This document shows positions 1 to 64,000 of a stretch of 64,000 bases of DNA, in pieces; position 1 is the stretch's first letter; each line of letters opens with the position of its first letter. The stretch spans positions 215,424 through 279,423 of the forward strand of contig NZ_JH376798.1 of NCBI RefSeq assembly GCF_000234095.1, in the 5' to 3' direction. The notes under the pieces are model-generated. The model saw only the letters and a list, made by a program, of their open reading frames with translations, made no database searches and had not been told where the DNA came from. The position numbers and the translations under genes were made by a program. Origin of the DNA: Centipeda infelix ATCC 43532 (GTDB lineage: Bacteria; Bacillota; Negativicutes; Selenomonadales; Selenomonadaceae).

Positions 1-1726
1 CGACGAATCCGCCGTGACGGGCGAATCCATGCCCGTTCCGAAAACGGAGGGCGACTCCGTGACCTCGGGGACGCTGAACGTCGAGGGGACGATTCGCTTC
101 ACCGCAACGCGCGTCGGTGAGGACACGACGATCCGTCAACTCATCCGTCTGGTGGATGATGCGAGCGGGTCAAAGGCACCCATCGCACGCCTTGCCGACC
201 GCGTCTCGGCGGTCTTTGTCCCCGTCGTGATTGCGATTGCCCTCACGGCGGGCGCGATCTGGCTCATGATGGGGGCGACGGTGGAGTTCGCGTTTTCCAT
301 CACGATCTCGATTCTCGTCATCTCCTGCCCCTGTGCACTGGGGCTTGCAACCCCCGTTGCGATCATGGTCGGCACGGGGCGCGGCGCGGCGCACGGCATC
401 CTCATCAAGTCGGGCGAGGCATTGGAGACGGCGGGGAACATCAGCGCGGTGCTGATGGACAAGACGGGCACGCTCACCGAGGGTCGCCCGCAGCTCGTCG
501 GCATCCGTCCCGTCGGGATGGATGCCGATGCGCTTGCCGCACTGGCGGCCGCGCTTGAGCAGGGCAGCGAGCACCCGATTGCGGCAGCGATTACGGGCTA
601 TGCTGCGGAAAAGGGACTGACCGTTCCCGCCGCTGCGGATTTCGCGGCGGTGTTCGGCAAGGGTGTGCGTGCGCGTGTGGCGGGCGTGGACTGTGCGGCG
701 GGCAATGCGGCTCTCCTCGCAGAGCTCGGCATCCCGCTCGCGGACGCGGTTGAGACGGCGCGGGCGGAGATGGCAGAGCGCGGCGAGACGGCACTCATCG
801 TCGTACGCGCGGGGCGCGTTGTCGGCCTCCTCGGCGTGCGCGATGCGGAGAAGCCGACGAGTGCGGCGGCGGTCGCGCAGATGAAGGCGATGAACCTCAT
901 GCCCGTCATGCTGACGGGTGACGACGAGCGCACGGCACGGGCGATTGCCGCACGACTCGGCATCACGGAGGTGATTGCGGGTGTTCTCCCTGCGGACAAA
1001 CGCGCCCATGTAGAGCGTCTGCAGCGCGAGGGACACCGCGTCGCCATGATCGGTGACGGCGTGAACGACGCGCCCGCACTTGTGCAGGCGGATCTCGGCA
1101 TCGCCATCGGCGCGGGCACGGATGTCGCCATCGACAGCGCAGATGCGGTGCTCGTGCGGAGCGACCTCCTCGATGCTGTGAGCGCGATCCGTCTGTCGCG
1201 CAGTGTCATGCGGAACATCAAGGAGAACCTCTTTTGGGCGTTCTTCTACAACGTCATCGGCATTCCGCTCGCGGCGGGCGTTCTCTATCCCGCCTTTGGC
1301 ATCAAGCTCTCGCCCATGATTGGCGCGGCGGCGATGAGCCTGTCAAGCGTCTGCGTTGTGCTGAACGCGCTGCGCCTGCGCCTGTTCGCCATCGAGCACG
1401 CGCCCGCGGCGGAGACGGCGCACACGCGCCATGAGGTCACGGTAAGCCCCATCGCCTCTGCGGTGGATGAGATACATGAAGAAACGGCGGATACTGCCGC
1501 CGCACAGGGAAAGGAAGATTTTACCATGGAAAAGACCATCAATGTCAAGGGCATGACCTGCCCGCACTGCGTCAAGCACGTCACGAAAGCACTCAGCGGT
1601 ATGGATGGTGTCAGTGATGTGAACGTTAACCTCGAAGCAGGTACGGCGACCTTCACCGCCGCCCGCGACATCCCCGACACGGAGCTTGCCGCCGTCCTCG
1701 ACGATGCGGGCTACGAGCTGGGTTAA
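1..1726 (+). CDS. copA: Copper-translocating P1B-type ATPase, 5' truncated, with C-terminal HMA domain
   Basis: Inner-membrane ATPase that exports Cu(I) with ATP. The gene enters from the left edge (reading frame begins at base 2), so the N-terminal metal-binding domains and first helices are missing. In order it shows the actuator TGES loop, the metal-site motif SCPCALGL in a membrane helix, the phosphorylation motif DKTGTLTEG, the SEHPIA motif of the nucleotide domain, GDGVNDAPAL, and two final helices. A linker of about 60 residues then leads to a heavy-metal-associated domain with GMTCPHC. A C-terminal HMA domain is unusual for CopA, where these domains are normally N-terminal. A possible internal start precedes it. 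A copper-type TonB receptor lies at 52.8 kb, but not in the same operon. Confidence 0.93.
   Translation, partial: DESAVTGESMPVPKTEGDSVTSGTLNVEGTIRFTATRVGEDTTIRQLIRLVDDASGSKAPIARLADRVSAVFVPVVIAIALTAGAIWLMMGATVEFAFSITISILVISCPCALGLATPVAIMVGTGRGAAHGILIKSGEALETAGNISAVLMDKTGTLTEGRPQLVGIRPVGMDADALAALAAALEQGSEHPIAAAITGYAAEKGLTVPAAADFAAVFGKGVRARVAGVDCAAGNAALLAELGIPLADAVETARAEMAERGETALIVVRAGRVVGLLGVRDAEKPTSAAAVAQMKAMNLMPVMLTGDDERTARAIAARLGITEVIAGVLPADKRAHVERLQREGHRVAMIGDGVNDAPALVQADLGIAIGAGTDVAIDSADAVLVRSDLLDAVSAIRLSRSVMRNIKENLFWAFFYNVIGIPLAAGVLYPAFGIKLSPMIGAAAMSLSSVCVVLNALRLRLFAIEHAPAAETAHTRHEVTVSPIASAVDEIHEETADTAAAQGKEDFTMEKTINVKGMTCPHCVKHVTKALSGMDGVSDVNVNLEAGTATFTAARDIPDTELAAVLDDAGYELG
1507..1528 (+). 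promoter_or_regulatory. Internal Shine-Dalgarno and ATG before the CopA C-terminal HMA domain
   Basis: AGGAAG at 1512-1517 stands 8 bases before an in-frame ATG at 1526. Initiation there would release a 66-residue protein (1526-1726) that is exactly one HMA domain with GMTCPHC, like the copper chaperone CopZ. The sequence shows the site; its use is inferred. Confidence 0.5.
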
Positions 1727-1743
1727 GCTACATTTGCAATCAA

Positions 1744-1785
1744 AAACGCTCATGCGAGAGAAGTTCTGCATGAGCGTTTATTTTA
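1744..1785 (+). terminator. Intrinsic terminator, probably bidirectional
   Basis: A perfect 12-bp stem (AAACGCTCATGC with its complement, 1744-1755 and 1768-1779) is followed by ATTTTAT. It sits between the convergent copA and parE-like genes and could serve both. Confidence 0.85.
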
Positions 1786-2097
1786 TATGATGTTTTCGAT
1801 GTCTCTGCCTGCGTAAAAAATACGGAGAACCGTGACCGTCGCCCGATCCTCATTCACGCGATAGAACACATAGTAATTGTCCACAGGCACTTTATGAACC
1901 CCCATTGACATCCACGGCTCCCAATCGACCGTTGGATGTCTGTGGGGAAATCTGTCCAGTGTGCGGACAGCACGACGAATCCGCGTTGTCTGATGCTGCG
2001 CCGTCTCTTCCGCCTGTAACTCCAATGCAATATAGCGATAAACTGCCCGCAAGTCCTCATAGGCGGCGGGAGAATACTGCACGCGATAACGGCTCAT
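1783..2097 (-). CDS. RelE/ParE-family toxin
   Basis: A 104-residue basic protein with the compact RelE/ParE layout: an N-terminal YSPAAYEDLRAVYRYI helix pair, a central variable part, and C-terminal strands ending in VTVLRIFYAGRDIENII. Family members poison gyrase or cleave mRNA at the ribosome; which applies cannot be told here. Its ATG overlaps the stop of the upstream small gene by 4 bases, the usual antitoxin-toxin coupling. The 3' end runs into a terminator shared with copA. Confidence 0.8.
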   Translation of the reverse strand: MSRYRVQYSPAAYEDLRAVYRYIALELQAEETAQHQTTRIRRAVRTLDRFPHRHPTVDWEPWMSMGVHKVPVDNYYVFYRVNEDRATVTVLRIFYAGRDIENII

Positions 2098-2315
2098 CTG
2101 CCAAATTCCCGCGCCAGTGCCGCATCCACCTCGTCCGGTGTCATTCCATTGCCGTCATGCAGGGAATCCACGCCCTTTGCAAGTTCGCAGTCCAATGCTG
2201 CGCGGGACATTCCGCCAATGGCGACGGGTCTTTTCGTGGGCGGCATCACATTCCATCCCTCCGCAGATTCCGTCTGATGACAAAGTGCGGCTGCATTCAA
2301 CATATCTGTCACCAT
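2094..2315 (-). CDS. Probable antitoxin partner, atypically short N-terminal half
   Basis: A 73-residue protein directly upstream of and overlapping the ParE-like toxin. The C-terminal segment (AALDCELAKG to DEVDAALAREFGR) resembles the toxin-binding tail of RelB/DinJ-type antitoxins. No ribbon-helix-helix DNA-binding segment is visible N-terminally, where MVTDMLNAAALCHQTESAEG is found instead. AAAGG lies immediately before the first ATG; a second ATG four codons on has a spacing of about 12. It may be a minimal antitoxin or one that lost its DNA-binding half. Identity rests mainly on position. Confidence 0.55.
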   Translation of the reverse strand: MVTDMLNAAALCHQTESAEGWNVMPPTKRPVAIGGMSRAALDCELAKGVDSLHDGNGMTPDEVDAALAREFGR

Positions 2316-2447
2316 CCTTTCATTTCTATTCTAGCATCTTTGATGCACACTGACAACTAAAACCAAAAATCACACACGAGTAGAGGAAAAGCCTCTCTCC
2401 TGTCGAATAAAACAATCGTATCATTGTGGAAGGAAAGGTAATGCCCT

Positions 2448-2951
2448 ATGAAAAAAATGATTCCACTCGTTATCGCCGCATGTGCCCTCATCGTCTGCAC
2501 TCCGCCGAGTGCAGCTCTGGCAAAGCCGTTCCCGATCTACGACTATTTGCAGAAGATCGAGAATACAGACTGGATCGTCGCCGAGACGCTGCGCTGGACA
2601 CCCGAGTCGGGCGCGAACCTCAAGGGGTACTATGTGTTTCGCGATGTGGATGTCCGCGTTGTCACCGTGGGCGGACACAGGATCATTCAGCTGCCTGTCC
2701 ACATCCTGCGCGGGAAGAATCTGAAGCATTTCAGCAGATTCCTCTTTTCGGTCGACCCAAAAAATCAGCTTTGGGGTACGGACAACCCGATTAAATGGGA
2801 GAAAATCGACGATTTTGCGCCACAGCACAAGCCCTTTGATCCCGTAACGCAGAAATGGGCGGTGGACTTCTCCGGAATGGCGCAGATGGTCATGCAGCAC
2901 GTCAAGTTCGACCGTCCTGATCTCTATCAGCAGCTTGATGTGACATGGTAA
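2448..2951 (+). CDS. Secreted protein of unknown function
   Basis: A 167-residue protein with a clear signal peptide (MKKMIPLVIAACALIV to about ALA, residue 25), followed by a soluble domain of about 140 residues rich in aromatic and basic residues. No catalytic motif or known domain is recognised. It is preceded by GGAAAGGTAATG-type spacing and followed by a strong terminator, so it is probably monocistronic. Function unknown. Confidence 0.75.
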   Translation: MKKMIPLVIAACALIVCTPPSAALAKPFPIYDYLQKIENTDWIVAETLRWTPESGANLKGYYVFRDVDVRVVTVGGHRIIQLPVHILRGKNLKHFSRFLFSVDPKNQLWGTDNPIKWEKIDDFAPQHKPFDPVTQKWAVDFSGMAQMVMQHVKFDRPDLYQQLDVTW

Positions 2952-2970
2952 ATGCCCTCCATACAGCGGG

Positions 2971-3000
2971 AAACGTCCATGTGCGCATGGACGTTTTTCT
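2971..3000 (+). terminator. Intrinsic terminator
   Basis: An 11-bp perfect stem (AAACGTCCATG, 2971-2981, with its complement at 2986-2996), TGCG loop, then TTTT. It closes the secreted-protein gene. Confidence 0.85.
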
Positions 3001-3085
3001 ATGCACATAAAGAAAAGTATCCTCACATAGATTTACAAAATGACAGATTTATTCTACAATAAGAAAATCAATCTGTGAGGTGACG

Positions 3086-3826
3086 ATGATGGAGGAAAGA
3101 CTTGACACATCGCGACGCTCGGTGTTCATGGCGGGCGTACACGATGGCGTGCCGATTGCGCTCGGCTATTTCGTCGTGGCGTTCACGCTCGGCATTCTCG
3201 CGAAGACGGCGGGGCTGACCCCGTGGCAGGGCTTCGTGACGAGTGCGGTCAACATCGCCTCGGCGGGTGAGTACGCGGGCTTTACCGTGATTGCGGCACA
3301 GGCACCCTACCTTGAGATCGCCGTGCTGACGCTCGTTGCGAATGCACGCTACTTCCTCATGACGGCGGCACTGACGCAGCGGTTCGCACCCGAGACATCG
3401 CTCCTCCATCGGCTCGCCGTGAGCTTCGGCGTGACGGATGAGATATTCGGCATCACGGTCGCGCGCGGCGGAGCACTCAACCCCTACTACAACTACGGTG
3501 CAATGGCGATCTCCGTGCCCGCGTGGGCGGCAGGCACGTCGGCGGGCATCCTCGCGGGCGGCATCCTCCCCGCCGCTGTTGTCTCCGCACTCTCGGTCGC
3601 CCTCTACGGGATGTTCGTCTGGGTCGTCCTCCCCGCCGCGAAGCGGAGCCGCCCCATCGGCGGCATGGTGCTCACGAGCTGCGTTCTCTCGCTCGCGGCA
3701 ACCTATGCACCCGTCACGAGCGAGCTCTCGGGCGGCACACGCACGATCCTCCTCACGCTCCTCATCGCTGGGGTCGGTGCGGCTCTCTGCCCGATCGACG
3801 CGGAAAAGGAGGACGACCATGCCTGA
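3086..3826 (+). CDS. azlC: AzlC-family branched-chain amino acid exporter, large subunit
   Basis: A 246-residue integral membrane protein with the AzlC opening (FMAGVHDGVPIALGYFVVAF, about residues 14-33), the SAVNIASAGEYAG segment and the ANARYFLMTAAL helix typical of the family. AzlC with AzlD exports branched-chain amino acids and their toxic analogues. GAGGTG lies 4 bases before the ATG at 3086; the adjacent ATG at 3089 is an equally good start. It overlaps azlD by 8 bases. Confidence 0.9.
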   Translation: MMEERLDTSRRSVFMAGVHDGVPIALGYFVVAFTLGILAKTAGLTPWQGFVTSAVNIASAGEYAGFTVIAAQAPYLEIAVLTLVANARYFLMTAALTQRFAPETSLLHRLAVSFGVTDEIFGITVARGGALNPYYNYGAMAISVPAWAAGTSAGILAGGILPAAVVSALSVALYGMFVWVVLPAAKRSRPIGGMVLTSCVLSLAATYAPVTSELSGGTRTILLTLLIAGVGAALCPIDAEKEDDHA

Positions 3827-4130
3827 TATCTGGCTCTACATCGCCGTCATGAGTGCGGTGACGCTTGCGATTCGTCTGACCCCCGCACTCCTCCTGCGGC
3901 GCGAGATCAAGAATGTATTCGTCCGCTCCTTCCTCTTTTACGTTCCCTATGTGACGCTTGCCGTCATGACCTTCCCCGCGATTGTAGAGGCGACCCGCAC
4001 CCCCGTCGCGGGCGCGGCGGCATTCGTCTTTGCCCTCTATCTCGCGTGGAACGGCGCGAGCCTTTTCCGCTGTGCGGCGGGGGCATCCGTCATGGTGCTG
4101 ATCGTGGAGGGAATTGTGTTTTCGCTGTAA
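3819..4130 (+). CDS. azlD: AzlD-family branched-chain amino acid exporter, small subunit
   Basis: A 103-residue protein of four hydrophobic segments with the AzlD features LAIRLTPALLLR near residue 15 and FVRSFLFYVPY. The ATG has AAAGGAGG about 8 bases upstream, inside the end of azlC, so the two are translationally coupled. It works with AzlC in the inner membrane. Confidence 0.9.
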   Translation: MPDIWLYIAVMSAVTLAIRLTPALLLRREIKNVFVRSFLFYVPYVTLAVMTFPAIVEATRTPVAGAAAFVFALYLAWNGASLFRCAAGASVMVLIVEGIVFSL

Positions 4131-4181
4131 AAAGAGACTGCGTGTGCGCAGTTCCTTTTCTGCGCCATAAAATATACGTCT

Positions 4182-4200
4182 AAGGAATCGCTGATAGAAT
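4182..4200. repeat. Isolated F3 repeat end
   Basis: AAGGAATCGCTGATAGAAT matches the right-hand end of the F3 repeat family (see 21898, 31864, 54939) but no body or second end is nearby. Probably a relic between azlD and the DUF4178 gene. Confidence 0.45.
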
Positions 4201-4220
4201 AAAGAAGTGGAGGTGAGCGC

Positions 4221-5327
4221 ATGGATTTTGATTGTTGGACAAGTCTCAAAATCGGGGAAGCATCCTACATCATCGCAGAAAAGATCCGCTACAAGGAGAA
4301 AACATCAGATGATGTATGGACAGAGTATGGGCTCATCACAGACAAAAGTGATATACGCCTCTGGTTGAGCATCGCAGACGATGGACTATCGTGCAGCCTG
4401 TCCTCCCCTGTGGGAAACAAAATGCCGAAGGGCTACCGTCTCCATGACAGCGGCACAGAGGTTGTAACGGGTGTATGGGGCGATACGGATGCCTCCGTCG
4501 GCGATGAGACGGAATACGAACAGTATGAAAGTGCAGACGGCAACGCAACCTTCTTTGTCGAACATTGGAACGGCAGGCGCAGCAGCTCTGCGGGACGCAA
4601 GATCTCTGCCGCTGTCATCGTCGCAGACACGGATGTCGGTGCGCGGCAGAGGGCGCGAGCTGTGTATCTGCGCTCGGGGCTGCGCGATTTAGCCGTCCAT
4701 GCGGGCTCAGGTCTGGCTGCCGTCGGCATCGTCCTTTTCTTCCTATCCGGTATCCCCGACCTCGACACGCGGGATTGGCATGATTTTCGACGTTTCGTGA
4801 ATATGCCCTATGCGCTGCATGAGCGGCTCTCAGATGCCCCCTACTACAAGGAGGGGGCTGCGGAGAACGGTACACGGCTCTATGCGGCGCAGATCGACGG
4901 CGGTACGGCTGCCCTCGACCTCATCGAGGGGGTGGACGGTATGGTGCAGGATGCCTTTATCGAAAAGGCAGCTGCGGATGCTCCGCTCGTGATTCGCACC
5001 CAGCAGGAGATTGCACGCATTACGGGCGCGGCGGACGGCACAACGCACATCATCCTCACGGAGACAACACCCGACCTCACACCTGCCGCCGAAAAACTGG
5101 AACGCGGCTACGTCCTCATGCGTTATGCCGAGCTCGTACGCACGGGCGATCAGCGCGGGCGTGCCGTCGTGGTGCTGCAGGAAAGTCCGAGGGCCGACAC
5201 TCCCTCTGCCGCACCTGCGGATAGAGCGGCATCTGCAACGGCAGCAGCACCCCCTACGACTGCGCCCGCACCGACCACCTCCGCGAGCGAGGAGACACCG
5301 CGCCGAATGCGCCATCTTGCACACTGA
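4221..5327 (+). CDS. DUF4178-domain membrane protein
   Basis: A 368-residue protein. The first 130 residues have the DUF4178 pattern of short beta strands (LKIGEASYIIAEKIRY, WTEYGLI, DIRLWLSIADDG). One membrane helix follows (LAAVGIVLFFLSGIPDL, about 163-180), then an extracytoplasmic domain and a low-complexity Ala/Pro/Thr tail from about 320. GGAGGTGAG precedes the ATG. It is the first gene of a cluster with DUF350, a YgiB-like protein and a glutathionylspermidine-synthase-like enzyme; related sets (yjfK-yjfL-yjfM-yjfC) occur in enterobacteria. The biochemical role is unknown. Confidence 0.8.
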   Translation: MDFDCWTSLKIGEASYIIAEKIRYKEKTSDDVWTEYGLITDKSDIRLWLSIADDGLSCSLSSPVGNKMPKGYRLHDSGTEVVTGVWGDTDASVGDETEYEQYESADGNATFFVEHWNGRRSSSAGRKISAAVIVADTDVGARQRARAVYLRSGLRDLAVHAGSGLAAVGIVLFFLSGIPDLDTRDWHDFRRFVNMPYALHERLSDAPYYKEGAAENGTRLYAAQIDGGTAALDLIEGVDGMVQDAFIEKAAADAPLVIRTQQEIARITGAADGTTHIILTETTPDLTPAAEKLERGYVLMRYAELVRTGDQRGRAVVVLQESPRADTPSAAPADRAASATAAAPPTTAPAPTTSASEETPRRMRHLAH

Positions 5328-5372
5328 CTGCGCCGCTCTGCGGGCAATGATATGAAAGACAGGAGAACCCAC

Positions 5373-5804
5373 ATGATTGATCTGTCCACCCTGATGCTTA
5401 CCGTATTCTACGCCGCATTCGGCATCCTGCTCATGGTTGTATCCAACATCGTGATCGACCTCTTCATCCCCGGCAACTTCGCCGAGGAGATTCGGCGCGG
5501 CAACCGTGCGGTCGCGTGGCTGTCGGCGGGCTCGTTCATCGGCATCGGCGAGATCCTGCGTGCTGTCATCATGTCTCCCACATACGAGGCGTTGACAGCG
5601 GACTTTGTGCAGGGGGTTGTCGCAAGTGCGGTCTATGCCGCTGTCGGCATCCTCTGTTTCATCGTCGGCTTTTTCATCATCAACGCGTGGCACCGCAAAT
5701 ATGAGCTTGCCGCCGAGATTCAGCGCGGCAATACGGCGGCGGGCATCTTCGTGTTCGGGATCTTCGTCGGGCTGTCGCTCGTCATCAGCGGCGCGGTGCA
5801 TTGA
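5373..5804 (+). CDS. DUF350 (YjfL-like) inner-membrane protein
   Basis: A 143-residue protein with four membrane helices (about 10-30, 48-65, 80-102, 118-140) and the two repeated DUF350 elements that begin with EIRRGNRAVAW and EIQRGNTAAGI. AGGAG lies 7 bases before the ATG chosen; an earlier ATG at 5352 lacks a site. E. coli YjfL is the namesake relative. It sits between the DUF4178 gene and the YgiB-like and ligase genes. Confidence 0.88.
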   Translation: MIDLSTLMLTVFYAAFGILLMVVSNIVIDLFIPGNFAEEIRRGNRAVAWLSAGSFIGIGEILRAVIMSPTYEALTADFVQGVVASAVYAAVGILCFIVGFFIINAWHRKYELAAEIQRGNTAAGIFVFGIFVGLSLVISGAVH

Positions 5805-5821
5805 TGTCGCGAGCGTACGGG

Positions 5822-5986
5822 TATGATGTCCCTAAACGAACCCTAGTGAAGCAAGTGAGTAAAGCGTGCGGTATGCCCCGACGGATTTCTTTCGTTCAAG
5901 CGAAGCGCGTTTAAGAAGTCCGTCGGTATTTAAGCATACAAGCACGCGATCACTTGCGCAACGAGGTGTTCGTGTGGGGCATCATA
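5822..5986. repeat. F1 palindromic element, copy A
   Basis: An imperfect palindrome of about 165 bp. Outer arms GATGTCCC / GGGGCATC, middle arms GAAGCAAGTG / CACTTGCGCAACG and GTATGC / GCATAC, and a central hairpin CCGACGGATTTCTT / AAGAAGTCCGTCGG around TTCAAGCGAAGCGCG. It fills the gap between the DUF350 and YgiB-like genes. Other copies are at 26483, 27671, 59781, 61588 and 63525. Confidence 0.9.
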
Positions 5987-6006
5987 TCTTAGAAAGGATG
6001 TGAACG

Positions 6007-6570
6007 ATGGAAAACATAGGGCGCAAGGCAGCCATCCTCGCCGCCGCATTTGCCTCGGTCGGCGCACTCGGCGCAGCGTATTTCTATCGTCATGACATCG
6101 CCTTTTCCATCGCTGATGCCGTGCATCCCGAGTGGAATGCGGGCGAGGCGCGGCTTGCGGATGCTTATGACCGCCGCTACACCCTTCTCAACAACGGCGA
6201 CGGCACGGAGACCGCACTCTATGACGACAGCACTGCCGTCACCTTTCGCCACGACGGCGCGGGCGACCTCGTCTGGCTGTTCGGGACGGCGAGCCTCCTC
6301 GCCCCCCTCGCGCCGAACTACTTCGCATTTCACGGATTCTCCTACGCGGGCGGCACAATGGATCTCGCACATATGACCTACCGCACGAATGCTCCGCTCA
6401 CACCGCTCCCTGGAACATTCAAGGTATCCTCCAGCAGTCACGCCCACGGTTTTTCCCGTGGTTATACGGGGCGCGGCAGCTACAACGAAAAAAAAAGCGA
6501 GAAGTCGGGCGAGGTCAGCCGCAGATCCGGCTTCGGGCAGGCGGGCATCCGCTCCTCGGGAGGTTCCTAA
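6007..6570 (+). CDS. YgiB/YjfM-like protein with one N-terminal membrane segment
   Basis: A 187-residue protein: one N-terminal hydrophobic helix (about 9-25), a central domain with no recognised motif (WLFGTASLLAPLAPNYFAFHG), and a Ser/Gly/Arg-rich C-terminus ending RRSGFGQAGIRSSGG. The tail resembles the RGGFG...SRSMGG ends of E. coli YgiB/YjfM (DUF1190), whose genes also directly precede a glutathionylspermidine-synthase-like gene. Position and tail suggest the same role; the middle does not show the DUF1190 cysteines, so the assignment is an inference. A TAA one base before the next GTG implies coupling. Confidence 0.6.
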   Translation: MENIGRKAAILAAAFASVGALGAAYFYRHDIAFSIADAVHPEWNAGEARLADAYDRRYTLLNNGDGTETALYDDSTAVTFRHDGAGDLVWLFGTASLLAPLAPNYFAFHGFSYAGGTMDLAHMTYRTNAPLTPLPGTFKVSSSSHAHGFSRGYTGRGSYNEKKSEKSGEVSRRSGFGQAGIRSSGGS

Positions 6571-6571
6571 C

Positions 6572-7873
6572 GTGAGCAGCACACAGAAAGAGACCTACAT
6601 CGACGCACTTGACCCGACAATCTTCACCTATATCCAATACGGTGACTATGCTGACCGCTACCCCACACATACGGTGCAGGAGTTCTCACAGGACTTCTAT
6701 GACGAGATGCGCCGTGCCTCGGCGGGGCTGTTTCGCATCTTCTGCAAGGCAGCGCAGGTGCTGCAAAACGCCCCCGACGACTTTGCGCGTGCGATGGATC
6801 TGCCACGCGAACTGCTTCCCTATCTGCGCATCCCAAATGCGTTCGGACTGCCGACGTGGCTCTCGCGCTTTGACTTTGTCCTCGACAAGAAAGGGCATAT
6901 CCGCATGGTCGAGATCAATGCGGATACGCCCTGTTTTATTGTAGAATCCTTCTATGCCAATGTCGTTGCGGCAGCGTATCATGGCCGACGTGACCCGAAC
7001 GCGGGCACGCGGACGCAGCTGCGGGATTTTCTCACGCGCATCCACAATCAGCTTGCTGCACCCATCGCCGATCTAAAGCGACAAACGCTCACGCACCGCC
7101 CCTTCGTATTCAGCTGCTTCGACGACTATCCCGAAGATCTGGCAACGACGCGCTTCCTCATGGAACAGATGCAGGAGGGGGTTCCGCACGGCGATATCCG
7201 CTTCCTCTCGTTCTACGAGATGGAGATTGATGATAAGGGTATCCCTCTCATAGACAGCAGATATGCGACAGCACTCTATCGCCTGCATCCGATGGAGATA
7301 TTGATTGATGAGCGCACGGAGGACGGTGAACCGCTCGGTGCGCTGTTTCTGGATTTATATAAGGAAGGAAAATTTGCACTGATGAATCCGCCCGAGGCGA
7401 TTCTCCTGCAAAACAAGTCCTTTATGGCACTCGTCTACGCACTCGCACGGACGGAGCAGTTCCTGACCGCCGAGGAGTGTGCTCTCATCCGCCGCTATCT
7501 CGTCCCCTCGTATTTTGAGGAGGATTTTGCCGCGCTCATGGACGGCACATACATCCGCAAGGAGATCTGGGGGCGCGAGGGGAAGAACGTCCGTCTGGTC
7601 GAAAAGCAGGGCGGTCACGCGAAAACCGTGCATGAGAAGCAGCCCGACAACGCGGACGAGATCATCTGCCGCCCAAGCCGCGCGGCAATGTATCAGGACT
7701 TCGTCCGTCAGCCGCGCTTCGTCCATACCGTCGACTCCGGCACGATCGAGGGCTGCCTGACCCTCTCGTGCTTCATGCTCTTTGACACGCCCTCTGCCGT
7801 CGGCGCACGCTTCTCCCCTGCCGAGATCGCGGGGACGGAGGCGTACTTTCTGCCGCTGGTCATAGGATCATAG
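6572..7873 (+). CDS. Glutathionylspermidine-synthase-family ATP-grasp ligase (YgiC/YjfC-like)
   Basis: A 433-residue soluble enzyme starting at GTG with GGGAGG about 8 bases upstream. It shows the family core: a YNTRFDF-type region (WLSRFDFVLD), GHIRMVEINADTPCFIVES, YRLHPMEIL, NPPEAILLQNKSFMALV and the late ATP-grasp segment. GspS joins glutathione to spermidine; YgiC/YjfC relatives have only the ligase domain and an unsettled substrate. No amidase domain is present. It is last in the DUF4178-DUF350-YgiB-like cluster. Confidence 0.85.
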   Translation: MSSTQKETYIDALDPTIFTYIQYGDYADRYPTHTVQEFSQDFYDEMRRASAGLFRIFCKAAQVLQNAPDDFARAMDLPRELLPYLRIPNAFGLPTWLSRFDFVLDKKGHIRMVEINADTPCFIVESFYANVVAAAYHGRRDPNAGTRTQLRDFLTRIHNQLAAPIADLKRQTLTHRPFVFSCFDDYPEDLATTRFLMEQMQEGVPHGDIRFLSFYEMEIDDKGIPLIDSRYATALYRLHPMEILIDERTEDGEPLGALFLDLYKEGKFALMNPPEAILLQNKSFMALVYALARTEQFLTAEECALIRRYLVPSYFEEDFAALMDGTYIRKEIWGREGKNVRLVEKQGGHAKTVHEKQPDNADEIICRPSRAAMYQDFVRQPRFVHTVDSGTIEGCLTLSCFMLFDTPSAVGARFSPAEIAGTEAYFLPLVIGS

Positions 7874-7880
7874 ACAAGAA

Positions 7881-7919
7881 AAAAGAACCTATCGCAAGGT
7901 AACGAAGGCTCTTTCTTCA
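7881..7919 (+). terminator. Possible terminator between convergent genes
   Basis: AAAGAACCT pairs with AGGCTCTTT (one mismatch), followed by CTTCAA. A weak but plausible hairpin between the ligase gene and panF. The rest of 7920-8007 shows no other feature. Confidence 0.4.
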
Positions 7920-8007
7920 AACACAAAGAATAATGGGGAGAGACCGACGGAACCACTCGTCAGTCACTCTTTTTGTGTCTTTATTATAACAACCTTAAAT
8001 CACACTG

Positions 8008-9456
8008 TCAAGTCTCCCTGCTTCGCTCCCACCAGCTTCCCGCGAGGAAGAGAACGAGTGAGGCGGTGATGCCGATGGCGATGGGGTGCAGTCCGAGCGT
8101 TTTGAATCCCGCCGCCATCGCCGCGCAGTAGATGACGGTGCCGCCGCCCATTGCGGCGAGTGCGCCCGTGCGCCGCGCCCATGTGGTAAAGAGACCGAAG
8201 ACGAGCACCCAGAAAAACGCCGTCTCAAGCCCGCCGAACGCAAACATATTGATGAGCCAAATGAGTGATGGCGGCGCAATCGCGAGCACGAACACGATGA
8301 TGCCGAGCGTTGCGGTGACCCCCATCGAGAGCCGGCGCAGCGTCTTTTCCTCGACGCACTTGCCGCGCTGCTGCTGATGGTGGAGGTAGACATCCTTTAC
8401 CACCGCCGACGAGGCGACGATGAGCACGCCCGAGATGGTGGAGATCGACGCCGCGAGCGGCCCGATGATCGCAAATCCGAGGAGTTCGGGCGGCATGACC
8501 TGCGCCATGAGCTGCGGGATGACACTGTCCACACCACCGAGAGCCTTTGCATCGACACCGAGCACCCCGCGTCCGAGTACACCGACGAGGTTCACGGCGA
8601 TGTTCATAAAGGCGATGACGACCGTGCCAATAATCATGGCGCGGTGCATATCGCGGCTGCTCCGATAGCTGATGCCGCGCACAACGGACTGCGGCAGGGC
8701 AATCGTGAGCGCACCCACGAGCAGCCACTGCGAGACATAGAGAGAGATGGGCATACGTCCCGCCGCCGTCGGTGTCAGCATCTCGGGATGTGCCGCACGC
8801 AGATTCGCGAAAATCGCCGCAAGACCGCCGCCCGCCTCAAGTACATAGTAAAACAGCAGAACGATGCCGAGCATCATGACAATCGCACAGCAGGTATCTG
8901 TCAGTGCAACGGCACGGAATCCGCCAATCGACGTATAGACAACGACCACAATGCCGAACAGCACCAGACCGAGCTCATAGCTGTAGCCCGTGACGGCGGC
9001 AAAGAGCTGCGCCCCGCCGACGAACTGTGCGACCATCGACGCGGCAAAGAAAATCACGATGGCGAATGCCGCGAGTGCCGCAAGAGCATCCGACTGATAG
9101 CGGTGACGGATGATATCGACAATGGTGACAGCGTGGATGCGCCGCGCCAGACGCGCGACCTTCTTGCCGAAGATGCCGAGCACGAGGAAGATCGTCATGG
9201 TCTGGATGACCGCCATGTAGATCCAGCCAAATCCGATCTCGTACGCCATACCCGGCCCGCCGACAAACGAGCTGACCGAGCTGTAGGTCGCGACCATCGT
9301 CATCGCGAGCACGAATGCGCCGAGCGTCTGCCCGCCGACAAAGTAGCCCGAGAGGAAGCCGCCCGCGTGACTCTGCCGCCGCACATAGATGCCGAGCGCG
9401 AGCATTGCCGCCATGAAGCCGAGGAGCGGCAGGAGCACCATGAGATTCCCGTTCAT
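8008..9456 (-). CDS. panF: Sodium:pantothenate symporter
   Basis: A 482-residue SSS-family carrier with 12-13 hydrophobic segments. PanF-like features include DFFLGGR-equivalent SGYFVGGQTLG, AMTMVATYSSVSSFVGGPGMAYEIGFGW near residue 50 and SVVRGISYRSSRDMHRA in the middle. It imports pantothenate with Na+. Its start overlaps the yhdT stop by ATGA, the yhdT-panF pairing known from other bacteria, which supports the substrate. Confidence 0.88.
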   Translation of the reverse strand: MNGNLMVLLPLLGFMAAMLALGIYVRRQSHAGGFLSGYFVGGQTLGAFVLAMTMVATYSSVSSFVGGPGMAYEIGFGWIYMAVIQTMTIFLVLGIFGKKVARLARRIHAVTIVDIIRHRYQSDALAALAAFAIVIFFAASMVAQFVGGAQLFAAVTGYSYELGLVLFGIVVVVYTSIGGFRAVALTDTCCAIVMMLGIVLLFYYVLEAGGGLAAIFANLRAAHPEMLTPTAAGRMPISLYVSQWLLVGALTIALPQSVVRGISYRSSRDMHRAMIIGTVVIAFMNIAVNLVGVLGRGVLGVDAKALGGVDSVIPQLMAQVMPPELLGFAIIGPLAASISTISGVLIVASSAVVKDVYLHHQQQRGKCVEEKTLRRLSMGVTATLGIIVFVLAIAPPSLIWLINMFAFGGLETAFFWVLVFGLFTTWARRTGALAAMGGGTVIYCAAMAAGFKTLGLHPIAIGITASLVLFLAGSWWERSRET

Positions 9457-9713
9457 CGTGCCGCCCCCTCTCCGCGTTCATCGAGGGGAACGTCCTCTGC
9501 TGCAAATGCCAGATAGACGGCGAGCACAGCCCCCACGGCGAGCACGCCGACACTCGACGTAACCGCCCAGAGCGGGAAGCCCGCGATCGTCACATCGACC
9601 TCTGCAAGACCGAAGCCGAGCACCGTCCAGAGTATGGCAAAGAGAACACCTGCGGCAGCGGTACGCCTCGCCTCGCGAGCGATGGCGTCCGCCGCCTTTT
9701 TTTCATCCTGCAT
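9453..9713 (-). CDS. yhdT: YhdT-family small membrane protein
   Basis: An 86-residue protein with two membrane helices (about 23-44 and 52-76), DUF997 type, with the FAILWTVLGFGLAE and GFPLWAVTSS segments. AGGAGG lies 9 bases before the ATG at 9713. YhdT is encoded next to panF in many genomes; its contribution to pantothenate uptake is not established. Confidence 0.85.
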   Translation of the reverse strand: MQDEKKAADAIAREARRTAAAGVLFAILWTVLGFGLAEVDVTIAGFPLWAVTSSVGVLAVGAVLAVYLAFAAEDVPLDERGEGAAR

Positions 9714-9981
9714 GTGAAAAAACCTCCTATGAAATTGAACCCCTGCTGTCAAAGGCACACGGCTCTTTGCAGCGTGAATCATATATTTTCTTATCCTACC
9801 ATATCATGCACGCACGCGCAACGTATTGAAATCACATAAAAGAAAAATCCTTTTATATTATTTGTCATTATTTTTTGTTTTACCGGAAATATGCGATAAA
9901 AGTCCTTGCTTATTTTCTTATAACGGTATAAGATTTAATTATCTATACGTTGATAGGTTTAATGGAAAGGAAGCAAGCGCA

Positions 9982-11940
9982 TTGAGCATCAAGCAAAAAC
10001 TTCTCCTGACGGGGACAATCATGGTGCTGCTTGTCGTGGCGATCTGCGGGATTGGCTACTACACCGCACAGACATCGCTCATCGAAAGCACCGAGGGCGA
10101 AATCGAAGCCACACTGGACAAAGAAGCTGCCGTCGTCGAAGGATGGCTGCTCGACAAGCAGAAACAGGTACAGAGCGGTGCGGCGCTCATTTCCCTCATC
10201 GGAGACAACCCCATCGCCATGGAGCAGGAGATCATGCAGTTCCCCCTGCATGACAAGGACATCCTCAGCTTTTACTACGGCGGAGAGGACGGTCGATTCA
10301 TCAGCGGGCTGGCGGGCAACGTCACCGGCAAACGCGACCCGCGTGAGCGCCCATGGTACAAAGCCGCCATGGCTGCAAGCGGGCCGATCTTCACCGATGT
10401 CTATGAGGACGCACGCACGAAGAAGATGGTAGTCTCCGTCGCAACCCCCTATGACAACGGCGTTGTCGCTGCGGACATCAGTCTCGAAACGCTTGCCGAG
10501 CGCGTCGCAGCTCTGAAATATCACGGTGATGGCGCGGGCATTGTAGTCGCCCCGAGCGGACGCATCATTGCCTCCACTGAGGGGCTTGCCATGCAGCAGG
10601 CAGACGAGAACCCCGTCCTCAAAGAAAATCTCCCGACCATGCTCACGAAGAAAAACGGTTACCTCGCTACGGAGAAGGACGGCGAGACGCAGATCATCGC
10701 CTACGCAACCGTCCCGTCGACAGGCTGGATCATCGCGATCGCCGTTCCCGAACGCATCGCGTTCGCTGAACTCATGCAGCTCAAAACAACCTATGCCGGG
10801 ATGACAGTGCTCGGTATCCTGCTCGTCGCAGTCCTTCTCCTTGCGCTCCTGCGGTTCGCCGCGACCATCACGGGGGCGACCGAGCAACTCATGCACCAGG
10901 TCGATGCACTCGCAAAGGGGGACCTCAGTCAGCAGGATCTCGCCGTCACCTCGCAGGACGAGCTCGGACAGCTCGCCGCAAACTTCAACACGATGATGAA
11001 GAACATCCGCGATCTCATTCGTCAGGTCGCGGGCACTGCCGAACAGCTCGCCGCTGCCTCCGAGCAGCTCACGGCGGGTGCACACCAGACCGCCGAGGCA
11101 GCGACCGAGATTGCAGGCACCGTCGCAAACGTCGCGGAGGGTACGGATCGCCAGCTTGAGAGCCTCGCAGGGGCAAAGAAGAACATCGGTATCGTCTCCG
11201 GCGACATCGAAAACGTCACACAAAAGTCGGAGCGCGTCGCGAACAGCTCCGCAGCAACGGCAGATGCCGCCGAAAAGGGCGAAACCCTCATGAACGATGC
11301 CATGACAAAGATGACAGGCATCGAGCAGAGCGTCCTACGCTCCGCCGAGGTCGTCGAGAAACTCGGCGAAAGCTCCAAGCAGATCGGCGAGATCGTCGAG
11401 ACCATCTCCGCCATCGCCGAACAGACCAACCTCCTCGCCCTCAATGCCGCCATCGAGGCAGCGCGTGCGGGTGAGACGGGGCGCGGCTTCGCCGTTGTCG
11501 CCGAGGAGGTCCGAAAGCTCGCCGAGCAGTGCCGCGAGGCAGCGGATCAGATCAAGGAGCGCATCGCCGTCGTGCAGCATGACACCGCACAGGCGGTCAC
11601 TGCCATGCAGAGCGGTACGAACGAAGTGCAGGCGGGTACTGCCGCCATCCGCGAAGTCGGCATCCAGTTCGAGAACATCATGCGCATGGTCGAGGAGATC
11701 AAGGAGCAAATCGCCGACATCAGTCACTCCATGCACGCCGTCTCCCAGGGTACGGAGTTGATCGTCCAGTCCGCGACCACCGTCAACGAGATCACAGAGA
11801 AGACCGCAGACCATATGCAGAGCATCTCCTCCGCATCCCAGTCGCAGTCCGCATCGAGCGAGGAGATCGCCTCCGCGTCCCAATCACTCGCCATGCTCGC
11901 AACCGACCTACAGAACACAACGAACCGATTTAGATTCTAG
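9982..11940 (+). CDS. Methyl-accepting chemotaxis protein (first of a tandem pair)
   Basis: A 652-residue chemoreceptor starting at TTG with AAAGGAAG 8 bases upstream. It has an N-terminal membrane helix (about 7-28), a periplasmic dCache-type sensor (motifs DRPWYKAA-like ERPWYKAAM and TDVYEDARTKKMVVSVATP), a second helix (about 283-305), HAMP, and a signalling domain with the tip GRGFAVVAEEVRKLAEQ. It reports ligand state to CheA/CheW. No CheR-binding pentapeptide is seen at the C-terminus. The next gene is a close paralogue. Confidence 0.93.
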   Translation: MSIKQKLLLTGTIMVLLVVAICGIGYYTAQTSLIESTEGEIEATLDKEAAVVEGWLLDKQKQVQSGAALISLIGDNPIAMEQEIMQFPLHDKDILSFYYGGEDGRFISGLAGNVTGKRDPRERPWYKAAMAASGPIFTDVYEDARTKKMVVSVATPYDNGVVAADISLETLAERVAALKYHGDGAGIVVAPSGRIIASTEGLAMQQADENPVLKENLPTMLTKKNGYLATEKDGETQIIAYATVPSTGWIIAIAVPERIAFAELMQLKTTYAGMTVLGILLVAVLLLALLRFAATITGATEQLMHQVDALAKGDLSQQDLAVTSQDELGQLAANFNTMMKNIRDLIRQVAGTAEQLAAASEQLTAGAHQTAEAATEIAGTVANVAEGTDRQLESLAGAKKNIGIVSGDIENVTQKSERVANSSAATADAAEKGETLMNDAMTKMTGIEQSVLRSAEVVEKLGESSKQIGEIVETISAIAEQTNLLALNAAIEAARAGETGRGFAVVAEEVRKLAEQCREAADQIKERIAVVQHDTAQAVTAMQSGTNEVQAGTAAIREVGIQFENIMRMVEEIKEQIADISHSMHAVSQGTELIVQSATTVNEITEKTADHMQSISSASQSQSASSEEIASASQSLAMLATDLQNTTNRFRF

Positions 11941-12108
11941 CCGGAAAAATGCAGCATTCTATGTGTTGCCGTGCCTTTTCTGATGCGGGGAAAAATCTCT
12001 GCTTTTTTCAAAAAATTACGTCCTGGAGACAGAAAGACTTGCTTAAAAATATAAAATAATATATCATTAAATGACACTTCAAAATAAAGGAAGGGAAGGG
12101 ATCGTATT

Positions 12109-14085
12109 TTGAGTATCAAACAAAAATTACTCCTGATGGGAACGCTCATGGCGCTGCTCGTTGCTGCGATCTGCGGCATCGGCTACCACCAGGCGCAGAC
12201 CGCACTCGAAGAGAGCGTATCGGGGGAGATCAACGCTGCGCTGCACGTTGAGTCTGAGAAGATGGACGCATGGATGTCACGCAAGGTGCAGCGTGCCGAG
12301 AGCGCCGCAAATCTGGTGTCCGCGCTCGACGGCAACCCCATCGAGATGGATCCGTCGATCATGAGCCTCGCCGCAGGGGACAATGAACTGATCGACCTCG
12401 CTTACGGCTCGGAGGATGCGCGCTTCATCAGCTACACGGACGGCAACCTCACGGGCGAGTTCAACCCGTTGGATCGCCCATGGTATCGGGATGCCAAGGC
12501 GGCGGGCAAGACCATCATCACCCCCGTCTATCAAGATGCCATCTCCAAGAAAACCGTTGTCTCCATCGCCGTCCCGTACAAAAACGCGAGCGGCACATTC
12601 CGTGGTGTCGTCGTCTCTGATATTGCACTTGACGCGCTTGCCGACCGCGTTAAGGAAGTGAAATTCCACGGTGAGGGGGCGGGCATCGTCATCGACCAGG
12701 ACGGTCTCATCATCGCCTCCACTGAGGGCCTGGCGATGCACAAGGTCGAGGAAAATCCCGTGCTCAAGGAACGCTTCCCCGAGATGCTGAAGAACAAGAA
12801 CGGCTTCTTCGCCATGGAAAAGGACGGCGAGGAGCAAATCATCGCCTACGCAACCGTTCCGTCGACAGACTGGATTGTTGCCATTGCCGTACCCGAGCGC
12901 ATCGCATTTGCACAGCTCGCCGGACTCAAGGTGACGTATGGCGTGCTCACCCTCATCGGCATCCTGCTCGTTGCGGGCATCCTCTTTGCACTCCTGCGCT
13001 TTGCCGCGACCATCACGGGGGCGACCGAGCGGCTCATGCACCACGTCGATGCACTCGCAAAGGGCGACCTCAGTCAGCAGGATCTCCCTGTCACCTCGCA
13101 GGATGAGCTCGGACAGCTCGCCGCAAACTTCAACACGATGATGAAGAACATCCGCGATCTCATTCGTCAGGTCGCGGCCACAGCGGAACAACTCGCCGCC
13201 GCTTCCGAGCAGCTCACGGCAGGTGCACACCAGACTGCCGAGGCAGCCACCGAGATTGCAGGCACCGTCTCAAACGTCGCAGATGGTACGGATCGCCAGC
13301 TCGAAAGCATTGCAGGGGCAAAGAAAAACATCGACATCGTCTCCGGCGACATTGAGCGCGTCACCCATGAAGCCGAGCGTGTCGCGGGCAGCTCGACCGC
13401 GACCGCCGAGGCCGCCGAAAAGGGCGAAGCCCTCATGAACGACGCCATGGCAAAGATGAACGGCATCGAGCAGAGCGTTCTGTGCTCCGCTGAGGTCGTC
13501 GAGAAGCTCGGCGAGAGCTCCAAGCAGATCGGCGAGATCGTCGAGACCATCTCCGCCATCGCCGAGCAGACCAACCTCCTCGCCCTCAACGCCGCCATCG
13601 AGGCAGCGCGTGCAGGGGAGACGGGGCGCGGCTTCGCCGTCGTCGCCGAGGAGGTCCGAAAGCTCGCCGAGCAGTCCCGCGAGGCAGCAGATCAGATCAA
13701 GGAGCGCATCGCGGGCGTCCAGAGAGACACGGCACAGGCAGTCACCGCCATGCAGAGCGGTACGAGCGAAGTGCAGGCGGGTACGGCTGCCATCCGCGAG
13801 GTCGGTACACAGTTCGAGAACATCACGCGCATGGTCGACGAGATGAAGGAGCAGATCGCGAACATCAACAAGTCCATGCAGACCGTCACACATGGCACGG
13901 AGCTGATTATCCAGTCCGCTACCACGGTAGGCGAGATCACGGAAAAAACGGCGGAGAACATGCAGAACATCTCCTCCTCGTCCGAGTCGCAGTCCGCATC
14001 GAGCGAAGAGATCGCCTCCGCATCCCAGTCCCTCGCAACTCTCGCGACCGACTTGCAGAACACAACGAACAAGTTCAAACTCTAA
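12109..14085 (+). CDS. Methyl-accepting chemotaxis protein (second of a tandem pair)
   Basis: A 658-residue paralogue of the preceding receptor, again starting at TTG with GGAAGGG 8 bases upstream. It shares the same start peptide (SIKQKLLL), dCache sensor, HAMP and signalling domain. The signalling halves are near-identical over long runs, while the sensor domains differ much more (for example LDRPWYRDAK against ERPWYKAAM). This pattern points to tandem duplication with sensor divergence or homogenised C-termini. Ligand unknown; dCache receptors often sense amino acids. Confidence 0.93.
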   Translation: MSIKQKLLLMGTLMALLVAAICGIGYHQAQTALEESVSGEINAALHVESEKMDAWMSRKVQRAESAANLVSALDGNPIEMDPSIMSLAAGDNELIDLAYGSEDARFISYTDGNLTGEFNPLDRPWYRDAKAAGKTIITPVYQDAISKKTVVSIAVPYKNASGTFRGVVVSDIALDALADRVKEVKFHGEGAGIVIDQDGLIIASTEGLAMHKVEENPVLKERFPEMLKNKNGFFAMEKDGEEQIIAYATVPSTDWIVAIAVPERIAFAQLAGLKVTYGVLTLIGILLVAGILFALLRFAATITGATERLMHHVDALAKGDLSQQDLPVTSQDELGQLAANFNTMMKNIRDLIRQVAATAEQLAAASEQLTAGAHQTAEAATEIAGTVSNVADGTDRQLESIAGAKKNIDIVSGDIERVTHEAERVAGSSTATAEAAEKGEALMNDAMAKMNGIEQSVLCSAEVVEKLGESSKQIGEIVETISAIAEQTNLLALNAAIEAARAGETGRGFAVVAEEVRKLAEQSREAADQIKERIAGVQRDTAQAVTAMQSGTSEVQAGTAAIREVGTQFENITRMVDEMKEQIANINKSMQTVTHGTELIIQSATTVGEITEKTAENMQNISSSSESQSASSEEIASASQSLATLATDLQNTTNKFKL

Positions 14086-14100
14086 GCATAAATGATATGT

Positions 14101-14148
14101 GGGGCTGCTGCACGAAGACATTTTCTTCTTCATGCAGCAGCTCTATTT
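14101..14148 (+). repeat. Terminator-like hairpin, GCTGCTGCACGAAG family
   Basis: GGGCTGCTGCACGAAG pairs with CTTCATGCAGCAGCTC and is followed by TATTTGATTTT. It lies after the second chemoreceptor gene. Related hairpins stand at 18195, 47127 and 52366, so this is a repeated module, probably an intrinsic terminator. Confidence 0.8.
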
Positions 14149-14169
14149 GATTTTAATGAAAGGATCCCC

Positions 14170-14922
14170 ATGACCGACATCATCGACATCCACACGCACA
14201 GCATCGCCAGTATGCACGCCTACAGCACGATCCGTGAGATCGCGACGATGGCAAAGGAGAAGGGGCTCGCCCTCGTCGGCATCTCCGACCATGCGCCCGC
14301 GCTGCCCGGCACCTTTCACGAGATGTACTTTCGCAACTTCAAAGTCATCCGCCCCGCCGCCTACGGTATCGACATCATCATGGGCGCGGAGCTGAACGTC
14401 ATGGACTACGAGGGCAGGGTCGATCTGCCCGTGCGCGTCCTGCAAAAAATGCACTACGCCATCGCAAGTCTGCATGATATTGTGATTGCGCCCGGCACGC
14501 AGGAGGAGAATACGCGCGCCCTCCTCGGGGCAATGGCAAATCCCTACGTCACGATCATCGGGCATCCCGACAACCCCGCCTACCCCGTGGATTTCGATGC
14601 GCTTGCCCGCGCCGCCGCCGCAGAGCACGTCCTCATCGAGGCAAACAATGCCTCGCACAACCCGAACGGTCCGCGCGTCGGCTCGGAACTCCTCGCGCGG
14701 GATCTCCTCGCCGCCTGCCGCCATCACGGCGCACACATCCTCATCGGCAGCGACGCGCACATCGACATCGATGTCGGCGAGCACAGTCATACGCATGCCA
14801 TTCTCGCGGACATTGATTTCCCCGAGGAACTCGTGCTGAACAGCGATCCCGCCCGCCTCAAGGCATGGATTGCAGAGCGTCACGCACGAAACGGCGTACA
14901 CGGCTTGAATTATTTTTCTTAA
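14170..14922 (+). CDS. PHP-domain phosphatase (YcdX-like)
   Basis: A 250-residue PHP-superfamily phosphoesterase with the metal-binding motifs DIHTHSIAS (residues 5-13), SDHAPALPG, GAELNVMDYEG, the central HPDNP, and the late SDAHIDIDVGEH. These are the metal ligands of YcdX-type enzymes that hydrolyse phosphate esters with a trinuclear metal centre. AAAGG lies about 6 bases before the ATG. The natural substrate is unknown. Confidence 0.85.
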   Translation: MTDIIDIHTHSIASMHAYSTIREIATMAKEKGLALVGISDHAPALPGTFHEMYFRNFKVIRPAAYGIDIIMGAELNVMDYEGRVDLPVRVLQKMHYAIASLHDIVIAPGTQEENTRALLGAMANPYVTIIGHPDNPAYPVDFDALARAAAAEHVLIEANNASHNPNGPRVGSELLARDLLAACRHHGAHILIGSDAHIDIDVGEHSHTHAILADIDFPEELVLNSDPARLKAWIAERHARNGVHGLNYFS

Positions 14923-14979
14923 TTGTTTTCTTTTTATAGTTATTTGTACATATTTATCGTTATTTATTTTATGAATACA

Positions 14980-15028
14980 AAGAAGCTGCCTCCGCCGATT
15001 TATTTTCGGTGGAGGCAGCTTCTTTTTT
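14980..15028 (+). terminator. Strong bidirectional terminator
   Basis: A 19-bp perfect stem (14980-14998 with 15006-15024, core GAAGCTGCCTCCGCCGA) is followed by a T run. It lies between the convergent PHP gene and the TonB receptor gene. Confidence 0.92.
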
Positions 15029-15037
15029 ATCCGATCA

Positions 15038-17245
15038 TCAGAAGTCGTATGTCAGACCGAGCCAGTAGCTGCGGTGGGAGATATAGGAACCGCCCGCAAT
15101 GCCGTCTGCGTCGATCTCGTCATAGTAGTCGCCGTACTTCGTGCCGTCTGCCGCCGTTCTTGTCTGGTCGAAGTTGCGGTTCAGCAGATTGTTGACGGCG
15201 AACTGCATGGAGAGCCCGTCACGCAGCTTGTGCGTCACGCCCATGTTGAGGACGGTGAACGGACGATAGTGCGAGGCGATCCCTGCTGCCTGCTTCGAGC
15301 GGTACATCCCACTGCGGTACTGCGCACTGAGCCAGACATTCGTCGCATCCGTCGGCATCCAGTCGAGTTTGAGGTTGACCGCCTGCTTTGGTGTGGAGCG
15401 CAGCGGCTGACCGACATTCTTGCCGCTCTTTATCTGACTGGTGAGCAGCGTCCAGTTCAGCCCCGCCGTCACCTTTGGCGCGATCGCGAACTTCGTACCG
15501 ACCTCTATGCCGTGGATACGTGCCTTGCCGACATTCTCGTAGGTGCGGACAGCACCGATGCCCGCGACATTCACCGCATCACTGAGGTCGATCTTGTTCT
15601 TGAAATCCGTATGGAAGAACGTCACGTGTGCATCCGTATCGTGCTCGTTGTGGTAGTAGAACCCGATTTCCTCCGTCGTCGACTTCTCTGGTTTCAGCCC
15701 CGTGTTGCCGCGATAGATCTCGCCCGTGATATTGAGATGGATGTCCACGGGCGCGGACTGGAGCATCGTCGGAGCCTTATACCCCGTCGCAACGCCGCCC
15801 TTTACCGTGAAATTGCGGTTCGGCATATAGATGAGGTAGCCGCGCGGGCTGAGATTGTCGTCGTAGTCCTCGGGATGATCGTAGCGCAGACCGTAGGTAA
15901 AGACGAGCTTTTTCGTGAGTGCCCACGTATCCTCGCCGTAGAGTGCCCAACTCGAACGCGAGAGACTGCCGTTGTCGTTCGAGCTGCGCTGACGCATCAT
16001 ATTGGCAAACATCGGCGGAGCCCAGCCCGTCGGCGCAATCGTCCGCTTCAGATGATAGTCCACCCCCTCGCGCTGCCAGCGTGCCCCTACCGCCAGTGTG
16101 TGATCGTCGCCGAGCGGCGTGACGTACTTCGTATCGAACGTCACAAAGTCATTCTTCACATTGTTGCGGATCTGTGAGCGGATCGGAATGCGCAGCGGCA
16201 GGATGTTCGGCTTTGCCGTCCCCGTCATATCCGCATCGAGGTGCATCTCGTTGCGCAGAAAGGACAGGGTATTCGTCCACGTCCCCTCCTTGCCGACCTT
16301 GTTCTCCGCGCCGAGCACGATCTTCATGCGGTCGAACCGCTGCGCGACATCGCCGTCGAGCTTCGTCACCACCTGTGCGTTCGGCGGAGCGGGTGGGGAG
16401 GGCGGCTTCATTTTGCCGCGCTGTGCAAAATCACCGTCGCGCATGTTCTGCCCACGGTCGATGTCGAGATAGTAGCTGTGCCCTGCGGCGGGCGTATAGG
16501 TCACGCGCGTCCCGAGATTCCAGTTGTCATAGTCGCGCTTCTCCTTGTCCACACCGAATGCCGATGGGCCGCGTTTCAGATAGCTGCCGCGCATCTGCAT
16601 CCCGACCTTGCCGCGCGTAATGGGCCCCGCCACGTTGAAGTTGTACTTCATCGTGTTCGACTTGCCATCCGTCGTCTCAAGGATACTGCCGACGGAGACA
16701 GAGCCGTGGAACTCGTCCGTCACCTTCTTCGTGATGATGTTGATGACACCGCCCATTGCATCCGAGCCGTAGAGTGTCGACATCGGGCCGCGCACCACCT
16801 CGATGCGCTCGATCTGGCTCGGTGTTGGCAGGCTCGTATTCGCGAGCTGGTTGAAGCTGCGCATCATCCCGCCCGCGATGCCGGGGCCCACCTGCGCCAC
16901 CCCATCCACGAGGAGCAGCGTATAGCCGTCGTCCATCCCGCGAATCGAGACTGCGGGCGTATCGAACCGCCCCGTCGCGCCGAACGTGTCGACACCCTCC
17001 ACCATATCAAGCACCTGACGGAGATCTGTATAGCCGCGCTGCGCGATCTCATCCGCCTTGATGACCGAGATACTCGCGGGCGCAAAGCGCACATCCTCCT
17101 CAAAGCCCGATGCCGTCACCACAACGGGGGCTGTCTCATAGCCTTCTTTCTGCGCCTGCGTGTCCTCTGCATAGACGGCGTGCGCCGTGCCCGAAAGTGT
17201 GAGCGCGACCGCCGCCGCAAGAGCCCTCTGCTTTGTCATTCGCAT
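15038..17245 (-). CDS. TonB-dependent outer-membrane receptor, probably iron-siderophore
   Basis: A 735-residue receptor with signal peptide (MTKQRALAAAVALTLSG), a TonB box near APVVVTASG, and a plug domain (SISVIKADEIAQRGYTDLRQ, then IERIEVVRGPMSTLYGSDAM with GGVINIITKK). The 22-strand barrel ends in the terminal aromatic SYWLGLTYDF. GAGGAGG lies 6 bases before the chosen ATG. The plug resembles FepA/CirA-type receptors. It is downstream of a methyltransferase gene with a Fur-like site ahead of it, so iron-regulated siderophore or haem uptake is likely; the ligand is not determined. Confidence 0.9.
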   Translation of the reverse strand: MRMTKQRALAAAVALTLSGTAHAVYAEDTQAQKEGYETAPVVVTASGFEEDVRFAPASISVIKADEIAQRGYTDLRQVLDMVEGVDTFGATGRFDTPAVSIRGMDDGYTLLLVDGVAQVGPGIAGGMMRSFNQLANTSLPTPSQIERIEVVRGPMSTLYGSDAMGGVINIITKKVTDEFHGSVSVGSILETTDGKSNTMKYNFNVAGPITRGKVGMQMRGSYLKRGPSAFGVDKEKRDYDNWNLGTRVTYTPAAGHSYYLDIDRGQNMRDGDFAQRGKMKPPSPPAPPNAQVVTKLDGDVAQRFDRMKIVLGAENKVGKEGTWTNTLSFLRNEMHLDADMTGTAKPNILPLRIPIRSQIRNNVKNDFVTFDTKYVTPLGDDHTLAVGARWQREGVDYHLKRTIAPTGWAPPMFANMMRQRSSNDNGSLSRSSWALYGEDTWALTKKLVFTYGLRYDHPEDYDDNLSPRGYLIYMPNRNFTVKGGVATGYKAPTMLQSAPVDIHLNITGEIYRGNTGLKPEKSTTEEIGFYYHNEHDTDAHVTFFHTDFKNKIDLSDAVNVAGIGAVRTYENVGKARIHGIEVGTKFAIAPKVTAGLNWTLLTSQIKSGKNVGQPLRSTPKQAVNLKLDWMPTDATNVWLSAQYRSGMYRSKQAAGIASHYRPFTVLNMGVTHKLRDGLSMQFAVNNLLNRNFDQTRTAADGTKYGDYYDEIDADGIAGGSYISHRSYWLGLTYDF

Positions 17246-17302
17246 ACGATTCCTCCTCATCTGTCCGACACATGGATGCCTTCGTTCGCTCTCCTGATCC
17301 AC

Positions 17303-18073
17303 CTATTTTTTGCTGACGACGGCGATGTACGAGAACTCCTTGTTGTGGTCAAAGAAGAAGTTGAACATCTTGCGGAAGCGGTCGAGGTTCTCCGTGCGCA
17401 GTCCGTTGCGGATGATCTTCATCGCGCCGTCGAATCCCTCGTCGCGCACGAGCCCCGCAGGGTCGAGCAGCGTCATATCGCCCGTCTGCACCTCGATGGC
17501 AAAGCCCGCGTCGCGCAGCAGCTTCTCCCAGAGTGCGTGCGGGAGCGGATCGACGTTCACATTGATCGCGCGGGAGATGCCCGCACGCAGCTCCGCCGCC
17601 TCCGCCTCATCCGTCACGCGCAGTGCGACATCGTGCGTGAGGAGCACACCGCCCGGCTTCAGCACGCGGAAGTACTCGGCAATCGCCTTTGCCTTGTTCT
17701 CACGCGGCAGCATCGTGAGCATCGCCTCGTTGATGACGACATCGAACGTTGCGTCGGGGAAGGGCAGCGCGAGCGCATTTCCCTCCACCACGTCGATCAC
17801 ATCGTTCAGCCCGTGCGCCGCGATGTTCGCACGCGCCTTCTCCAGTGCCTTTGGATTCATATCAAGCCCCGTGATGCGGCAGCCGTGCGCCTCCGCGAGG
17901 GCAACCATCGTCGTACCCATATTGCACGCGACCTCAAGTACGCGCGTATCTGCGGTAAAGTCAACGTGACCGAGCAGCCACTCCGTCGCCTCACGCCCAC
18001 CCGGACGCAGCCGTGTCTTGCCCAGACGCGCAAGGAACTCATGTCCCGGTTCGTGCTTCTTTTCTTCAGCCAT
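17303..18073 (-). CDS. Class I SAM-dependent methyltransferase
   Basis: A 256-residue methyltransferase with motif I VLEVACNMGTT (about residues 45-55), the acidic motif II end GLDMNP, motif post-I NALALPFPDATFDVV and VLKPGGVLL. Start MAEEK has GGGAG 8 bases upstream; an ATG 5 codons earlier overlaps that site. It is 57 bases upstream of the TonB receptor and in the same direction, so co-transcription under the Fur-like site is likely. The substrate is unknown. Confidence 0.82.
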   Translation of the reverse strand: MAEEKKHEPGHEFLARLGKTRLRPGGREATEWLLGHVDFTADTRVLEVACNMGTTMVALAEAHGCRITGLDMNPKALEKARANIAAHGLNDVIDVVEGNALALPFPDATFDVVINEAMLTMLPRENKAKAIAEYFRVLKPGGVLLTHDVALRVTDEAEAAELRAGISRAINVNVDPLPHALWEKLLRDAGFAIEVQTGDMTLLDPAGLVRDEGFDGAMKIIRNGLRTENLDRFRKMFNFFFDHNKEFSYIAVVSKK

Positions 18074-18123
18074 TGGTATCGCTCCCATCTATATAATTGA
18101 AAACATCTATCATCTATGGGAAC

Positions 18124-18141
18124 ATTATAATTGAGAATTAT
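18124..18141 (-). promoter_or_regulatory. Fur-box-like operator over a -10 element
   Basis: ATAATTGAGAATTAT at 18127-18141 is an inverted repeat resembling a Fur half-site pair (TGAGAATTAT). A TATAAT -10 for the minus strand (18124-18129) overlaps it. It precedes the methyltransferase and TonB receptor genes, consistent with iron repression. The -35 is weak. Confidence 0.55.
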
Positions 18142-18194
18142 CCCCCGTTCTGTTGCAAAAGTCACAAGGAGTCTAAAAAATTGCAAAAAAATAA

Positions 18195-18233
18195 GGAGGC
18201 GGTTGTACGAAGTTTTAGCTTCGTGCAACCGTC
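18195..18233. repeat. Terminator-like hairpin, TTGTACGAAG variant
   Basis: GCGGTTGTACGAAG pairs with CTTCGTGCAACCG (loop TTTTAG). Same family as 14101, 47127 and 52366. It starts a gene-free stretch, 18074-18501. Confidence 0.75.
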
Positions 18234-18269
18234 CCTCGTGTGTGCCGTCCCCTTGCAGGGATGCTGCTA

Positions 18270-18330
18270 TTTTAGCTTCCCCCGCCAGTGCGGGGGAAGT
18301 GCCGAACGTAGTGAGGCGATAGGGGCACTT
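18270..18330. repeat. F4 repeat (CTTCCCCCGC hairpin)
   Basis: CTTCCCCCGC / GCGGGGGAAG forms a hairpin (18276-18299), followed by GCCGAACGTAGTGAGGCGATAGGGGC. The same module stands at 52440-52690, where it is split by an F2 insertion. The rest of 18331-18501 holds GC-rich repeat remnants and no gene that could be supported. Confidence 0.75.
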
Positions 18331-18501
18331 GTGGCGAATGCCGTTTTCTCACGGCAGACAGCCTTTATCGTCCATAGCGCCCCTACCACCGCTTCGCGGT
18401 CAGCCCTTTGTCGTGCAGGCGCGGATTGCTGCATCCTTCAAGGTTTTTCCCAATCCACACATTACCGCTGTAGTCATGCGCATAATATGCCCCGCAGGCG
18501 T

Positions 18502-18726
18502 TCAGCTTTCCCCATCGCTCCACGTCGTATCCGTAAAGAGGTCGAGCGACTCGCCCGGCAGTGCGCGCTGGGCGGAGATCTCGAACGGGACGCGCTGCTC
18601 GCGCACGCAGGCGATGGCGAACATATTGATCGCCGTGGACATATTCATGCCGACTGCGCCGCAGAAGGTCTCGAAGTTCTTTTTGAGTTCAGCGTCCATG
18701 CGAATGCTAATGCTGGTCTGTGCCAT
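18502..18726 (-). CDS. RelB/DinJ-family antitoxin, orphan
   Basis: A 74-residue ribbon-helix-helix protein: TSISIRMDAELKKNFETFC then GMNMSTAINMFAIACVREQRVPFEI is the standard DinJ/RelB N-terminal DNA-binding domain. The C-terminal toxin-binding part is short and ends in a run unlike the family (LFTDTTWSDGES). AAGGAG lies 9 bases before the ATG at 18726. No toxin gene follows; the downstream DNA is repeat. It is likely a remnant whose toxin was lost, or an orphan regulator. Confidence 0.75.
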   Translation of the reverse strand: MAQTSISIRMDAELKKNFETFCGAVGMNMSTAINMFAIACVREQRVPFEISAQRALPGESLDLFTDTTWSDGES

Positions 18727-18822
18727 GTAGGACATCTCCTTTACAAATCCATTACCCTATCACAGAATAGCATATTTTACCTGCGCTTGCAAGCGTATTC
18801 ATGGGGAAAGCTCCTGGCGATA

Positions 18823-19482
18823 GGGAAGCACTGATAAACTCAGCACCACGCACATTCTCCCTCCGCTCCTGCACGCAATTTCCGCAGGAGATTCGCCTTG
18901 CTCTTGGAGACAGCACTCGCCGATGTTCCGAGCAGGACGGCAATGCGGCGGAGTGTGAGGTCGCGGAAGTAATGCAGACTCAAAATCTCCTTCTCACGCT
19001 CGGTGAGGCGGTGCATGACGCTGCGCAGAATCCCGCGCACGAGGAGGCGCAGATCCGCACGCTCCGCCATGTCCTCCGTGCCGCCGCAGCGTTCCCATAC
19101 GTCGCGCCCCTCCGCACCCTGCTCGGGGTGGCACGTCCGCTCCCAGAGCCGCCGCTCGCGGCGAAACTCGGTGTAGAGTGCGTGGTGGACGCGTGCCTTG
19201 ACGAATCCCGCGAACGGTGCGCCGTGCTTCGGGTCGTAGTCGTGCAGTGCCTCGATGAAGGCAAGCACGGCGATGTTCTCCGCATCCGCCGCAAGTGCCG
19301 CGTTCCTGAGGTACGAGGCGTGCGCCTCGCTGACGATCAGCCCGCGATACCGCGCGTGCATCTCCGCCATCGCCTGTGCCTCGCCGCGCACGGCACGCGT
19401 GATGAGCGCATCCTCCTCCGCCTTCGTGAGTGCGGCGTACTTGGGTACCAATCTGACAGACGACATTTTATCAGCGATTCCC
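18823..19482. mobile_element. F3 repeat ends bracketing the sigma factor gene
   Basis: Left end GGGAAGCACTGATAAACTC (18823-18841) and right end, read inverted, GGGAATCGCTGATAAAATG (19464-19482) match the two ends of the 165-bp F3 repeats, with homology continuing about 23 and 40 bases inwards. Instead of the usual F3 body, most of a sigma-factor gene lies between them. No transposase is present. Whether this is a mobile unit is an inference. Confidence 0.55.
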
Positions 19483-19499
19483 TTGTTGTTCTCGTACAT
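18840..19499 (-). CDS. Sigma-70-family RNA polymerase sigma factor (sigma-H-like, two-domain)
   Basis: A 219-residue sigma factor with region 2 (MHARYRGLIVSEAHAS, then AENIAVLAFIEALHDYDP and FAGFVKARVHHALYTEFRRE) and region 4 helix-turn-helix (LTEREKEILSLHYFRDLTLR with RIAVLLGTSASAVSKSKANL). Regions 1 and 3 are absent, as in alternative factors. AAGGAG lies 6 bases before the ATG at 19499. Residues 5-18 (NKGIADKMSSVRLV) are encoded by an F3 repeat end, and the stop codon lies inside the opposite end. Its own promoter is at 19539. Regulon unknown. Confidence 0.82.
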   Translation of the reverse strand: MYENNKGIADKMSSVRLVPKYAALTKAEEDALITRAVRGEAQAMAEMHARYRGLIVSEAHASYLRNAALAADAENIAVLAFIEALHDYDPKHGAPFAGFVKARVHHALYTEFRRERRLWERTCHPEQGAEGRDVWERCGGTEDMAERADLRLLVRGILRSVMHRLTEREKEILSLHYFRDLTLRRIAVLLGTSASAVSKSKANLLRKLRAGAEGECAWC

Positions 19500-19538
19500 A
19501 TGACACTCCTTCTTCAAACATTTGTTTTATCAGAAGGA

Positions 19539-19567
19539 AGTATAGCAAAAGAAAACATACGATGCAA
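19539..19567 (-). promoter_or_regulatory. Promoter of the sigma factor gene
   Basis: On the minus strand TTGCAT (19567-19562), a 17-base spacer and TATACT (19544-19539), about 40 bases before the start codon. It lies outside the F3 end. Confidence 0.7.
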
Positions 19568-19591
19568 ATTTCGCATCAGTGTGATGGACGC

Positions 19592-19622
19592 AAAAAGGAG
19601 CACCCGATCGCTCAAGTGCTCC
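19592..19622 (-). terminator. Intrinsic terminator
   Basis: GGAGCAC pairs with GTGCTCC and is followed on the minus strand by TTTTT. It closes the GGDEF-EAL gene about 80 bases after its stop. Confidence 0.8.
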
Positions 19623-19699
19623 CCACACTTCTGATGTGAGATTATTGTTTGAGGTTTATAGCACATCCATCACCGCAAGCGGCAGCGACAGCACTTTCC

Positions 19700-21862
19700 C
19701 TACGCTTCACCCGTTTCGTCCTCGGCCGCAAGTGCGGCGATTGCCGCGCCGATGATGTTCTCGTTGACGGTCTGGACGCAGGAAATTACATACTCGCGCT
19801 CCCCGAGGCGGAACGGAACGAGATGGTGCAGGCGCAGAATACGCTCCTTGCCCGGCACCCACTTGTGGAGAAGGACCGTGACCTGTTCGTTCGTCTCCTT
19901 GTCCTCAAGGACGGCGCGCAGATGTTTCTCGCTGTAAAATCTCTTGAAAATGTTCTGCTCTTCGGGCAGGATCTTTTCCTCGGCATAGCGCGCGACGATC
20001 TCCTCGAAATGCCCGTATTCCTGTGTGTAGTTCGGCTCATAGACATCGCGGTAGAGCTGCATGAGCTTGCACGCGCCGAGGTCGAAGAGATCCACACGAT
20101 CGTAGAGTGCGACGATCTGGTTGAGCGCCTCCTGCATCGACCCCGCCTCGGGAGAAAAGCGCGAGATGTTGACCGTCGCCATGAGGAATACGGCACGCGT
20201 GTCATCCACGTCACGCGTCACAAGCCTGAGGCGTACGGAGTTGAACGAGTTGCGCGTGATAAAGTCGGTATACACCTCGCGCCCGGTGCGGTCCGCCTCT
20301 TCCATCATGCGTGCGATCATGCGCTCGTTCTGGCGTTTGCGCCGCTCGTAGTGCGGCGTGTGTACGCTTTCATCGTCCAGCTCTATGCTGCGCAGAAAGT
20401 TCTTGAACATGCGGCTCTGATAGAGGTAGCGGATCTCACCGTCACACTCTTCGAGCACGGCAAGCGAGAGCGCGTCGCCGATCTCGGGCGAACCGCGGCG
20501 CTCCAACGGCTCGCTTGAGAGCAGGTTGATTGCACCGATCTCCGTATAGTAACCACCAAGCCGGAACGGCTCGACTTTAGCCTTTGCCTCCGGTCCATGG
20601 CAGTAGGCAATCGCCTGGTCGAGCGGCATCGGCGGGCTAAAGAGATAGCCCTGCAGTTTCTCGCAGCCGATCTCGCGCAGGAACTCGTACTGTGCCTCGG
20701 TCTCCACGCCCTCGGCGAGGGTGTGCATTCCCAATTCCTTAGCCATGTTGACGATGGAGCGGATGACGATCGCGGACTTCGGGTTGGTCTCGAAGGAACG
20801 CAGAAAGTTCATATCGATCTTGAGCACGTCAAAGACGTAGTCCTTGACGTTGTTCAGCGAGGAGTAGCCGCTGCCGAAGTCATCCATCCAGACTTCGTAG
20901 CCCTTTTCGCGGAATCGTGCGATCTCGCCCTGCAGGAATTTCTCATCCCCGCTCTGCGCTCCCTCCGTAACCTCGATGTTGAGCATGGAGCGCGAGACAT
21001 CGTAGCGCAGGCGGACATCCTCGACTGCCTGCACCATGTCCATGAGACGGAAGTCCGCGCGCGAGAGATTGACCGAAACGCGCAGGAGTTCCCACCCCGG
21101 GACCTCGCGGCGCATTTGATCGATCGACTGACAGACGCGCTCGATGATGTAGAGATCGAGCTGCGGCGAGAGATGCGCGTCCTCAAGGACGGGAACGAAC
21201 ACCCCCGGCGAGATCATGCCGTGCTCGGGATCCTTCCAGCGTGCGAGCGCCTCGAATCCGCAGATCTCCCGTGTCATCGCACGAATCTCAGGCTGGTAGT
21301 AGACCTCGATGTAGCCCTCGATCATCGCCTCCTGAAAGGAGCGGATGATGTGACTGCGGAAGTTCAGCGCCTCCTCCATGGACGGGTTGAACTCCGCCCA
21401 TGTGAGGTCGTAGGTGTTCTTGATGCTGTTGCAGGCGATCTTTGCGCGGTCCATGATGAGCGCGACATCCATGACCCCCCTGCCCGGACGATAGATGCCC
21501 GCCTTGACCTCCATCGGCAGCCCCAGATCGTAGACATGAATCCGCTCGTGAATGAACTGGATGGCGTCGGCGTAGTCTTTTCCATTGGTCGCGACGGCAA
21601 AGTGATCATCGTTGAAGCGCGCGACAAGCTTCCCCTCGAATGTCTCGCGCAGAAGATCAGCGACGTAGCGCAGGAGACGGTTGCCCTGCTGAAAGCCGTA
21701 CCGTTGGTTAAAGCTCTTAAAGTTCTCGATGTCAAAGTAGATGAATGTCAGCGGCTCCGCCAGGTCATCCTGCAGATGGACGGACGCATGGCGCATAAAC
21801 TGCATCATGTTGAGGAGGCCTGTGACCTGACAGAGATCACGTTCTCCATAATTTTCCAACAA
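19700..21862 (-). CDS. GGDEF-EAL protein, degenerate GGDEF, probably c-di-GMP phosphodiesterase
   Basis: A 720-residue cytoplasmic protein. The GGDEF domain (about 15-165) has RFNDDHFAV in place of GG(D/E)EF, so it is not expected to make c-di-GMP. The EAL domain (about 180-430) keeps FEALARW, VNLSRADF, EVTEG, DDFGSGYSSL, KIDMNFL and LAEGVET, so hydrolysis is plausible. The last 280 residues form a PAS-like sensory region of unclear type. The start is TTG with GGGGGG 7 bases upstream; no in-frame ATG fits. An F3 repeat lies immediately upstream. Confidence 0.88.
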   Translation of the reverse strand: MLENYGERDLCQVTGLLNMMQFMRHASVHLQDDLAEPLTFIYFDIENFKSFNQRYGFQQGNRLLRYVADLLRETFEGKLVARFNDDHFAVATNGKDYADAIQFIHERIHVYDLGLPMEVKAGIYRPGRGVMDVALIMDRAKIACNSIKNTYDLTWAEFNPSMEEALNFRSHIIRSFQEAMIEGYIEVYYQPEIRAMTREICGFEALARWKDPEHGMISPGVFVPVLEDAHLSPQLDLYIIERVCQSIDQMRREVPGWELLRVSVNLSRADFRLMDMVQAVEDVRLRYDVSRSMLNIEVTEGAQSGDEKFLQGEIARFREKGYEVWMDDFGSGYSSLNNVKDYVFDVLKIDMNFLRSFETNPKSAIVIRSIVNMAKELGMHTLAEGVETEAQYEFLREIGCEKLQGYLFSPPMPLDQAIAYCHGPEAKAKVEPFRLGGYYTEIGAINLLSSEPLERRGSPEIGDALSLAVLEECDGEIRYLYQSRMFKNFLRSIELDDESVHTPHYERRKRQNERMIARMMEEADRTGREVYTDFITRNSFNSVRLRLVTRDVDDTRAVFLMATVNISRFSPEAGSMQEALNQIVALYDRVDLFDLGACKLMQLYRDVYEPNYTQEYGHFEEIVARYAEEKILPEEQNIFKRFYSEKHLRAVLEDKETNEQVTVLLHKWVPGKERILRLHHLVPFRLGEREYVISCVQTVNENIIGAAIAALAAEDETGEA

Positions 21863-21897
21863 AATGAGCCCCCCATTTCCTCTCGTCGTATCCGTTT

Positions 21898-22060
21898 AGG
21901 GAATCGCTGATAAAATGAAGTCCGTCAGATTGGCGTAGATTTCTTGTCCGAACAAGGAGACAAACCGGACGCATAGCCAAAGCTATGTGAAGGATTTGTC
22001 GACACAGTGCGGGCAAAAAAGATGCACCAAGATGGCGGTGCTGAATTTATCAGTGCTTCC
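21898..22060. repeat. F3 repeat, copy 1
   Basis: About 163 bp between ends GGGAATCGCTGATAAAATG and, inverted, GGAAGCACTGATAAATTC. The inside has a small hairpin CATAGCCAAAGCTATG. The element ends exactly against the stop codon (TAA, 22061-22063) of the coiled-coil protein gene. Copies 2 and 3 are at 31864 and 54939. Confidence 0.88.
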
Positions 22061-22936
22061 TTAGAACGAAATACGTGCGTACTCCTCAACCATATCGCGC
22101 AGGCTCATGCCGCTCGTCCCGCTGAGCAGTCCTCCACGCTCACCCGGTGCCGATCCCATCCGTGCGGTGATTGCCTCGTACAAGTCGTCCTCGATGGAGC
22201 CCGGTACCAGCTGCTCCCAATTCTTCGGGTCGTAGGCACGTTCCTTGACGGCGTTCTCCGGTCGCCCCGTGACTTCAAGTTCCGAGAGGAACATGATCTG
22301 ACGGTGCTTCGGACTGATATAGTAGTGTTCGAGAAAGTATTTTGCGGGGCGGATTTTCCCGTCCTCTGCGACGGGCGCCCCCGTCGTGTCCTCGACCAGA
22401 CGCACCCATGCGTCGATCATGTACTCCGAGCTCTGATAGGGGCGCGGAATCCAACGCGTATTCTTGACATCCAGATAGTAGGTGAACCCGTTGTCCGTAA
22501 AGAGTGTCCTGTAGCGTGCCCCCCGTTCGCGTTTATTGCGTGCCGTTGTCTGCGCGCGTGCCGCTTTCCGCTCTGCCTTCTCGGCGGCGAGTTCTGCACG
22601 GCGTTCCGCCTTTGCGGCGGCAAGTGCCGCCTTGCGCTCCTCTTTTGCCGCCTTGCGCTCAGCGAGTGCGGCAGCGCGCTCCTGCTGACGCGCTTCCTTG
22701 TCCGCCTTACGCGCTGCGATCGCATCGGCGCGCTCCTTTTGGCGTGCCTCTTTGTCTGCAGCACGCGCAGCAGCTTTCTCCTCCAAGGCGGCTGCACGTG
22801 CTGCCTTGGCGTCCGCCACCGCCGATGCACGCACCTCTGCGCGTGTCAGGGCTGCGTCCTCTGCCGCCTCCGCAAGCGGTGCCGCTGCGAGAAGCATCGT
22901 CAGCGTGCCCAGTGCGAATCCTTTCCACTGTCTCAT
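22061..22936 (-). CDS. Secreted Ala/Lys/Arg-rich coiled-coil protein of unknown function
   Basis: A 291-residue protein with a signal peptide (MRQWKGFALGTLTMLLAAAP, cleavage near AEA at 24). A highly charged, Ala-rich coiled coil follows (about 30-140), built of repeats of the type KEARQKERADAIAARKA. A C-terminal globular domain of about 150 residues contains YRTLFTDNGFTYYLDVKNTR and SSEYMIDAWVRLVED. That domain looks like a periplasmic or surface module; I do not recognise a characterised family. The start has only a weak GGGGAT ribosome site. It may stand at the envelope. Confidence 0.72.
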   Translation of the reverse strand: MRQWKGFALGTLTMLLAAAPLAEAAEDAALTRAEVRASAVADAKAARAAALEEKAAARAADKEARQKERADAIAARKADKEARQQERAAALAERKAAKEERKAALAAAKAERRAELAAEKAERKAARAQTTARNKRERGARYRTLFTDNGFTYYLDVKNTRWIPRPYQSSEYMIDAWVRLVEDTTGAPVAEDGKIRPAKYFLEHYYISPKHRQIMFLSELEVTGRPENAVKERAYDPKNWEQLVPGSIEDDLYEAITARMGSAPGERGGLLSGTSGMSLRDMVEEYARISF

Positions 22937-23108
22937 CTCGTTATCCCCTTATCAATCCATTTTCCCGTATCCTACGGAACCCGAGGACATATACCTGCGA
23001 ATTCTCATTCCGAAAAAACGCACAACAAATATACCATAGTCTCTGTTTAATTTCGACATGAAATAACGAAACCCTCTTAATAAGGATATAATTTCACAAA
23101 AACACCGT

Positions 23109-23825
23109 TCATCCCTTATTTTTCCGCCTTCCCTTGCGTGCCGGATAGACCTTCGGTATGGAGCGTTTCTTCGTAACGGAGAGAATGGCGCGTACGTCGT
23201 CAAGCCCGGGCAGGTGCACGGGACGCGCATGGATCGCGCCGCCGCCAAGACGTTCCGCTGCCGCCGCCCCCTCCTCTGCCTCCTCGATGTAGGCTCTTCC
23301 CTTGAGTGCGAGCACGGTGCCGCCCACGCGCACCAAGGGGAGTGTGTAGCCGAGCAGCACGGGCATACGGGCGACGGCGCGGCTCACAGCGATGTCGTAG
23401 GCGGCGCGGTGTTCCGCCGTATGAGCAGCCTCCTCCGCGCGTGCGTGGATGCAGCGTGTATTTGTGAGCCCCATTGCCGCCGTGACCTCTGTGAGGAAGC
23501 GCACACGCTTTTGCAGTGCATCCATCAGCGTCACATGGATGTGCGGTACATAGACGGCGAGCGGAATGCCGGGCAGTCCCGCGCCCGTGCCCACGTCGAT
23601 GAGGGCCTCCGCTGCGGCAAAGAGTACAGGCTCGTACGCCGTGAGGCTGTCGATGATGTGCTTGACCGCCACGTCCTCCGGCACGGTGAGCGCTGTGAGG
23701 TTCATGCGCGTGTTCCAGTCGACGAGCATATTGTTGTAAATCGCAAACTGCGCGATCTGCGCCTCGGTCAGTGCGAGCCCCGCCTCGGCGGCGCGTGCCG
23801 CAAGGATGTCCTCAAAGTCCGCCAT
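23109..23825 (-). CDS. rsmG: 16S rRNA (guanine-N7) methyltransferase RsmG
   Basis: A 238-residue SAM methyltransferase that modifies G527 of 16S rRNA. Family marks: YNNMLVDWNTRMNLTAL (about 30-46), HIIDSLTAYEPVL, IDVGTGAGLPGIPLA (motif I, about 76-90), DALQKRVRFLTEV, and SRAVARMPVLLGYTLPLV with the following VLALKGR. The ATG at 23825 follows AAAAGGGG and overlaps the glycerate kinase stop region by 14 bases, so the two are likely coupled. rsmG in this context is unusual, since it more often follows mnmG. Confidence 0.93.
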   Translation of the reverse strand: MADFEDILAARAAEAGLALTEAQIAQFAIYNNMLVDWNTRMNLTALTVPEDVAVKHIIDSLTAYEPVLFAAAEALIDVGTGAGLPGIPLAVYVPHIHVTLMDALQKRVRFLTEVTAAMGLTNTRCIHARAEEAAHTAEHRAAYDIAVSRAVARMPVLLGYTLPLVRVGGTVLALKGRAYIEEAEEGAAAAERLGGGAIHARPVHLPGLDDVRAILSVTKKRSIPKVYPARKGRRKNKG

Positions 23826-25071
23826 GTGTGTCCCCTTTTCCACGGATGAGCAGCACGGCGACATCGTTCACGTTCGTCCCCGTCGGACCTGTTATGATGA
23901 GCCCGCCGACAGCATTCAGCGCGGGGTAGGCATCGTTCTCCGCAAGGGCCTCGGCCGCACTCTGTTCTGCACGCGCGAGGGCCGCCATCGTCCCACCGTC
24001 AACGTAGCCGCCCGCCGCATCCGTCGGGCCGTCCGTACCGTCGCTGCCGATGCTGAACACGGCGACATTGTCAAGCCCTGCGATGCCCTCCGCCGCCGCA
24101 AGCGCGACCTCCTGATTGCGGCCGCCGCGCCCCTTGCCCATGAGCCGCACCACGGTCTCACCACCCGCGAGGTATGCCGTCGAATCACTGTCCGCAGCGT
24201 GCGTCCGCGCGATGCACGCGAGGAACTGTCCCGCCGCACGGGCCTCCAAATCGAGCCGATCGGTGAGGAGGACGGGCGCATAGCCGCGCTTCTGCGCTGC
24301 CGTCGCAGCCGCAGTGCACAGCTCGCGCACACTGCCCGTGATGTGCGTCGTGACGTTTGGCAGTGCCGTCGGCAGCGGCGCATTGAGGAGTGCGCGTGCC
24401 GCATCCGAGAGCTGCAGCCCGTATTTTCGTACGATGGCGTGTGCGTCTGCCGCCGTCGATGTATCGGGGTGTGCAGGGCCCGATGCGATCATGTCAAGGG
24501 GATCACCGAGGATGTCGCTGAGCACGATCGAAAAGACGCGCGCGGGAGCACAGTGCGCTGCGAATCTACCGCCCTTGACCGCGCTCATGCGCTTGCGGAT
24601 CGTGTTCATCGCAACGATATCCGCGCCCGAGGCGAGCATCTGCTCCGTGAGAGCCGTGAGCTCTGCGGCGGGGATCAGCGGTTTTTCAAAGAGTGCACTG
24701 CCGCCGCCCGAAAGGAGGAAGAGCACGGTGTCCTCCGCTGTGAGCTGCTCCGTCAGCCGCAGAGCCTCCTCTGTCGCCGTGAACGAGTTCGCATCGGGCA
24801 CGGGATGCCCTGCCTCCATGCAGATGACGCGCGGGATCGTGCCCATGACATGATCGTATTTTGTAATCACAATGCCGCAGTCGATACGCTCCCCGAGCAC
24901 GTCCGCCGCCGCGCGCGCCATCTGCCACGCTGCCTTGCCCACGGCAACGAGCACGATCCGCCCGCTGCCGAACGTGTTCCCCGCGAGTGCACGCCGCACC
25001 GCCGCATCAGGCAAAACCGCCCCAAGGGCTTCCTTAATAATACCGTCTGCATCACTGCGCAAGTTCATCAT
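23812..25071 (-). CDS. Glycerate 2-kinase, MOFRL type
   Basis: A 419-residue enzyme (GckA/TtuD family, DUF4147 plus MOFRL) that phosphorylates D-glycerate to 2-phosphoglycerate. Visible marks: VAVGKAAWQMARAA, GHPVPDANS, FLLSGGGSALFEKP, NTIRKRMSAVKGGRFA, and in the C-terminal MOFRL domain YLAGGETVVRLMGKGRGGRN with SIGSDGTDGPTDAAGG. AAGGAG lies 5 bases before the ATG at 25071; the next ATG at 25068 is also possible. A hydroxyacid dehydrogenase of glycerate/hydroxypyruvate type lies upstream, across the small toxin locus. Confidence 0.9.
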   Translation of the reverse strand: MMNLRSDADGIIKEALGAVLPDAAVRRALAGNTFGSGRIVLVAVGKAAWQMARAAADVLGERIDCGIVITKYDHVMGTIPRVICMEAGHPVPDANSFTATEEALRLTEQLTAEDTVLFLLSGGGSALFEKPLIPAAELTALTEQMLASGADIVAMNTIRKRMSAVKGGRFAAHCAPARVFSIVLSDILGDPLDMIASGPAHPDTSTAADAHAIVRKYGLQLSDAARALLNAPLPTALPNVTTHITGSVRELCTAAATAAQKRGYAPVLLTDRLDLEARAAGQFLACIARTHAADSDSTAYLAGGETVVRLMGKGRGGRNQEVALAAAEGIAGLDNVAVFSIGSDGTDGPTDAAGGYVDGGTMAALARAEQSAAEALAENDAYPALNAVGGLIITGPTGTNVNDVAVLLIRGKGDTHGGL

Positions 25072-25119
25072 GATCACTCCTTTTTTGCAATCATTTTTTC
25101 CATCATAGCATATGCACGC

Positions 25120-25148
25120 TTGTCAAAAGCGCAGCTGGCTGTTATAAT
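25120..25148 (+). promoter_or_regulatory. Consensus promoter for the antisense RNA
   Basis: TTGTCA (25120-25125), a 17-base spacer, TATAAT (25143-25148). Expected start near 25155. No coding gene follows on this strand. Confidence 0.75.
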
Positions 25149-25154
25149 AGGTGT

Positions 25155-25248
25155 AGAAAGAAACGTCCTATGACGGCATCTTTCCAAATTGGCTGAATTA
25201 TTTTTTCAAATAACCGCTCATTTGTGGGAATGGGCGGTTACTTTTTTT
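25155..25248 (+). ncRNA. Candidate antitoxin RNA of a type I toxin-antitoxin locus
   Basis: The consensus promoter at 25120-25148 and the terminator ending near 25248 define an untranslated transcript of about 95 bases. Its 3' part is complementary to the 3' end of the mRNA of the 23-residue hydrophobic peptide transcribed towards it. Convergent RNAs sharing one terminator is the layout of the Fst/RNA II system. The RNA itself is inferred. Confidence 0.6.
25211..25248. terminator. Shared terminator of the convergent transcripts
   Basis: TAACCGCTCA pairs with TGGGCGGTTA (one G-U), loop TTTGTGGGAA. A run of seven T follows on the plus strand. The minus-strand U tract is weaker (TTATTTG). Confidence 0.8.
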
Positions 25249-25309
25249 GTATCGCTAAGATATACCCTGTCGCAACGATCAATAAAAGAATCGCTCTGAT
25301 TTCAGACAT
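25238..25309 (-). CDS. 23-residue hydrophobic peptide, candidate type I toxin
   Basis: The peptide is MSEIRAILLLIVATGYILAI followed by QKK: one membrane-spanning helix with a lysine tail, the architecture of Fst/TxpA/holin-like type I toxins. The Shine-Dalgarno GGGGGTGAG stands 5 bases before the ATG and is sequestered in a CCCC-GAAA-GGGG hairpin (25319-25331). A good promoter lies 70 bases upstream and the stop codon overlaps the shared terminator. Membrane toxicity is inferred from architecture only. Confidence 0.65.
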   Translation of the reverse strand: MSEIRAILLLIVATGYILAIQKK

Positions 25310-25314
25310 ATCTG

Positions 25315-25360
25315 CTCACCCCCTTTCGGGGAAAAGATACCGCCGCAGGATTGCTCCTGC
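25315..25360 (-). promoter_or_regulatory. Leader hairpins of the toxin mRNA
   Basis: Two hairpins lie in the 63-base leader: GCAGGA-GCAA-TCCTGC (25345-25360) and CCCC-GAAA-GGGG (25320-25331). The second covers the Shine-Dalgarno sequence, as in known type I toxin messages where translation is held back until processing. Confidence 0.65.
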
Positions 25361-25378
25361 CCAGGACGTTTCAGTTAC

Positions 25379-25407
25379 AGTATACTATGAGCAACCGATA
25401 AACACAA
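25379..25407 (-). promoter_or_regulatory. Promoter of the toxin peptide gene
   Basis: Minus strand TTGTGT (25407-25402), 17 bases, TATACT (25384-25379). Expected start near 25372. The -10 lies in the palindrome AGTATACT, so weak initiation in the other direction is possible. Confidence 0.7.
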
Positions 25408-25417
25408 ACAAATTTTC

Positions 25418-25450
25418 GCCCGTGGCCGCGTTGTATCCACGGGCTTTTTT
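25418..25450 (+). terminator. Intrinsic terminator upstream of the toxin promoter
   Basis: GCCCGTGG pairs with CCACGGGC and is followed by six T on the plus strand. On the minus strand it lies just after the hydroxyacid dehydrogenase stop and may insulate the toxin promoter. Confidence 0.75.
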
Positions 25451-25466
25451 ATACCGAACGACCATC

Positions 25467-26429
25467 TCAATTCACAACATTCGTCGGTTTTCCGTCCATA
25501 AATGCCCGCACGTTGTCCGCCGTCATCTGCATGATGCGCTCGCGCGCCTCCTTCGTTGCCCACGAGATATGTGGTGTGATGATGCAGTTCGGTGCATACA
25601 GGAGCGGGTTCTCTGCCGCAATCGGCTCGGACGACGCCACATCGACCGCCGCATAGGCGACCTTGCCGCGCGTGAGTGCCGCTGCGAGATCTTCCTCCAC
25701 GATGAGCTGTCCACGCCCATTGTTGACGATGATGACACCGTCCTTCATCTTTGCAATGTTCGCCGCATTGATGATGCCATCGGTCTCGGGTGTAAGCGGG
25801 CAGTGCAGGAAGATAAAGTCCGATTTCTGAAACAATGTGTCAAGCGGCACATAGTCCGCGAGTGCCCACCCCTCCGCGCGTTCGGAACCACTATAGGCGA
25901 GGACGCGGACATTCATCGCGGAGAGGATGCGTGCGACCGCCTGACCGATACGCCCGAATCCGATGATGCCTGCCGTCTTGCCGCTGACCTCGATGAGAGG
26001 TTTTTGCCAATAGCAGAAATCGATGCTCCGCGTCCATTCGCCCGCGTGCACGGAGCGGTCATGATGTCCCACCTGCGAGCACGCCTCAAGGAGCAGGGCG
26101 ATTGCATACTGTGCGACGTTGTCCGTACCATAGACAGGCACATTCATGACAGGGATATTCTTCTCACGCGCATACGCCGTGTCCACGACGTTATACCCTG
26201 TCGCGAGTACGGCGATGGCACGGAGGTTCGGACACGCGTCGATCACGGTGCGTGTAATCGGGGTCTTGTTCGTGACAGCGATCTCCGCGTCGCCGATGCG
26301 CTCGGCGATCAGCGGCGACTCCGTAAGCGCGGTGCGGTCATAGACCGTCAGCTCACCGAGAACCTCAAGGGGCGACCAGCTGATGTCCCCTGGATTCTCC
26401 GCATAGCCGTCGAGTACCACTATTTTCAT
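25467..26429 (-). CDS. D-2-hydroxyacid dehydrogenase, hydroxypyruvate reductase type
   Basis: A 320-residue NAD(P)-dependent dehydrogenase of the glycerate dehydrogenase group. It shows the nucleotide-binding GFGRIGQAVARIL (about 153-165), the catalytic Arg in VNNGRGQLI (about 233-241), Glu in DVASSEP (about 262) and His in ITPHISW (about 283). It likely interconverts hydroxypyruvate or glyoxylate and glycerate or glycolate. The glycerate kinase at 23812 would carry glycerate onward. Substrate choice is inferred. Confidence 0.85.
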   Translation of the reverse strand: MKIVVLDGYAENPGDISWSPLEVLGELTVYDRTALTESPLIAERIGDAEIAVTNKTPITRTVIDACPNLRAIAVLATGYNVVDTAYAREKNIPVMNVPVYGTDNVAQYAIALLLEACSQVGHHDRSVHAGEWTRSIDFCYWQKPLIEVSGKTAGIIGFGRIGQAVARILSAMNVRVLAYSGSERAEGWALADYVPLDTLFQKSDFIFLHCPLTPETDGIINAANIAKMKDGVIIVNNGRGQLIVEEDLAAALTRGKVAYAAVDVASSEPIAAENPLLYAPNCIITPHISWATKEARERIMQMTADNVRAFMDGKPTNVVN

Positions 26430-26482
26430 CGTATTTCCTCCTGTCGGCGGTTACTATGATTATTTTCAGATATGATGAGGTA

Positions 26483-26657
26483 TGCCTTGCATTGCTCCAA
26501 AGCGAACCCTAGTGAAGCAAGTGAGTAAAGTATGCGTTCTGCCCCCGGCGTACTTCTTTCGTTCAAGCGAAGCGCGTTTAAGAAGTACGCCGGTATTTAG
26601 GCAGATAGGCATACAATCACTTGCGCAACTAAGCGTTCATGTGGAGGATGCAAGGCA
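26483..26657. repeat. F1 palindromic element, copy B
   Basis: Outer arms TGCCTTGCAT / ATGCAAGGCA (perfect), middle arms GAAGCAAGTG / CACTTGCGCAAC, then TTCTGCC / GGCAGA, and a central hairpin CCGGCGTACTTCTT / AAGAAGTACGCCGG. The central arms differ from copy A at both partners of several pairs. It fills most of 26430-26665. Confidence 0.9.
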
Positions 26658-26665
26658 CAGCCCCT

Positions 26666-27520
26666 CTACTCAATATGCAGCGGCTCTTTCTGCGTCGGCG
26701 GCGGGAATACGCGGTCAATCGCGGCACAGTCCTCTGCCGTGAGGTCGAAGGCATCCGCACCCGCATTGCTGACGGCGTGCTCCCGCCGCCCCGTGCGCGG
26801 AATGGCAATCGTATTCCCGTCGCGGATTGCCCATGCGAGTGCGATCTGCGCAGGGGTTGCGCCGTATTTCGCCGCAAGCTCTCCGAGCACGCTGCTCCCG
26901 AGAAGGTCGCAGCCGAGCCGCCCCACCTGCGCGAGCGGGCAATACGCCATCAGTACAACATGATGCGCCCGCATCCACGGGAGGAGGCTGTAGTCAATGC
27001 CGCGCGAGCCCATGTGGTAGAGCACCTGATTCACCGCGCAGTTCGTGCCGCCATCGATCCGCCACAGCTCCTCCATATCCGCAGTATCGAGGTTCGACAC
27101 GCCCCACGCGCGGATCTTGCCCGCTGTACGCGCCTCCTCCATCGCCGCAACCATCTCCACAAGCGGCCGCTCGCCGCGCCAGTGGTAGAGGTAGAGATCG
27201 AGGTAGTCCGTCCCGAGGTGGGAGAGACTGCGATCGAGCGACTGCATGAGCCGCGTGCCGTACGCGTTCGACGGCATGACCTTCGATACGAGAAAGAGCT
27301 TCGCACGGTCATACGGGCGGATCGCCTCGCCGACGAGTGTCTCCGAGCGGCCGTCGCCGTAGTTCTCCGCCGTGTCGAGCAGGGTCATCCCCGCCTCGAT
27401 CCCCGCACGCAGCGCGTCAATCTCGCGTGCCCGTATTTCCTCCGCATCGCCAAGATACCAAGTCCCCTGTCCGAGCGCGGGAACACTCACTCCGTTTGAC
27501 AATGTTACCGTATGTTTCAT
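26666..27520 (-). CDS. Aldo/keto reductase
   Basis: A 284-residue NADPH-dependent TIM-barrel oxidoreductase. It has the catalytic tetrad regions: Asp/Tyr in LLDTAENYGDG (about 48-58), Lys in LVSKVMPSNA (about 77) and His in LYLYHWRGE (about 109). Late phosphate-binding residues lie near IAIPRTGRREH. GGAGG lies 8 bases before the ATG. Physiological substrate unknown; an F1 element is present on each side. Confidence 0.9.
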   Translation of the reverse strand: MKHTVTLSNGVSVPALGQGTWYLGDAEEIRAREIDALRAGIEAGMTLLDTAENYGDGRSETLVGEAIRPYDRAKLFLVSKVMPSNAYGTRLMQSLDRSLSHLGTDYLDLYLYHWRGERPLVEMVAAMEEARTAGKIRAWGVSNLDTADMEELWRIDGGTNCAVNQVLYHMGSRGIDYSLLPWMRAHHVVLMAYCPLAQVGRLGCDLLGSSVLGELAAKYGATPAQIALAWAIRDGNTIAIPRTGRREHAVSNAGADAFDLTAEDCAAIDRVFPPPTQKEPLHIE

Positions 27521-27670
27521 CGCAGCATCCTCCTTATCGTTTAGGAAATAGGGCTGCTCCATCATCCTTCTTTTCCCAATTTTACACGAATTCGCTACAC
27601 AATGGAAGCCTCGGCAAGGTTTGATCTTTATCAAATGTTGTGGGGTATTTTGAAACCGCTTGTATGAATG

Positions 27671-27840
27671 TGGTGCGTCCCCCAAAGCGATCCGTAGTGA
27701 AGCAAGCGGAACAAGGGTGCGTTCTGCCCCCGTCGCACTTCTTCTTACCAGCTGAAGGACCTTTAAGAAGTGCGACGGTATTTTGGCAGATAAGCGCACG
27801 GCCGCTTGCGTAACTCTGTGTTCGCGCGGGGGACACTCCA
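27671..27840. repeat. F1 palindromic element, copy C
   Basis: Outer arms GTCCCCC / GGGGGAC, middle arms CAAGCGG / CCGCTTGCG, TTCTGCC / GGCAGA, and a central hairpin CCGTCGCACTTCTT / AAGAAGTGCGACGG. The loop differs from the other copies (ACCAGCTGAAGGACC). In the gap 27521-27953 I otherwise see only the hairpin at 27892. Confidence 0.88.
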
Positions 27841-27891
27841 CAAGTGGCCACAACTTATGTGATAGAGCCCAAGTGGGTTCCTGTTCGAACC

Positions 27892-27943
27892 AGACAGTCC
27901 GCCTTCGCTGCTGCACAAGTGCAGCAGCGAAGGCGGACTGTCT
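27892..27943. terminator. Perfect 24-bp hairpin
   Basis: A 24-bp perfect stem (27892-27915 with 27920-27943) with a CAAG loop, containing GTCCGCCTTCGCTGCTGC. No T run follows on either strand. It lies 11 bases after the HAD phosphatase stop and could stop or stabilise the PTS operon transcript. Confidence 0.6.
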
Positions 27944-27953
27944 GCTATCAGAA

Positions 27954-28589
27954 TTATGGTTCAATCATGTCAAAACTCTCGGCAATCCAATCGGCGTGGG
28001 AAAGATCCTGATTGCCGGAGTTCGGGTTGTGATAGGCGATGCAGGTCATGCCGGCGGCCTTTGCCGCCGCGATGCCGGCGGCCGCGTCCTCGATCACGGT
28101 ACAGTACGCAGGCACGATGCCGAGAGAGTCCGCTGCTTTGCGGTAGATCACAGGGTCAGGCTTGCTCCGTGGAAGCTCCGCCCCGCTGATGACGGCAGTG
28201 AAGTACGGACGTACACCGAAGCGCCGCAGCACCATCTCAATAATGTTTCGCCCCGTGGAAGAGGCAACGGCGAGCAGATTGCCTTTCGCGTGGAGGCGCG
28301 CAATGAGCTGTACGACGCCAGGGATCGGCACGATGTCGGCAGCATGTGTCAATCGGTCGATGTAGAGCCGGTGCTTGTAGTCTGCGAGATCCTTCCACGT
28401 CAACTCTGTCGGGCAGTCTGCAAGCGCATCGGAGAACAGCTCCTTGCTCGTGCGCCCCGCGTACTGTTCGAGGCGGCATTCCTCAAACGGGATGCCAAAA
28501 TGATGAAAGGTCTCCATCTTCGTCGCCGTGTGAAGCGGCTCGCTGTCGACGATGACGCCGTCCATATCGAAGATAAACGCACGCTTCAT
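27954..28589 (-). CDS. HAD-superfamily phosphatase / beta-phosphoglucomutase-like
   Basis: A 211-residue HAD subfamily IA protein: FDMDGVIVDSEPLH (nucleophile Asp, residues 7-20), a cap domain, AVASSTGRN (motif II, about 110), KPDPVIYRKAA (motif III Lys) and VIEDAAAGIAAAKAAGM (motif IV). It may be a beta-phosphoglucomutase or a sugar phosphatase. The start overlaps the EIIBC stop by ATGA, so it belongs to the PTS operon and probably acts on the imported sugar phosphate or a product of it. Confidence 0.85.
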   Translation of the reverse strand: MKRAFIFDMDGVIVDSEPLHTATKMETFHHFGIPFEECRLEQYAGRTSKELFSDALADCPTELTWKDLADYKHRLYIDRLTHAADIVPIPGVVQLIARLHAKGNLLAVASSTGRNIIEMVLRRFGVRPYFTAVISGAELPRSKPDPVIYRKAADSLGIVPAYCTVIEDAAAGIAAAKAAGMTCIAYHNPNSGNQDLSHADWIAESFDMIEP

Positions 28590-29965
28590 GCCTCTTCCTC
28601 CTCCTTCGGATCCTCAAAGCCGATCACAAGCGCCGCTGCAAAGGTGACGACGGACGAGATGAGCAGGGTAATGAGTGCATATACGATGTAGTTCTCATCC
28701 TCGCTGACCCACATTGCCATGCTGAGCAGGCCCGGCGTGACGTAGATGAAAGCCTTGAGCTTTACGATCCCCGCAAAGAGCGCCGCCGCACCGCTGCCAA
28801 GCATACAAGCGTACATGGGACGCTTCAGCTTCAGGTTGACACCGTACATGGCAGGCTCCGTGATGCCGCCGAGATAGGCGGTCATGCCGGACGAGAAAGC
28901 GAGCGAGCGGAGCTTCTGATTCTTCGTTTTCCATGCAACCGCCATCGCCGCAGCTGCCTGCGCCATGTTCGAGCAGAGTGCCACCACGCGGATGACAGGG
29001 TCAAAGCCCTGCTGCGCGACGAGCATGATGCTGATCGGGCTCAGTGCCTTGTGCATGCCAATGGATACGAGCCACGGATAGAGTGCCGCGAGTACCGCGA
29101 GTGCAAAGCTGCCAAGCAGGCTGTAGACAAACATGCTGCCGTCCGCGATCGCCTGCGAGATAACGTTGCCCACCGGGCCGATGCAGATGAGTGCGAGCGG
29201 CACACTGATGAGCGCGACGAGCATTGGCTCGACAAAGATCTTTACCATTGCAGGCGTAATACGTTTCACTACACGCTCAATGTAGGACATGATCCAGACA
29301 GAGAGCAGCACCGGCACAATCGTCGATGAGTACTTCGCCAGCATGATGGGGATGCCGAAGAAGTCCACGGGGTTCCCCTTCGACACCATCGCCACCCACG
29401 TCGGATGGACCATGGCGAGACCAATGAATGCGCCCATATACTGATTGCAGCCGAACATCTTTGCCGAGGAGAAGCCGATAAAGACAGGCATGAAGTAGAA
29501 GCCCGTATCAAAGATCATGTTGAGAAACACATAGGAAGAGGACGATTTGTCGAGCAAGCCTGTCATCACCAGAACGAGCAGCAGCACCTTGCCCATACCA
29601 CAACCGGCAAGGAGCGGCACAACAGGTGCGATAGAACCTGTGATCGTTCCGAGGATCCTGTTGATGAGCGTTTTCTCCTCGACGGCCTTCGTCTCCGCCT
29701 TGGGTGCCTTCTCCTGCTGCAGCGCAGGTGCAGCGGCGATCAGTGCGGCATAGACACGATCCACATCGTTGCCGATGACAAGCTGGTACTGTCCGCCCTT
29801 CTTCACGAGGCTGAGCACCTCCGGAATCGCCTGTGCCTTCGCATCATCCGCCTTCGCATCATCCTTCAGCGAAAACCGCAGCCGTGTCGCGCAGTGTACA
29901 AGCGACGCAACATTTTCCGGTCCGCCAACGGCAGCCAGAATCTCCGCAGTTAAATTTTCCCGCAT
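28586..29965 (-). CDS. PTS sugar transporter EIIBC, glucose/beta-glucoside family
   Basis: A 459-residue permease. The IIB domain comes first (about 1-85) with the phosphorylated Cys in LVHCATRLRFSL (Cys 25). A charged linker and a IIC domain of about ten helices follow, with FDTGFYFMPVFIGFSSAKMFG and the GGITEPAMYGVNL motif. No IIA domain is attached; a separate IIA gene lies upstream in the same operon. The LicT regulator suggests a beta-glucoside, but no phospho-beta-glucosidase is in the cluster, so the sugar is open. Confidence 0.9.
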   Translation of the reverse strand: MRENLTAEILAAVGGPENVASLVHCATRLRFSLKDDAKADDAKAQAIPEVLSLVKKGGQYQLVIGNDVDRVYAALIAAAPALQQEKAPKAETKAVEEKTLINRILGTITGSIAPVVPLLAGCGMGKVLLLVLVMTGLLDKSSSSYVFLNMIFDTGFYFMPVFIGFSSAKMFGCNQYMGAFIGLAMVHPTWVAMVSKGNPVDFFGIPIMLAKYSSTIVPVLLSVWIMSYIERVVKRITPAMVKIFVEPMLVALISVPLALICIGPVGNVISQAIADGSMFVYSLLGSFALAVLAALYPWLVSIGMHKALSPISIMLVAQQGFDPVIRVVALCSNMAQAAAAMAVAWKTKNQKLRSLAFSSGMTAYLGGITEPAMYGVNLKLKRPMYACMLGSGAAALFAGIVKLKAFIYVTPGLLSMAMWVSEDENYIVYALITLLISSVVTFAAALVIGFEDPKEEEEA

Positions 29966-29974
29966 AATTACCTC

Positions 29975-30805
29975 CTATGAATGAATCAAATTGACCAGAT
30001 GCAGCAGGAGATAACCCTGCTCACCGTTTGTGATCTTCTTGCCTGTTTCCTCCTCGAGATAGGCAGCAATCTGCTGCACACATGCGTAGGCGTCCTTATG
30101 CTCACTCTTTCCCCATGTGTAAAAGTAGCTCTTCTCCTGCACCACCGTCTCGGCCGTCACCAGCGTCCAGAGAAAGAGCTGCAGGTGCCGCAAAAGGCGA
30201 TCGTAGGGAAGGCCCTTCTTCCGATAGGCCTCCGGAAAAGCTGCCTCAATAATCGCGAGGATGTCCCGTATCATGCGCGTCACTTTCATCGTGTCAACCA
30301 TGCGGTGATTCATATATGCATTGACGATATGAAGTGTAATAAATCCAATCTCATCCTCCGAGATCGTGACATCAAGGAAGCGCCGAATGATCGGCACCGC
30401 AAGCTGCGCAAGACGAAATTCCTCGGGATAGAGCAGACGAATCTCGGGCAGCAGCGGATTGACACAGCGCACGCCCGCTTTCTCGCGTGCAAGCGATACG
30501 CTGATATGGTCCGTCAGTGTGAGGTAGATCGCCTCGTCAAGCGGCCGTCCCGCCTCATCCTGAATCACCTTCAGAATGTCCCCTGCGATCTCCAGATAGA
30601 CACTGGGCAGATCGCCGATGATCTCACCGAGCCTGTTCTGCACCTGCTTGTCTTTCAGCACGAAGAGTTTCTCCACGGCCGTTTCCGCGATCGTGTCGCC
30701 GACATGCGCCCCGAAGCCGAGGCCCTTGCCGATGGCCACAACCTCTGCACCGCCCTCGTCGCTGGCCAAGACCACATTGTTGCTGTATACACGCAAAATC
30801 TTCAA
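29975..30805 (-). CDS. licT: BglG/LicT-family transcription antiterminator
   Basis: A 276-residue protein: N-terminal CAT RNA-binding domain (KILRVYSNNVVLASDEGG, then EVVAIGKGLGFGAHVGDTI, residues 2-55), PRD1 and PRD2 with regulatory His in LTDHISVSL, FITLHIVNAYMNH and LLLHLVNL. It binds an RNA antiterminator when its PRDs are suitably phosphorylated by the PTS. Start is TTG with GGAGG 6 bases upstream; no ATG fits the conserved N-terminus. The RAT target is at 31407 upstream of the operon. Confidence 0.92.
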   Translation of the reverse strand: MKILRVYSNNVVLASDEGGAEVVAIGKGLGFGAHVGDTIAETAVEKLFVLKDKQVQNRLGEIIGDLPSVYLEIAGDILKVIQDEAGRPLDEAIYLTLTDHISVSLAREKAGVRCVNPLLPEIRLLYPEEFRLAQLAVPIIRRFLDVTISEDEIGFITLHIVNAYMNHRMVDTMKVTRMIRDILAIIEAAFPEAYRKKGLPYDRLLRHLQLFLWTLVTAETVVQEKSYFYTWGKSEHKDAYACVQQIAAYLEEETGKKITNGEQGYLLLHLVNLIHS

Positions 30806-30829
30806 AGGAAGCCTCCTTCCTTCGCGCAT

Positions 30830-31336
30830 TCAAAAAGAAAATGCCTCCGCCATCGCCGCGACTGTTCTCGACGGCCGCATCTGAAACGGCGGAAAATCCT
30901 TATCGTTTCCTACAACCATGATGACGGTTGAATCGTATCCCGCCTCGCGTATCTTCGCGCGGTCGAACGTCAGGAGCGGGACCCCCACCTGCACCGTCTG
31001 TCCGGCAGATACGAGCGCGTGGAAGCCTGCCCCGTTCATCTCGACCGTATTGAGCCCCACGTGGATGAGCAGTTCCATCCCCGCAGTACTGACAATACCG
31101 ACGGCATGTCCCGTGGGAAACACCATCTTCACCGTTCCGCTCACGGGTGCATAGACTGTGCCGTCCGTGGGGCGAATGGCACAGCCGTTCCCGAGGCTGC
31201 CCGACGCAAACGCCTCATCATCCACCTGTCCCAGAGGGATCAGCTCTCCCTCCACAGGAGCATAGACCACATTTTCCCGCACCTCTTTGGGGTGCTTTGC
31301 CTGCGGTCCCCTTTTGAATATCTGAAGAAAAGACAT
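30830..31336 (-). CDS. PTS EIIA, glucose type (Crr-like)
   Basis: A 168-residue IIA domain with APVEGELIPLGQVDDEAFASG, GTVYAPVSGTVKMVFPTGHA and the active-site His in ELLIHVGLNTVEM (about residue 94). It passes phosphate from HPr to the IIB cysteine, here to the downstream EIIBC which lacks its own IIA. It is the first gene after the RAT/terminator leader. Confidence 0.9.
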   Translation of the reverse strand: MSFLQIFKRGPQAKHPKEVRENVVYAPVEGELIPLGQVDDEAFASGSLGNGCAIRPTDGTVYAPVSGTVKMVFPTGHAVGIVSTAGMELLIHVGLNTVEMNGAGFHALVSAGQTVQVGVPLLTFDRAKIREAGYDSTVIMVVGNDKDFPPFQMRPSRTVAAMAEAFSF

Positions 31337-31361
31337 CCGAAACACGACCTTTCTGTGCAAC

Positions 31362-31413
31362 AAAAAACAGACATCACCGTACGCCTGCGCTCTGCGCAGA
31401 GATCGCGGTAATG
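31362..31413 (-). terminator. Conditional terminator in the PTS leader
   Basis: On the minus strand CATTACCG pairs with CGGTGATG around an inner CTCTGCGCAGAG, followed shortly by TTTTTT (31367-31362). Its 5' arm overlaps the 3' half of the RAT, so the two structures exclude one another. Confidence 0.8.
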
Positions 31414-31432
31414 CCTGCCGAACAGTAACACC
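31407..31432 (-). promoter_or_regulatory. Ribonucleic antiterminator (RAT) for LicT
   Basis: On the minus strand GGTGTTACTG, TTCG, GCAGGCATTACC: the classic BglG/LicT RAT hairpin with its internal-loop pattern. It lies between the promoter and the terminator ahead of EIIA and should be bound by the LicT of the same operon. Confidence 0.88.
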
Positions 31433-31448
31433 TTTGAATCTTACATTT

Positions 31449-31476
31449 ATTATAACGACTTTCTGTGTTTTGTCAA
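31449..31476 (-). promoter_or_regulatory. Promoter of the PTS operon
   Basis: Minus strand TTGACA (31476-31471), 16-base spacer, TATAAT (31454-31449). It lies about 20 bases before the RAT. Confidence 0.85.
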
Positions 31477-31515
31477 TATAAAACTGCCGCTTCGGCAGAG
31501 ATTCGTACCGATGCT

Positions 31516-31544
31516 TTGACATCGGATGTACACCGCCCTATAAT
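31516..31544 (+). promoter_or_regulatory. Consensus promoter of the DUF1653 gene
   Basis: TTGACA (31516-31521), 17-base spacer, TATAAT (31539-31544): a perfect match, 26 bases before the start codon. It diverges from the PTS promoter. Confidence 0.88.
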
Positions 31545-31569
31545 CGGACATAACAGAAGGGAGCAGAAT

Positions 31570-31806
31570 ATGACACGTGAAACACCACAGCACGGCGAGA
31601 TCTGGCGGCACTTCAAGGGCAATCTCTACCGCATCGAGACCGTGGCAGAGCACACGGAGACGGGCGAGCTGCTCGTCATCTATCAGGCACTCTACGGGAC
31701 GTACGGCATCTATGCCCGCCCTCTTGCGATGTTCCTGAGCGCGGTCGACCGTGCGAAATATCCCGACGCATCGCAGGCGTACCGCTTCGAAAAAATTCAT
31801 CCATAA
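31570..31806 (+). CDS. DUF1653 protein
   Basis: A 78-residue protein matching the whole DUF1653 domain: [62 protein letters not shown] lies about 7 bases before the ATG. These small proteins occur alone or fused to other domains; their function is not established. It is monocistronic, with a consensus promoter before it and a terminator after it. Confidence 0.88.
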
Positions 31807-31813
31807 CGCACAA

Positions 31814-31847
31814 GCCCCCTGACAGCAAACGCTGTCGGGGGACTTTC
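31814..31847 (+). terminator. Intrinsic terminator
   Basis: CCCCCTGACAGC pairs with GCTGTCGGGGG (loop AAAC), followed by ACTTTC. It closes the DUF1653 gene. Confidence 0.78.
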
Positions 31848-31863
31848 ATAAGAACAGAGTGTA

Positions 31864-32028
31864 AAGGAAGCACTGATAAATTCAGCCACGCCATCTTAGC
31901 GCATCTTTTTTGCCCGCTCAATGCCTGCAAATCCTCCACATAGCTTTGGCTATGCGTCCGGTTTGCCTCCTCAATCGGACGAAAAAATCTACGCCGATCT
32001 GACGGACTTCATTTTATCAGCGATTCCT
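31864..32028. repeat. F3 repeat, copy 2
   Basis: About 165 bp between AAGGAAGCACTGATAAATTC and, inverted, AGGAATCGCTGATAAAATG. It ends 3 bases from the stop codon (32032-32034) of the TonB receptor gene. The inner hairpin CATAGCTTTGGCTATG is kept. Confidence 0.88.
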
Positions 32029-32031
32029 AAA

Positions 32032-33984
32032 TCAAAACGCGTAGTTCATACCAATGAGGAAGGAACGTCCGACGGTGTAATAGTTGCCGCTGTTCGTATA
32101 GTCACGGCGATTGAAGAGATTGTCCACATCGAATGTCCCGGTGAGGTCAGGGGTGAAGCGATAGGCGACATGAAGATTCGAGGCAAGCAGATTGCCCGAA
32201 ATTGGCATAAAGCGTACGCGCTCATTACTCGTACTGTTGTAGCCGCGGTCGCCCCAGTAGCTAAGACTGAGTGCCGCCGAGAGGTCGCGGTTCTCGTAGT
32301 TTACGCCGGCAGTCAGCTGATAGCGGCCGAGCGCGCGCACGAAGGGCTGCCCATCCTTGTACTTGCGCTCGGGATTGCCAACGGTAAAACCGGTGTTGAA
32401 CGTGACGTGTGCATCGACATCCTGTGCATAAGACACCTCCAGTCCTGTGTTCTGATAGGATGCTGCGTTCGTCTGGTAACTCCTGCCGTCGCTGCCCTTC
32501 ACACCGACAATCTGATCGCACACATCTGTATGGAACACAGTCGCTGTAAAGCGGCGGCCTTTGCCGTCATACTTGTACCCCACTTCATAGTTCCACCCGG
32601 ACTCCGGTTTCAGATTCGGATTGGGAACCATGACAGCGCTCGCATAGTACAGGTTGCGGAAATTCGGCATACGGAAAAATTTGCCCACACTCGCATAGAC
32701 GGCGCTGTCACGACTGAGGCGCGTGGTCACCTGCAGCTGCGGAAGAAAGGCGTCATAGTCGCCCGCCGAGGACTTCACCCAATCCTGACGCATGCTGACA
32801 ATCGCCGCCGTCACGGGGCTGAGGTCACGATCATACGAGGCAACGAGCGAGTATTCATTCATGCCGTAGCCGCCGAACTTTGCGTAGGGTTTTAGCGTAC
32901 TGTCGCTCTCTGAATACTTTCGATACTTCTGATTCTGATTGACATAGGTCTGCCGCTTCGCCGAAATACCGACGAGCGTCGTACTCACATCGTCCTTCCA
33001 GATCTTCTTCACCTCGGCGCCGTACTGGCGGTGATGGCTCTTCTCCCACTCTACGGTGTTCGGATTCACGATAAACCAATCGGGGTTCGAGATCGAGCGG
33101 AAATTGTAGTACGCACTGCCTGACCACCCCTTTTTATCCTGATAGCCGAAATTCGCAAAATGCTCATCGTCGTCGTACTTGAAATACTTGAGGAGATTCC
33201 CTGCAGCATCGTTGTAATGAATGGAGTGATTCTTGCCGCTGTACATATAGGAGAGGCGCATCTCGTCATTGATCTTGTACGTGAGGTTGACGTGATCCTT
33301 GCGGCTCTTGCCAAATCCGACCATATAGGGGGTCTGTGTCCCGTTGATCTTCAGATTCCCCATAGCATTTGTCAAATTCCCTGTCGTGCCATAGTACGAG
33401 CGGCTGACGGCAATGCCCACCCTGCCGAGGTCGATGGTCGCCGCATAGTCGCGCTGCCCACGATCCCCTGCTGCTACGTGTGCCGAGTTCTTGTACGTCT
33501 GTTTTGTGATGACATTCACGACACCCCCGAACGCCTCCGAGCCATAGAGTACCGCACCGCCTCCCTTCACAATCTCTACACGCTCCACAGCGTCGAGACT
33601 CATCATATCGAGGTGGCTCACGTTATTGAACGAAGCAGGCACGCCATCAATAAGGATGAGCGTCCCATTCTCAACGCCACGCAGGTTTACGCCCGCGTTG
33701 CCCGTGATCCACGTCTGTCCGTCGGGTCCCATATTGGTAAAGTGCACGCCATTCTTGAATTTCAGTGCGGAGATCACATCGCGAGCGCCCGTCTTTTTTA
33801 GTTCCTCCGCCGTGTAGACCACCGTATCGGCAGGCGTGTCGAGTGTCGGCTTCTCATAGCCCTGTGCTGTCACGTTGACCGCAGTCGTCTCATAGCTCTG
33901 CATCTCCCCCTCTGCCGCCTGCACCGCGAGCGGCAGCGTGCAGAATGCACATACCATCCCTGCCATCCATCGTTTCTTTCCCAT
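32032..33984 (-). CDS. TonB-dependent receptor, BtuB-like, of the cobalamin-controlled locus
   Basis: A 650-residue receptor: signal peptide (MGKKRWMAGMVCAFCTLPLA, cleavage near QAA), TonB-box region TTAVNVTAQG, plug with VRG-type RVEIVKGGGAVLYGSEAFGG and VVNVITKQ, and barrel ending FLIGMNYAF. The size and architecture resemble BtuB-type corrinoid receptors. AGGAGG precedes the ATG. It begins 22 bases after the second binding-protein gene, so it is probably the last gene of the transport locus headed by a cobalamin riboswitch. The ligand is inferred from that context. Confidence 0.88.
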   Translation of the reverse strand: MGKKRWMAGMVCAFCTLPLAVQAAEGEMQSYETTAVNVTAQGYEKPTLDTPADTVVYTAEELKKTGARDVISALKFKNGVHFTNMGPDGQTWITGNAGVNLRGVENGTLILIDGVPASFNNVSHLDMMSLDAVERVEIVKGGGAVLYGSEAFGGVVNVITKQTYKNSAHVAAGDRGQRDYAATIDLGRVGIAVSRSYYGTTGNLTNAMGNLKINGTQTPYMVGFGKSRKDHVNLTYKINDEMRLSYMYSGKNHSIHYNDAAGNLLKYFKYDDDEHFANFGYQDKKGWSGSAYYNFRSISNPDWFIVNPNTVEWEKSHHRQYGAEVKKIWKDDVSTTLVGISAKRQTYVNQNQKYRKYSESDSTLKPYAKFGGYGMNEYSLVASYDRDLSPVTAAIVSMRQDWVKSSAGDYDAFLPQLQVTTRLSRDSAVYASVGKFFRMPNFRNLYYASAVMVPNPNLKPESGWNYEVGYKYDGKGRRFTATVFHTDVCDQIVGVKGSDGRSYQTNAASYQNTGLEVSYAQDVDAHVTFNTGFTVGNPERKYKDGQPFVRALGRYQLTAGVNYENRDLSAALSLSYWGDRGYNSTSNERVRFMPISGNLLASNLHVAYRFTPDLTGTFDVDNLFNRRDYTNSGNYYTVGRSFLIGMNYAF

Positions 33985-34006
33985 AATGTCCTCCTAAAAT
34001 ATATTC

Positions 34007-34981
34007 CTATTGTTCCGCAACCGTCAAATGCCTCCCCACAGGCGGTTCGATCAAATCCCCATAGGCGAGGTGCGCGATGTCCTGTGCACCGAACACCATG
34101 TCCTGCGAGGCGTTGTAGATGTAGCCCTCATGCGGACGCACAATCCGCTGCGTACGGATCGCCTTCACCGTTTGGAGCGCAGGATCGTCCAGATACTCCC
34201 GGTTGAACTTGTCGATGTCGTAGCTGCCGTGGTCGTTCCAAACCGGTACAATCAGGACATCGGGATTCACCGCGAGGATATGCTCCTTCGTCAGCGACTG
34301 CCCCGCCGTGAGTCCGATCTCTGCCGCGCCGTTCGTAACGCCCGCCATCGTGCAGAGCGCATCGAACAGCCCGCCGCGATTCCCAAACGTCGGCGACATG
34401 GAGATGACGAGCACCTTCTTTCGCTGATCGGTTGGAATCTCTGCAACACGCTCCGTGAGCTCCGCACATGCCGTGTCATAGGCGGCGATGAGGGCAGTGC
34501 CCTTTGCCTCCTCACCAAGCGCAGCTGCGACAAGCTGCACTGCCGCACGAACCTCCTCCGGCGTGCGCGGCTTCCGGCACGCGACGACGCGGATGCCGAG
34601 ATCGCGCAGGCTCTCCGCAACTGCTGCATCTTTTCCCGTGTCCAGAAACACAACATCGGGATGCAGGGCAACGACCTGTTCCGCCGACGGCTGATTCAGC
34701 TTCACAGGGATCGTCTCCGCGATGGAGACGATGTTCGAACTGTTCGGGTCATCCGCGAGATGGTCGATCCCGACGAGACGTTCCGGCGGCAGCATCCCCA
34801 GTACAATATCGTCGAGCCAGAGCCCATAGTTCAGAACGCGCGCAGGCTTTTGATCAAAAGCGACCGTCCGCCCCTCGGCATCCGTCACCGTGTAGCCGCC
34901 TGCCCGCTCATTTTGCACGCCCCCGCAGCCGACCCCAGAGAACAGCAGCACACACGAGAGCATCAAAACAAATATGCGCAT
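34007..34981 (-). CDS. Periplasmic binding lipoprotein of a FecBCD/BtuFCD-type ABC transporter (second)
   Basis: A 324-residue helical-backbone binding protein (TroA/BtuF class) with a lipoprotein signal (LLFSGVGCGG, acylated Cys at 19). The lobes contain RVLNYGLWLDDIVLGM, VALHPDVVFLDTGKD and MAGVTNGAAEIGL. AGGAGG stands close before the ATG. It is 8 bases downstream of the ATPase gene. Together with a different binding protein upstream of the permease it gives the locus two receptors for one transporter. Ligand inferred as a corrinoid. Confidence 0.85.
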   Translation of the reverse strand: MRIFVLMLSCVLLFSGVGCGGVQNERAGGYTVTDAEGRTVAFDQKPARVLNYGLWLDDIVLGMLPPERLVGIDHLADDPNSSNIVSIAETIPVKLNQPSAEQVVALHPDVVFLDTGKDAAVAESLRDLGIRVVACRKPRTPEEVRAAVQLVAAALGEEAKGTALIAAYDTACAELTERVAEIPTDQRKKVLVISMSPTFGNRGGLFDALCTMAGVTNGAAEIGLTAGQSLTKEHILAVNPDVLIVPVWNDHGSYDIDKFNREYLDDPALQTVKAIRTQRIVRPHEGYIYNASQDMVFGAQDIAHLAYGDLIEPPVGRHLTVAEQ

Positions 34982-34989
34982 GACCCCTC

Positions 34990-35772
34990 CTATCCATCCT
35001 TCAACAGCCGCACGTGCTTTGCCCCGTCCTCGACGGTGACGCGTGTCTGTACGCCGTACATCGCCGCAATGTTCTCCGCAGTCAGCACCTCCTGCGCCCG
35101 CCCGTATGCGAATACATGGGCATCCTTCAGCATGAGGATCATATCGCAAAAGAGTGAGGCGAGGTTGAGATCGTGGATGGTCATGAGGACGGCAATGCTG
35201 TCCCGCCGTGCAATCTCCGTGATAAGGCGCAGAATAAAGAGCTGATGGTAGAGGTCGAGGCTCGCCGTCGGCTCATCGAGGATGATGAGCCCTGTCTCCT
35301 GCGCAAGTGCACGCGCGATAAAGACGCGCTGCCGTTCACCGCCGCTCATCTCCCTGATATTGCGAAAGGCAAAGTCTGTGAGTTCCATGCGCGCAATCAC
35401 ATCAAACGCGATGCGCTCGTCCTCCGCACGGTAGCGATAGCCTGCATACGGCAGACGCCCCATCAGCACCGCCTGCAGTGCCGTCATGCCAAATGCTGCG
35501 CCTGTATACTGCGGCACATAGGCGATGCGCTTTGCAATCTCACTCGCAGAGAGCGCGGAGAGATCAACACCGTCAACGTACACGGTCCCCGCTGAGGGGC
35601 GCAGGAGCTGTGCGATGCACTTGATGAGGGTGGTTTTCCCCGTGCCGTTCGGACCGAGGAGTCCGAGCACCTCGCCTGGCGCAACGGAGAGCGACACATC
35701 GTCCAAGATACGCCGCTCCGCACGGTAGCCGAAGGAGATATGCTCCACTGCAAGGCGTTTTTCCCCACTCAT
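34990..35772 (-). CDS. ABC transporter ATPase, FecE/BtuD family
   Basis: A 260-residue ATPase with Walker A GPNGTGKTT (about 40-48), Q-loop YVPQYTG, signature MSGGERQRV (about 142), Walker B GLIILDEPTASLD and switch His in MTIHDLNLAS. It powers the FecCD-type permease encoded just upstream and overlapping it by ATGA. Confidence 0.93.
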   Translation of the reverse strand: MSGEKRLAVEHISFGYRAERRILDDVSLSVAPGEVLGLLGPNGTGKTTLIKCIAQLLRPSAGTVYVDGVDLSALSASEIAKRIAYVPQYTGAAFGMTALQAVLMGRLPYAGYRYRAEDERIAFDVIARMELTDFAFRNIREMSGGERQRVFIARALAQETGLIILDEPTASLDLYHQLFILRLITEIARRDSIAVLMTIHDLNLASLFCDMILMLKDAHVFAYGRAQEVLTAENIAAMYGVQTRVTVEDGAKHVRLLKDG

Positions 35773-36821
35773 GTCAGCGACCTCCCCCTGCGCAGAATCA
35801 GATGGATGAAGAGCGGCACCCCGAGGAACGAGATGACGATGCCCACGGGGATTGTCACGGGATAGAGGATCAGCTTTCCGACCGTATCCGACACGAGGAG
35901 GAGCGCCGCTCCGAGCACTGCCGTAAACGGCAGATAGAAGCGGTGATCCGTCCCGATCAGGAACCGCGCCATATGCGGCGCAATCAGCCCCACGAAGCCA
36001 ATCACCCCCGTAAAGCTGATGATCGTCGCCGTCATAAGGACCGCGACAAGTCCTGCGATCGTGCGCAGCCGCGCAGGGTTCACGCCGAGACTGCGCGCCG
36101 TCTCATCCTCGCTCACCGCCATCACATTGAGCGGCAGTGCGTAGAACAGTGCGGCAACAAGCCCGAGTGTCACGATCACGCCGCCGATGGCGACGTACTC
36201 CCACGAGGCGCGGTGCAGCGAGCCGAACGTCCACTGAATGACCGCCGCGAGCTTGTGCTCCTGCGCAAAGAACTCAAGCGTCGCCGTGAGCGCACTGAAC
36301 AGGTAGTTCAGCGCAATGCCGACGAGCACAATCGTCGTCGGGCTGAGATCCGACCGCCGTGCAATGCCGTAGACGATGATGCCGCACGCCGACGAGAGCA
36401 GGAACGCCGATGTGATAATGCCGAGGTCACTATCCATGGCCGTCCCCGCCGCGAGCACAATGCAGAGCGAGGCACCGAGCGCCGCCGCTGCCGAGATACC
36501 GAGCGTAAATGGGCTCACAAGATAGTTGCGCGTCACGGACTGCATGAGCGCCCCGGCAAGCGCGAGCCCCGCCCCCGCGATGATCGCAAGCAGGACACGA
36601 GGCAGACGCAGCAGCAGGATGATCTTGTTCATCGCCGCATCCGCACCGCCGTCAATCGTCCCGTCAAAGTACCGAGCAACTGCATCCACCGTCTGCAGAG
36701 CCCCCGCATCCTTCATCCCGAGCGTCGTAAAGAAGAATGCCGCAACGAGCGTCAGCAACGCCCCCACCGCGATGGCAAGTACGCAGCGGCGGCCGTGTGC
36801 GTGATATTCCTGTTCGAGCAT
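35769..36821 (-). CDS. ABC transporter permease, FecCD/BtuC family
   Basis: A 350-residue permease with about ten helices and family marks LRLPRVLLAIIAGAGLALAG (about 72-91), the Gly-rich SPFTLGISAAAALGA, ALNYLFSALTA, and FTGVIGFVGLIAPHMAR (coupling helix region). It forms a homodimeric channel for metal chelates or vitamin B12. Overlaps with both neighbours show one translational unit with the binding protein and ATPase. The cobalamin riboswitch upstream favours a corrinoid substrate. Confidence 0.92.
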   Translation of the reverse strand: MLEQEYHAHGRRCVLAIAVGALLTLVAAFFFTTLGMKDAGALQTVDAVARYFDGTIDGGADAAMNKIILLLRLPRVLLAIIAGAGLALAGALMQSVTRNYLVSPFTLGISAAAALGASLCIVLAAGTAMDSDLGIITSAFLLSSACGIIVYGIARRSDLSPTTIVLVGIALNYLFSALTATLEFFAQEHKLAAVIQWTFGSLHRASWEYVAIGGVIVTLGLVAALFYALPLNVMAVSEDETARSLGVNPARLRTIAGLVAVLMTATIISFTGVIGFVGLIAPHMARFLIGTDHRFYLPFTAVLGAALLLVSDTVGKLILYPVTIPVGIVISFLGVPLFIHLILRRGRSLT

Positions 36822-37888
36822 CAGCGCTCCTCTCCCGACAGTGGGAAGGCTGGCAGAGTATGTCCCGTGACATATGGGAGATGCTGGTATTTCTCAAGCC
36901 ATACCTTGAACACATCCTCGGGGTGAAGATCGGGCAGCTGATCGGGGTAGAGGAACTTCGCGATATACATCGTCCCAACGAGCTTCGATGCGCCGCCATG
37001 GACATAGTGTGAGAGCAGGAGGATGTGGTCGTTTTTCACCGCATCGATTGTATCCCATCCCTCGCGCGACTTGAGTTCGCTCAGAATCCGCGCATGATCC
37101 TCCGCCGTCGGCGGGACGTAGGAGGAGTTCACCTTCGGCTCAGAGACCTTCACGATATACGCGGGATTCCGCTCGATGACTGCCTCCGGATTCACCTGTA
37201 CATTCTTTGCATCGCCAAATATATTGTACGCACCCGAATACTCCACCATGTCATAGAAATAGTCGCCGGGCACGGTGGTCTTGCCCTCCGTGCGGTACTC
37301 AAAATAGAGCTTCTTCTTCGGCACATCCGCTGTCTGACGCTTGATGTAGTCGAGCTTTTCCGTAAAGAACGACGAAAGCTCTGCCGCCTCCGCCTCCTTG
37401 CCGAAGAGTTTGCCGATCAGCGTGCAGTTGTCCTGAAACTCGCGAGTGTAGTACGCATCGACCACGATGACCGCGATGCCGAACGGCGCAAGTTTTTCCT
37501 GCGCGTCCTCCCATCCGCCGTTCCCCGTGAGGATGAGTGCCTGCGGCTGCAGCTCGATGATCTTTTCATAGTTCAGATTTCCTTGGTTCGCGCCGATCAC
37601 TTGATCCTGCTTGAACTTGCCCTTAAAGCCCGCCTCATCGTTAAAGATGTAGTTGTCAACGCCGACCACCGTGTCGATCGCCCCAACCGCATTGATAAGC
37701 TCGGCGTTGTAGGCATTCGACACGACGACGCGCGTCAGCGGATGCGGCACCGTCACTTCGCGCCCGATGCTGTCTGTCACAGTGATCGTATCCGCTCCGT
37801 TCGCCCGCTCTGCCGTGTCCTTTCCGCAGCCCGCAAGCGCAAGCAGGAGGCAGAGAACGATGCCGTACAGGAATATATTTTTCTTCAT
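36821..37888 (-). CDS. Periplasmic binding lipoprotein of the ABC transporter (first)
   Basis: A 355-residue lipoprotein (signal LLLALAGCGKD, Cys about 21) of the FecB/BtuF class: TITVTDSIGREVTVPHPLTR, VVVSNAYNAELINAVGA, QPQALILTGNGGW. It is longer and quite unlike the second binding protein. It overlaps the permease gene by one base (TGATG). A terminator-like hairpin separates it from the receptor gene upstream, so its level may be set lower than that of the receptor. Confidence 0.87.
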   Translation of the reverse strand: MKKNIFLYGIVLCLLLALAGCGKDTAERANGADTITVTDSIGREVTVPHPLTRVVVSNAYNAELINAVGAIDTVVGVDNYIFNDEAGFKGKFKQDQVIGANQGNLNYEKIIELQPQALILTGNGGWEDAQEKLAPFGIAVIVVDAYYTREFQDNCTLIGKLFGKEAEAAELSSFFTEKLDYIKRQTADVPKKKLYFEYRTEGKTTVPGDYFYDMVEYSGAYNIFGDAKNVQVNPEAVIERNPAYIVKVSEPKVNSSYVPPTAEDHARILSELKSREGWDTIDAVKNDHILLLSHYVHGGASKLVGTMYIAKFLYPDQLPDLHPEDVFKVWLEKYQHLPYVTGHTLPAFPLSGEER

Positions 37889-37900
37889 GATATCCCCCGT

Positions 37901-37931
37901 AAAAAAGGATTCGCCGCCCAGCAGCGAATCC
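37901..37931 (-). terminator. Terminator or attenuator between receptor and ABC genes
   Basis: GGATTCGC pairs with GCGAATCC and is followed on the minus strand by TTTTTT. It lies between the receptor stop (37942) and the binding-protein start. Partial read-through would make the transport genes part of the riboswitch-controlled transcript. Confidence 0.75.
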
Positions 37932-37941
37932 CACTCCTTTT

Positions 37942-40149
37942 TTAGATGTCCATCTGCATCGAAAGCATAACGCTGCGCGGATTGCCCTGAATCCCGTAAT
38001 TATACGTCGGACGTGACATCCAATAGCGCTTGTCGAGGACGTTGTACGCCGTGAGGCTGAATGCCGTCGGCACCGTTCCAAGCGTTGTCTTGTACGTCAC
38101 GCCGAGATCGACCGTTACATAGGCGGGCACATCGAGCTGCTTTGCCGTGCTCGTATAGATCGGTGCTTTGCCCGACCAGACCATGCGCAAGAACGCCGAG
38201 GTCTTTGCGTCCGCCGTGTACTCGGCGGCAAGCATCGCGCTCCAGTCCGCAACGCCCGCGACATCCTTGCCGTTATATACCGTGTTCGTCTGCTGCTCCG
38301 TCGCCAGGTGCATGAGCCCGCCCGTCAGCGTCCACTTTGGGGCGACCTGCCCGGAGACACTCAGCTCGATGCCATTGAGCTTGTTCTTTCCCTCCATGAC
38401 CGTTGTCGGCTTCGGATCACTGCCGTAAGTCACATCCATCGAGCGATCCTGCTCGATCTGGAACAGGCTCAGCCCTGCGCTGATCCCGTTCTTCCGATAC
38501 TTCACGCCGATCTCGTTCTGCTTCGTCTTAGCGGGCGCAAGCATCGCCCCCGTGTTCATGCGGCCGCCACCCACGACCGAGCCCTTGTCGAAGCTCTGCG
38601 AGTGGTTCGCATAGAGGCTGAGATCCTCCGTCGGCTTGTAGACGATGCCGTACGTCGGCGAGTTCGCACTGCTGTGTACGTTGGAGGTCGCCGCGCCCGT
38701 CGCCTTGTTGTAGCTCGTGACATCCACGCTGTGATGATGGATACCGAGCAGAACGGATGCCTTACCGTACTCCAGTGTATCCGTCACGGAAATCCCCGAG
38801 TAACGCGTCATCCCCGTCTTGATGGGACCTGTTACCGCAGAATACGGATAGTTCTGCGTAAAGCTCGTGACCCCGTCCGCAAAGCTGCCCGCCATGCTGC
38901 CGAACGGAGGAATCGTTGTCGAACCGTTCACACGATAGCCCCAGTACGCACGGTACCAGTTGCGGTCAACGGCGAGGACGACATCGTTCTTTACCTGCCC
39001 GATGTGGAACGTCCCCTGCACGCCGAGCTGCACGTAGGAATTGCGCAGCGCATATTTCTCCGCACTCAGCGTATTCTGGAAATGTCCCTGCTCATCGAGC
39101 ATATAGAGACGGCTCGCCGAGGTCTGTACGTAACCGCTCCCGAGGTTGTAGCTGTGCCCCGCATTCAGGAACGCTTTCCAATTTTCGCTGAGCTTCTGCT
39201 CGTGGTTCAGCGCCGCCGACCATGTGGAGACGGTGATCTGCTGCCCCGGGAAGCTATAGTTGCGTCTGCCGCTCGGCGGATCGGGCAGACGATCCCCCGT
39301 ATAGGCGTTTGCCCCTTTCCCGTCAAAGGCAAAGTACCGCTGACCGCCCTCATTCTTTGTGTAACGGTAACCCGCAAAGAGATTCGTCGTACTCCTTGCA
39401 TCCTTGTGATCGACATTGATGTAGAAATCGCGTGTCGTCAGCTTCTCACGCTCAATTGCCGTCTTTCCTTGGATATTTTCCGCGTTAATGCGCACGCCCC
39501 ACTGCTCGTCTTTGCCGAATCGCTTACCGACATCAAACACCTCGCCGAGCGCACCGCGCGCATTGATCGTCTGCTTGTAGGTCACGCGCTCCTTACCGTA
39601 CTCCGCCTTCTTCGTCACGAGGTTCACCGAGCCGCCCGCCGACTCCGAGTTTGTCGTACCGTGGATGCCGATCGCGGGTCCCGAGATCACCTCGATGCGC
39701 TCCACAAAGTTCGCGGGCATATTCGTCTGCGAGAAAAGCCCCGGCACACCGTTCACCTTGAACTGATACGCGTTCATCTGGAAGCCGCGGATCGAGTAGT
39801 CGTTGTACATCGTGCTCGTGCTCGTGCGCACAGACGGCGACATAAGCAGTGCATTCGGCAGCGGATTCGCGCCGTCATCGTACTGCGTAAGTGCCTTCTG
39901 CGTAATGTTCGTCTGACGGAACGGGACATCCATCACATCCTTCGTTCCGAGGAATCCCGTGCCGCCCGTGCTGCTCACAAGGCTGTTTTTCTCCTCCTCC
40001 ACAGGAGCAGTGCGCACGCCCTCTACCTCGACAGGTGCGAGTTCGTAGGAGTCCATCGCCTCCGTCTTCTCTGCGGCACTTGCCGCACCCATCCATACCG
40101 AGCCAACCGTCGCAAGTGCGACCGCAAGAGCCAGCTTTCGTTTTGTCAT
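37942..40149 (-). CDS. TonB-dependent receptor under cobalamin riboswitch control
   Basis: A 735-residue receptor with signal peptide (MTKRKLALAVALATVGSVWM), TonB box near YELAPVEVEG, a plug of the FhuA/FpvA type (DVPFRQTNITQKALTQY, SIRGFQMNAYQFKVNGVPG, VERIEVISGPAIGIHG, GGSVNLVTKKA) and a barrel ending RSVMLSMQMDI. The sequence alone would suggest a siderophore receptor. However, a cobalamin riboswitch with its own terminator lies directly upstream, so a corrinoid ligand is more likely. GGGGGA is 8 bases before the ATG at 40149; an ATG at 40155 is too close to it. Confidence 0.9.
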   Translation of the reverse strand: MTKRKLALAVALATVGSVWMGAASAAEKTEAMDSYELAPVEVEGVRTAPVEEEKNSLVSSTGGTGFLGTKDVMDVPFRQTNITQKALTQYDDGANPLPNALLMSPSVRTSTSTMYNDYSIRGFQMNAYQFKVNGVPGLFSQTNMPANFVERIEVISGPAIGIHGTTNSESAGGSVNLVTKKAEYGKERVTYKQTINARGALGEVFDVGKRFGKDEQWGVRINAENIQGKTAIEREKLTTRDFYINVDHKDARSTTNLFAGYRYTKNEGGQRYFAFDGKGANAYTGDRLPDPPSGRRNYSFPGQQITVSTWSAALNHEQKLSENWKAFLNAGHSYNLGSGYVQTSASRLYMLDEQGHFQNTLSAEKYALRNSYVQLGVQGTFHIGQVKNDVVLAVDRNWYRAYWGYRVNGSTTIPPFGSMAGSFADGVTSFTQNYPYSAVTGPIKTGMTRYSGISVTDTLEYGKASVLLGIHHHSVDVTSYNKATGAATSNVHSSANSPTYGIVYKPTEDLSLYANHSQSFDKGSVVGGGRMNTGAMLAPAKTKQNEIGVKYRKNGISAGLSLFQIEQDRSMDVTYGSDPKPTTVMEGKNKLNGIELSVSGQVAPKWTLTGGLMHLATEQQTNTVYNGKDVAGVADWSAMLAAEYTADAKTSAFLRMVWSGKAPIYTSTAKQLDVPAYVTVDLGVTYKTTLGTVPTAFSLTAYNVLDKRYWMSRPTYNYGIQGNPRSVMLSMQMDI

Positions 40150-40231
40150 GTTCATTTCCCCCTTGATCCACACGGACAGATATCGCCCGCGTTCCCCCAT
40201 ACACAACTTCCAACTTCACACGGCATCGCTC

Positions 40232-40266
40232 GCACAAAAGCCCCGTCCACGGCAGACGGGGCTTTC
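40232..40266 (-). terminator. Expression-platform terminator of the cobalamin riboswitch
   Basis: AAAGCCCCGTC pairs with GACGGGGCTTT (loop TGCCGTG), followed by TGTG. It lies between the riboswitch and the receptor gene. Confidence 0.82.
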
Positions 40267-40349
40267 TCACACGAAAAGAACCTGCCGTCCTGTCCATCGC
40301 AGGATGCAGAGGAGGGCGCACGCCCCCATGGGGCGCAGCACTCCGGCGC

Positions 40350-40546
40350 ACGAGATTCGGTAGGTCTTCCGGCTCTGCATCATCGTCCGCCTCACCTTCC
40401 CGGTTTCCCAGTGGTCGAAGCGCGCACACACGGCTTCCTGAGGTTTTCTCTGCATTACGGCGGCGGGACCGCATCGGCTTATGAAGTCGCGGCGAACGGC
40501 TGCGCTTCCCGATTTCCCTGTTATGCCTTTCGGCACCGAATCTGCT
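40350..40546 (-). promoter_or_regulatory. Cobalamin riboswitch
   Basis: On the minus strand the ordered conserved pieces of the cobalamin aptamer are present: GGTGCC...GGCATAACAGGGAA (40541-40517), a GC-rich peripheral region, CCACTGGGAAACCGGGAAGG, and the B12 box GAGCCGGAAGACCTACC (40375-40359). A terminator follows at 40266. It should turn off the downstream receptor and transport genes when cobalamin is plentiful. Confidence 0.93.
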
Positions 40547-40560
40547 TATGAAGTCCATAC

Positions 40561-40590
40561 AGTATAATTAAATCCTATAAACTTTGTCAA
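40561..40590 (-). promoter_or_regulatory. Promoter of the cobalamin-controlled locus
   Basis: Minus strand TTGACA (40590-40585), an 18-base spacer, TATACT (40566-40561), giving a start about 8 bases before the riboswitch. The remaining 40591-40844 is AT-rich upstream DNA of the SLC13 gene, with no gene seen. Confidence 0.78.
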
Positions 40591-40844
40591 GTTTTTTCGG
40601 AAAAATGCGATCGCCCATCTAAATTCATCTATTTGAATAATGAACTAAGCATATAATAACTGTTGTTTATTGTTTCAATGCGAAAGTTTCATGACCTTTC
40701 GCCTAATTTTCAGAAGGAAAATACTACAAAAGAGAGAATTTTAGAGTTTGTCGAAAGAAAGTCTCCGATGAGTTCAAGGAGACTAACAGGATCGCTGATA
40801 CCCGCAGCGATTTCAAACGAACTGTATGAATAGGAGATGTATTC

Positions 40845-42104
40845 ATGGATGCAGCAATGCTGACACTGGGTGTTCTCGGCGTAGCGGCGTTTCTCTTCGC
40901 CACCGAGATTATCCCGCTCGCCGTCACGGCAATGGGCGCGGCGATCGCGCTCGGCCTTCTCGGGGTGCTCACCCCTGCACAGGTTTTCTCGGGGTTATCC
41001 AACTCTACCGTCGTCCTCTTTGCCGGTATGTTCATCATCGGCGCAGCGATGTTCCAGACGGGACTCGCACAAAAAATCGGCATCGCGGTTGTCAAAAAAT
41101 CGGGCAATGACGAGCGTGCATTGATGGCAGCACTGATGCTCATAACGATTGTTCTCTCATCCGTGTCCTCGAACACAGCGACAGTCGCCTGCCTCATGCC
41201 CGTCGTCATTCAGATCTGCGCCGCTGCAAAGCTGCCTGTCTCACCGCAGCTGATGGCACTCGCAGTCGCGGCGAATGTCGGTGGTACGATTACGATGATC
41301 GGCACGCCGCCGAACATCCTCATGAGTGCGACCCTCGGTGCGAGTGGTCTCACGCCGTTCGGCTTCTTTGAGTTCGCATGGATCGGCATCCCCCTCTCCA
41401 TCGTCGGCATGATCTACATGCTGACGATCGGGCGCAAGCTCTGCCCGCGCCGCCTCGTGGACAGCGTTGCTGTTGCGGGCGAGGAAGAGGAGGCAAAGGA
41501 TCCGCGCAAGATGATGATCTGCGCTGCCATCCTCATCGGTGTTGTCGTTGCGATGGTGCTCGAAAAGCAGATCAACGTCCCGATGCAGACCTCTGCCATC
41601 ATCGGCGGTCTGCTCTGCGTCCTCACGGGCTGTCTCACGGAGAAGCAGGCATATCAGGGTGTAGACTGGACGACCATCTTCCTCTTCGCGGGAATGCTCC
41701 CGCTCGCCAGTGCCATGGATCACAGCGGCGCAGGCAAGCTCATCGCGGACTTCGTTGTCGGCCTTATCGGCGACAGCCCCGCGCCCATGGTCATCGTCGC
41801 AGCAATGTTCGTCCTCTCCTGCGGTCTCACGCAGTTCATGTCAAACACGGCGGCGGCGGCACTCCTCGCGCCGATCGCGATCTCCATCGCCCAGACCATC
41901 GGCGTATCCCCCTATCCGGTTGTTATGGCGATCGGCATCGCGGCATCCTGCGCGTTCACCACGCCCGTCGCGACCCCGCCGAACACGCTCGTCCTGGGTC
42001 CCGGTCAATTCCGCTTCATGGACTATGTCACGGTTGGCGTTCCGCTCGTTATCATCTCGCTGATCGTCTGCCTTGTCGTCATCCCGCTCGTATGGCCGTT
42101 CTAA
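40845..42104 (+). CDS. SLC13/DASS-family anion transporter
   Basis: A 419-residue carrier with about eleven membrane segments. It carries both family signatures, SSVSSNTATVACLMPV (about 104-119) and MSNTAAAALLAPIA (about 330-343), each followed by a TPPN motif (GTPPNILM; ATPPNTLV). DASS members carry di- or tricarboxylates or sulfate with Na+. AGGAGAT precedes the ATG. The SHMT-like pair lies downstream on the same strand, about 170 bases away. The substrate cannot be told from sequence. Confidence 0.88.
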   Translation: MDAAMLTLGVLGVAAFLFATEIIPLAVTAMGAAIALGLLGVLTPAQVFSGLSNSTVVLFAGMFIIGAAMFQTGLAQKIGIAVVKKSGNDERALMAALMLITIVLSSVSSNTATVACLMPVVIQICAAAKLPVSPQLMALAVAANVGGTITMIGTPPNILMSATLGASGLTPFGFFEFAWIGIPLSIVGMIYMLTIGRKLCPRRLVDSVAVAGEEEEAKDPRKMMICAAILIGVVVAMVLEKQINVPMQTSAIIGGLLCVLTGCLTEKQAYQGVDWTTIFLFAGMLPLASAMDHSGAGKLIADFVVGLIGDSPAPMVIVAAMFVLSCGLTQFMSNTAAAALLAPIAISIAQTIGVSPYPVVMAIGIAASCAFTTPVATPPNTLVLGPGQFRFMDYVTVGVPLVIISLIVCLVVIPLVWPF

Positions 42105-42210
42105 AGAATTGCTGATAGATTGACCTACTATATATAAACGGCAGCAGGAGCATTGCTCCACATTGTGCACGACCGTGAACTATGCGAACTGAAAATTGGC
42201 GCTGTTCATC

Positions 42211-42245
42211 AATGACAGGTGTATCCATCTGATATGCCTGTCATT
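42211..42245 (+). terminator. Possible hairpin after the SLC13 gene
   Basis: AATGACAGG pairs with CCTGTCATT around a 17-base loop. It is followed by TCATTGTG, so the T run is poor. It may end the SLC13 transcript or lie in the leader of the SHMT-like gene. Confidence 0.35.
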
Positions 42246-42275
42246 TCATTGTGCATCTATGAGGAGAGAACCACC

Positions 42276-43598
42276 ATGAAAAAAGAAGATCTGCTCAATC
42301 ATCTGAAAGCATTCGACCCCGAAGTCTACACCTTCCTGCAGGATGAGAGCCATCGCCGCCGCTACGCACTCTCACTGATCCCCACGGAGAGTGCCATGTC
42401 CCCCCTCGCAGCATTCATCGAAGGGAGTGCGCTCGCCAACAGCACACTTGAGATGTATGGCGCAACGCATACCTCCTCCATCGAGGAGCTGGTGCGCACG
42501 CGTGCACAGGAGCTGTTCGGCAGCGAACATGCCGTTGTGCGTCTCGGAGGCATTGCCGCCGCCTCACGCGTGGCACTGCTCGGTCTGCTGCAGCCGGGGG
42601 ATACCGTTCTCTCGTTCAACCTGCGCAAGCAAGAGCACTGTGCAGGGCTGAATTTCCACTTTGAGAACTACGGCATCGATCCAGGTCTTCAACGGGTGGA
42701 CTGGGATGAGGTTGCACAGATCGCAGAGCGTATCAAGCCGCGTCTCATCGTCTTCTCCCCCGTCAGCTATCCGTGCATTCCGAACTATGAGCACCTCACG
42801 GCGATTGCGCGTTCCGTGGGGGCCTATCTCTGGGTGGACATCGGTCAGTGTGTCGGGCTTGTCGCGGCGGGTCTCATTCCCTCGCCTGTTGCGTGTGCCG
42901 ATGTGGTGAGTTTCCCGACGAACGACTCCCTACGCGGTCCGGAAGGCGCAATCCTGCTTTGCAAAAAGGAACTCGCACCGCAGCTGGATGCCGCCGTCAC
43001 GAACACGGGGCACACGGCACTGCATACGAGCCGCCTCGCAGCGCTCGCCTTTGCCCTGCACGCCGCCGCACAGCCGAAGTTCCGCGCCTACGGGGAGCAG
43101 GTACTCACGAACAGCAAGGCACTCGCCGCCGCACTTGAAAAAAGAGGAACGGCGCTGCTCTGCGGCGGTACCGAGACGCATCTCGTACTGGCGGCACCCG
43201 CACCTGGGGTCGATCTCATGGATGCCGTGCATACACTCGCGCAGATCGGGCTCTATGTAAAGCCCGATCGGATTCCGACCATGCGTGCGGCGTTCATGCT
43301 CTCGGCACTGCGCCTTTCGACACTGAACCCGACGACGCGCGGGCTCACGGCGGGAGACATGGAGATCGTCGCCGATGCCCTCGCAGGCGTACTCTCAGGT
43401 TCGCTCAGTGAGATGCAGCAGGATGCACTTCGTATGAGCATCGGCAAGCTCATCATGGACAAGCCGCTCTTCTCCGACAAATGGATGAACCTCGATGCGA
43501 TGGCGCACGCTGACTGCCCCGTCTCGGGCGAGGGTATCGCGGTCCATACGCACGCAGCAAGCGAGCGTCGGAACATCCTCAAGAATCTGTTCCAATAA
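42276..43598 (+). CDS. SHMT-like protein lacking the PLP lysine (paralogue 1)
   Basis: A 440-residue protein with the fold-type I layout and many serine hydroxymethyltransferase landmarks: LIPTESAMSP (for LIASENFVSP), RAQELFGSEHA, LLQPGDTVLS, SPVSYPCIPN, VDIGQCVGLVAAGLIPSPV and the Arg in LRLSTLNPTTRG. At the catalytic site, THKTLRGPRGG of SHMT is replaced by TNDSLRGPEG: the Schiff-base Lys is Asp 217, and the ring-contact His of VDMAH is Gln 191. Normal PLP catalysis is therefore not expected. GAGGAGAG lies 7 bases before the ATG. A second such gene follows. Function unknown. Confidence 0.8.
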   Translation: MKKEDLLNHLKAFDPEVYTFLQDESHRRRYALSLIPTESAMSPLAAFIEGSALANSTLEMYGATHTSSIEELVRTRAQELFGSEHAVVRLGGIAAASRVALLGLLQPGDTVLSFNLRKQEHCAGLNFHFENYGIDPGLQRVDWDEVAQIAERIKPRLIVFSPVSYPCIPNYEHLTAIARSVGAYLWVDIGQCVGLVAAGLIPSPVACADVVSFPTNDSLRGPEGAILLCKKELAPQLDAAVTNTGHTALHTSRLAALAFALHAAAQPKFRAYGEQVLTNSKALAAALEKRGTALLCGGTETHLVLAAPAPGVDLMDAVHTLAQIGLYVKPDRIPTMRAAFMLSALRLSTLNPTTRGLTAGDMEIVADALAGVLSGSLSEMQQDALRMSIGKLIMDKPLFSDKWMNLDAMAHADCPVSGEGIAVHTHAASERRNILKNLFQ

Positions 43599-43647
43599 AA
43601 ATATCACCCATCCATCGGTGCGGACGAAGGCATCCGCACGCTCTACC

Positions 43648-43690
43648 GCTCCTGCATGTGTACTTGCGTCGCATGCGGGAGCTTTGATTT
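43648..43690 (+). terminator. Intrinsic terminator
   Basis: GCTCCTGCATG pairs with CATGCGGGAGC, then TTTGATTT. A second hairpin GTGCGGA / TCCGCAC (43619-43640) precedes it. They separate the two SHMT-like genes. Confidence 0.7.
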
Positions 43691-43814
43691 CCCATAAAAA
43701 TATTCAGAAACGTCAACAAATGAGTGACCTGTGCGGTACAATATGGTATACTAAGGAAACAACATTAACGAAATGGGGAAACGGCCCCCATTTTACGGAA
43801 GAGGAGAATGATCC

Positions 43815-45050
43815 ATGAAACGTGAAGAAGTCGTCAGCCACCTGAAGACATTTGACCCCGAGATCTACAATCTGCTTGAGGAGGAGCGAGAACGCCAGCG
43901 TTACACCCTCTCCCTCATGCCGAACATGAACGCCATGTCGCCGTTCGCGAAATACCTTGAGGGCAGCATCCTGACGAACAGCATCTTTGACCGGAGGGAC
44001 GATACCCCAACCGGCGGGCTGCACCTCGCCGGCATTGTTCGTCAGCGCGCCATGGATCTCTTTCGCTGCGACCACGCCATCGTCCGCCTTGGCAACATCG
44101 TCGCTGCCTCGCGCGTCGTCTTTCAGGCACTCCTGGAGCCGGGCGACACTGTCCTTTCCTTTAACCTCAGGAAAAAGGACCACGTCGCAGGTCTCTCGTA
44201 CAAATTCGAGAACTACGGCATCGAGCCGGGTACACAGGAGATCGACTGGGGTGCAGTACGGGCGCAGGCGGAGCGCGTAAAGCCACGGCTCATCATCTTC
44301 TCCCCCGTCAGCTACCCGCGCACCATCGACTACCAGATTCTCTTCGAGATCGCGCAGAGCGTCGATGCGTACTTCTGGGTCGACATCAGCCAGAGTGCCG
44401 GGCTCGTCGCATCCAAGCTCGTCCCCTCGCCCGTGCCGCTTGCCGATGTCGTCACCTTCTCCACGCGCGACTCGCTGCGCGGCCCTGACGGTGCCATCCT
44501 CCTCACGAAGAGCGAGCTCGCTGCACGTATGGATTCCGCTGTCATCAACACGGGGCACGAGGCTCTGCACATGAATCACCTCGCCGCGCTCGGCGTTGTC
44601 CTGCGCGAGGCGGGCAGCGACAGTTACCGCACCTATGCTGAGCAGGTCGTGCGAAACGCACAGGTGCTTGCACGCACGCTCGCCGACCACGGGGCATCCG
44701 TCCTCTGCGGCGGCACGGACACCCATCTTGTTCTCGCCTCTACCGCCGCCGGCATCGACATGCGCGAGGCGGTCAAGGCAATCGGACGCATGGGCATCCG
44801 CGTCAAGCCCGACAGCGTACCCACGATGAACTCGGGGCTGTACCTCCACGCCCTGCGTCTGTCTACCTCAAGTCCGACAACGCGCGGCATGGCAGAACAG
44901 GACATTGCCTACATCGGCTCACTGCTCGCCAAGCCGCTCACCACCATCCTCGCCCCCGAGGAGATCGAGAAGATCCGTCAGGAGATCGTCGCCCTCGTCA
45001 AGGACGCCCCCATCTTCGACGACGAGTGGGTAGGCGATTCCGAGGAGTGA
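43815..45050 (+). CDS. SHMT-like protein lacking the PLP lysine (paralogue 2)
   Basis: A 411-residue paralogue of the preceding gene with the same landmarks (LLEPGDTVLSFNLRK, SPVSYPRTIDY, VDISQSAGLVASKLVPSPV, LRLSTSSPTTRGM). The catalytic segment reads STRDSLRGPDG: Asp 219 replaces the PLP lysine and Gln 193 the His. The Glu of the ASEN motif, kept in paralogue 1 (PTES), is lost here (PNMN). GAGGAG lies 8 bases before the ATG. Good framing and conserved non-catalytic parts argue against a pseudogene. Confidence 0.8.
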   Translation: MKREEVVSHLKTFDPEIYNLLEEERERQRYTLSLMPNMNAMSPFAKYLEGSILTNSIFDRRDDTPTGGLHLAGIVRQRAMDLFRCDHAIVRLGNIVAASRVVFQALLEPGDTVLSFNLRKKDHVAGLSYKFENYGIEPGTQEIDWGAVRAQAERVKPRLIIFSPVSYPRTIDYQILFEIAQSVDAYFWVDISQSAGLVASKLVPSPVPLADVVTFSTRDSLRGPDGAILLTKSELAARMDSAVINTGHEALHMNHLAALGVVLREAGSDSYRTYAEQVVRNAQVLARTLADHGASVLCGGTDTHLVLASTAAGIDMREAVKAIGRMGIRVKPDSVPTMNSGLYLHALRLSTSSPTTRGMAEQDIAYIGSLLAKPLTTILAPEEIEKIRQEIVALVKDAPIFDDEWVGDSEE

Positions 45051-45086
45051 GCACTCGGATTTTGACATTTGCATACGACATAGAAC

Positions 45087-45116
45087 TGCGCCCCTCCAAT
45101 GATCGGAGGGGCGCAG
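45087..45116. terminator. Bidirectional terminator
   Basis: A 12-bp stem CTGCGCCCCTCC / GGAGGGGCGCAG between the convergent SHMT-like and Ppx/GppA genes. The T runs are weak. Confidence 0.65.
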
Positions 45117-45166
45117 CTGCGTTGCAGAGATGTTTGTTTGCGGGCGTATTTAAGGATCTCTATCGT

Positions 45167-46081
45167 TCATTTTTCATCCACCCCAATAATCTCCTTCCAT
45201 ATATATCCCTCACGCACGCCCGAGTCGCTGTAGAGGATGTCCTCTGCGGCAAAGGTGTCGGCGAGAGTATGGGCGGCAATCATGCCGGGGACGATGGTGG
45301 GGAGGCGGTCGGGGGCGGAGCGCAGGAGGACGGCGGTATCGCGCTCGCTGAGTTTCTGCCCGCTGCCGAAGCGCTCGATCATCGCAGGGAAATGCGCGAC
45401 GCGCAGGATACGCGGTGTTTCGTCGGGATAAAGCAGCCCGTGCATACGGCTCGCACTGCTGAGGACACCGCCCATGCCGACCATGTGATCGGCGCGCAGG
45501 GCACGCACGTCGGGGACATCCGCGAGGATGTCCTCCACTGCCGCACGGATCGCCGCGCACTCCGCAGAGGTCGGGAGAAGACCTGCGACGTGCGCCTTAC
45601 TCATGGCGAGTGAGCCGAGGGGCAGACTCCACCGTCCCTGCATTTCATGCGCGACATAGTGAATGATCTCGGTGCTGCCGCCGCCGATGTCCACCATGAT
45701 ACCGTCTGCGTGTGCAATGCTTGCGGTCGCCCCGATAAAGTCGTACGCCGCCTCCTCCGCGCCGCTGATAATGCGGATGTGAACGCCCGAGCGTCGCGTG
45801 ATCTCCTCCACGGCGGCGCGGCTGTTCGTCGCGGAGCGCAGTGCCGCCGTCGCAAAGGCATGAACGTGTGCGATGCGGAAGGTATCGATAAAATCCATAA
45901 ACCCGCGCAGGATTTTGACGGTCTTTTCGATGCCCTCGCGCATGAGCCGCCCGTGATTGAGATAGCCCGCAAGCCCAACGGTATGTTTGCGCTTTAAGAG
46001 CAACTCAAACGAGCGGTCTTCGATCCGATAGACCGCCATGCGGATGGTGTTCGAGCCGATATCGATGATGGCGTGGAGCAT
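45167..46081 (-). CDS. Ppx/GppA-family exopolyphosphatase / pppGpp phosphatase
   Basis: A 304-residue single-domain member of the ASKHA fold: IIDIGSNTIRMAVY (residues 5-18), FATAALRSATNSR, IISGAEEAAYDFIGA, MVDIGGGSTEII and VGMGGVLSSASRM. Substrates in the family are polyphosphate or pppGpp. It lacks the C-terminal HD part of long Ppx proteins. The start is 3 bases past the stop of the threonine-synthase-like gene, so they are coupled. Confidence 0.9.
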   Translation of the reverse strand: MLHAIIDIGSNTIRMAVYRIEDRSFELLLKRKHTVGLAGYLNHGRLMREGIEKTVKILRGFMDFIDTFRIAHVHAFATAALRSATNSRAAVEEITRRSGVHIRIISGAEEAAYDFIGATASIAHADGIMVDIGGGSTEIIHYVAHEMQGRWSLPLGSLAMSKAHVAGLLPTSAECAAIRAAVEDILADVPDVRALRADHMVGMGGVLSSASRMHGLLYPDETPRILRVAHFPAMIERFGSGQKLSERDTAVLLRSAPDRLPTIVPGMIAAHTLADTFAAEDILYSDSGVREGYIWKEIIGVDEK

Positions 46082-46084
46082 AGG

Positions 46085-47086
46085 CTACCGCTTTAGCCCG
46101 CTGCCGGGCACAGGGATGATGACGCGGTAGTTGTCGGGCATACCGTCCGCAAAGAATGCCCTCGCCCCTGCAAGCCCCGCCGCTGCCGTGAGTTCGGCAT
46201 AGATGCCGCGCCGATTGAGCATCTTTGCCGCCTTCAGGATGTCGCTGTCCTCGACGGCAACCGCATCGCCCCCGCTGCGGCGCAGGGCTTTGAGGATGTC
46301 CGCCATGCGCGGCGGTGCGCTCACGCGGATGGTCTCCGCAATGGTGTTTTTGTGCGGGATCTCGGGCAGGTCATGGAACGCCTCGACCACGGGCGCACAT
46401 TTCGTGCTCTGCACTCCGACGAAATGGGGCAGCCGTCCAATCTCGGCAAAGCCCTGATAGAGCCCGAGGAGGAGTGAGCCGTTGCCGATGGGGACGAAGA
46501 TGTAGTCGGGCACGCTGTCATCCAGCTGATGATAGATCTCGTGTGCCATACTCTTAATTCCGTCAGCAAAGAGCGGGTTGTAGACGTGCGAGGCATAGTA
46601 GTCGCTGCCGAGCTCCGCGTGGAGCGTACTGCTCGCGTTCATGCGCCCGTTCGCCACGCGCACGACCTCTGCACCGTATGCCGTAATCTGCTTCGCACGC
46701 TCGGCAGAGATGTCGTCGGGGACATAGACGCGGCACGTCATGCCCGCCGCCGCCGCATACGCCGCAACCGCCGCCCCCGCGTTTCCTGCCGAGTCGACAG
46801 CGACATGGTCGATGCCGAGATACGCGAGTTCGCCGATGAGGCGTTTCGCACCGCGATCCTTGAACGAGCCCGTCGGCTGGCGATCCTCCATCTTAAAGTA
46901 GAAGCAGCAGCCGTCGATGACAAGCGGCAGAAGGGGCGTCTCGGGCTCGCCGAGCGTCACCGCCTCGTGGCGGTCATCCGCGTCCATTGCGCTCTGATAC
47001 AGACGAAAAAGCCCCCCGCATTCGCACACATAGGCGTGCGTTGCGATGGGGTATTCCTTTTTGCAGTGCTCACAGTAGAAGTGCAT
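46085..47086 (-). CDS. Threonine-synthase-like PLP enzyme
   Basis: A 333-residue fold-type II PLP enzyme. It has an N-terminal zinc-ribbon-like start (CEHCKKEYP, then CECGG), the PLP lysine in QPTGSFKDRGAKRL (about 75-88), DSAGNAGAAVAAYAA and the Gly-rich IPIGNGSLLLG. Threonine synthase converts O-phosphohomoserine to threonine; related enzymes make cysteate or diaminopropionate. No thrA/thrB neighbours are present, so the exact reaction is open. AAAGGAGG precedes the ATG. Confidence 0.82.
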   Translation of the reverse strand: MHFYCEHCKKEYPIATHAYVCECGGLFRLYQSAMDADDRHEAVTLGEPETPLLPLVIDGCCFYFKMEDRQPTGSFKDRGAKRLIGELAYLGIDHVAVDSAGNAGAAVAAYAAAAGMTCRVYVPDDISAERAKQITAYGAEVVRVANGRMNASSTLHAELGSDYYASHVYNPLFADGIKSMAHEIYHQLDDSVPDYIFVPIGNGSLLLGLYQGFAEIGRLPHFVGVQSTKCAPVVEAFHDLPEIPHKNTIAETIRVSAPPRMADILKALRRSGGDAVAVEDSDILKAAKMLNRRGIYAELTAAAGLAGARAFFADGMPDNYRVIIPVPGSGLKR

Positions 47087-47126
47087 GACGGCTCCTCCTT
47101 TGGAACATATGAAGTTTCAATATATC

Positions 47127-47170
47127 GGGAGCTGTTGCACGAAGCTAGAAAACTTTGTGCAGCAGCCCCT
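47127..47170. repeat. Terminator-like hairpin, GCTGTTGCACGAAG family
   Basis: GGAGCTGTTGCACGAAG pairs with CTTTGTGCAGCAGCCCC. It lies just after the stop of the EptA-like gene (minus strand). Same family as 14101, 18195 and 52366. Confidence 0.8.
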
Positions 47171-47175
47171 TTGAT

Positions 47176-49029
47176 TTACGGCGTTTTCGTCATTCCTTCT
47201 GTTCCAGCCCCCTCATCGGTATGATCCTCGGTCAGCGCGTGGTTACCGAACATCGTGGTCAGTGTCTCACGCGTGAAGCCGTAAGCAGGGCTTGAGAAAT
47301 CCTGTCGCGGATCGTAGCGGTTTGACGGTGCACCGAGCAGCCCGCAGACCGTATCGTACATCATATCGTTTGTGAAGTACGCCTCCCTGCGCCCCGCAAG
47401 CGTCGCCGTGCGATTCGGGAGTGCGGCGCGGTACTCCGGCGAGAGGTAGATAAAGAACGGAATGCGCACCATATCGAAGCTGAACACGTCGGGGTTGTGC
47501 GAGATCTTGAGATTTTCCCCGTGATCGGAGAAATAGACCATCGCGCGGAGGTTCAGATTTTTCTCGGCATAGCTGAAGATCTGCGAGAGGATGTAGTCCG
47601 TGTAGAGAATGCTGTTCGCGTACGACGGTGCGCTTGTCATCGCCGATTCGCCGTCTTCGGCAGTAAACTTCGCCCATTCATCGGGATAGCGGTTGTTGTA
47701 GTAGATGTGACTGCCCATCAGATGCAGGACAATGAAGTTGTTCACGTTCGGGTCAATACGTGTGAGGTACGGAAGCAGGCTCTCGTCAAACTTTGTCGTG
47801 AAGGTATACGAGTCGTCCGTCCACTCTGCCACGTCCGCCGTCTTTGCGACCATCGTGATCGCACTGTCAAACTGCCCATAGCGCCCCTGATTGCTGAACC
47901 AGTAGGTATGATAGCCGATCTTTTTCGCCACGTCGAGAAGGGATGCCGATTCGAAGAACTCCTTGTCGTTGTACTGGCTCTTTTCCGTCAGTGCGCGTTC
48001 GAGGACGGGCACGGTCTGCGTCCAGCAGGAATAGGTGTGCGGATAGACGTAGAAGCCCTCGCGCTCCGCCGCCATCTGCTCCATCCACGGCGTGTTCTCG
48101 TATGGGAAGGACGGGGTGTAGTAGTGCATATAGTTGCGCGAAGCCGACTCACCGATGACGAAGATCACCGTACCCGGCGCACGCGCCGCAAGGGTATTCT
48201 CCGTGTCGATGATGAGCGATGCATATCTTTCGTCCTGATGGAGTCCATACGACTGCGTCTCTTCAACATAACTTGTCACATCATTATAGAGACCTGCGAT
48301 CGAGCACTCCGGAATGAGTGCGACATGCACACCTGCTGCGACGATCATGACGAGGACAAGACTGCCCATGCGCGAGCCCTCCGCACTCGGATAGATGTGC
48401 TGTGCGAACGCGAGATAGCTGCGGTAGGAGAGATAGATTAACAATAGCAAGAGAAGTACAACGAGTGCGGCGGGCAGAACCCCCACCGTCGACTCGATGT
48501 AGTCACCCGCCTCGTGCCAATTCGTCAGGTAGAGTGCCATGAGTGAAGCGGGACTGAGTGCGTGCCAGACCGTCATATAGTAGGCGATCTGCGTGAGCGG
48601 GATGAGTGACATGAGAAAGCCGAGCACGGCGAGCAGCGCCGCCGTTACCCGTTTGTACCCGAGATGAAAGAGCACGCCGCCGAGCGCGGCAAGCACGAGT
48701 ATGTTCGCCGTCCCGATGAGGAAGTCATAGAAGATCAGCGAGCGATACCAGTCCTGCCCATACGTCCATGCATAGAGAAGCGGGAAGGTCAGGCACCAGA
48801 GCAGCCCCGGCACCATCGCCCCCACCATTCCGCGCGAAAAGAGGGGTACGCCGGTCCCGTACTGCATGAGCATGAGGAGACCGAGAACGGGAAGGAGCGC
48901 AGGGAGAAAATACTCCGCGCCCATGTCCTGCCCCATATTGATATAACAGGCGACGAGGATCAGAAAATATGCCCCCGCCGCCGCTGCGCAGCGAATCCAC
49001 TCATTCGCCCGCTCCGTCGAAAGATTCAT
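47176..49029 (-). CDS. EptA-like phosphoethanolamine transferase (sulfatase fold)
   Basis: A 617-residue inner-membrane enzyme with five N-terminal helices (to about residue 210) and a periplasmic alkaline-phosphatase-fold domain: VIFVIGESASRNYMHYY (metal Glu), the nucleophile Thr region YSCWTQTVPVLERALT, LHLMGSHIYYNNRYP and YFSDHGENL. These enzymes put phosphoethanolamine on lipid A or other envelope glycans, which changes surface charge and polymyxin sensitivity. Acceptor not determined. No good ribosome site; it follows the 3D-protein gene by 11 bases. Confidence 0.87.
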   Translation of the reverse strand: MNLSTERANEWIRCAAAAGAYFLILVACYINMGQDMGAEYFLPALLPVLGLLMLMQYGTGVPLFSRGMVGAMVPGLLWCLTFPLLYAWTYGQDWYRSLIFYDFLIGTANILVLAALGGVLFHLGYKRVTAALLAVLGFLMSLIPLTQIAYYMTVWHALSPASLMALYLTNWHEAGDYIESTVGVLPAALVVLLLLLLIYLSYRSYLAFAQHIYPSAEGSRMGSLVLVMIVAAGVHVALIPECSIAGLYNDVTSYVEETQSYGLHQDERYASLIIDTENTLAARAPGTVIFVIGESASRNYMHYYTPSFPYENTPWMEQMAAEREGFYVYPHTYSCWTQTVPVLERALTEKSQYNDKEFFESASLLDVAKKIGYHTYWFSNQGRYGQFDSAITMVAKTADVAEWTDDSYTFTTKFDESLLPYLTRIDPNVNNFIVLHLMGSHIYYNNRYPDEWAKFTAEDGESAMTSAPSYANSILYTDYILSQIFSYAEKNLNLRAMVYFSDHGENLKISHNPDVFSFDMVRIPFFIYLSPEYRAALPNRTATLAGRREAYFTNDMMYDTVCGLLGAPSNRYDPRQDFSSPAYGFTRETLTTMFGNHALTEDHTDEGAGTEGMTKTP

Positions 49030-49040
49030 CGTTTACTGCA

Positions 49041-49742
49041 CTACTCCATGATAAAGATTTCAAGCTCCTGTCGCCCAAACATCAGAGCCTCTGCATGCGT
49101 ATCAAACGCAACGTCAATACGTTGTCCATGAATAGCTCCGCCGATGTCCTCTGCGACCGCCTCTCCATAGCCCGGGATAAAGACATGCGTGCCGAGTGGG
49201 ATGACCGATGGGTCGACCGCGATCACACCACGCCGCACAAGGGTCCCCGTCGCCGTGTGGCTTCCGTTGCCGGGATCATGTGCGCTGTATGCCGTCGCGG
49301 ACACATAGAGCGCACGGCCGCCGCCGCGGCTCACCTCATATGCACGCTCCTCGTGAATCCCGAGCGCCACGGGATCATACTCCGCACCACCTGAGAGTAC
49401 ACCGTAGGTCGCTGCGCCGCAGATTCCATCCACCGTGAGGCCGTGCGCCGCCTGACAGCGCTCGATTGCTGCCCGCGTCTTGGGACCTGCCACACCGTCC
49501 GCAGCCCCCTCAAGATAGCCCCCTTGGATCAGCAGTTCCTGTACGTGCTGCACCACCGCGCCGCGCATTCCTTCCTTTACGAGAATGTGCGCTGCCTCGG
49601 CGGGCGCATGGATGGCAAGCGGTGCGCTCACAGCGATCACCGTTCCCACAGAGAGTGCACTGCGAACGTGCCGCAGCTGCCTGTGCCGCCGCACCTTCCG
49701 CATGAGATTTCGGGCTGTACACAGGAGTTTTCGTATCTTCAT
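49041..49742 (-). CDS. Exported 3D-domain protein with peptidoglycan-binding domain
   Basis: A 233-residue protein: N-terminal hydrophobic export segment (about 28-50), a PG_binding_1 domain (GAVVQHVQELLIQGGYLEGA to KTRAAIERCQAAHGL, about 60-110), and a C-terminal 3D domain with VSATAYSAHDPGNG, VIAVDPSVIPLGTHVFIPGYG and DIGGAIHGQRIDV. The three Asp of 3D domains are present, as in MltA/Sps-type lytic transglycosylases. Likely acts on cell-wall peptidoglycan. Confidence 0.88.
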   Translation of the reverse strand: MKIRKLLCTARNLMRKVRRHRQLRHVRSALSVGTVIAVSAPLAIHAPAEAAHILVKEGMRGAVVQHVQELLIQGGYLEGAADGVAGPKTRAAIERCQAAHGLTVDGICGAATYGVLSGGAEYDPVALGIHEERAYEVSRGGGRALYVSATAYSAHDPGNGSHTATGTLVRRGVIAVDPSVIPLGTHVFIPGYGEAVAEDIGGAIHGQRIDVAFDTHAEALMFGRQELEIFIME

Positions 49743-49827
49743 TCCATCGCGCTCCCTTCATTTCTTCTCTCTAAATAACACCTCTTATATATAGATAAGA
49801 ATATTTTACTATAAAGAGGGGGTCACG

Positions 49828-50658
49828 TCAAACACGCGCACACACGATCTCGGGTGCACGGTCGATCAGCCCATCCTCCGCCGCGTATTGGTAGAACAGA
49901 CGCAGCCCCGCGCGTGTCTCCTCATCGAGCTGCCAAACCACCGCACTGCCGAGGTACTCCGTCAGCTGTGCCCGCGTGAACCGCCCGTCCGCGAGCACCT
50001 CCGTGATCGCCGCCGCCTTCACGCTGTCCCAGTCGCGGAACGCCCGTGCAATTCGCGCGTGCACCATCCGCAGGGCATCGGGGTGCGCCTCGGCAAAGGC
50101 ACGCGCCGCCGCCCAGATCCCGAACACCATGCGTGCGCCCGTCAGCCGCTTCCACTCCTGCGCGAGATCGTAGATGTAGATCCCTGCGGGTGGATTGTGA
50201 TAGATTTCGAGTGCATCATCCCCGATAAACAGTGCACCCGCCGCACCCTCGGGCACGGGATCGCTTGGCACAAGTGCACGCGTCTCGTACTGCGGGGCGG
50301 CATCGTACGCACGACGCAGAATGATCTTGAGAAGCGCGTGCGAGGACGCGGACTTGTCCGAGAGCAGGACGCGTGCGTTTCCGATCTGCTCCGCAGGAAT
50401 GCGGCTCACGAGGAGCACGCTGCGCACATCGCCGTCCGAGGCAATGCACACATCGGGCAGAATGAGGAGATCGTCCGCGTGACGCGCGTATGTGATCGAG
50501 GACACCCCCGAGACATCCAGATTCCGCGCCTCCAGCCGCCCGTTCAGCTGCGCGGGCGAGGCACGCAGGACCTCCAACCCCTCCGCAGCCCCGTGCGCAA
50601 GCGCATACGTCAGCGGCAGCACATTCAAAAATGCAATATGACCCAGACGCGGTACCAT
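49828..50658 (-). CDS. mqnA: Chorismate dehydratase MqnA
   Basis: A 276-residue periplasmic-binding-like enzyme that converts chorismate to 3-enolpyruvylbenzoate, the first step of the futalosine route to menaquinone. Marks: RLGHIAFLNVLPLTYAL, DVSGVSSITYARHADDLLILPDVCIAS, SRIPAEQI, GALFIGDDALEIYH and YDLAQEWKRLTGARMVFGIWA. GAGGGG lies 6 bases before the ATG at 50658; an ATG two codons earlier abuts the site. No other mqn genes are in the window. Confidence 0.9.
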   Translation of the reverse strand: MVPRLGHIAFLNVLPLTYALAHGAAEGLEVLRASPAQLNGRLEARNLDVSGVSSITYARHADDLLILPDVCIASDGDVRSVLLVSRIPAEQIGNARVLLSDKSASSHALLKIILRRAYDAAPQYETRALVPSDPVPEGAAGALFIGDDALEIYHNPPAGIYIYDLAQEWKRLTGARMVFGIWAAARAFAEAHPDALRMVHARIARAFRDWDSVKAAAITEVLADGRFTRAQLTEYLGSAVVWQLDEETRAGLRLFYQYAAEDGLIDRAPEIVCARV

Positions 50659-50746
50659 AGCCATCCCCTCACTTTCTCTCTTTCCCTATTATAATCCTTC
50701 TGCGCAGAAAAATACAGTATTTTCACAATATCACTTGTGAGCGGCA

Positions 50747-50773
50747 GCAAAAAAAGGCAGCGATGGCTGCCTT
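50747..50773 (-). terminator. Intrinsic terminator
   Basis: AAGGCAGC pairs with GCTGCCTT (loop CATC on the minus strand), followed by TTTTTTT. It closes the small membrane-protein gene and supports its reality. Confidence 0.82.
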
Positions 50774-50816
50774 GTATAGTATCTGAAGACGCGATAAAGG
50801 GACATGCGGCATCGTC

Positions 50817-51029
50817 TCATGGGAGATAACGTCCGCGCTTTTGCGGCGGCGCAGGCGATGCAGGCAGCGCAGCAAAATCGTTGCGGTGCACGAAACGATC
50901 GAGCGGTTCAAGAATTGTGATAAAGGCATCCAAAAGGAGATGAATGCCGGTCATCAGGATCATGCAGAGAATCCCACCAAATATGGCAGCAGCCAGAACC
51001 AGAAACAGAATTGCCGCTATGTGCTCCAT
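50817..51029 (-). CDS. Small membrane protein of unknown function
   Basis: A 70-residue protein: a long hydrophobic segment (residues 4-38, AAILFLVLAAAIFGG onward) followed by a short basic, Pro-rich tail. AGGAGG lies 7 bases before the ATG and a terminator follows. No homology recognised. Confidence 0.58.
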   Translation of the reverse strand: MEHIAAILFLVLAAAIFGGILCMILMTGIHLLLDAFITILEPLDRFVHRNDFAALPASPAPPQKRGRYLP

Positions 51030-51097
51030 CCCCCCCACCTCCTGCACATACAATACCACAAACCGTCGACAAAGAAAAGGCGACATATACACCTCAG

Positions 51098-51126
51098 TTG
51101 AAAATATCGCCGTGCGCCGTTATAAT
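51098..51126 (+). promoter_or_regulatory. Promoter of the AICAR transformylase gene
   Basis: TTGAAA (51098-51103), 17-base spacer, TATAAT (51121-51126). Confidence 0.82.
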
Positions 51127-51164
51127 GGAAACAAAGCAACACACTGCAAAAAGGAGCGCTTACA

Positions 51165-52337
51165 ATGAACGAAATCGAACTCAAATACGGCTGCAATCCG
51201 AACCAGATCCCCGCACGCGTCTATGCGGACGGAGGGTTACCCTTCACCGTGCTGAATGGCCGCCCCGGCTACATCAATCTGCTTGACGCGCTGAACAGCT
51301 GGCAGCTCGTACGCGAGCTGAAGGCGATGTCTGGGCTGCCCGCCGCCGCATCGTTCAAGCATGTCAGCCCCGCAGGGGCAGCACTCGGCCTCCCGCTCTC
51401 CGATACGCTCGCGCGGGCGACCCATGCGCCGAAAGGCGAGCTCTCGCCTGTGGCGTGTGCCTATGTGCGTGCACGCGGCGCGGACCGCATGAGTTCCTAC
51501 GGCGACTTTGCCGCCGTCTCCGATGTCTGCGATGAGAGCCTCGCGGAGTTCCTGCGCGGCGAGGTATCCGACGGCATCATCGCGCCGGGGTATACGGAGA
51601 AAGCACTTGAAATCCTAAAGAGCAAACGCAAGGGCAGCTACCTCGTCCTCCAGATGGACGAGAACTACGCGCCGCCCGCACTGGAACGCAAGGATGTGTA
51701 CGGCGTGACCTTCGAACAGCAGCGAAACGAAGTGGCGATCACAGAGGAGTGTCTGAGCGACCGCCCGACAGCGAACAAGGACATTCCCACTGCCGCACGG
51801 CGTGATCTCCTGCTCGCGCTCATCACGCTGAAATACACGCAGTCCAACTCGGTCTGCTACGCCGTCGACGGACAGGCGATCGGGGTCGGCGCGGGACAAC
51901 AGTCGCGCGTCCACTGCACGCGCCTCGCGGGCAACAAGGCAGACATCTGGCAGCTGCGCCAGAGCCCGCAGGTACTCGCCCTCCCGTTCAAGGACGATGT
52001 GCGCCGCCCCGACCGCGACAACGCGATCGATGCGTATACGGCAGGCGACGAGGACGACTACGCGCTCCTCACGGCAGACTGGCAGCGACTCTTTACGGAG
52101 AAGCCCGCACCGTTCACGCGTGCGGAAAAGCGTGACTTCCTCCGCACCATCAAGGGAGTCGCGCTCGGCTCGGACGCATTCTTCCCGTTCGGCGACAACG
52201 TGGAGCGTGCCCACCAGAGCGGTGTCTCCTACATCGCGCAGAGCGGCGGCTCGATCCGCGACGACAACGTCATCGAGACGTGCGACAAGTACGGTATCGC
52301 TATGGCGATGACCCACATCCGCCTCTTCCATCACTGA
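51165..52337 (+). CDS. Standalone AICAR formyltransferase (PurH C-terminal domain type)
   Basis: A 390-residue protein equal to the transformylase half of PurH: LKYGCNPNQIPARVY, the catalytic Lys-His in ASFKHVSPAGAALG (about 64-77), RMSSYGDFAAVSD, IIAPGYTEKALEIL, LKYTQSNSVCYAVDGQAIGVGAGQQSRVHCTRLAG and SDAFFPFGDNVERAHQSG. It formylates AICAR to FAICAR in purine synthesis. The IMP cyclohydrolase domain is absent, so another enzyme must close the ring. AAAGGAG precedes the ATG and a consensus promoter lies upstream. Confidence 0.92.
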   Translation: MNEIELKYGCNPNQIPARVYADGGLPFTVLNGRPGYINLLDALNSWQLVRELKAMSGLPAAASFKHVSPAGAALGLPLSDTLARATHAPKGELSPVACAYVRARGADRMSSYGDFAAVSDVCDESLAEFLRGEVSDGIIAPGYTEKALEILKSKRKGSYLVLQMDENYAPPALERKDVYGVTFEQQRNEVAITEECLSDRPTANKDIPTAARRDLLLALITLKYTQSNSVCYAVDGQAIGVGAGQQSRVHCTRLAGNKADIWQLRQSPQVLALPFKDDVRRPDRDNAIDAYTAGDEDDYALLTADWQRLFTEKPAPFTRAEKRDFLRTIKGVALGSDAFFPFGDNVERAHQSGVSYIAQSGGSIRDDNVIETCDKYGIAMAMTHIRLFHH

Positions 52338-52365
52338 GCACAGCATCCTCTCCGCAGATCTCACG

Positions 52366-52410
52366 GGCTGTTGCACGAAGTTTTCTATCTTCGTGCAGCT
52401 GCCCCTTTTC
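52366..52410 (+). repeat. Terminator-like hairpin, GCTGTTGCACGAAG family
   Basis: GGGCTGTTGCACGAAG pairs with CTTCGTGCAGCTGCCCC, then TTTTC. It ends the AICAR transformylase gene. Confidence 0.85.
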
Positions 52411-52439
52411 ATTGTCAGGGGTATCGCTACAAGCGCCCC

Positions 52440-52690
52440 TTCCACCGCTTACGCGGTCCCCCTCCCCCGTGTCGCACGGGGGAGGCTAGGATTATGGCAT
52501 CTTAGCTTCCCCCGTCAGAGCGGGGGAGCGGTCAACCTCTTCCAATCACACTGCGCCTTTCGGCTTGTGTTCTTGGGAGGTTTTCCCATACGACCTGTTA
52601 CCCGCTCAGCTACGCCCTTCGGGCTTGCTTCTCGGACAGGTCAGTAAGTGGCGAGCGCAGCGAGTCGATAGGGGCGTTCGTGCAGCGCTC
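52440..52690. repeat. F4 repeat split by an F2 insertion
   Basis: Two CCCCC-type hairpins (CCTCCCCCGTG / CACGGGGGAGG and CTTCCCCCGTCAGAGCGGGGG) begin an F4 module like that at 18270. It is interrupted at 52528 by F2 and resumes at 52649 with TGGCGAGCGCAGCGAGTCG. Together with the flanks it fills the gene-free stretch 52338-52843. Confidence 0.75.
52528..52648 (-). repeat. F2 repeat, copy 1
   Basis: About 121 bp, inverted relative to copy 2 at 61631. Stems on the minus strand: GACCTGT / ACAGGTC, GCCC-GAA-GGGC, and AACCTCCCAA / TTGGAAGAGGTT with inner GCC-GAAA-GGC. In copy 2 the corresponding pairs are changed on both sides. Confidence 0.8.
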
Positions 52691-52843
52691 CCTTTTCATT
52701 TCACTGAATCTTTCTCGCACGCCATTCTCATATATTGTGCTATCATTAAATATTCCTGTTTGACTTATCTATCAGAATTATGTTACCATTCTGCTATCTA
52801 TCGTATAATAAGTCTCATTTCCATGCTACAGGAGGTATACGGA

Positions 52844-54940
52844 ATGACCCGATCACCCCGCCTTGCTCTACTCGGCATGGCGCTCAGCACAGCGTGTTTT
52901 GGTGCGCACGCGTACGCGGCAGAGACCATGCAGACGGATATGCACGACATGACGAGCACCCCCGCCGTCGACGGGATGTACGAATTTACCCTTGACGAGG
53001 TCATCGTCACGGGCTATCGCACGGCAACGCCGCTCACCCTCTCCACGGACCCGCAGCGTCCGCGCCAGCCCATCCCCGCCGCCGACGGTGCAGGTTACCT
53101 CAAGACCATCCCCGGCTTCTCCGTCGTCCGCAAGGGCGGGCTCGGCGGCGACCCGATGATGCGCGGCATGGGCGGCTCGCGCATGGTGATGGATATGAAC
53201 GGCGGCGGTATGTCGGGCGGCTGCCCGAACCGCATGGATCCCACATCGACCTATGCGTTCCCCGAGACGTTCAGCCGCATCATCGTGAACAAGGGCCCGC
53301 AGAGTGTCCGCTACGGCGCAAGCGTTGCGGGCAGCGTCATCTTCGAGCGCGAGACGGAGCGTTTTGAAAAGCCCGGCGTACGCGGCAATATCTCCGTCCT
53401 CGGCGCATCGAACCACCGCTTTGACGAGCTGACCGATATCACGGCAGGGGGAAAAGAGGGCTACGCACACATCATCCAGACGCGGAACTATTCGCGTGAC
53501 TACGCGGACGGCGATGGGCGGCGCATCCACTCGGGCTACGGTCGCCACAGCCTCACGGGCATTGTCGGTCTCACGCCCGACCCCGACACCCTCTTTGAGG
53601 TCTCCTACGACCGCAGCCGCGGCTGGGCGAAATACGCGCACGGCATGATGGACGGCAGTCAGTTCGACCGAGACAGCTACGCCGTAAAGTTCGAGCGCGC
53701 CCATCTCTCACCCGTCGTGGAGAAACTCACGCTGAATTTCAACCACAACACGATTGATCACATCATGGACAACTATACCTTCCGCCCCGGCGGGATGATG
53801 GGCACAGATGTCAAGCGCGTGCAGTACGGTGTCCGAGCCGTCACTGACCTGAAGTTCTCCCCGAAGGACAGCGGCGCGGTCGGCATCGACCTGCGCCATG
53901 ATGCGCACTACTTTGCCGAGGCACACAAGCGTCTGAAGGGTTCGTTCAACAACGATATGGACATCAAGAATTTCGGCATCTTCCTTGAGTACAACCGTGA
54001 CCTCACGGAGCGCAGCCGCCTGCGCACAGGACTGCGCTATGATCGGACGGAGACGGACTACCACAACGCCCGCTTCCGCAACGGCATGGGGATGCTCATG
54101 CGCAATCTCGTTCCCGGCAGTGCGAGCGATCACGCCGTCAGCGGTTTCGTCCGCTGGGAAAACACCGCAAAGAAGCAGCCGCTGACGTTCTACGTCGGCC
54201 TCGGCCACGCAGAGCGCCCCGCCGACTACTGGGAGGCGTACCACACATGGGCAGCATACAGCAACCGCGTAAATGGACAGACCGCCTCGCCCTCCACGAC
54301 GCGTCCCGCCAAGGAGAAGAATACGCAGCTCGACCTCGGCTGGGTCTATACGGGCGAGAAGACGAATGCAAGTCTCTCCCTCTACTACGCGCACATTGAC
54401 GACTTTATCCTGCGCAAACCGCAGATCGGCATGGGTCCCACGGCACGCACCCCCTATGCCAATGTGGACGCGCGGCTCTACGGCTTCGAGGCGGAGGTCA
54501 CGCGCACGGTCTCCCCGCTCTGGACGCTCGGCGCATCACTCGCCTACACGCGCGGCGACGACCGCACGAACGATGCCCCGCTCCCGCAGATCGCGCCGCT
54601 TGAGGCGAATCTCACGGCGAAGTACAGCCACAAGAAGGCGGAGGCAAATGCGGTCTGGCGGCTCGTCAGCAAGCAGAACCGCTATCACAAGGGCTACGGC
54701 AGCGTCACGGGCACGGACTACGGCCCCACGGGCGGCTTTGGCATCCTCTCACTCAGCCTCGCCTACCGTCCCGACGAGAACCTGACGTTCTCCCTCGGTG
54801 TGGACAACCTCTTCAACAAAACCTACGCCGAGTTCGTCAACTACAGTGAGGCGGCAATCCCCGCCCTCGGCATCTCCGCCGGTGGTCACATCACCGAGCC
54901 GGGACGCACGCTCTGGTTCAAGAGCAACTATAAATTTTAG
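52844..54940 (+). CDS. TonB-dependent copper receptor, Met-rich (OprC/NosA-like)
   Basis: A 698-residue receptor: signal peptide (to about AYA, 25), TonB box DEVIVTGYR (51-59), and a plug with many methionines (M105, 106, 109, 114, 116, 118, 123) leading to GGCPNRMDPTSTYAFPE and IIVNKGPQSVRYG. The GGC..RMDPP-TSY..FPE segment is typical of the OprC/NosA copper receptors. The barrel ends LWFKSNYKF. AGGAGG lies 8 bases before the ATG. Copper uptake is inferred from this motif and the Met clusters. The last codon overlaps an F3 repeat. Confidence 0.88.
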   Translation: MTRSPRLALLGMALSTACFGAHAYAAETMQTDMHDMTSTPAVDGMYEFTLDEVIVTGYRTATPLTLSTDPQRPRQPIPAADGAGYLKTIPGFSVVRKGGLGGDPMMRGMGGSRMVMDMNGGGMSGGCPNRMDPTSTYAFPETFSRIIVNKGPQSVRYGASVAGSVIFERETERFEKPGVRGNISVLGASNHRFDELTDITAGGKEGYAHIIQTRNYSRDYADGDGRRIHSGYGRHSLTGIVGLTPDPDTLFEVSYDRSRGWAKYAHGMMDGSQFDRDSYAVKFERAHLSPVVEKLTLNFNHNTIDHIMDNYTFRPGGMMGTDVKRVQYGVRAVTDLKFSPKDSGAVGIDLRHDAHYFAEAHKRLKGSFNNDMDIKNFGIFLEYNRDLTERSRLRTGLRYDRTETDYHNARFRNGMGMLMRNLVPGSASDHAVSGFVRWENTAKKQPLTFYVGLGHAERPADYWEAYHTWAAYSNRVNGQTASPSTTRPAKEKNTQLDLGWVYTGEKTNASLSLYYAHIDDFILRKPQIGMGPTARTPYANVDARLYGFEAEVTRTVSPLWTLGASLAYTRGDDRTNDAPLPQIAPLEANLTAKYSHKKAEANAVWRLVSKQNRYHKGYGSVTGTDYGPTGGFGILSLSLAYRPDENLTFSLGVDNLFNKTYAEFVNYSEAAIPALGISAGGHITEPGRTLWFKSNYKF

Positions 54941-55101
54941 GAAGCACTGATAAATTCAGCACTGCCATCTTGGCGCATCTTTTTCGCCCTCTCTTCGTCG
55001 ACAAATCCTCCACATAGCTTCGGCTATGCGTCCGGTTTGTCTCCTTGACAGGACAAAAAATCTGCACCAATCTGACAGACTTCATTTTATCAGCGATTCC
55101 T
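54939..55101. repeat. F3 repeat, copy 3
   Basis: About 163 bp from AGGAAGCACTGATAAATTC to, inverted, AAGGAATCGCTGATAAAATG. Its first two bases are the last two of the receptor stop codon TAG. Inner hairpin CATAGCTTCGGCTATG. Confidence 0.88.
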
Positions 55102-55245
55102 TTGACGCATATTTCCGACGAAGCTGAATCCACCGAGAACGCCGCAGTACACGCGGCGTTTTCTTTTTTCTTCCCCTTTTCGCGCCTCTGTGTTATAATG
55201 AATTATTATGAAAATGACATACGAAGCGCGGGGAGGTGATTGGTC

Positions 55246-55677
55246 GTGATCGAAGCGGCCAAGACATTCGAGGAATATATTAAGAAGGAAAACATCACGG
55301 GCTTTCAGATCCGTGAGGCGGGCGATGACCGCAGCACGACGATCTTCGAGAGCGAGATCGAGGTGGAGGAGCGGCGGCTGCCCATCGTCGTCATCATCGA
55401 CTCCACAGCATACGCCACCATCCGCATCCGTCTCGCGCAGAACGCCGTGGACGATACGAACGCGATGCTGCTCACGGGCTGGCTCATGCGGCAGAATCAG
55501 GACAGCCGCCTCGTCAAGTTCTACCTCACCTCCGACACCGCCATCCTCGCCGATGTCGTCGTTCCGCACAACCCCGACGCATTCGATCCCGAGGTCATGG
55601 TGAGCGTCCTGCGCGTCTTCATTCGTGACATCACAAAGCTTATGCCCGATCTCGCCATGCTCCTGCCGGAGGAGTAA
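55246..55677 (+). CDS. YbjN-like protein of unknown function
   Basis: A 143-residue acidic protein from GTG, with GGAGG 9 bases upstream. The alternating strand pattern (RLPIVVIIDSTAYATIRIRL, RLVKFYLTSDTAILADVVVP) and a final amphipathic helix suggest the YbjN / type III chaperone-like fold. No catalytic residues are seen. Similar small proteins are thought to be regulatory or chaperone-like; the assignment is tentative. Confidence 0.65.
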   Translation: MIEAAKTFEEYIKKENITGFQIREAGDDRSTTIFESEIEVEERRLPIVVIIDSTAYATIRIRLAQNAVDDTNAMLLTGWLMRQNQDSRLVKFYLTSDTAILADVVVPHNPDAFDPEVMVSVLRVFIRDITKLMPDLAMLLPEE

Positions 55678-55703
55678 GGAATTTCGACACATTGTCTGCA
55701 TCC

Positions 55704-55743
55704 ATGCCCCTGCTTTGGACGTTTCCAAGGCAGGGGTATTTTT
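55704..55743 (+). terminator. Intrinsic terminator
   Basis: CCCCTGCTTTGG pairs with CCAAGGCAGGGG (loop ACGTTT), then TATTTTTAT. Confidence 0.88.
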
Positions 55744-55855
55744 ATATTTTTTATTGTATCTATTGATATTCTTTTTTCTGCATGATATACTTCATATGTA
55801 ATCAGTATAATTACAGAACATTTTCATGAACCTTTGAGGCAAAGCAGGTGTCCCC

Positions 55856-56638
55856 ATGTCCCTATCCCTCATTCAAAAACTGAACGAAATGCTCCTTTCC
55901 GAACAACCTGCGTACCACGCACAGGCGGCGCAGGTGGAGGAGACGCAGGCAGCACAGCGGGAACTGCTGCGTGCGCTGATGAATGTGCGCCCACCGCGCC
56001 CGCTCTCGGAGGAGTTTCTGCGTATCCAAGATGAACTGCTGTCCGCCGAGCGTAAGGCACGCGGCGTGGTGGACGTGATGACACTTCCCGTCGTGCCCTT
56101 AGATGCACGGCTCTCTCTATGGCAGGGCGATATTACAAGGCTCAATGCCGACGCGATTGTAAACGCGGCAAACTCTGCACTGCTCGGCTGCTTTATCCCG
56201 TGTCACCGTTGTATTGACAACGCCATTCACTCAGCGGCAGGGCTTCAGCTCCGCGCAGCATGTGGGGAACTCATGAAGCGGCAGGGGCATCCCGAGCCGA
56301 CGGGCGCGGCGAAGATCACAGCAGGGTACAACCTCCCCGCGCGACACGTCCTCCACACGGTTGGTCCGATTGTACACGGTGCACTGACGGAGGAGCACCG
56401 ACAGCTTCTCGCCTCCTGCTATCGCTCCTGCCTAACGCTTGCGGCGAAGAACGGGCTGAAGTCCGTCGCGTTTTGCTGCATCTCCACGGGTGAATTTCAT
56501 TTTCCAAACGATGCTGCGGCAGAGATCGCCGTGCGCGAGGTACGCGCATTTCTTGCGGAAAACACCTCCGTCGAGCGCGTCGTGTTCAACGTGTTCAAGG
56601 ACGCAGATCTGCACATCTACGAGAGACTCTTACTATGA
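55856..56638 (+). CDS. Zinc-dependent macrodomain ADP-ribosyl hydrolase
   Basis: A 260-residue protein. An N-terminal helical extension (1-80) precedes a macrodomain with QGDITRLNADAIVNAANSALLG (90-111), the metal-site segment CFIPCHRCIDNAIHSAAG (C112, C116, H117, C119, H125) and the ADP-ribose loop CCISTGEFHFPND. The Cys/His cluster marks the Zn-macro class, which removes ADP-ribose put on proteins by SirTM. Its stop overlaps the start of the sirtuin gene by ATGA. Confidence 0.9.
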   Translation: MSLSLIQKLNEMLLSEQPAYHAQAAQVEETQAAQRELLRALMNVRPPRPLSEEFLRIQDELLSAERKARGVVDVMTLPVVPLDARLSLWQGDITRLNADAIVNAANSALLGCFIPCHRCIDNAIHSAAGLQLRAACGELMKRQGHPEPTGAAKITAGYNLPARHVLHTVGPIVHGALTEEHRQLLASCYRSCLTLAAKNGLKSVAFCCISTGEFHFPNDAAAEIAVREVRAFLAENTSVERVVFNVFKDADLHIYERLLL

Positions 56639-57531
56639 AGGAAATCATCACTCAATTAAAAAACGCCCTTGCATCCGCAGACTGCATTCTGATCGGCGCG
56701 GGGGCGGGACTGTCGGCAGCGGCGGGCTATGACTATGCGGGAGCACGTTTTCTGAAATACTTTTCGGATTTTCACACGCGCTTCGGCATCGAGGACATCT
56801 ACAGCGGTGGATTTTATCCATTCCCGTCGCGTGAGATGTTCTGGGCGTGGTGGAGCAGGAGCATCTGGATCAACCGCTATGCGCCGATGCCCGCGAGCGA
56901 CGTTTATCCAAATCTGCTGCACCTCGTGGAGGGACGCGACTATTTCGTACTGACAACGAATGTGGATCATGCCTTTCAATGTTCGGGCGCTGCGAAGGAA
57001 CGCATTTTCTATATGCAAGGGGACTACGGTCTCTTTCAGAGCAGCCGTCCCACAGGTGCGTCAGCAGGGAAAACCTACGACAACGAGGAGAGCGTGCGCG
57101 CCATGCTCACGGCACAGGGCTTCGCGTTCGCAGAGGACGGAACACTCCTGCCGCCCGAGAACGGTTCACCCGCAATGGCGATTCCGAGTGATCTCATCCC
57201 GTACTGCCCTGACGACGGCATGGAGATGATGACGAATCTACGCGCGGACGCCTCCTTCGTCGAGGATGCGGGCTGGCACGCGGCGGCAGCGCGATACACG
57301 GACTACCTCACACACACGGAGGGTCGGCGGACGCTGCTCCTCGAGCTCGGCGTGGGGATGAATACGCCCGGCATCATCAAGTACCCGTTCTGGCGCATGA
57401 CGGCAGAGCGCGCGGATGTGACATTCGCTGCGGTGAATCTCGGCATAGAATATGTGCCGCCCGAGATCGCTCCGCAGAGCATCGTGATCGATGGAGACAT
57501 TGCAAAAACATTGCGCATGCTTGCATCATGA
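56635..57531 (+). CDS. Class M sirtuin (SirTM), protein ADP-ribosyltransferase
   Basis: A 298-residue sirtuin with the NAD-binding GAGAGLSAAAGYDY (21-34), LTTNVDHAFQCSG (106-118), the MQGDYG segment (127-132) where deacetylase sirtuins have their catalytic HG, and a late GVGMNTPGIIKYPFW. Class M sirtuins ADP-ribosylate a lipoylated GcvH-like protein in operons that also hold LplA2 and a macrodomain. Here only the macrodomain and SirTM are present; no GcvH-L or LplA2 lies on either side. A strong terminator follows the stop. Confidence 0.9.
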   Translation: MKEIITQLKNALASADCILIGAGAGLSAAAGYDYAGARFLKYFSDFHTRFGIEDIYSGGFYPFPSREMFWAWWSRSIWINRYAPMPASDVYPNLLHLVEGRDYFVLTTNVDHAFQCSGAAKERIFYMQGDYGLFQSSRPTGASAGKTYDNEESVRAMLTAQGFAFAEDGTLLPPENGSPAMAIPSDLIPYCPDDGMEMMTNLRADASFVEDAGWHAAAARYTDYLTHTEGRRTLLLELGVGMNTPGIIKYPFWRMTAERADVTFAAVNLGIEYVPPEIAPQSIVIDGDIAKTLRMLAS

Positions 57532-57570
57532 CACAAGAAAAGCTGCCTGATGGCAGCTTTTCTTGTGTTA
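57531..57570 (+). terminator. Strong intrinsic terminator
   Basis: A 17-bp perfect stem (57531-57547 with 57552-57568, containing AAGAAAAGCTGCC), loop TGAT. It begins inside the sirtuin stop codon region. Confidence 0.88.
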
Positions 57571-57594
57571 CATATGTTCTTGTGTTATTCTGCG

Positions 57595-57722
57595 CAGAAG
57601 CACTGCCGAAAGGGCGGTCACTCAACCCCCGAAAGGGGGATTCAGATGGATACCTAAGAAAGTACATCTCATCAAACGATTCAAAACATGAAATATGCAG
57701 ACGCCTAGCGTCTTTTTTATTT
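57595..57722 (+). ncRNA. Candidate small structured RNA or decayed type I toxin leader
   Basis: Consecutive hairpins: TGCC-GAAA-GGGCGG, CCCCC-GAAA-GGGGG, AGATG...CATCT, then the terminator GACGC-CTA-GCGTC-TTTTTT (57700-57718). The CCCCC-GAAA-GGGGG followed by ATG (57644) repeats the leader of the toxin at 25238, but the frame stops after three codons. No promoter is assured. The region 57532-57872 is otherwise non-coding. Confidence 0.4.
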
Positions 57723-57744
57723 CCTTTATCCATATAAAAACGAA

Positions 57745-57783
57745 ATATATTTTATTTTATTTGCTAGGTAAAATAAAATATAT
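57745..57783. promoter_or_regulatory. Perfect 15-bp inverted repeat, probable operator of the nag/nan operon
   Basis: ATATATTTTATTTTA and its exact complement TAAAATAAAATATAT are separated by 9 bases and lie 20 bases upstream of the nagB -35. A repressor site for amino sugar control is likely; the regulator gene is not in the window. Confidence 0.65.
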
Positions 57784-57802
57784 TATATTTTATGAAATAT
57801 AA

Positions 57803-57831
57803 TTGCATTCTACTCTGAAGCGTGCTATATT
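57803..57831 (+). promoter_or_regulatory. Promoter of nagBA
   Basis: TTGCAT (57803-57808), 17-base spacer, TATATT (57826-57831), about 40 bases before the nagB start. Confidence 0.75.
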
Positions 57832-57872
57832 ATAAGAGATTTCAGAACAGATACATGGAGAGGAGTATCGCA

Positions 57873-58619
57873 ATGCGTATCATTTTTACGGATACCTATA
57901 AAAAGATGAGCGAGGAGGCGGCAAAGATCATTGCGGGCCAGCTCTGGATCAAGCCGAACTCGGTGCTCGGGCTTGCAACAGGCAGCACCCCGGTCGAGCT
58001 GTACCAGAACCTCGTCTGGCTGTATAAGACGGTCGGGCTCGACTTCTCGCAAGCGACCTCGTTCAACCTGGATGAGTACGTCGGGCTCGCGGAGGACGAT
58101 CCGCAGAGCTATCATCGCTTCATGCACGAGAACCTCTTCGACCATGTGAATATCCGCAAGGATCACGTATTCTTCCCGAACGGGCTCGCCGCAGACAGCG
58201 TGGCGGAGGGCGAACGCTACGAGGCAGCGATCACGGCGGCGGGCGGCATCGATATGCAGCTGCTCGGGATCGGACGCAACGCACACATCGGGTTCAACGA
58301 GCCGGCGAACGCGTTCACACGTATGACACACAAGGTTGCGCTCAAGGAGAGCACGATCGCGGCAAATGCGCGCTTCTTCGCATCGCAGGATGATGTTCCG
58401 CGCGAGGCAATGAGCATGGGCATCGGTACAATCTTCCGCGCACGCCACATCGTCCTCCTCGCGAGTGGCGCGGAGAAGGCAGAAGCGGTGCGCGACGCGG
58501 TGATGGGCGCGATCACGCCGACAGTTCCCGCCTCCATCCTCCAGCTGCACCCGAGCGTGACCCTCATCGTCGACCAAGAGGCAGGTACGCTCCTCAAGGC
58601 AGAAAAGAGTGATTCCTGA
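57873..58619 (+). CDS. nagB: Glucosamine-6-phosphate deaminase
   Basis: A 248-residue enzyme that turns glucosamine-6-P into fructose-6-P and ammonia. Marks: LGLATGSTPVELYQNL (about 34-49), SFNLDEYVGL (catalytic Asp), GIGRNAHIGFNEPA (about 134-147) and MGIGTIFRARHIVLLASG. The ATG at 57873 follows GGAGAGGAG; an earlier ATG-like start lacks a site. Overlaps nagA by one base (TGATG). Confidence 0.95.
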   Translation: MRIIFTDTYKKMSEEAAKIIAGQLWIKPNSVLGLATGSTPVELYQNLVWLYKTVGLDFSQATSFNLDEYVGLAEDDPQSYHRFMHENLFDHVNIRKDHVFFPNGLAADSVAEGERYEAAITAAGGIDMQLLGIGRNAHIGFNEPANAFTRMTHKVALKESTIAANARFFASQDDVPREAMSMGIGTIFRARHIVLLASGAEKAEAVRDAVMGAITPTVPASILQLHPSVTLIVDQEAGTLLKAEKSDS

Positions 58620-59776
58620 TGAACGCCATTCAAAACGGCATTCTCATCCTGCCGAATGAACACGGACGCTTTGTCGCGCAGACGGACCTCGTCCTCTGCT
58701 ACGATGAGCGGATCATGAGCATCGTCCCCGCAGCGGAGTTCACGGCGGAGGGTGTGGATAAGGTGATCGACGCAGCGGGCGCATACGTCGCCCCCGGCTT
58801 CGTGAACGTGCACATCCACGGCTGTGACGGTGCGGATACGATGGACGAGGATGCAGATGCCCTCGGGAAAATTGCCGCATTCCAAGCGCGCACAGGCGTA
58901 ACCTCCTTCCTGCCGACCACGATGACCTGTGCCTACGACGCAGTGGAGCGGGCACTCGTCCGCATCCGCCGTGCAATGACGGAGAAGCCGCACGGTGCAC
59001 GCATCCTCGGTTCACATATGGAAGGTCCCTTTATCAGCCCTGCAAAGAAGGGCGCACAGGACGAACAGTACATCCTCCCTCCCACATTTGCAAAGATCGC
59101 GCTGTACCGTGATGTCATCAAGATCATCACCATTGCACCGGAGATGCTGACCGAGGAGAATTTTATCGAGAGCTGCCGCAAGAGCGGCATCATCGTCTCC
59201 CTCGGACATACGGCAGCGGACTATGAGACGGCGTGCGCGGCGTTTGCGCGCGGCGCAACACACATCACACATCTCTGCAACGCAATGACGGGGCTGAATC
59301 ACCGAAAGCCCGGTGTCCTCGGCGCGGCACTCGACACCGACGCGAACTGCGAGCTGATCGTGGACAACGTACACGTCCACCCCGCCATGCAGCGCATCAT
59401 CTACGCGGCGAAGCGCGGCACGCACATCATCCCGATCACGGACTCCATGCGTGCCTGCGGCCTCTCGGACGGAGTCTCGGAGCTCGGCGGACAGAAGGTC
59501 TACGTCAACGGAACGCGCGCAACTCTCGCCGACGGCACGATCGCAGGCAGCGTCCTGCGCATGAACGAGGGGCTGCGCATCCTTCGTGAGAATCTGGGGG
59601 CATCCATTCCCTCCATTGTGGAGATGGCGACGCGCACCCCCGCCGAGGAACTGAATGTATATGATAAACTCGGCTCACTCACGGTTGGAAAATATGCGGA
59701 TATTGTGATTTTCGATGAGGATTTCCGGATACGGCGGACAATCGTCGGCGGTACAAGTTGTTTTGTCGAAGCGTAA
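58619..59776 (+). CDS. nagA: N-acetylglucosamine-6-phosphate deacetylase
   Basis: A 385-residue amidohydrolase: metal motif GFVNVHIHGCDGADTM (about 60-75), HMEGPFISPAKKGAQ (Glu ligand), SLGHTAADYETA, HLCNAMTGLNHRKPG and the catalytic Asp in IPITDSMRACG. It makes glucosamine-6-P for NagB from GlcNAc-6-P, the product of the NanE branch. Translationally coupled to nagB. Confidence 0.95.
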   Translation: MNAIQNGILILPNEHGRFVAQTDLVLCYDERIMSIVPAAEFTAEGVDKVIDAAGAYVAPGFVNVHIHGCDGADTMDEDADALGKIAAFQARTGVTSFLPTTMTCAYDAVERALVRIRRAMTEKPHGARILGSHMEGPFISPAKKGAQDEQYILPPTFAKIALYRDVIKIITIAPEMLTEENFIESCRKSGIIVSLGHTAADYETACAAFARGATHITHLCNAMTGLNHRKPGVLGAALDTDANCELIVDNVHVHPAMQRIIYAAKRGTHIIPITDSMRACGLSDGVSELGGQKVYVNGTRATLADGTIAGSVLRMNEGLRILRENLGASIPSIVEMATRTPAEELNVYDKLGSLTVGKYADIVIFDEDFRIRRTIVGGTSCFVEA

Positions 59777-59780
59777 AGAG

Positions 59781-59877
59781 TGATGATACTCCAAAGCACC
59801 CCCTAGTAAAACAAGTGCGTAAAGCATACAAACACGCGGGCACTTGCGCAACTAAGCGTTCGCGTTGGGTATCATAT
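59781..59877. repeat. F1 palindromic element, copy D (short form)
   Basis: About 97 bp: outer arms GATGATAC / GTATCAT and CAAGTGCG / CACTTGCGCAAC are present, but the central CCGACGG-type hairpin is missing. It lies between nagA and nanE. The AT-rich stretch 59878-59940 that follows may hold a nanE promoter. Confidence 0.82.
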
Positions 59878-59958
59878 ATCGAAATCAAAACAATATATTT
59901 AACTATAAAATATTATGTTATAAATTATGATAAATAGTAATAAATTGGAGGCGCTTTT

Positions 59959-60630
59959 ATGGATTTTTTCTCAGCCGTAAAGGGAAAACTCATCATCTCC
60001 TGTCAGGCACTGCCCGATGAGCCGCTGCACAGCCCGTTCATCATGGGCCGCATGGCACGCGCGGCAAAGGAGGGCGGCGCGTGTGCGATCCGCGCACAGA
60101 GCGTCGCGGACATCGAGGAGATCCGTGCCGTTGCACAGCTGCCTGTGATCGGTCTCATCAAGCAGAACTATGCCGACTCCCCCATCTACATCACGCCGAC
60201 CATGCGCGAGGTGGAGGCTCTGATCGGAACGGGCTGCGAGATGATCGCCCTCGACATGACGGCGCGTGAACGTCCGCAGAAAACCGACGTACGCGATCTC
60301 ATCGCACGCATCCACGAGGCACATCGTCTCGTCCTCGCCGACATCTCGACCTACGAGGAGGGCATCAAGGCACAGGAACTGGGCGCGGATGCCATCTCCA
60401 CGACCCTCTCGGGGTACACCCCGTACAGCCCGCAGCTCACGGGACCGGACTACGAGCTCATGCGCCGCCTCGCACAGGACGCGGCCGTTCCCGTCTTTGC
60501 CGAGGGACGGATCAACACCCCCGAGGAACTCAAAGAAGCGATGCAGACGGGCGTCTACGGCGCGATCGTCGGCTCTGCCATCACGCGGCCCCAGCTCATT
60601 GCGCGCCGCTTCACCGATGCGATCGCATAA
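59959..60630 (+). CDS. nanE: N-acetylmannosamine-6-phosphate 2-epimerase
   Basis: A 223-residue TIM-barrel epimerase that turns ManNAc-6-P into GlcNAc-6-P: ISCQALPDEPLH (13-24), GACAIRAQSVADIEEIR, LPVIGLIKQNY, YITPTMREVEAL, ALDMTARERP, TTLSGYTPYS and VFAEGRINTPEEL. GGAGGCG precedes the ATG. Links the sialic acid lyase branch to NagA. Confidence 0.95.
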   Translation: MDFFSAVKGKLIISCQALPDEPLHSPFIMGRMARAAKEGGACAIRAQSVADIEEIRAVAQLPVIGLIKQNYADSPIYITPTMREVEALIGTGCEMIALDMTARERPQKTDVRDLIARIHEAHRLVLADISTYEEGIKAQELGADAISTTLSGYTPYSPQLTGPDYELMRRLAQDAAVPVFAEGRINTPEELKEAMQTGVYGAIVGSAITRPQLIARRFTDAIA

Positions 60631-60690
60631 AGTACACAACTAATTATGGAGCTTGCTCCCCACCCATCCATTTCTAAGGAGGAAATCATC

Positions 60691-61566
60691 ATGAGAGAAC
60701 TCAAAGGCCTTTACTCCGCACTGCTCGGCGCGTTCCACGAGGACGGCTCGATCAACGAGAAGGGGCTGCGCCAGATCATCCGCCATAACATCGACCACAA
60801 CAAGATGGACGGACTCTATGTCGGCGGCAGCACGGGCGAGAACTTCATGCTCTCCACCGACGAGAAGAAGCGCATCTTCGAGATCGCAAAGGACGAGGCG
60901 AAGAACGACATCACCCTCATGGCGCAGGTCGGCTCGATCAACCTCAAGGAGTCCGTCGAGCTCGCAAAATTCGTCGTCGATCTCGGCTACGATGCCATCA
61001 GTGCAGTCACGCCGTTCTACTACAAGTTCGGTTTCGACGAGGTACGCCACTACTACGAGACCATCGTCGCCGACGTTGATACGCGCATGGTCATCTACTT
61101 CATCCCCTTCCTCACGGGCGTGAACATCAGCGTGGATCAGTTCGCCAAGCTGTTCGAGAACAAGAAGATCGTCGGTGTCAAGTTCACGCAGGGCGACTTC
61201 TACCTCCTGGAGCGTATGCGCAAGGCATTCCCCGACAAGCTCATCTTCGCAGGGTTCGACGAGATGCTCCTGCCCGCAACCGTCCTCGGCATCGACGGCG
61301 CAATCGGCTCGACCTACAACGTTAACGCCGCCCGTGCCCGTCAGATCTACGAACTCACCCGCGCGAACAAAATCGCCGAGGCACTCGAAGTGCAGCACGT
61401 CACGAACGACCTCATCACCGACATCCTCGACAACGGCCTCTACGGCACGATCAAACTCCTCCTTGCGGAGCAGGGCATTGAGGCGGGCTACTGCCGCGAA
61501 CCGATGAAGGGATATACGCCAGAGATGCGTGCCCGCGCCAAAGAGATCTACAAGAAGTATTTCTAA
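60691..61566 (+). CDS. nanA: N-acetylneuraminate lyase
   Basis: A 291-residue class I aldolase that splits sialic acid into ManNAc and pyruvate. Marks: GLYVGGSTGENFML (pyruvate carboxylate loop), AVTPFYYKFGFDE (Tyr), the Schiff-base Lys in IVGVKFTQGDFYLLER (about 164) and IGSTYNVNA. AAGGAGG lies 8 bases before the ATG at 60691. Only 60 bases after nanE. Confidence 0.95.
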   Translation: MRELKGLYSALLGAFHEDGSINEKGLRQIIRHNIDHNKMDGLYVGGSTGENFMLSTDEKKRIFEIAKDEAKNDITLMAQVGSINLKESVELAKFVVDLGYDAISAVTPFYYKFGFDEVRHYYETIVADVDTRMVIYFIPFLTGVNISVDQFAKLFENKKIVGVKFTQGDFYLLERMRKAFPDKLIFAGFDEMLLPATVLGIDGAIGSTYNVNAARARQIYELTRANKIAEALEVQHVTNDLITDILDNGLYGTIKLLLAEQGIEAGYCREPMKGYTPEMRARAKEIYKKYF

Positions 61567-61587
61567 GGGCCGGAAACTGCTTGGTAG

Positions 61588-61871
61588 GATTGGTGTCCCG
61601 CAGCAAACCCTAGTGAAGCAAGTGAGGAAATACTGACCTGTCCAAGAAGCAAGTCCGTAGGACGAAGCTGATTGGGAAACAGGTCGTATGGGAAAACGTC
61701 CCAAGAACACGAGCGATAGCGAAGTGCGATTGGATGACGTTGACCGCTTGTGCGGTACGCCCCGACGGATTTCTTTCGTTCAAGCGAAGTGCGTTTAAGA
61801 AGTCCGTCGGTATTTCAGCGTACAAGCACGCAGTCACTTGCGTAACGAGGTGTTTGCAAGGGGCACCATCC
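61588..61871. repeat. F1 palindromic element, copy E, with nested F2
   Basis: Outer arms TGGTGTCCC / GGGGCACCA, middle GAAGCAAGTG / CACTTGCGTAACG, central hairpin as in copy A. The left arm is split by an F2 repeat at 61631. It occupies almost all of the gap between nanA and the transporter gene. Confidence 0.88.
61631..61747 (+). repeat. F2 repeat, copy 2
   Basis: About 117 bp nested in F1 copy E. Stems GACCTGT / ACAGGTC, GTCC-GTA-GGAC, ACGTCCCAA / TTGGATGACGT. Compared with copy 1 (52528, inverted) the second and third stems carry changes on both sides. Confidence 0.8.
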
Positions 61872-61924
61872 GAATCAATAGTTCAAAATCATACCCCTTG
61901 ACATCATCTCAGGAGGAGATAACT

Positions 61925-63421
61925 ATGCATCAGGGATTCACCTGGATTGACACGGCAGTCCTTGTCATCTACCTGGTGGGCGTTCTGCTCGCAGGTCTCT
62001 ACTACTCGAAAAAAGAAATGCAGGGCAAGGAGTTCTTTAAGGGCGACGGCACAATACCGTGGTACGTCACCTGCGTCTCCATCTTTGCCACACTGCTCAG
62101 CCCGATCTCGTTCCTCGCGATCCCGGGCAACTCGTATCACGGCTCGTGGATCTTCTGGTGGGCGCAGCTCGGTATGCTGTTCGCGATCCCGCTCACGATT
62201 CGCTACTTCCTGCCGATCTACAGCAAGCTCGAAATCGACACGGCGTACCACTACCTCCAAAAGCGTTTCCAGAGCGGCAACCTCCGCATCCTCGGCGCAC
62301 TCATGTTCATCATCTACCAGCTCGGACGTATGTCCATCATCATGTACCTCCCGTCCATGGCACTCGCCGAGGTCACGGGGCTCGATGTCAACATGCTGAT
62401 CATTGTCATGGGTGTCATCGCCATCATCTACTCCTACTCCGGCGGCCTCAAGGCGGTTCTCTACACCGACTTCATCCAGGGCACGATTCTCATCGTCGGC
62501 ATTGCCCTCTCCCTCGTCGCCATGATCGGCAGCATCCATGGAGGATGGGGCACGGTCTGGGATACCCTCACCACAGGGCATAAGTTCATGCTCGAAAATG
62601 AAGTCTGGTTCAGCCCCGACATCATTTCCTCCAGTGTCTTCATCATCTTTATCGGCGGCGGCCTTGGCACATTCGCATCGTACATCTCCAGTCAGGACAT
62701 CGTTCAGCGTTTCACTACAACCACGGACATGAAACAGCTCAACAAGATGACACTCGGCAACGGAGTTGTCTCCATCTTTGCCGCCACGGTCTTCTTCCTC
62801 GTCGGTACGGCACTCTTTGTCTTCTATCAGCAGAACCCCGATCTGCTCACGACGGATCGCCGCGACCTCGTGCTCGCAGCGTACATCACCTACGAGCTGC
62901 CTGAAGGGCTCACGGGTATCCTCCTCGCCGCACTCTTTGCGGCGGCGCAGTCCACCCTCTCCACGGGCATCAACTCCGTTGCGACCAGCTGGGTTCTGGA
63001 CATCCAGTCCGTCCTCAACCCCGCGATGGAGATGAAAAAACAGACGCGCATCGCGCAGTTTATCTCTCTGGGCATCGGTATCCTCTCCATCGTCGTCGCC
63101 ATCGTCATGGCAGGCAGTGACATCCGCTCGGCATACCAGTGGTTCAACAGCTTCATCGGACTCGCACTCGGGGCTCTGGCGGGCATGTTCGTCCTCGGCG
63201 CATTCTGCCCCAAGGCAAACGCCAAGGGCGCACTCATGGGCTTCATTGTCGCAACGGCGGTTGTCCTCTACCTCAAGTATTTCGTCCCGTCCGTCTCCTT
63301 CTGGTCGTACACCCTCATCACCATCGTCATCTCGCTCATCGTCGGCAACCTCGTCAGCCGCATCACCGAGCCGAACTACGAGGCTCCCGCGGGTACAACG
63401 GTGCAGAGCACGCGGAGCTGA
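61925..63421 (+). CDS. Sodium:solute symporter, probable sialic acid transporter
   Basis: A 498-residue SSS-family carrier with 13 predicted helices: FFKGDGTIPWYVTCVSIFAT near the start, YSYSGGLKAVLYTDFIQG (about 165-182), SQDIVQRFTTTTDMKQLNK and AALFAAAQSTLSTGINSVAT. SSS carriers of this branch import sialic acid with Na+ in several bacteria. AGGAGGAG precedes the ATG. The position between nanA and a YhcH-family gene supports that substrate. Confidence 0.88.
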   Translation: MHQGFTWIDTAVLVIYLVGVLLAGLYYSKKEMQGKEFFKGDGTIPWYVTCVSIFATLLSPISFLAIPGNSYHGSWIFWWAQLGMLFAIPLTIRYFLPIYSKLEIDTAYHYLQKRFQSGNLRILGALMFIIYQLGRMSIIMYLPSMALAEVTGLDVNMLIIVMGVIAIIYSYSGGLKAVLYTDFIQGTILIVGIALSLVAMIGSIHGGWGTVWDTLTTGHKFMLENEVWFSPDIISSSVFIIFIGGGLGTFASYISSQDIVQRFTTTTDMKQLNKMTLGNGVVSIFAATVFFLVGTALFVFYQQNPDLLTTDRRDLVLAAYITYELPEGLTGILLAALFAAAQSTLSTGINSVATSWVLDIQSVLNPAMEMKKQTRIAQFISLGIGILSIVVAIVMAGSDIRSAYQWFNSFIGLALGALAGMFVLGAFCPKANAKGALMGFIVATAVVLYLKYFVPSVSFWSYTLITIVISLIVGNLVSRITEPNYEAPAGTTVQSTRS

Positions 63422-63524
63422 GAACAATTGTAAAAAAACCATAAGTTTGATAGGATAGACAGGCAAGTTGTTCACTGCTCCTTGCGAACCCCAGTGGAGC
63501 AAGCGAATGACCGTGCTGTGCAGC

Positions 63525-63692
63525 GTGCGTGACATCTCAGTGAACCCTAGTGGAGCAAGTGGGTAAAGAGCGCGGTACGCCCCGACGGATTTCTTTCGTT
63601 CAAGCGAAGCGCGTTTAAGAAGTCCGTCGGTATTTAAGCGTACAAGCGCACGATCACTTGCGTAACTAAGTGTTCAATGAGGGTCACGCATG
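63525..63692. repeat. F1 palindromic element, copy F
   Basis: Outer arms GCGTGACATCTCA / TGAGGGTCACGC, middle arms and the central hairpin as in copy A. A partial extra left arm (GCGAACCCCAGTGGAGCAAG, 63484-63503) precedes it. It fills the gap 63422-63715. Confidence 0.88.
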
Positions 63693-63715
63693 AAAAACAT
63701 ATCCAAGGAGGTTCT

Positions 63716-64000
63716 ATGATCTACGGCAGCATCTACCACGAGAAAACCTACGCATTCCTCCCGCCGCGCGTACAGCAGGCACTTGCCTTTGCCCGCACGC
63801 ACGACCTTGCCGCGCTCCCCAAGGGGCGCAACGACATCGACGGCGAGAATGTCTACGTCAATATCGCCCACTATACCACGGGCGAGCGCAGCGAAAAGAT
63901 CTGGGAGGCGCACCGCGCCTACATCGACATCCACGTCCTCGCCGAGGGCACAGAGAAAATCGACGTGAGCCTCATCGAGCGGATGCAGACGCATCCATAC
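63716..64000 (+). CDS. YhcH/YjgK/YiaL-family (NanQ-like) protein, 3' truncated
   Basis: The first 95 residues of a cupin-fold protein: MIYGSIYHEKTYAFLPPRVQ, LPKGRNDIDGENVYVNIAHY and EAHRAYIDIHVLAEGTEKID (metal-binding segment), cut by the window edge. NanQ/YhcH proteins help sialic acid catabolism by interconverting sialic acid anomers. AAGGAGG lies 3-4 bases before the ATG. It probably continues the nan operon; nanK could lie beyond the window. Confidence 0.88.
   Translation, partial: MIYGSIYHEKTYAFLPPRVQQALAFARTHDLAALPKGRNDIDGENVYVNIAHYTTGERSEKIWEAHRAYIDIHVLAEGTEKIDVSLIERMQTHPY

Follow-up and report, generated by a model that had tools for sequence, protein, structure and literature searches.

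SHMT-like proteins without the Schiff-base lysine, encoded beside organic-acid transporters in Selenomonadaceae

Serine hydroxymethyltransferase (SHMT) is a textbook PLP enzyme. Some other proteins of fold type I are without the Schiff-base lysine: SPTLC1/LCB1 and GcvPA, which pair with a lysine-bearing subunit, and ColD, which uses a histidine and PMP. The SHMT fold can also serve a non-catalytic role, as in SHMT2 of the BRISC complex, where the lysine is kept. How does the locus studied here compare with these systems? The window, a stretch of 64,000 nucleotides from Centipeda infelix ATCC 43532, contains a unit of plus-strand genes. The first (40845-42104) encodes an organic-anion transporter of the DASS/SLC13 type (419 aa, short DASS type), and it is followed by two SHMT-like proteins, A (42276-43598, 440 aa) and its paralogue B (43815-45050, 411 aa), in which the lysine is gone. 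Unlike SHMT2, A and B do not keep it; in contrast to LCB1, GcvPA and ColD, the A/B unit has no lysine-bearing copy and the family has Asp, Gly, Glu or Ala at the site. The canonical GlyA is encoded by a separate gene on contig C3 (588 bits, motif THKTLRGP).

Both reading frames are intact. The proteins match Pfam PF00464 over profile positions 1-397 of 399, with 196 bits for A and 215 bits for B (gathering score 27 bits), and the Pfam search found no domain besides SHMT in either. Their scores with the NCBIfam SHMT model PRK00011, 224 and 244 bits, do not reach its cut-off of 335. A is 53% identical to B and 35% identical to the canonical GlyA of the genome. The AlphaFold2 model of A (mean pLDDT 90.8) predicts a fold-type-I SHMT fold: the best Foldseek match is SHMT of Bacillus (Geobacillus) stearothermophilus (bsSHMT, 1kkj; TM 0.82/0.88), the 50 Foldseek rows listed are all SHMTs, and VIA-align gives Z 47.7 and rmsd 2.1 over 383 residues against 1kkj, its best Z being 48.6. 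With the whole-chain fold, A and B share Asp197, Arg357 and Arg366 (bsSHMT numbering, used throughout). The active site is different. THKTLRGP becomes TNDSLRGP in A and TRDSLRGP in B, so that Asp217 of A (GAC, 42924-42926) and Asp219 of B (GAC, 44469-44471) align with Lys226. VDMAH becomes VDIGQ and VDISQ, and TTR is retained; in A, Asp188 to Gln191 (42837-42848) keep Asp197 and change His200 to Gln. A sequence-only reading of this DNA had reported Lys to Asp in two tandem SHMT-like proteins, and the reading frames, the full-length Pfam matches and the alignments with true SHMT and homologues all agree with it. It had also reported Gln for the ring-contact histidine in both copies. The Gln is there, but the residue is His200, which we take to be the contact to the PLP O3' oxygen, while His122, presumably the ring-stacking histidine, is aligned with a retained His adjoining an 8-residue deletion. 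More is lost than was first listed: the folate/substrate loop with Tyr60/Tyr61 and the LTHG loop are deleted, and the phosphate cup (Gly94) and the Gly-rich 253-258 loop are changed. With the residues and loops that contact folate missing, the folate binding suggested earlier is disfavoured. Sequencing error is excluded, because many other species show the same state, one of them in an orthologue with 98% identity.

Is the aspartate itself the essential change? Among 81 distinct family proteins, position 226 is Asp in 63, Gly in 15, Glu in 2 and Ala in 1, and neither Lys nor His is found (0/81 each). With the lysine absent throughout, SHMT chemistry by Lys226 and PLP is very unlikely, as had been proposed from the two copies alone. 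Asp226 cannot in general be a new catalytic residue, given that other members have Gly, Glu or Ala; the position varies among B-type copies as well. Arg357, Asp197, Arg118, Lys119, Ser170 and Ser359 are each present in 81/81, Arg99 in 78/81, Arg or Lys at position 90 in 79/81, Gln200 in 77/81, His122 in 72/81, and Asp or Glu at position 53 in 64/81. Lys119 (Lys118 of A, 42627-42629; Lys120 of B, 44172-44174) is the sole lysine common to all; canonical SHMT has His (8/11 rows) or Asp (2/11) there, in the loop preceding His122. Gly94 is lost in 81/81, Ser93 is retained in only 15/81, Tyr60/Tyr61 are lost, and Tyr51 and the Gly 253-258 loop are altered. Asp at 93 and Glu at 95 occur in 14 rows each, and deletions near 63-67 and 126-130 are common to all 86 rows. 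Of the 24 family-specific near-invariant positions, 19 lie within segments taken as active-site loops (26% of the chain), which were picked from known SHMT contacts after the family had been seen.

What might such a site do? The reading to which we give about an even chance is a neofunctionalised SHMT fold with a rebuilt anion pocket, acting on the carboxylate of the upstream transporter. An SHMT gene would have been duplicated and one descendant would have lost Lys226, once. The old active site would then have been remade as an anion-binding pocket, with Arg357 (the substrate-carboxylate arginine) and Asp197 kept and Arg90, Arg99, Arg118, Lys119 and Ser170/Ser359 gained, and the protein would act on the carboxylate carried by the transporter encoded immediately upstream. 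We lean slightly towards a PLP-independent enzyme over a binding sensor. Asp197 and the mostly retained His122 would equally suit a PLP-like ring, which counts against an anion pocket. Could PLP or PMP then still be used without Lys226, in the manner of ColD? Asp197, Gln200 and His122 would hold the cofactor and Arg357 would bind the carboxylate of the substrate; all four residues are highly conserved. According to the titles of 1yjs and 1yjy, crystals of the Bacillus SHMT variants K226Q and K226M contain glycine and serine, so the lysine is dispensable for SHMT folding and ligand holding. However, the universal loss of Gly94, the rarity of Ser93 and the altered Tyr51 and 253-258 loop do not favour phosphate binding, Asp93 or Glu95 would repel the phosphate, and the histidine of ColD is never found at 226. 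We regard such cofactor use as improbable. There is also Lys119. Because it is invariant, a displaced Schiff-base lysine, which the sequence-only reading had named as a finding that would refute it, is still viable, if unlikely. Lys119 might approach PLP from the opposite side of the site and bind it as a Schiff base, or it might react directly in this manner with an oxo- or hydroxy-acid that has been imported; the latter would make the protein a PLP-free, class-I-aldolase-like enzyme on an SHMT fold.

How many times was the lysine lost? On the tree the lysine-less proteins are one clade with support 100/100; treekit warned that long branches meet, and the single clade is independently backed by the shared deletions and new invariant residues. 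A and B are duplicates within one clade in which the lysine was lost once, and two independent K-to-D events are ruled out by the tree. That two diverged copies carry identical changes had been offered as an argument for selection. As the duplication postdates the single loss, the two copies count as one event, and the real evidence is the family-wide conservation. That the proteins are maintained is nonetheless upheld: 15 within-group pairs, some of them with Glu, Ala or Gly at position 226, give dN/dS of 0.036-0.208, which indicates purifying selection in the pairs tested. A superfluous or decaying SHMT paralogue that persists by chance could account for the variable position 226 of B-type copies and for the lack, in the window lineage, of a transporter belonging to B. 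But dN/dS values far below 1 in all 15 pairs already contradict decay, and the wide distribution and family-specific invariant residues also stand against it, which leaves it very improbable. With the tree rooted on canonical GlyA, the sister of the lysine-less clade (branch 100/100) is a second SHMT paralogue, found in other Negativicutes, that bears the lysine (L108-L112; clade support 100/97). It shares Trp195 (4/5) and the C-terminal W with the lysine-less proteins, and acidic-metabolite carriers lie near three copies (DctA/GltP-type by best match, under cut-off, at L108 and L109; GltS, above cut-off, at L111). Unlike them it has Lys226, His200 and Glu53 in 5/5 and intact loops, with Tyr60-Tyr61 replaced by Phe-Val.

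The lysine-less clade is present in 76/151 genomes of Selenomonadaceae, the family of the window, and in 36/56 genomes of one gammaproteobacterial family; the latter count rejects a mis-binned contig as the source of L073, a gammaproteobacterial locus. In samples of 398 genomes from the phylum of the window and 398 from that of G538, no family-level score (>500 bits or E <1e-105) was found beyond the window's family and G538. Eight of the matches at or below 321 bits were read and all have Lys, the remainder being taken as canonical by score, and a class sample gave six matches from five other genomes (355-378 bits), all lysine-bearing when read. Of 245 plasmid matches, the ten listed are 32-35% identical, and 6 of these ten carry the label glyA. 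A canonical-scoring SHMT is also present in 4/4 family-bearing genomes checked, so the lysine-less family is not a GlyA replacement there.

How strong is the link to transport? The transporter of the window scores 222 bits with NCBIfam TIGR00785 (dass; cut-off 198.6), and its nearest solved chains are VcINDY and SLC13. A transporter lies directly upstream of the lysine-less gene for 39/45 genes with readable upstream DNA (37 by script, plus 2 assigned manually at overlapping or broken ORFs), and three further genes take third place in the order transporter-A-B. The link to the neighbouring SLC13 carrier, first suggested as a possibility, is therefore far stronger than was visible from the window. 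The partners are DASS carriers of two types with 27% identity between them, a GntP-like permease, and a GPH symporter found with second copies in two genomes. The GntP-like name comes from a single Pfam match (L068, 33.7 bits), L064 matching nothing; NCBIfam gave a name to none of three GntP-like carriers, and a PDB search with that of L068 returned nothing up to E 1. L039, L040, L043 and the second copy L127 of the window's family have no transporter, and in the gammaproteobacterial family one is nearby in only 15/24 genomes judged, 5 of these at 0.7-1.3 kb. The varying carrier type is easier to reconcile with a metabolite common to all than with a single fixed contact between proteins, and the position beside organic-acid transporters suggests that A and B probably handle an acid, not serine. 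A complex of A and B, proposed earlier, is rejected as the general function, since 38/43 named loci have a single lysine-less copy.

Might the protein instead regulate its transporter? A PLP-free SHMT-fold dimer could bind the carboxylate (alternatively PLP or an amino acid) and control or dock on the transporter, possibly via its C-terminal tail. In favour of this, residue 226 is free to vary, and apart from the carriers no cluster of neighbours exceeds 16/44 loci. The tail of A, after Trp403 (43485-43595; low-confidence helix 419-439), is missing from the canonical GlyA and from B, and tails vary by partner type. In rows that include some duplicates, a 39-aa tail ending FWDN or FWDS is seen in 13/13 long-DASS-linked rows, tails of 21-23 aa in 12/14 GntP/GPH-linked rows, and a KK..LF-type end, by a pattern defined for this analysis, in 12/36 short-DASS-linked rows. 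However, clade and tail type are confounded, and copies of B lack the tail even where a transporter of their own lies alongside (L036, L038, L044). Moreover, SHMT is the sole Pfam domain, and one conserved interface would hardly survive the switching among unrelated transporters. We hold this non-enzymatic role to be possible but rather unlikely.

If the proteins do act on the imported carboxylate as we favour, which one would it be? Orthologues of the window transporter in other Negativicutes, considered only where they lie away from a lysine-less gene, are beside methylmalonyl-CoA decarboxylase genes in 14/15 loci read, which points to succinate. The decarboxylase subunits were assigned by model in 8 of these 14 loci; the two MmdA matches tested (933 and 973 bits) fall slightly short of the curated 998.8, and other sodium-pumping decarboxylases are also covered by the model of the beta subunit. 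In Phascolarctobacterium faecium, such a DASS gene is reported to lie with the succinate cluster and to show higher expression when the organism is grown together with a succinate producer (PMC7568257). The cargo of the window transporter is most likely succinate or another C4-dicarboxylate. Against this, C4-dicarboxylates are not typical cargo for the GntP-like and GPH partners.

No folate, glycine or PLP riboswitch was found upstream at threshold in the window, L036 or L038; the only riboswitches are cobalamin ones on the minus strand, in the window and L038. Two promoter-like matches lie between A and B, and 3 in the region against 2.0 expected allow no inference on a promoter for B. In literature searches, none of the titles and abstract openings among the matches listed concerned an SHMT family that lacks the lysine. 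The family, under selection in Selenomonadaceae and one gammaproteobacterial family, keeps the fold while the defining lysine is gone and the site apparently rebuilt, beside organic-acid carriers, and would illustrate the conversion of a PLP enzyme into something else. Lysine-less genes are likely misannotated as glyA.

The frames of the two SHMT-like proteins, A (42276-43598, + strand, 440 aa) and its paralogue B (43815-45050, + strand, 411 aa), were both found and are both intact. They match the Pfam SHMT model with 196 and 215 bits over its positions 1-397 of 399, and score 224 and 244 bits against the NCBIfam SHMT model, under its cut-off of 335. AlphaFold2 predicts an SHMT fold for A (pLDDT 90.8), with SHMTs as the best structural matches. 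Aligned with SHMTs of solved structure and with the canonical GlyA of this genome, which has the THKTLRGP motif and is encoded on a different contig, both proteins have Asp in place of Lys226 and Gln in place of His200, as the sequence-only reading had noticed, and both keep Asp197, Arg357 and Arg366 (Bacillus SHMT numbering throughout). The residue roles are those described for the Bacillus and E. coli enzymes, Arg357 being the carboxylate arginine. No lysine-less SHMT family turned up among the open-access literature matches listed, and on that basis the proteins are a new SHMT-fold variant.

Is the active site of these proteins eroded or rebuilt? The residue counts cover 81 lysine-less proteins, all distinct: 67, and a further 14 from the gammaproteobacterial family (86 rows minus 5 duplicates). 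Position 226 is Asp in 63, Gly in 15, Glu in 2 and Ala in 1, with Gly in 14/14 of the gammaproteobacterial group. Asp197, Arg357, Ser114, Arg118, Lys119, Ser170, Pro171 and Ser359 are invariant, Trp195 (80 of 81), Arg99 (78), Ser98 (78), Gln200 (77) and His255 (77) nearly so, and position 90 is Arg or Lys in 79. Nineteen of the 24 family-specific near-invariant positions fall within ten putative active-site loop segments that make up 26% of the chain; the binomial p of about 8e-8 for this enrichment is descriptive only, since the segments were picked by the analyst after the family was seen. All 86 rows lack the loops around 63-67 and 126-130. Because the new near-invariant residues cluster in loops and the deletions are shared, we read the site, on sequence grounds, as rebuilt and not eroded. 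PLP may still be held without Lys226, or a displaced lysine may form the Schiff base; Lys119 is the sole invariant lysine column in the 81 proteins, the next being position 339 at 78%.

Among 151 genomes of Selenomonadaceae, the window's family, match scores are bimodal: 76 genomes reach at least 278 bits, a count made by match score, with a subset of the proteins examined letter by letter, and below them comes a gap that ends at 224 bits with the first canonical GlyA. When GTDB contigs were scanned by pattern, 43 loci with lysine-less genes came up, a set biased to Asp since one of the two patterns demanded it. They are labelled Selenomonas, Centipeda, Mitsuokella or uncultured Selenomonadaceae, plus three single records: one Selenomonadales, one Veillonellaceae (L075) and one Aeromonadales MAG (L073). 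In the family of the last genome (G538), probably Succinivibrionaceae, 36/56 genomes have the gene; in its order 8/197 do, all 8 already met in that family. Samples of 398 genomes from each of the two phyla, the window's and that of G538, gave no further family at such scores. In a class sample 33/200 genomes matched, 28 of them from Selenomonadaceae, and the remaining five gave six matches, all with Lys226 on reading. On the MAG contig L070 a canonical glyA (1819-3063, - strand) lies about 7 kb from the lysine-less gene.

A tree of 64 rows was rooted with canonical GlyA (only 11 rows, all of the window's phylum). All 48 lysine-less rows form one clade (100/100) on a stem of 1.06 changes per column, and sister to this clade is a second SHMT of other Negativicutes that keeps the lysine (L108-L112). 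According to a treekit warning, two long branches come together, the canonical and lysine-bearing side and the gammaproteobacterial group; the clade is upheld despite this warning by the shared deletions and new residues. On this tree the window's two proteins inherited their K-to-D change, since A (100/97) and B (100/100) fall in two sister Selenomonas/Centipeda clades, joined at 100/98, inside the lysine-less clade. Thus the earlier argument from two diverged copies fails, but the wider evidence supports a selected change of function. Within the A or B types, dN/dS is 0.036-0.208 in 15 pairs, indicating purifying selection, and between A and B it is 0.26 at dS 1.5. The L108-L112 paralogue, which may be an SHMT-like enzyme acting on an acidic amino acid, has STQKTLRGP in four loci and STHKTFRGP in L109, Phe-Val for Tyr60-Tyr61, and DctA/GltP-type symporters, racemases, aspartase, GltS or FtcD as neighbours.

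The transporter gene of the window (40845-42104, + strand) precedes A and B. Linkage was counted for 48 lysine-less genes in 43 named loci, and 45 of these genes have enough upstream sequence; L045, where a GntP-like gene lies directly downstream, L058 and L076 are too short upstream and stand outside the count. A same-strand transporter directly upstream was found by script for 37 genes (short DASS 18, long DASS 12, GntP-like 7) and added by hand for L059 and L066, whose overlapping or broken ORFs escaped the script. With B of L034, L035 and L037, which comes third after transporter and A like B of the window, the total is 39/45 direct and 42/45 within the unit; no transporter was found upstream in L039, L040 and L043. 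The commonest neighbour cluster after the carriers occurs in 16/44 loci. In seven further Selenomonadaceae stretches (L117-L123), some duplicating genes already counted, a carrier lies upstream every time, short DASS in six and GntP-like in one; L145 has a GntP-like gene alongside, and no carrier was found at the second copy L127. Two genomes of S. ruminantium type have a second copy (L126/L143, a single locus with two handles; L144) with a GPH symporter, of the sugar/hexuronide type, 147-158 bp upstream in place of a DASS or GntP-like carrier. In the gammaproteobacterial family, 24 of the 36 genomes were judged: in 15 a short DASS precedes the gene on its own strand, with gaps of 4-1275 bp (five above 700 bp), and in 9 no carrier was found within the 2-4 kb read. 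A small NAD-binding-like protein is encoded 0.5-0.7 kb upstream in three gammaproteobacterial loci without a nearby transporter (L128, L130, L131); that of L128, the one tested, had no NCBIfam match. Short and long DASS share 27% identity, and the GntP-like protein has no significant match to either; Pfam GntP matches it with 33.7 bits in L068, and L064 has no Pfam match.

What may link such different carriers to one soluble protein? Since the carrier family varies while the protein stays, the easiest reading is that the two would share one metabolite. The retained Arg357 and the new conserved basic residues fit an acid ligand, and the balance tips slightly towards an enzyme acting on that acid, and away from a sensor, because the unit holds no other conserved enzyme. 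Alternatively, the C-terminal tails could dock on the membrane or the carrier; they vary with carrier type, which counts against a pure metabolite link, but tail type is confounded with clade. The tail of A is encoded at 43485-43595, and homologues end FWDN-like with long DASS, AMIHW-like with GntP/GPH, and KNLF-like in a third of short-DASS rows.

As to the shared metabolite, the cargo of the window's carrier is likely succinate or a close C4-dicarboxylate, judged from gene context. The carrier is DASS by NCBIfam, with VcINDY as its closest PDB relative. Its orthologues in other Negativicutes (53-78% identity) adjoin methylmalonyl-CoA decarboxylase genes in 14 of the 15 loci read (L146-L158, L160), one of them (L154) in a Selenomonadaceae genome, G007, scored without a lysine-less gene; only L159, a second copy from a Selenomonas genome, departs from this. 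Decarboxylase subunits were model-tested in 8 of the 14 loci and named by eye in six. MmdA scores 933 and 973 bits in L146 and L148, just below the curated 998.8, the sodium-pump decarboxylase beta subunit is above cut-off in L146, L149, L151, L153, L154, L155 and L160, and MeaB is present as well in L148. Further support for a succinate-like cargo comes from Phascolarctobacterium faecium, in which a DASS gene consecutive with the succinate-pathway cluster was expressed at a much higher level when the bacterium grew together with a succinate producer (PMC7568257). The short DASS genes sometimes form tandem arrays, with four copies in L146 and five in L153. On the transporter's own contig, some 266 kb away from it, the genome of the window carries an MmdB-like gene with 77% identity to the L146 one; a single further Na_sulph_symp protein occurs in this genome, encoded by a frame of 530 codons. 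Divergent from the transporter, a cobalamin riboswitch (Rfam RF00174, 74.7 bits; 40342-40555, - strand) precedes a series of genes named by eye as TonB-receptor-like, binding-protein-like and permease-like (35769-40206), and another cobalamin riboswitch lies in L038 (7902-8074, - strand).
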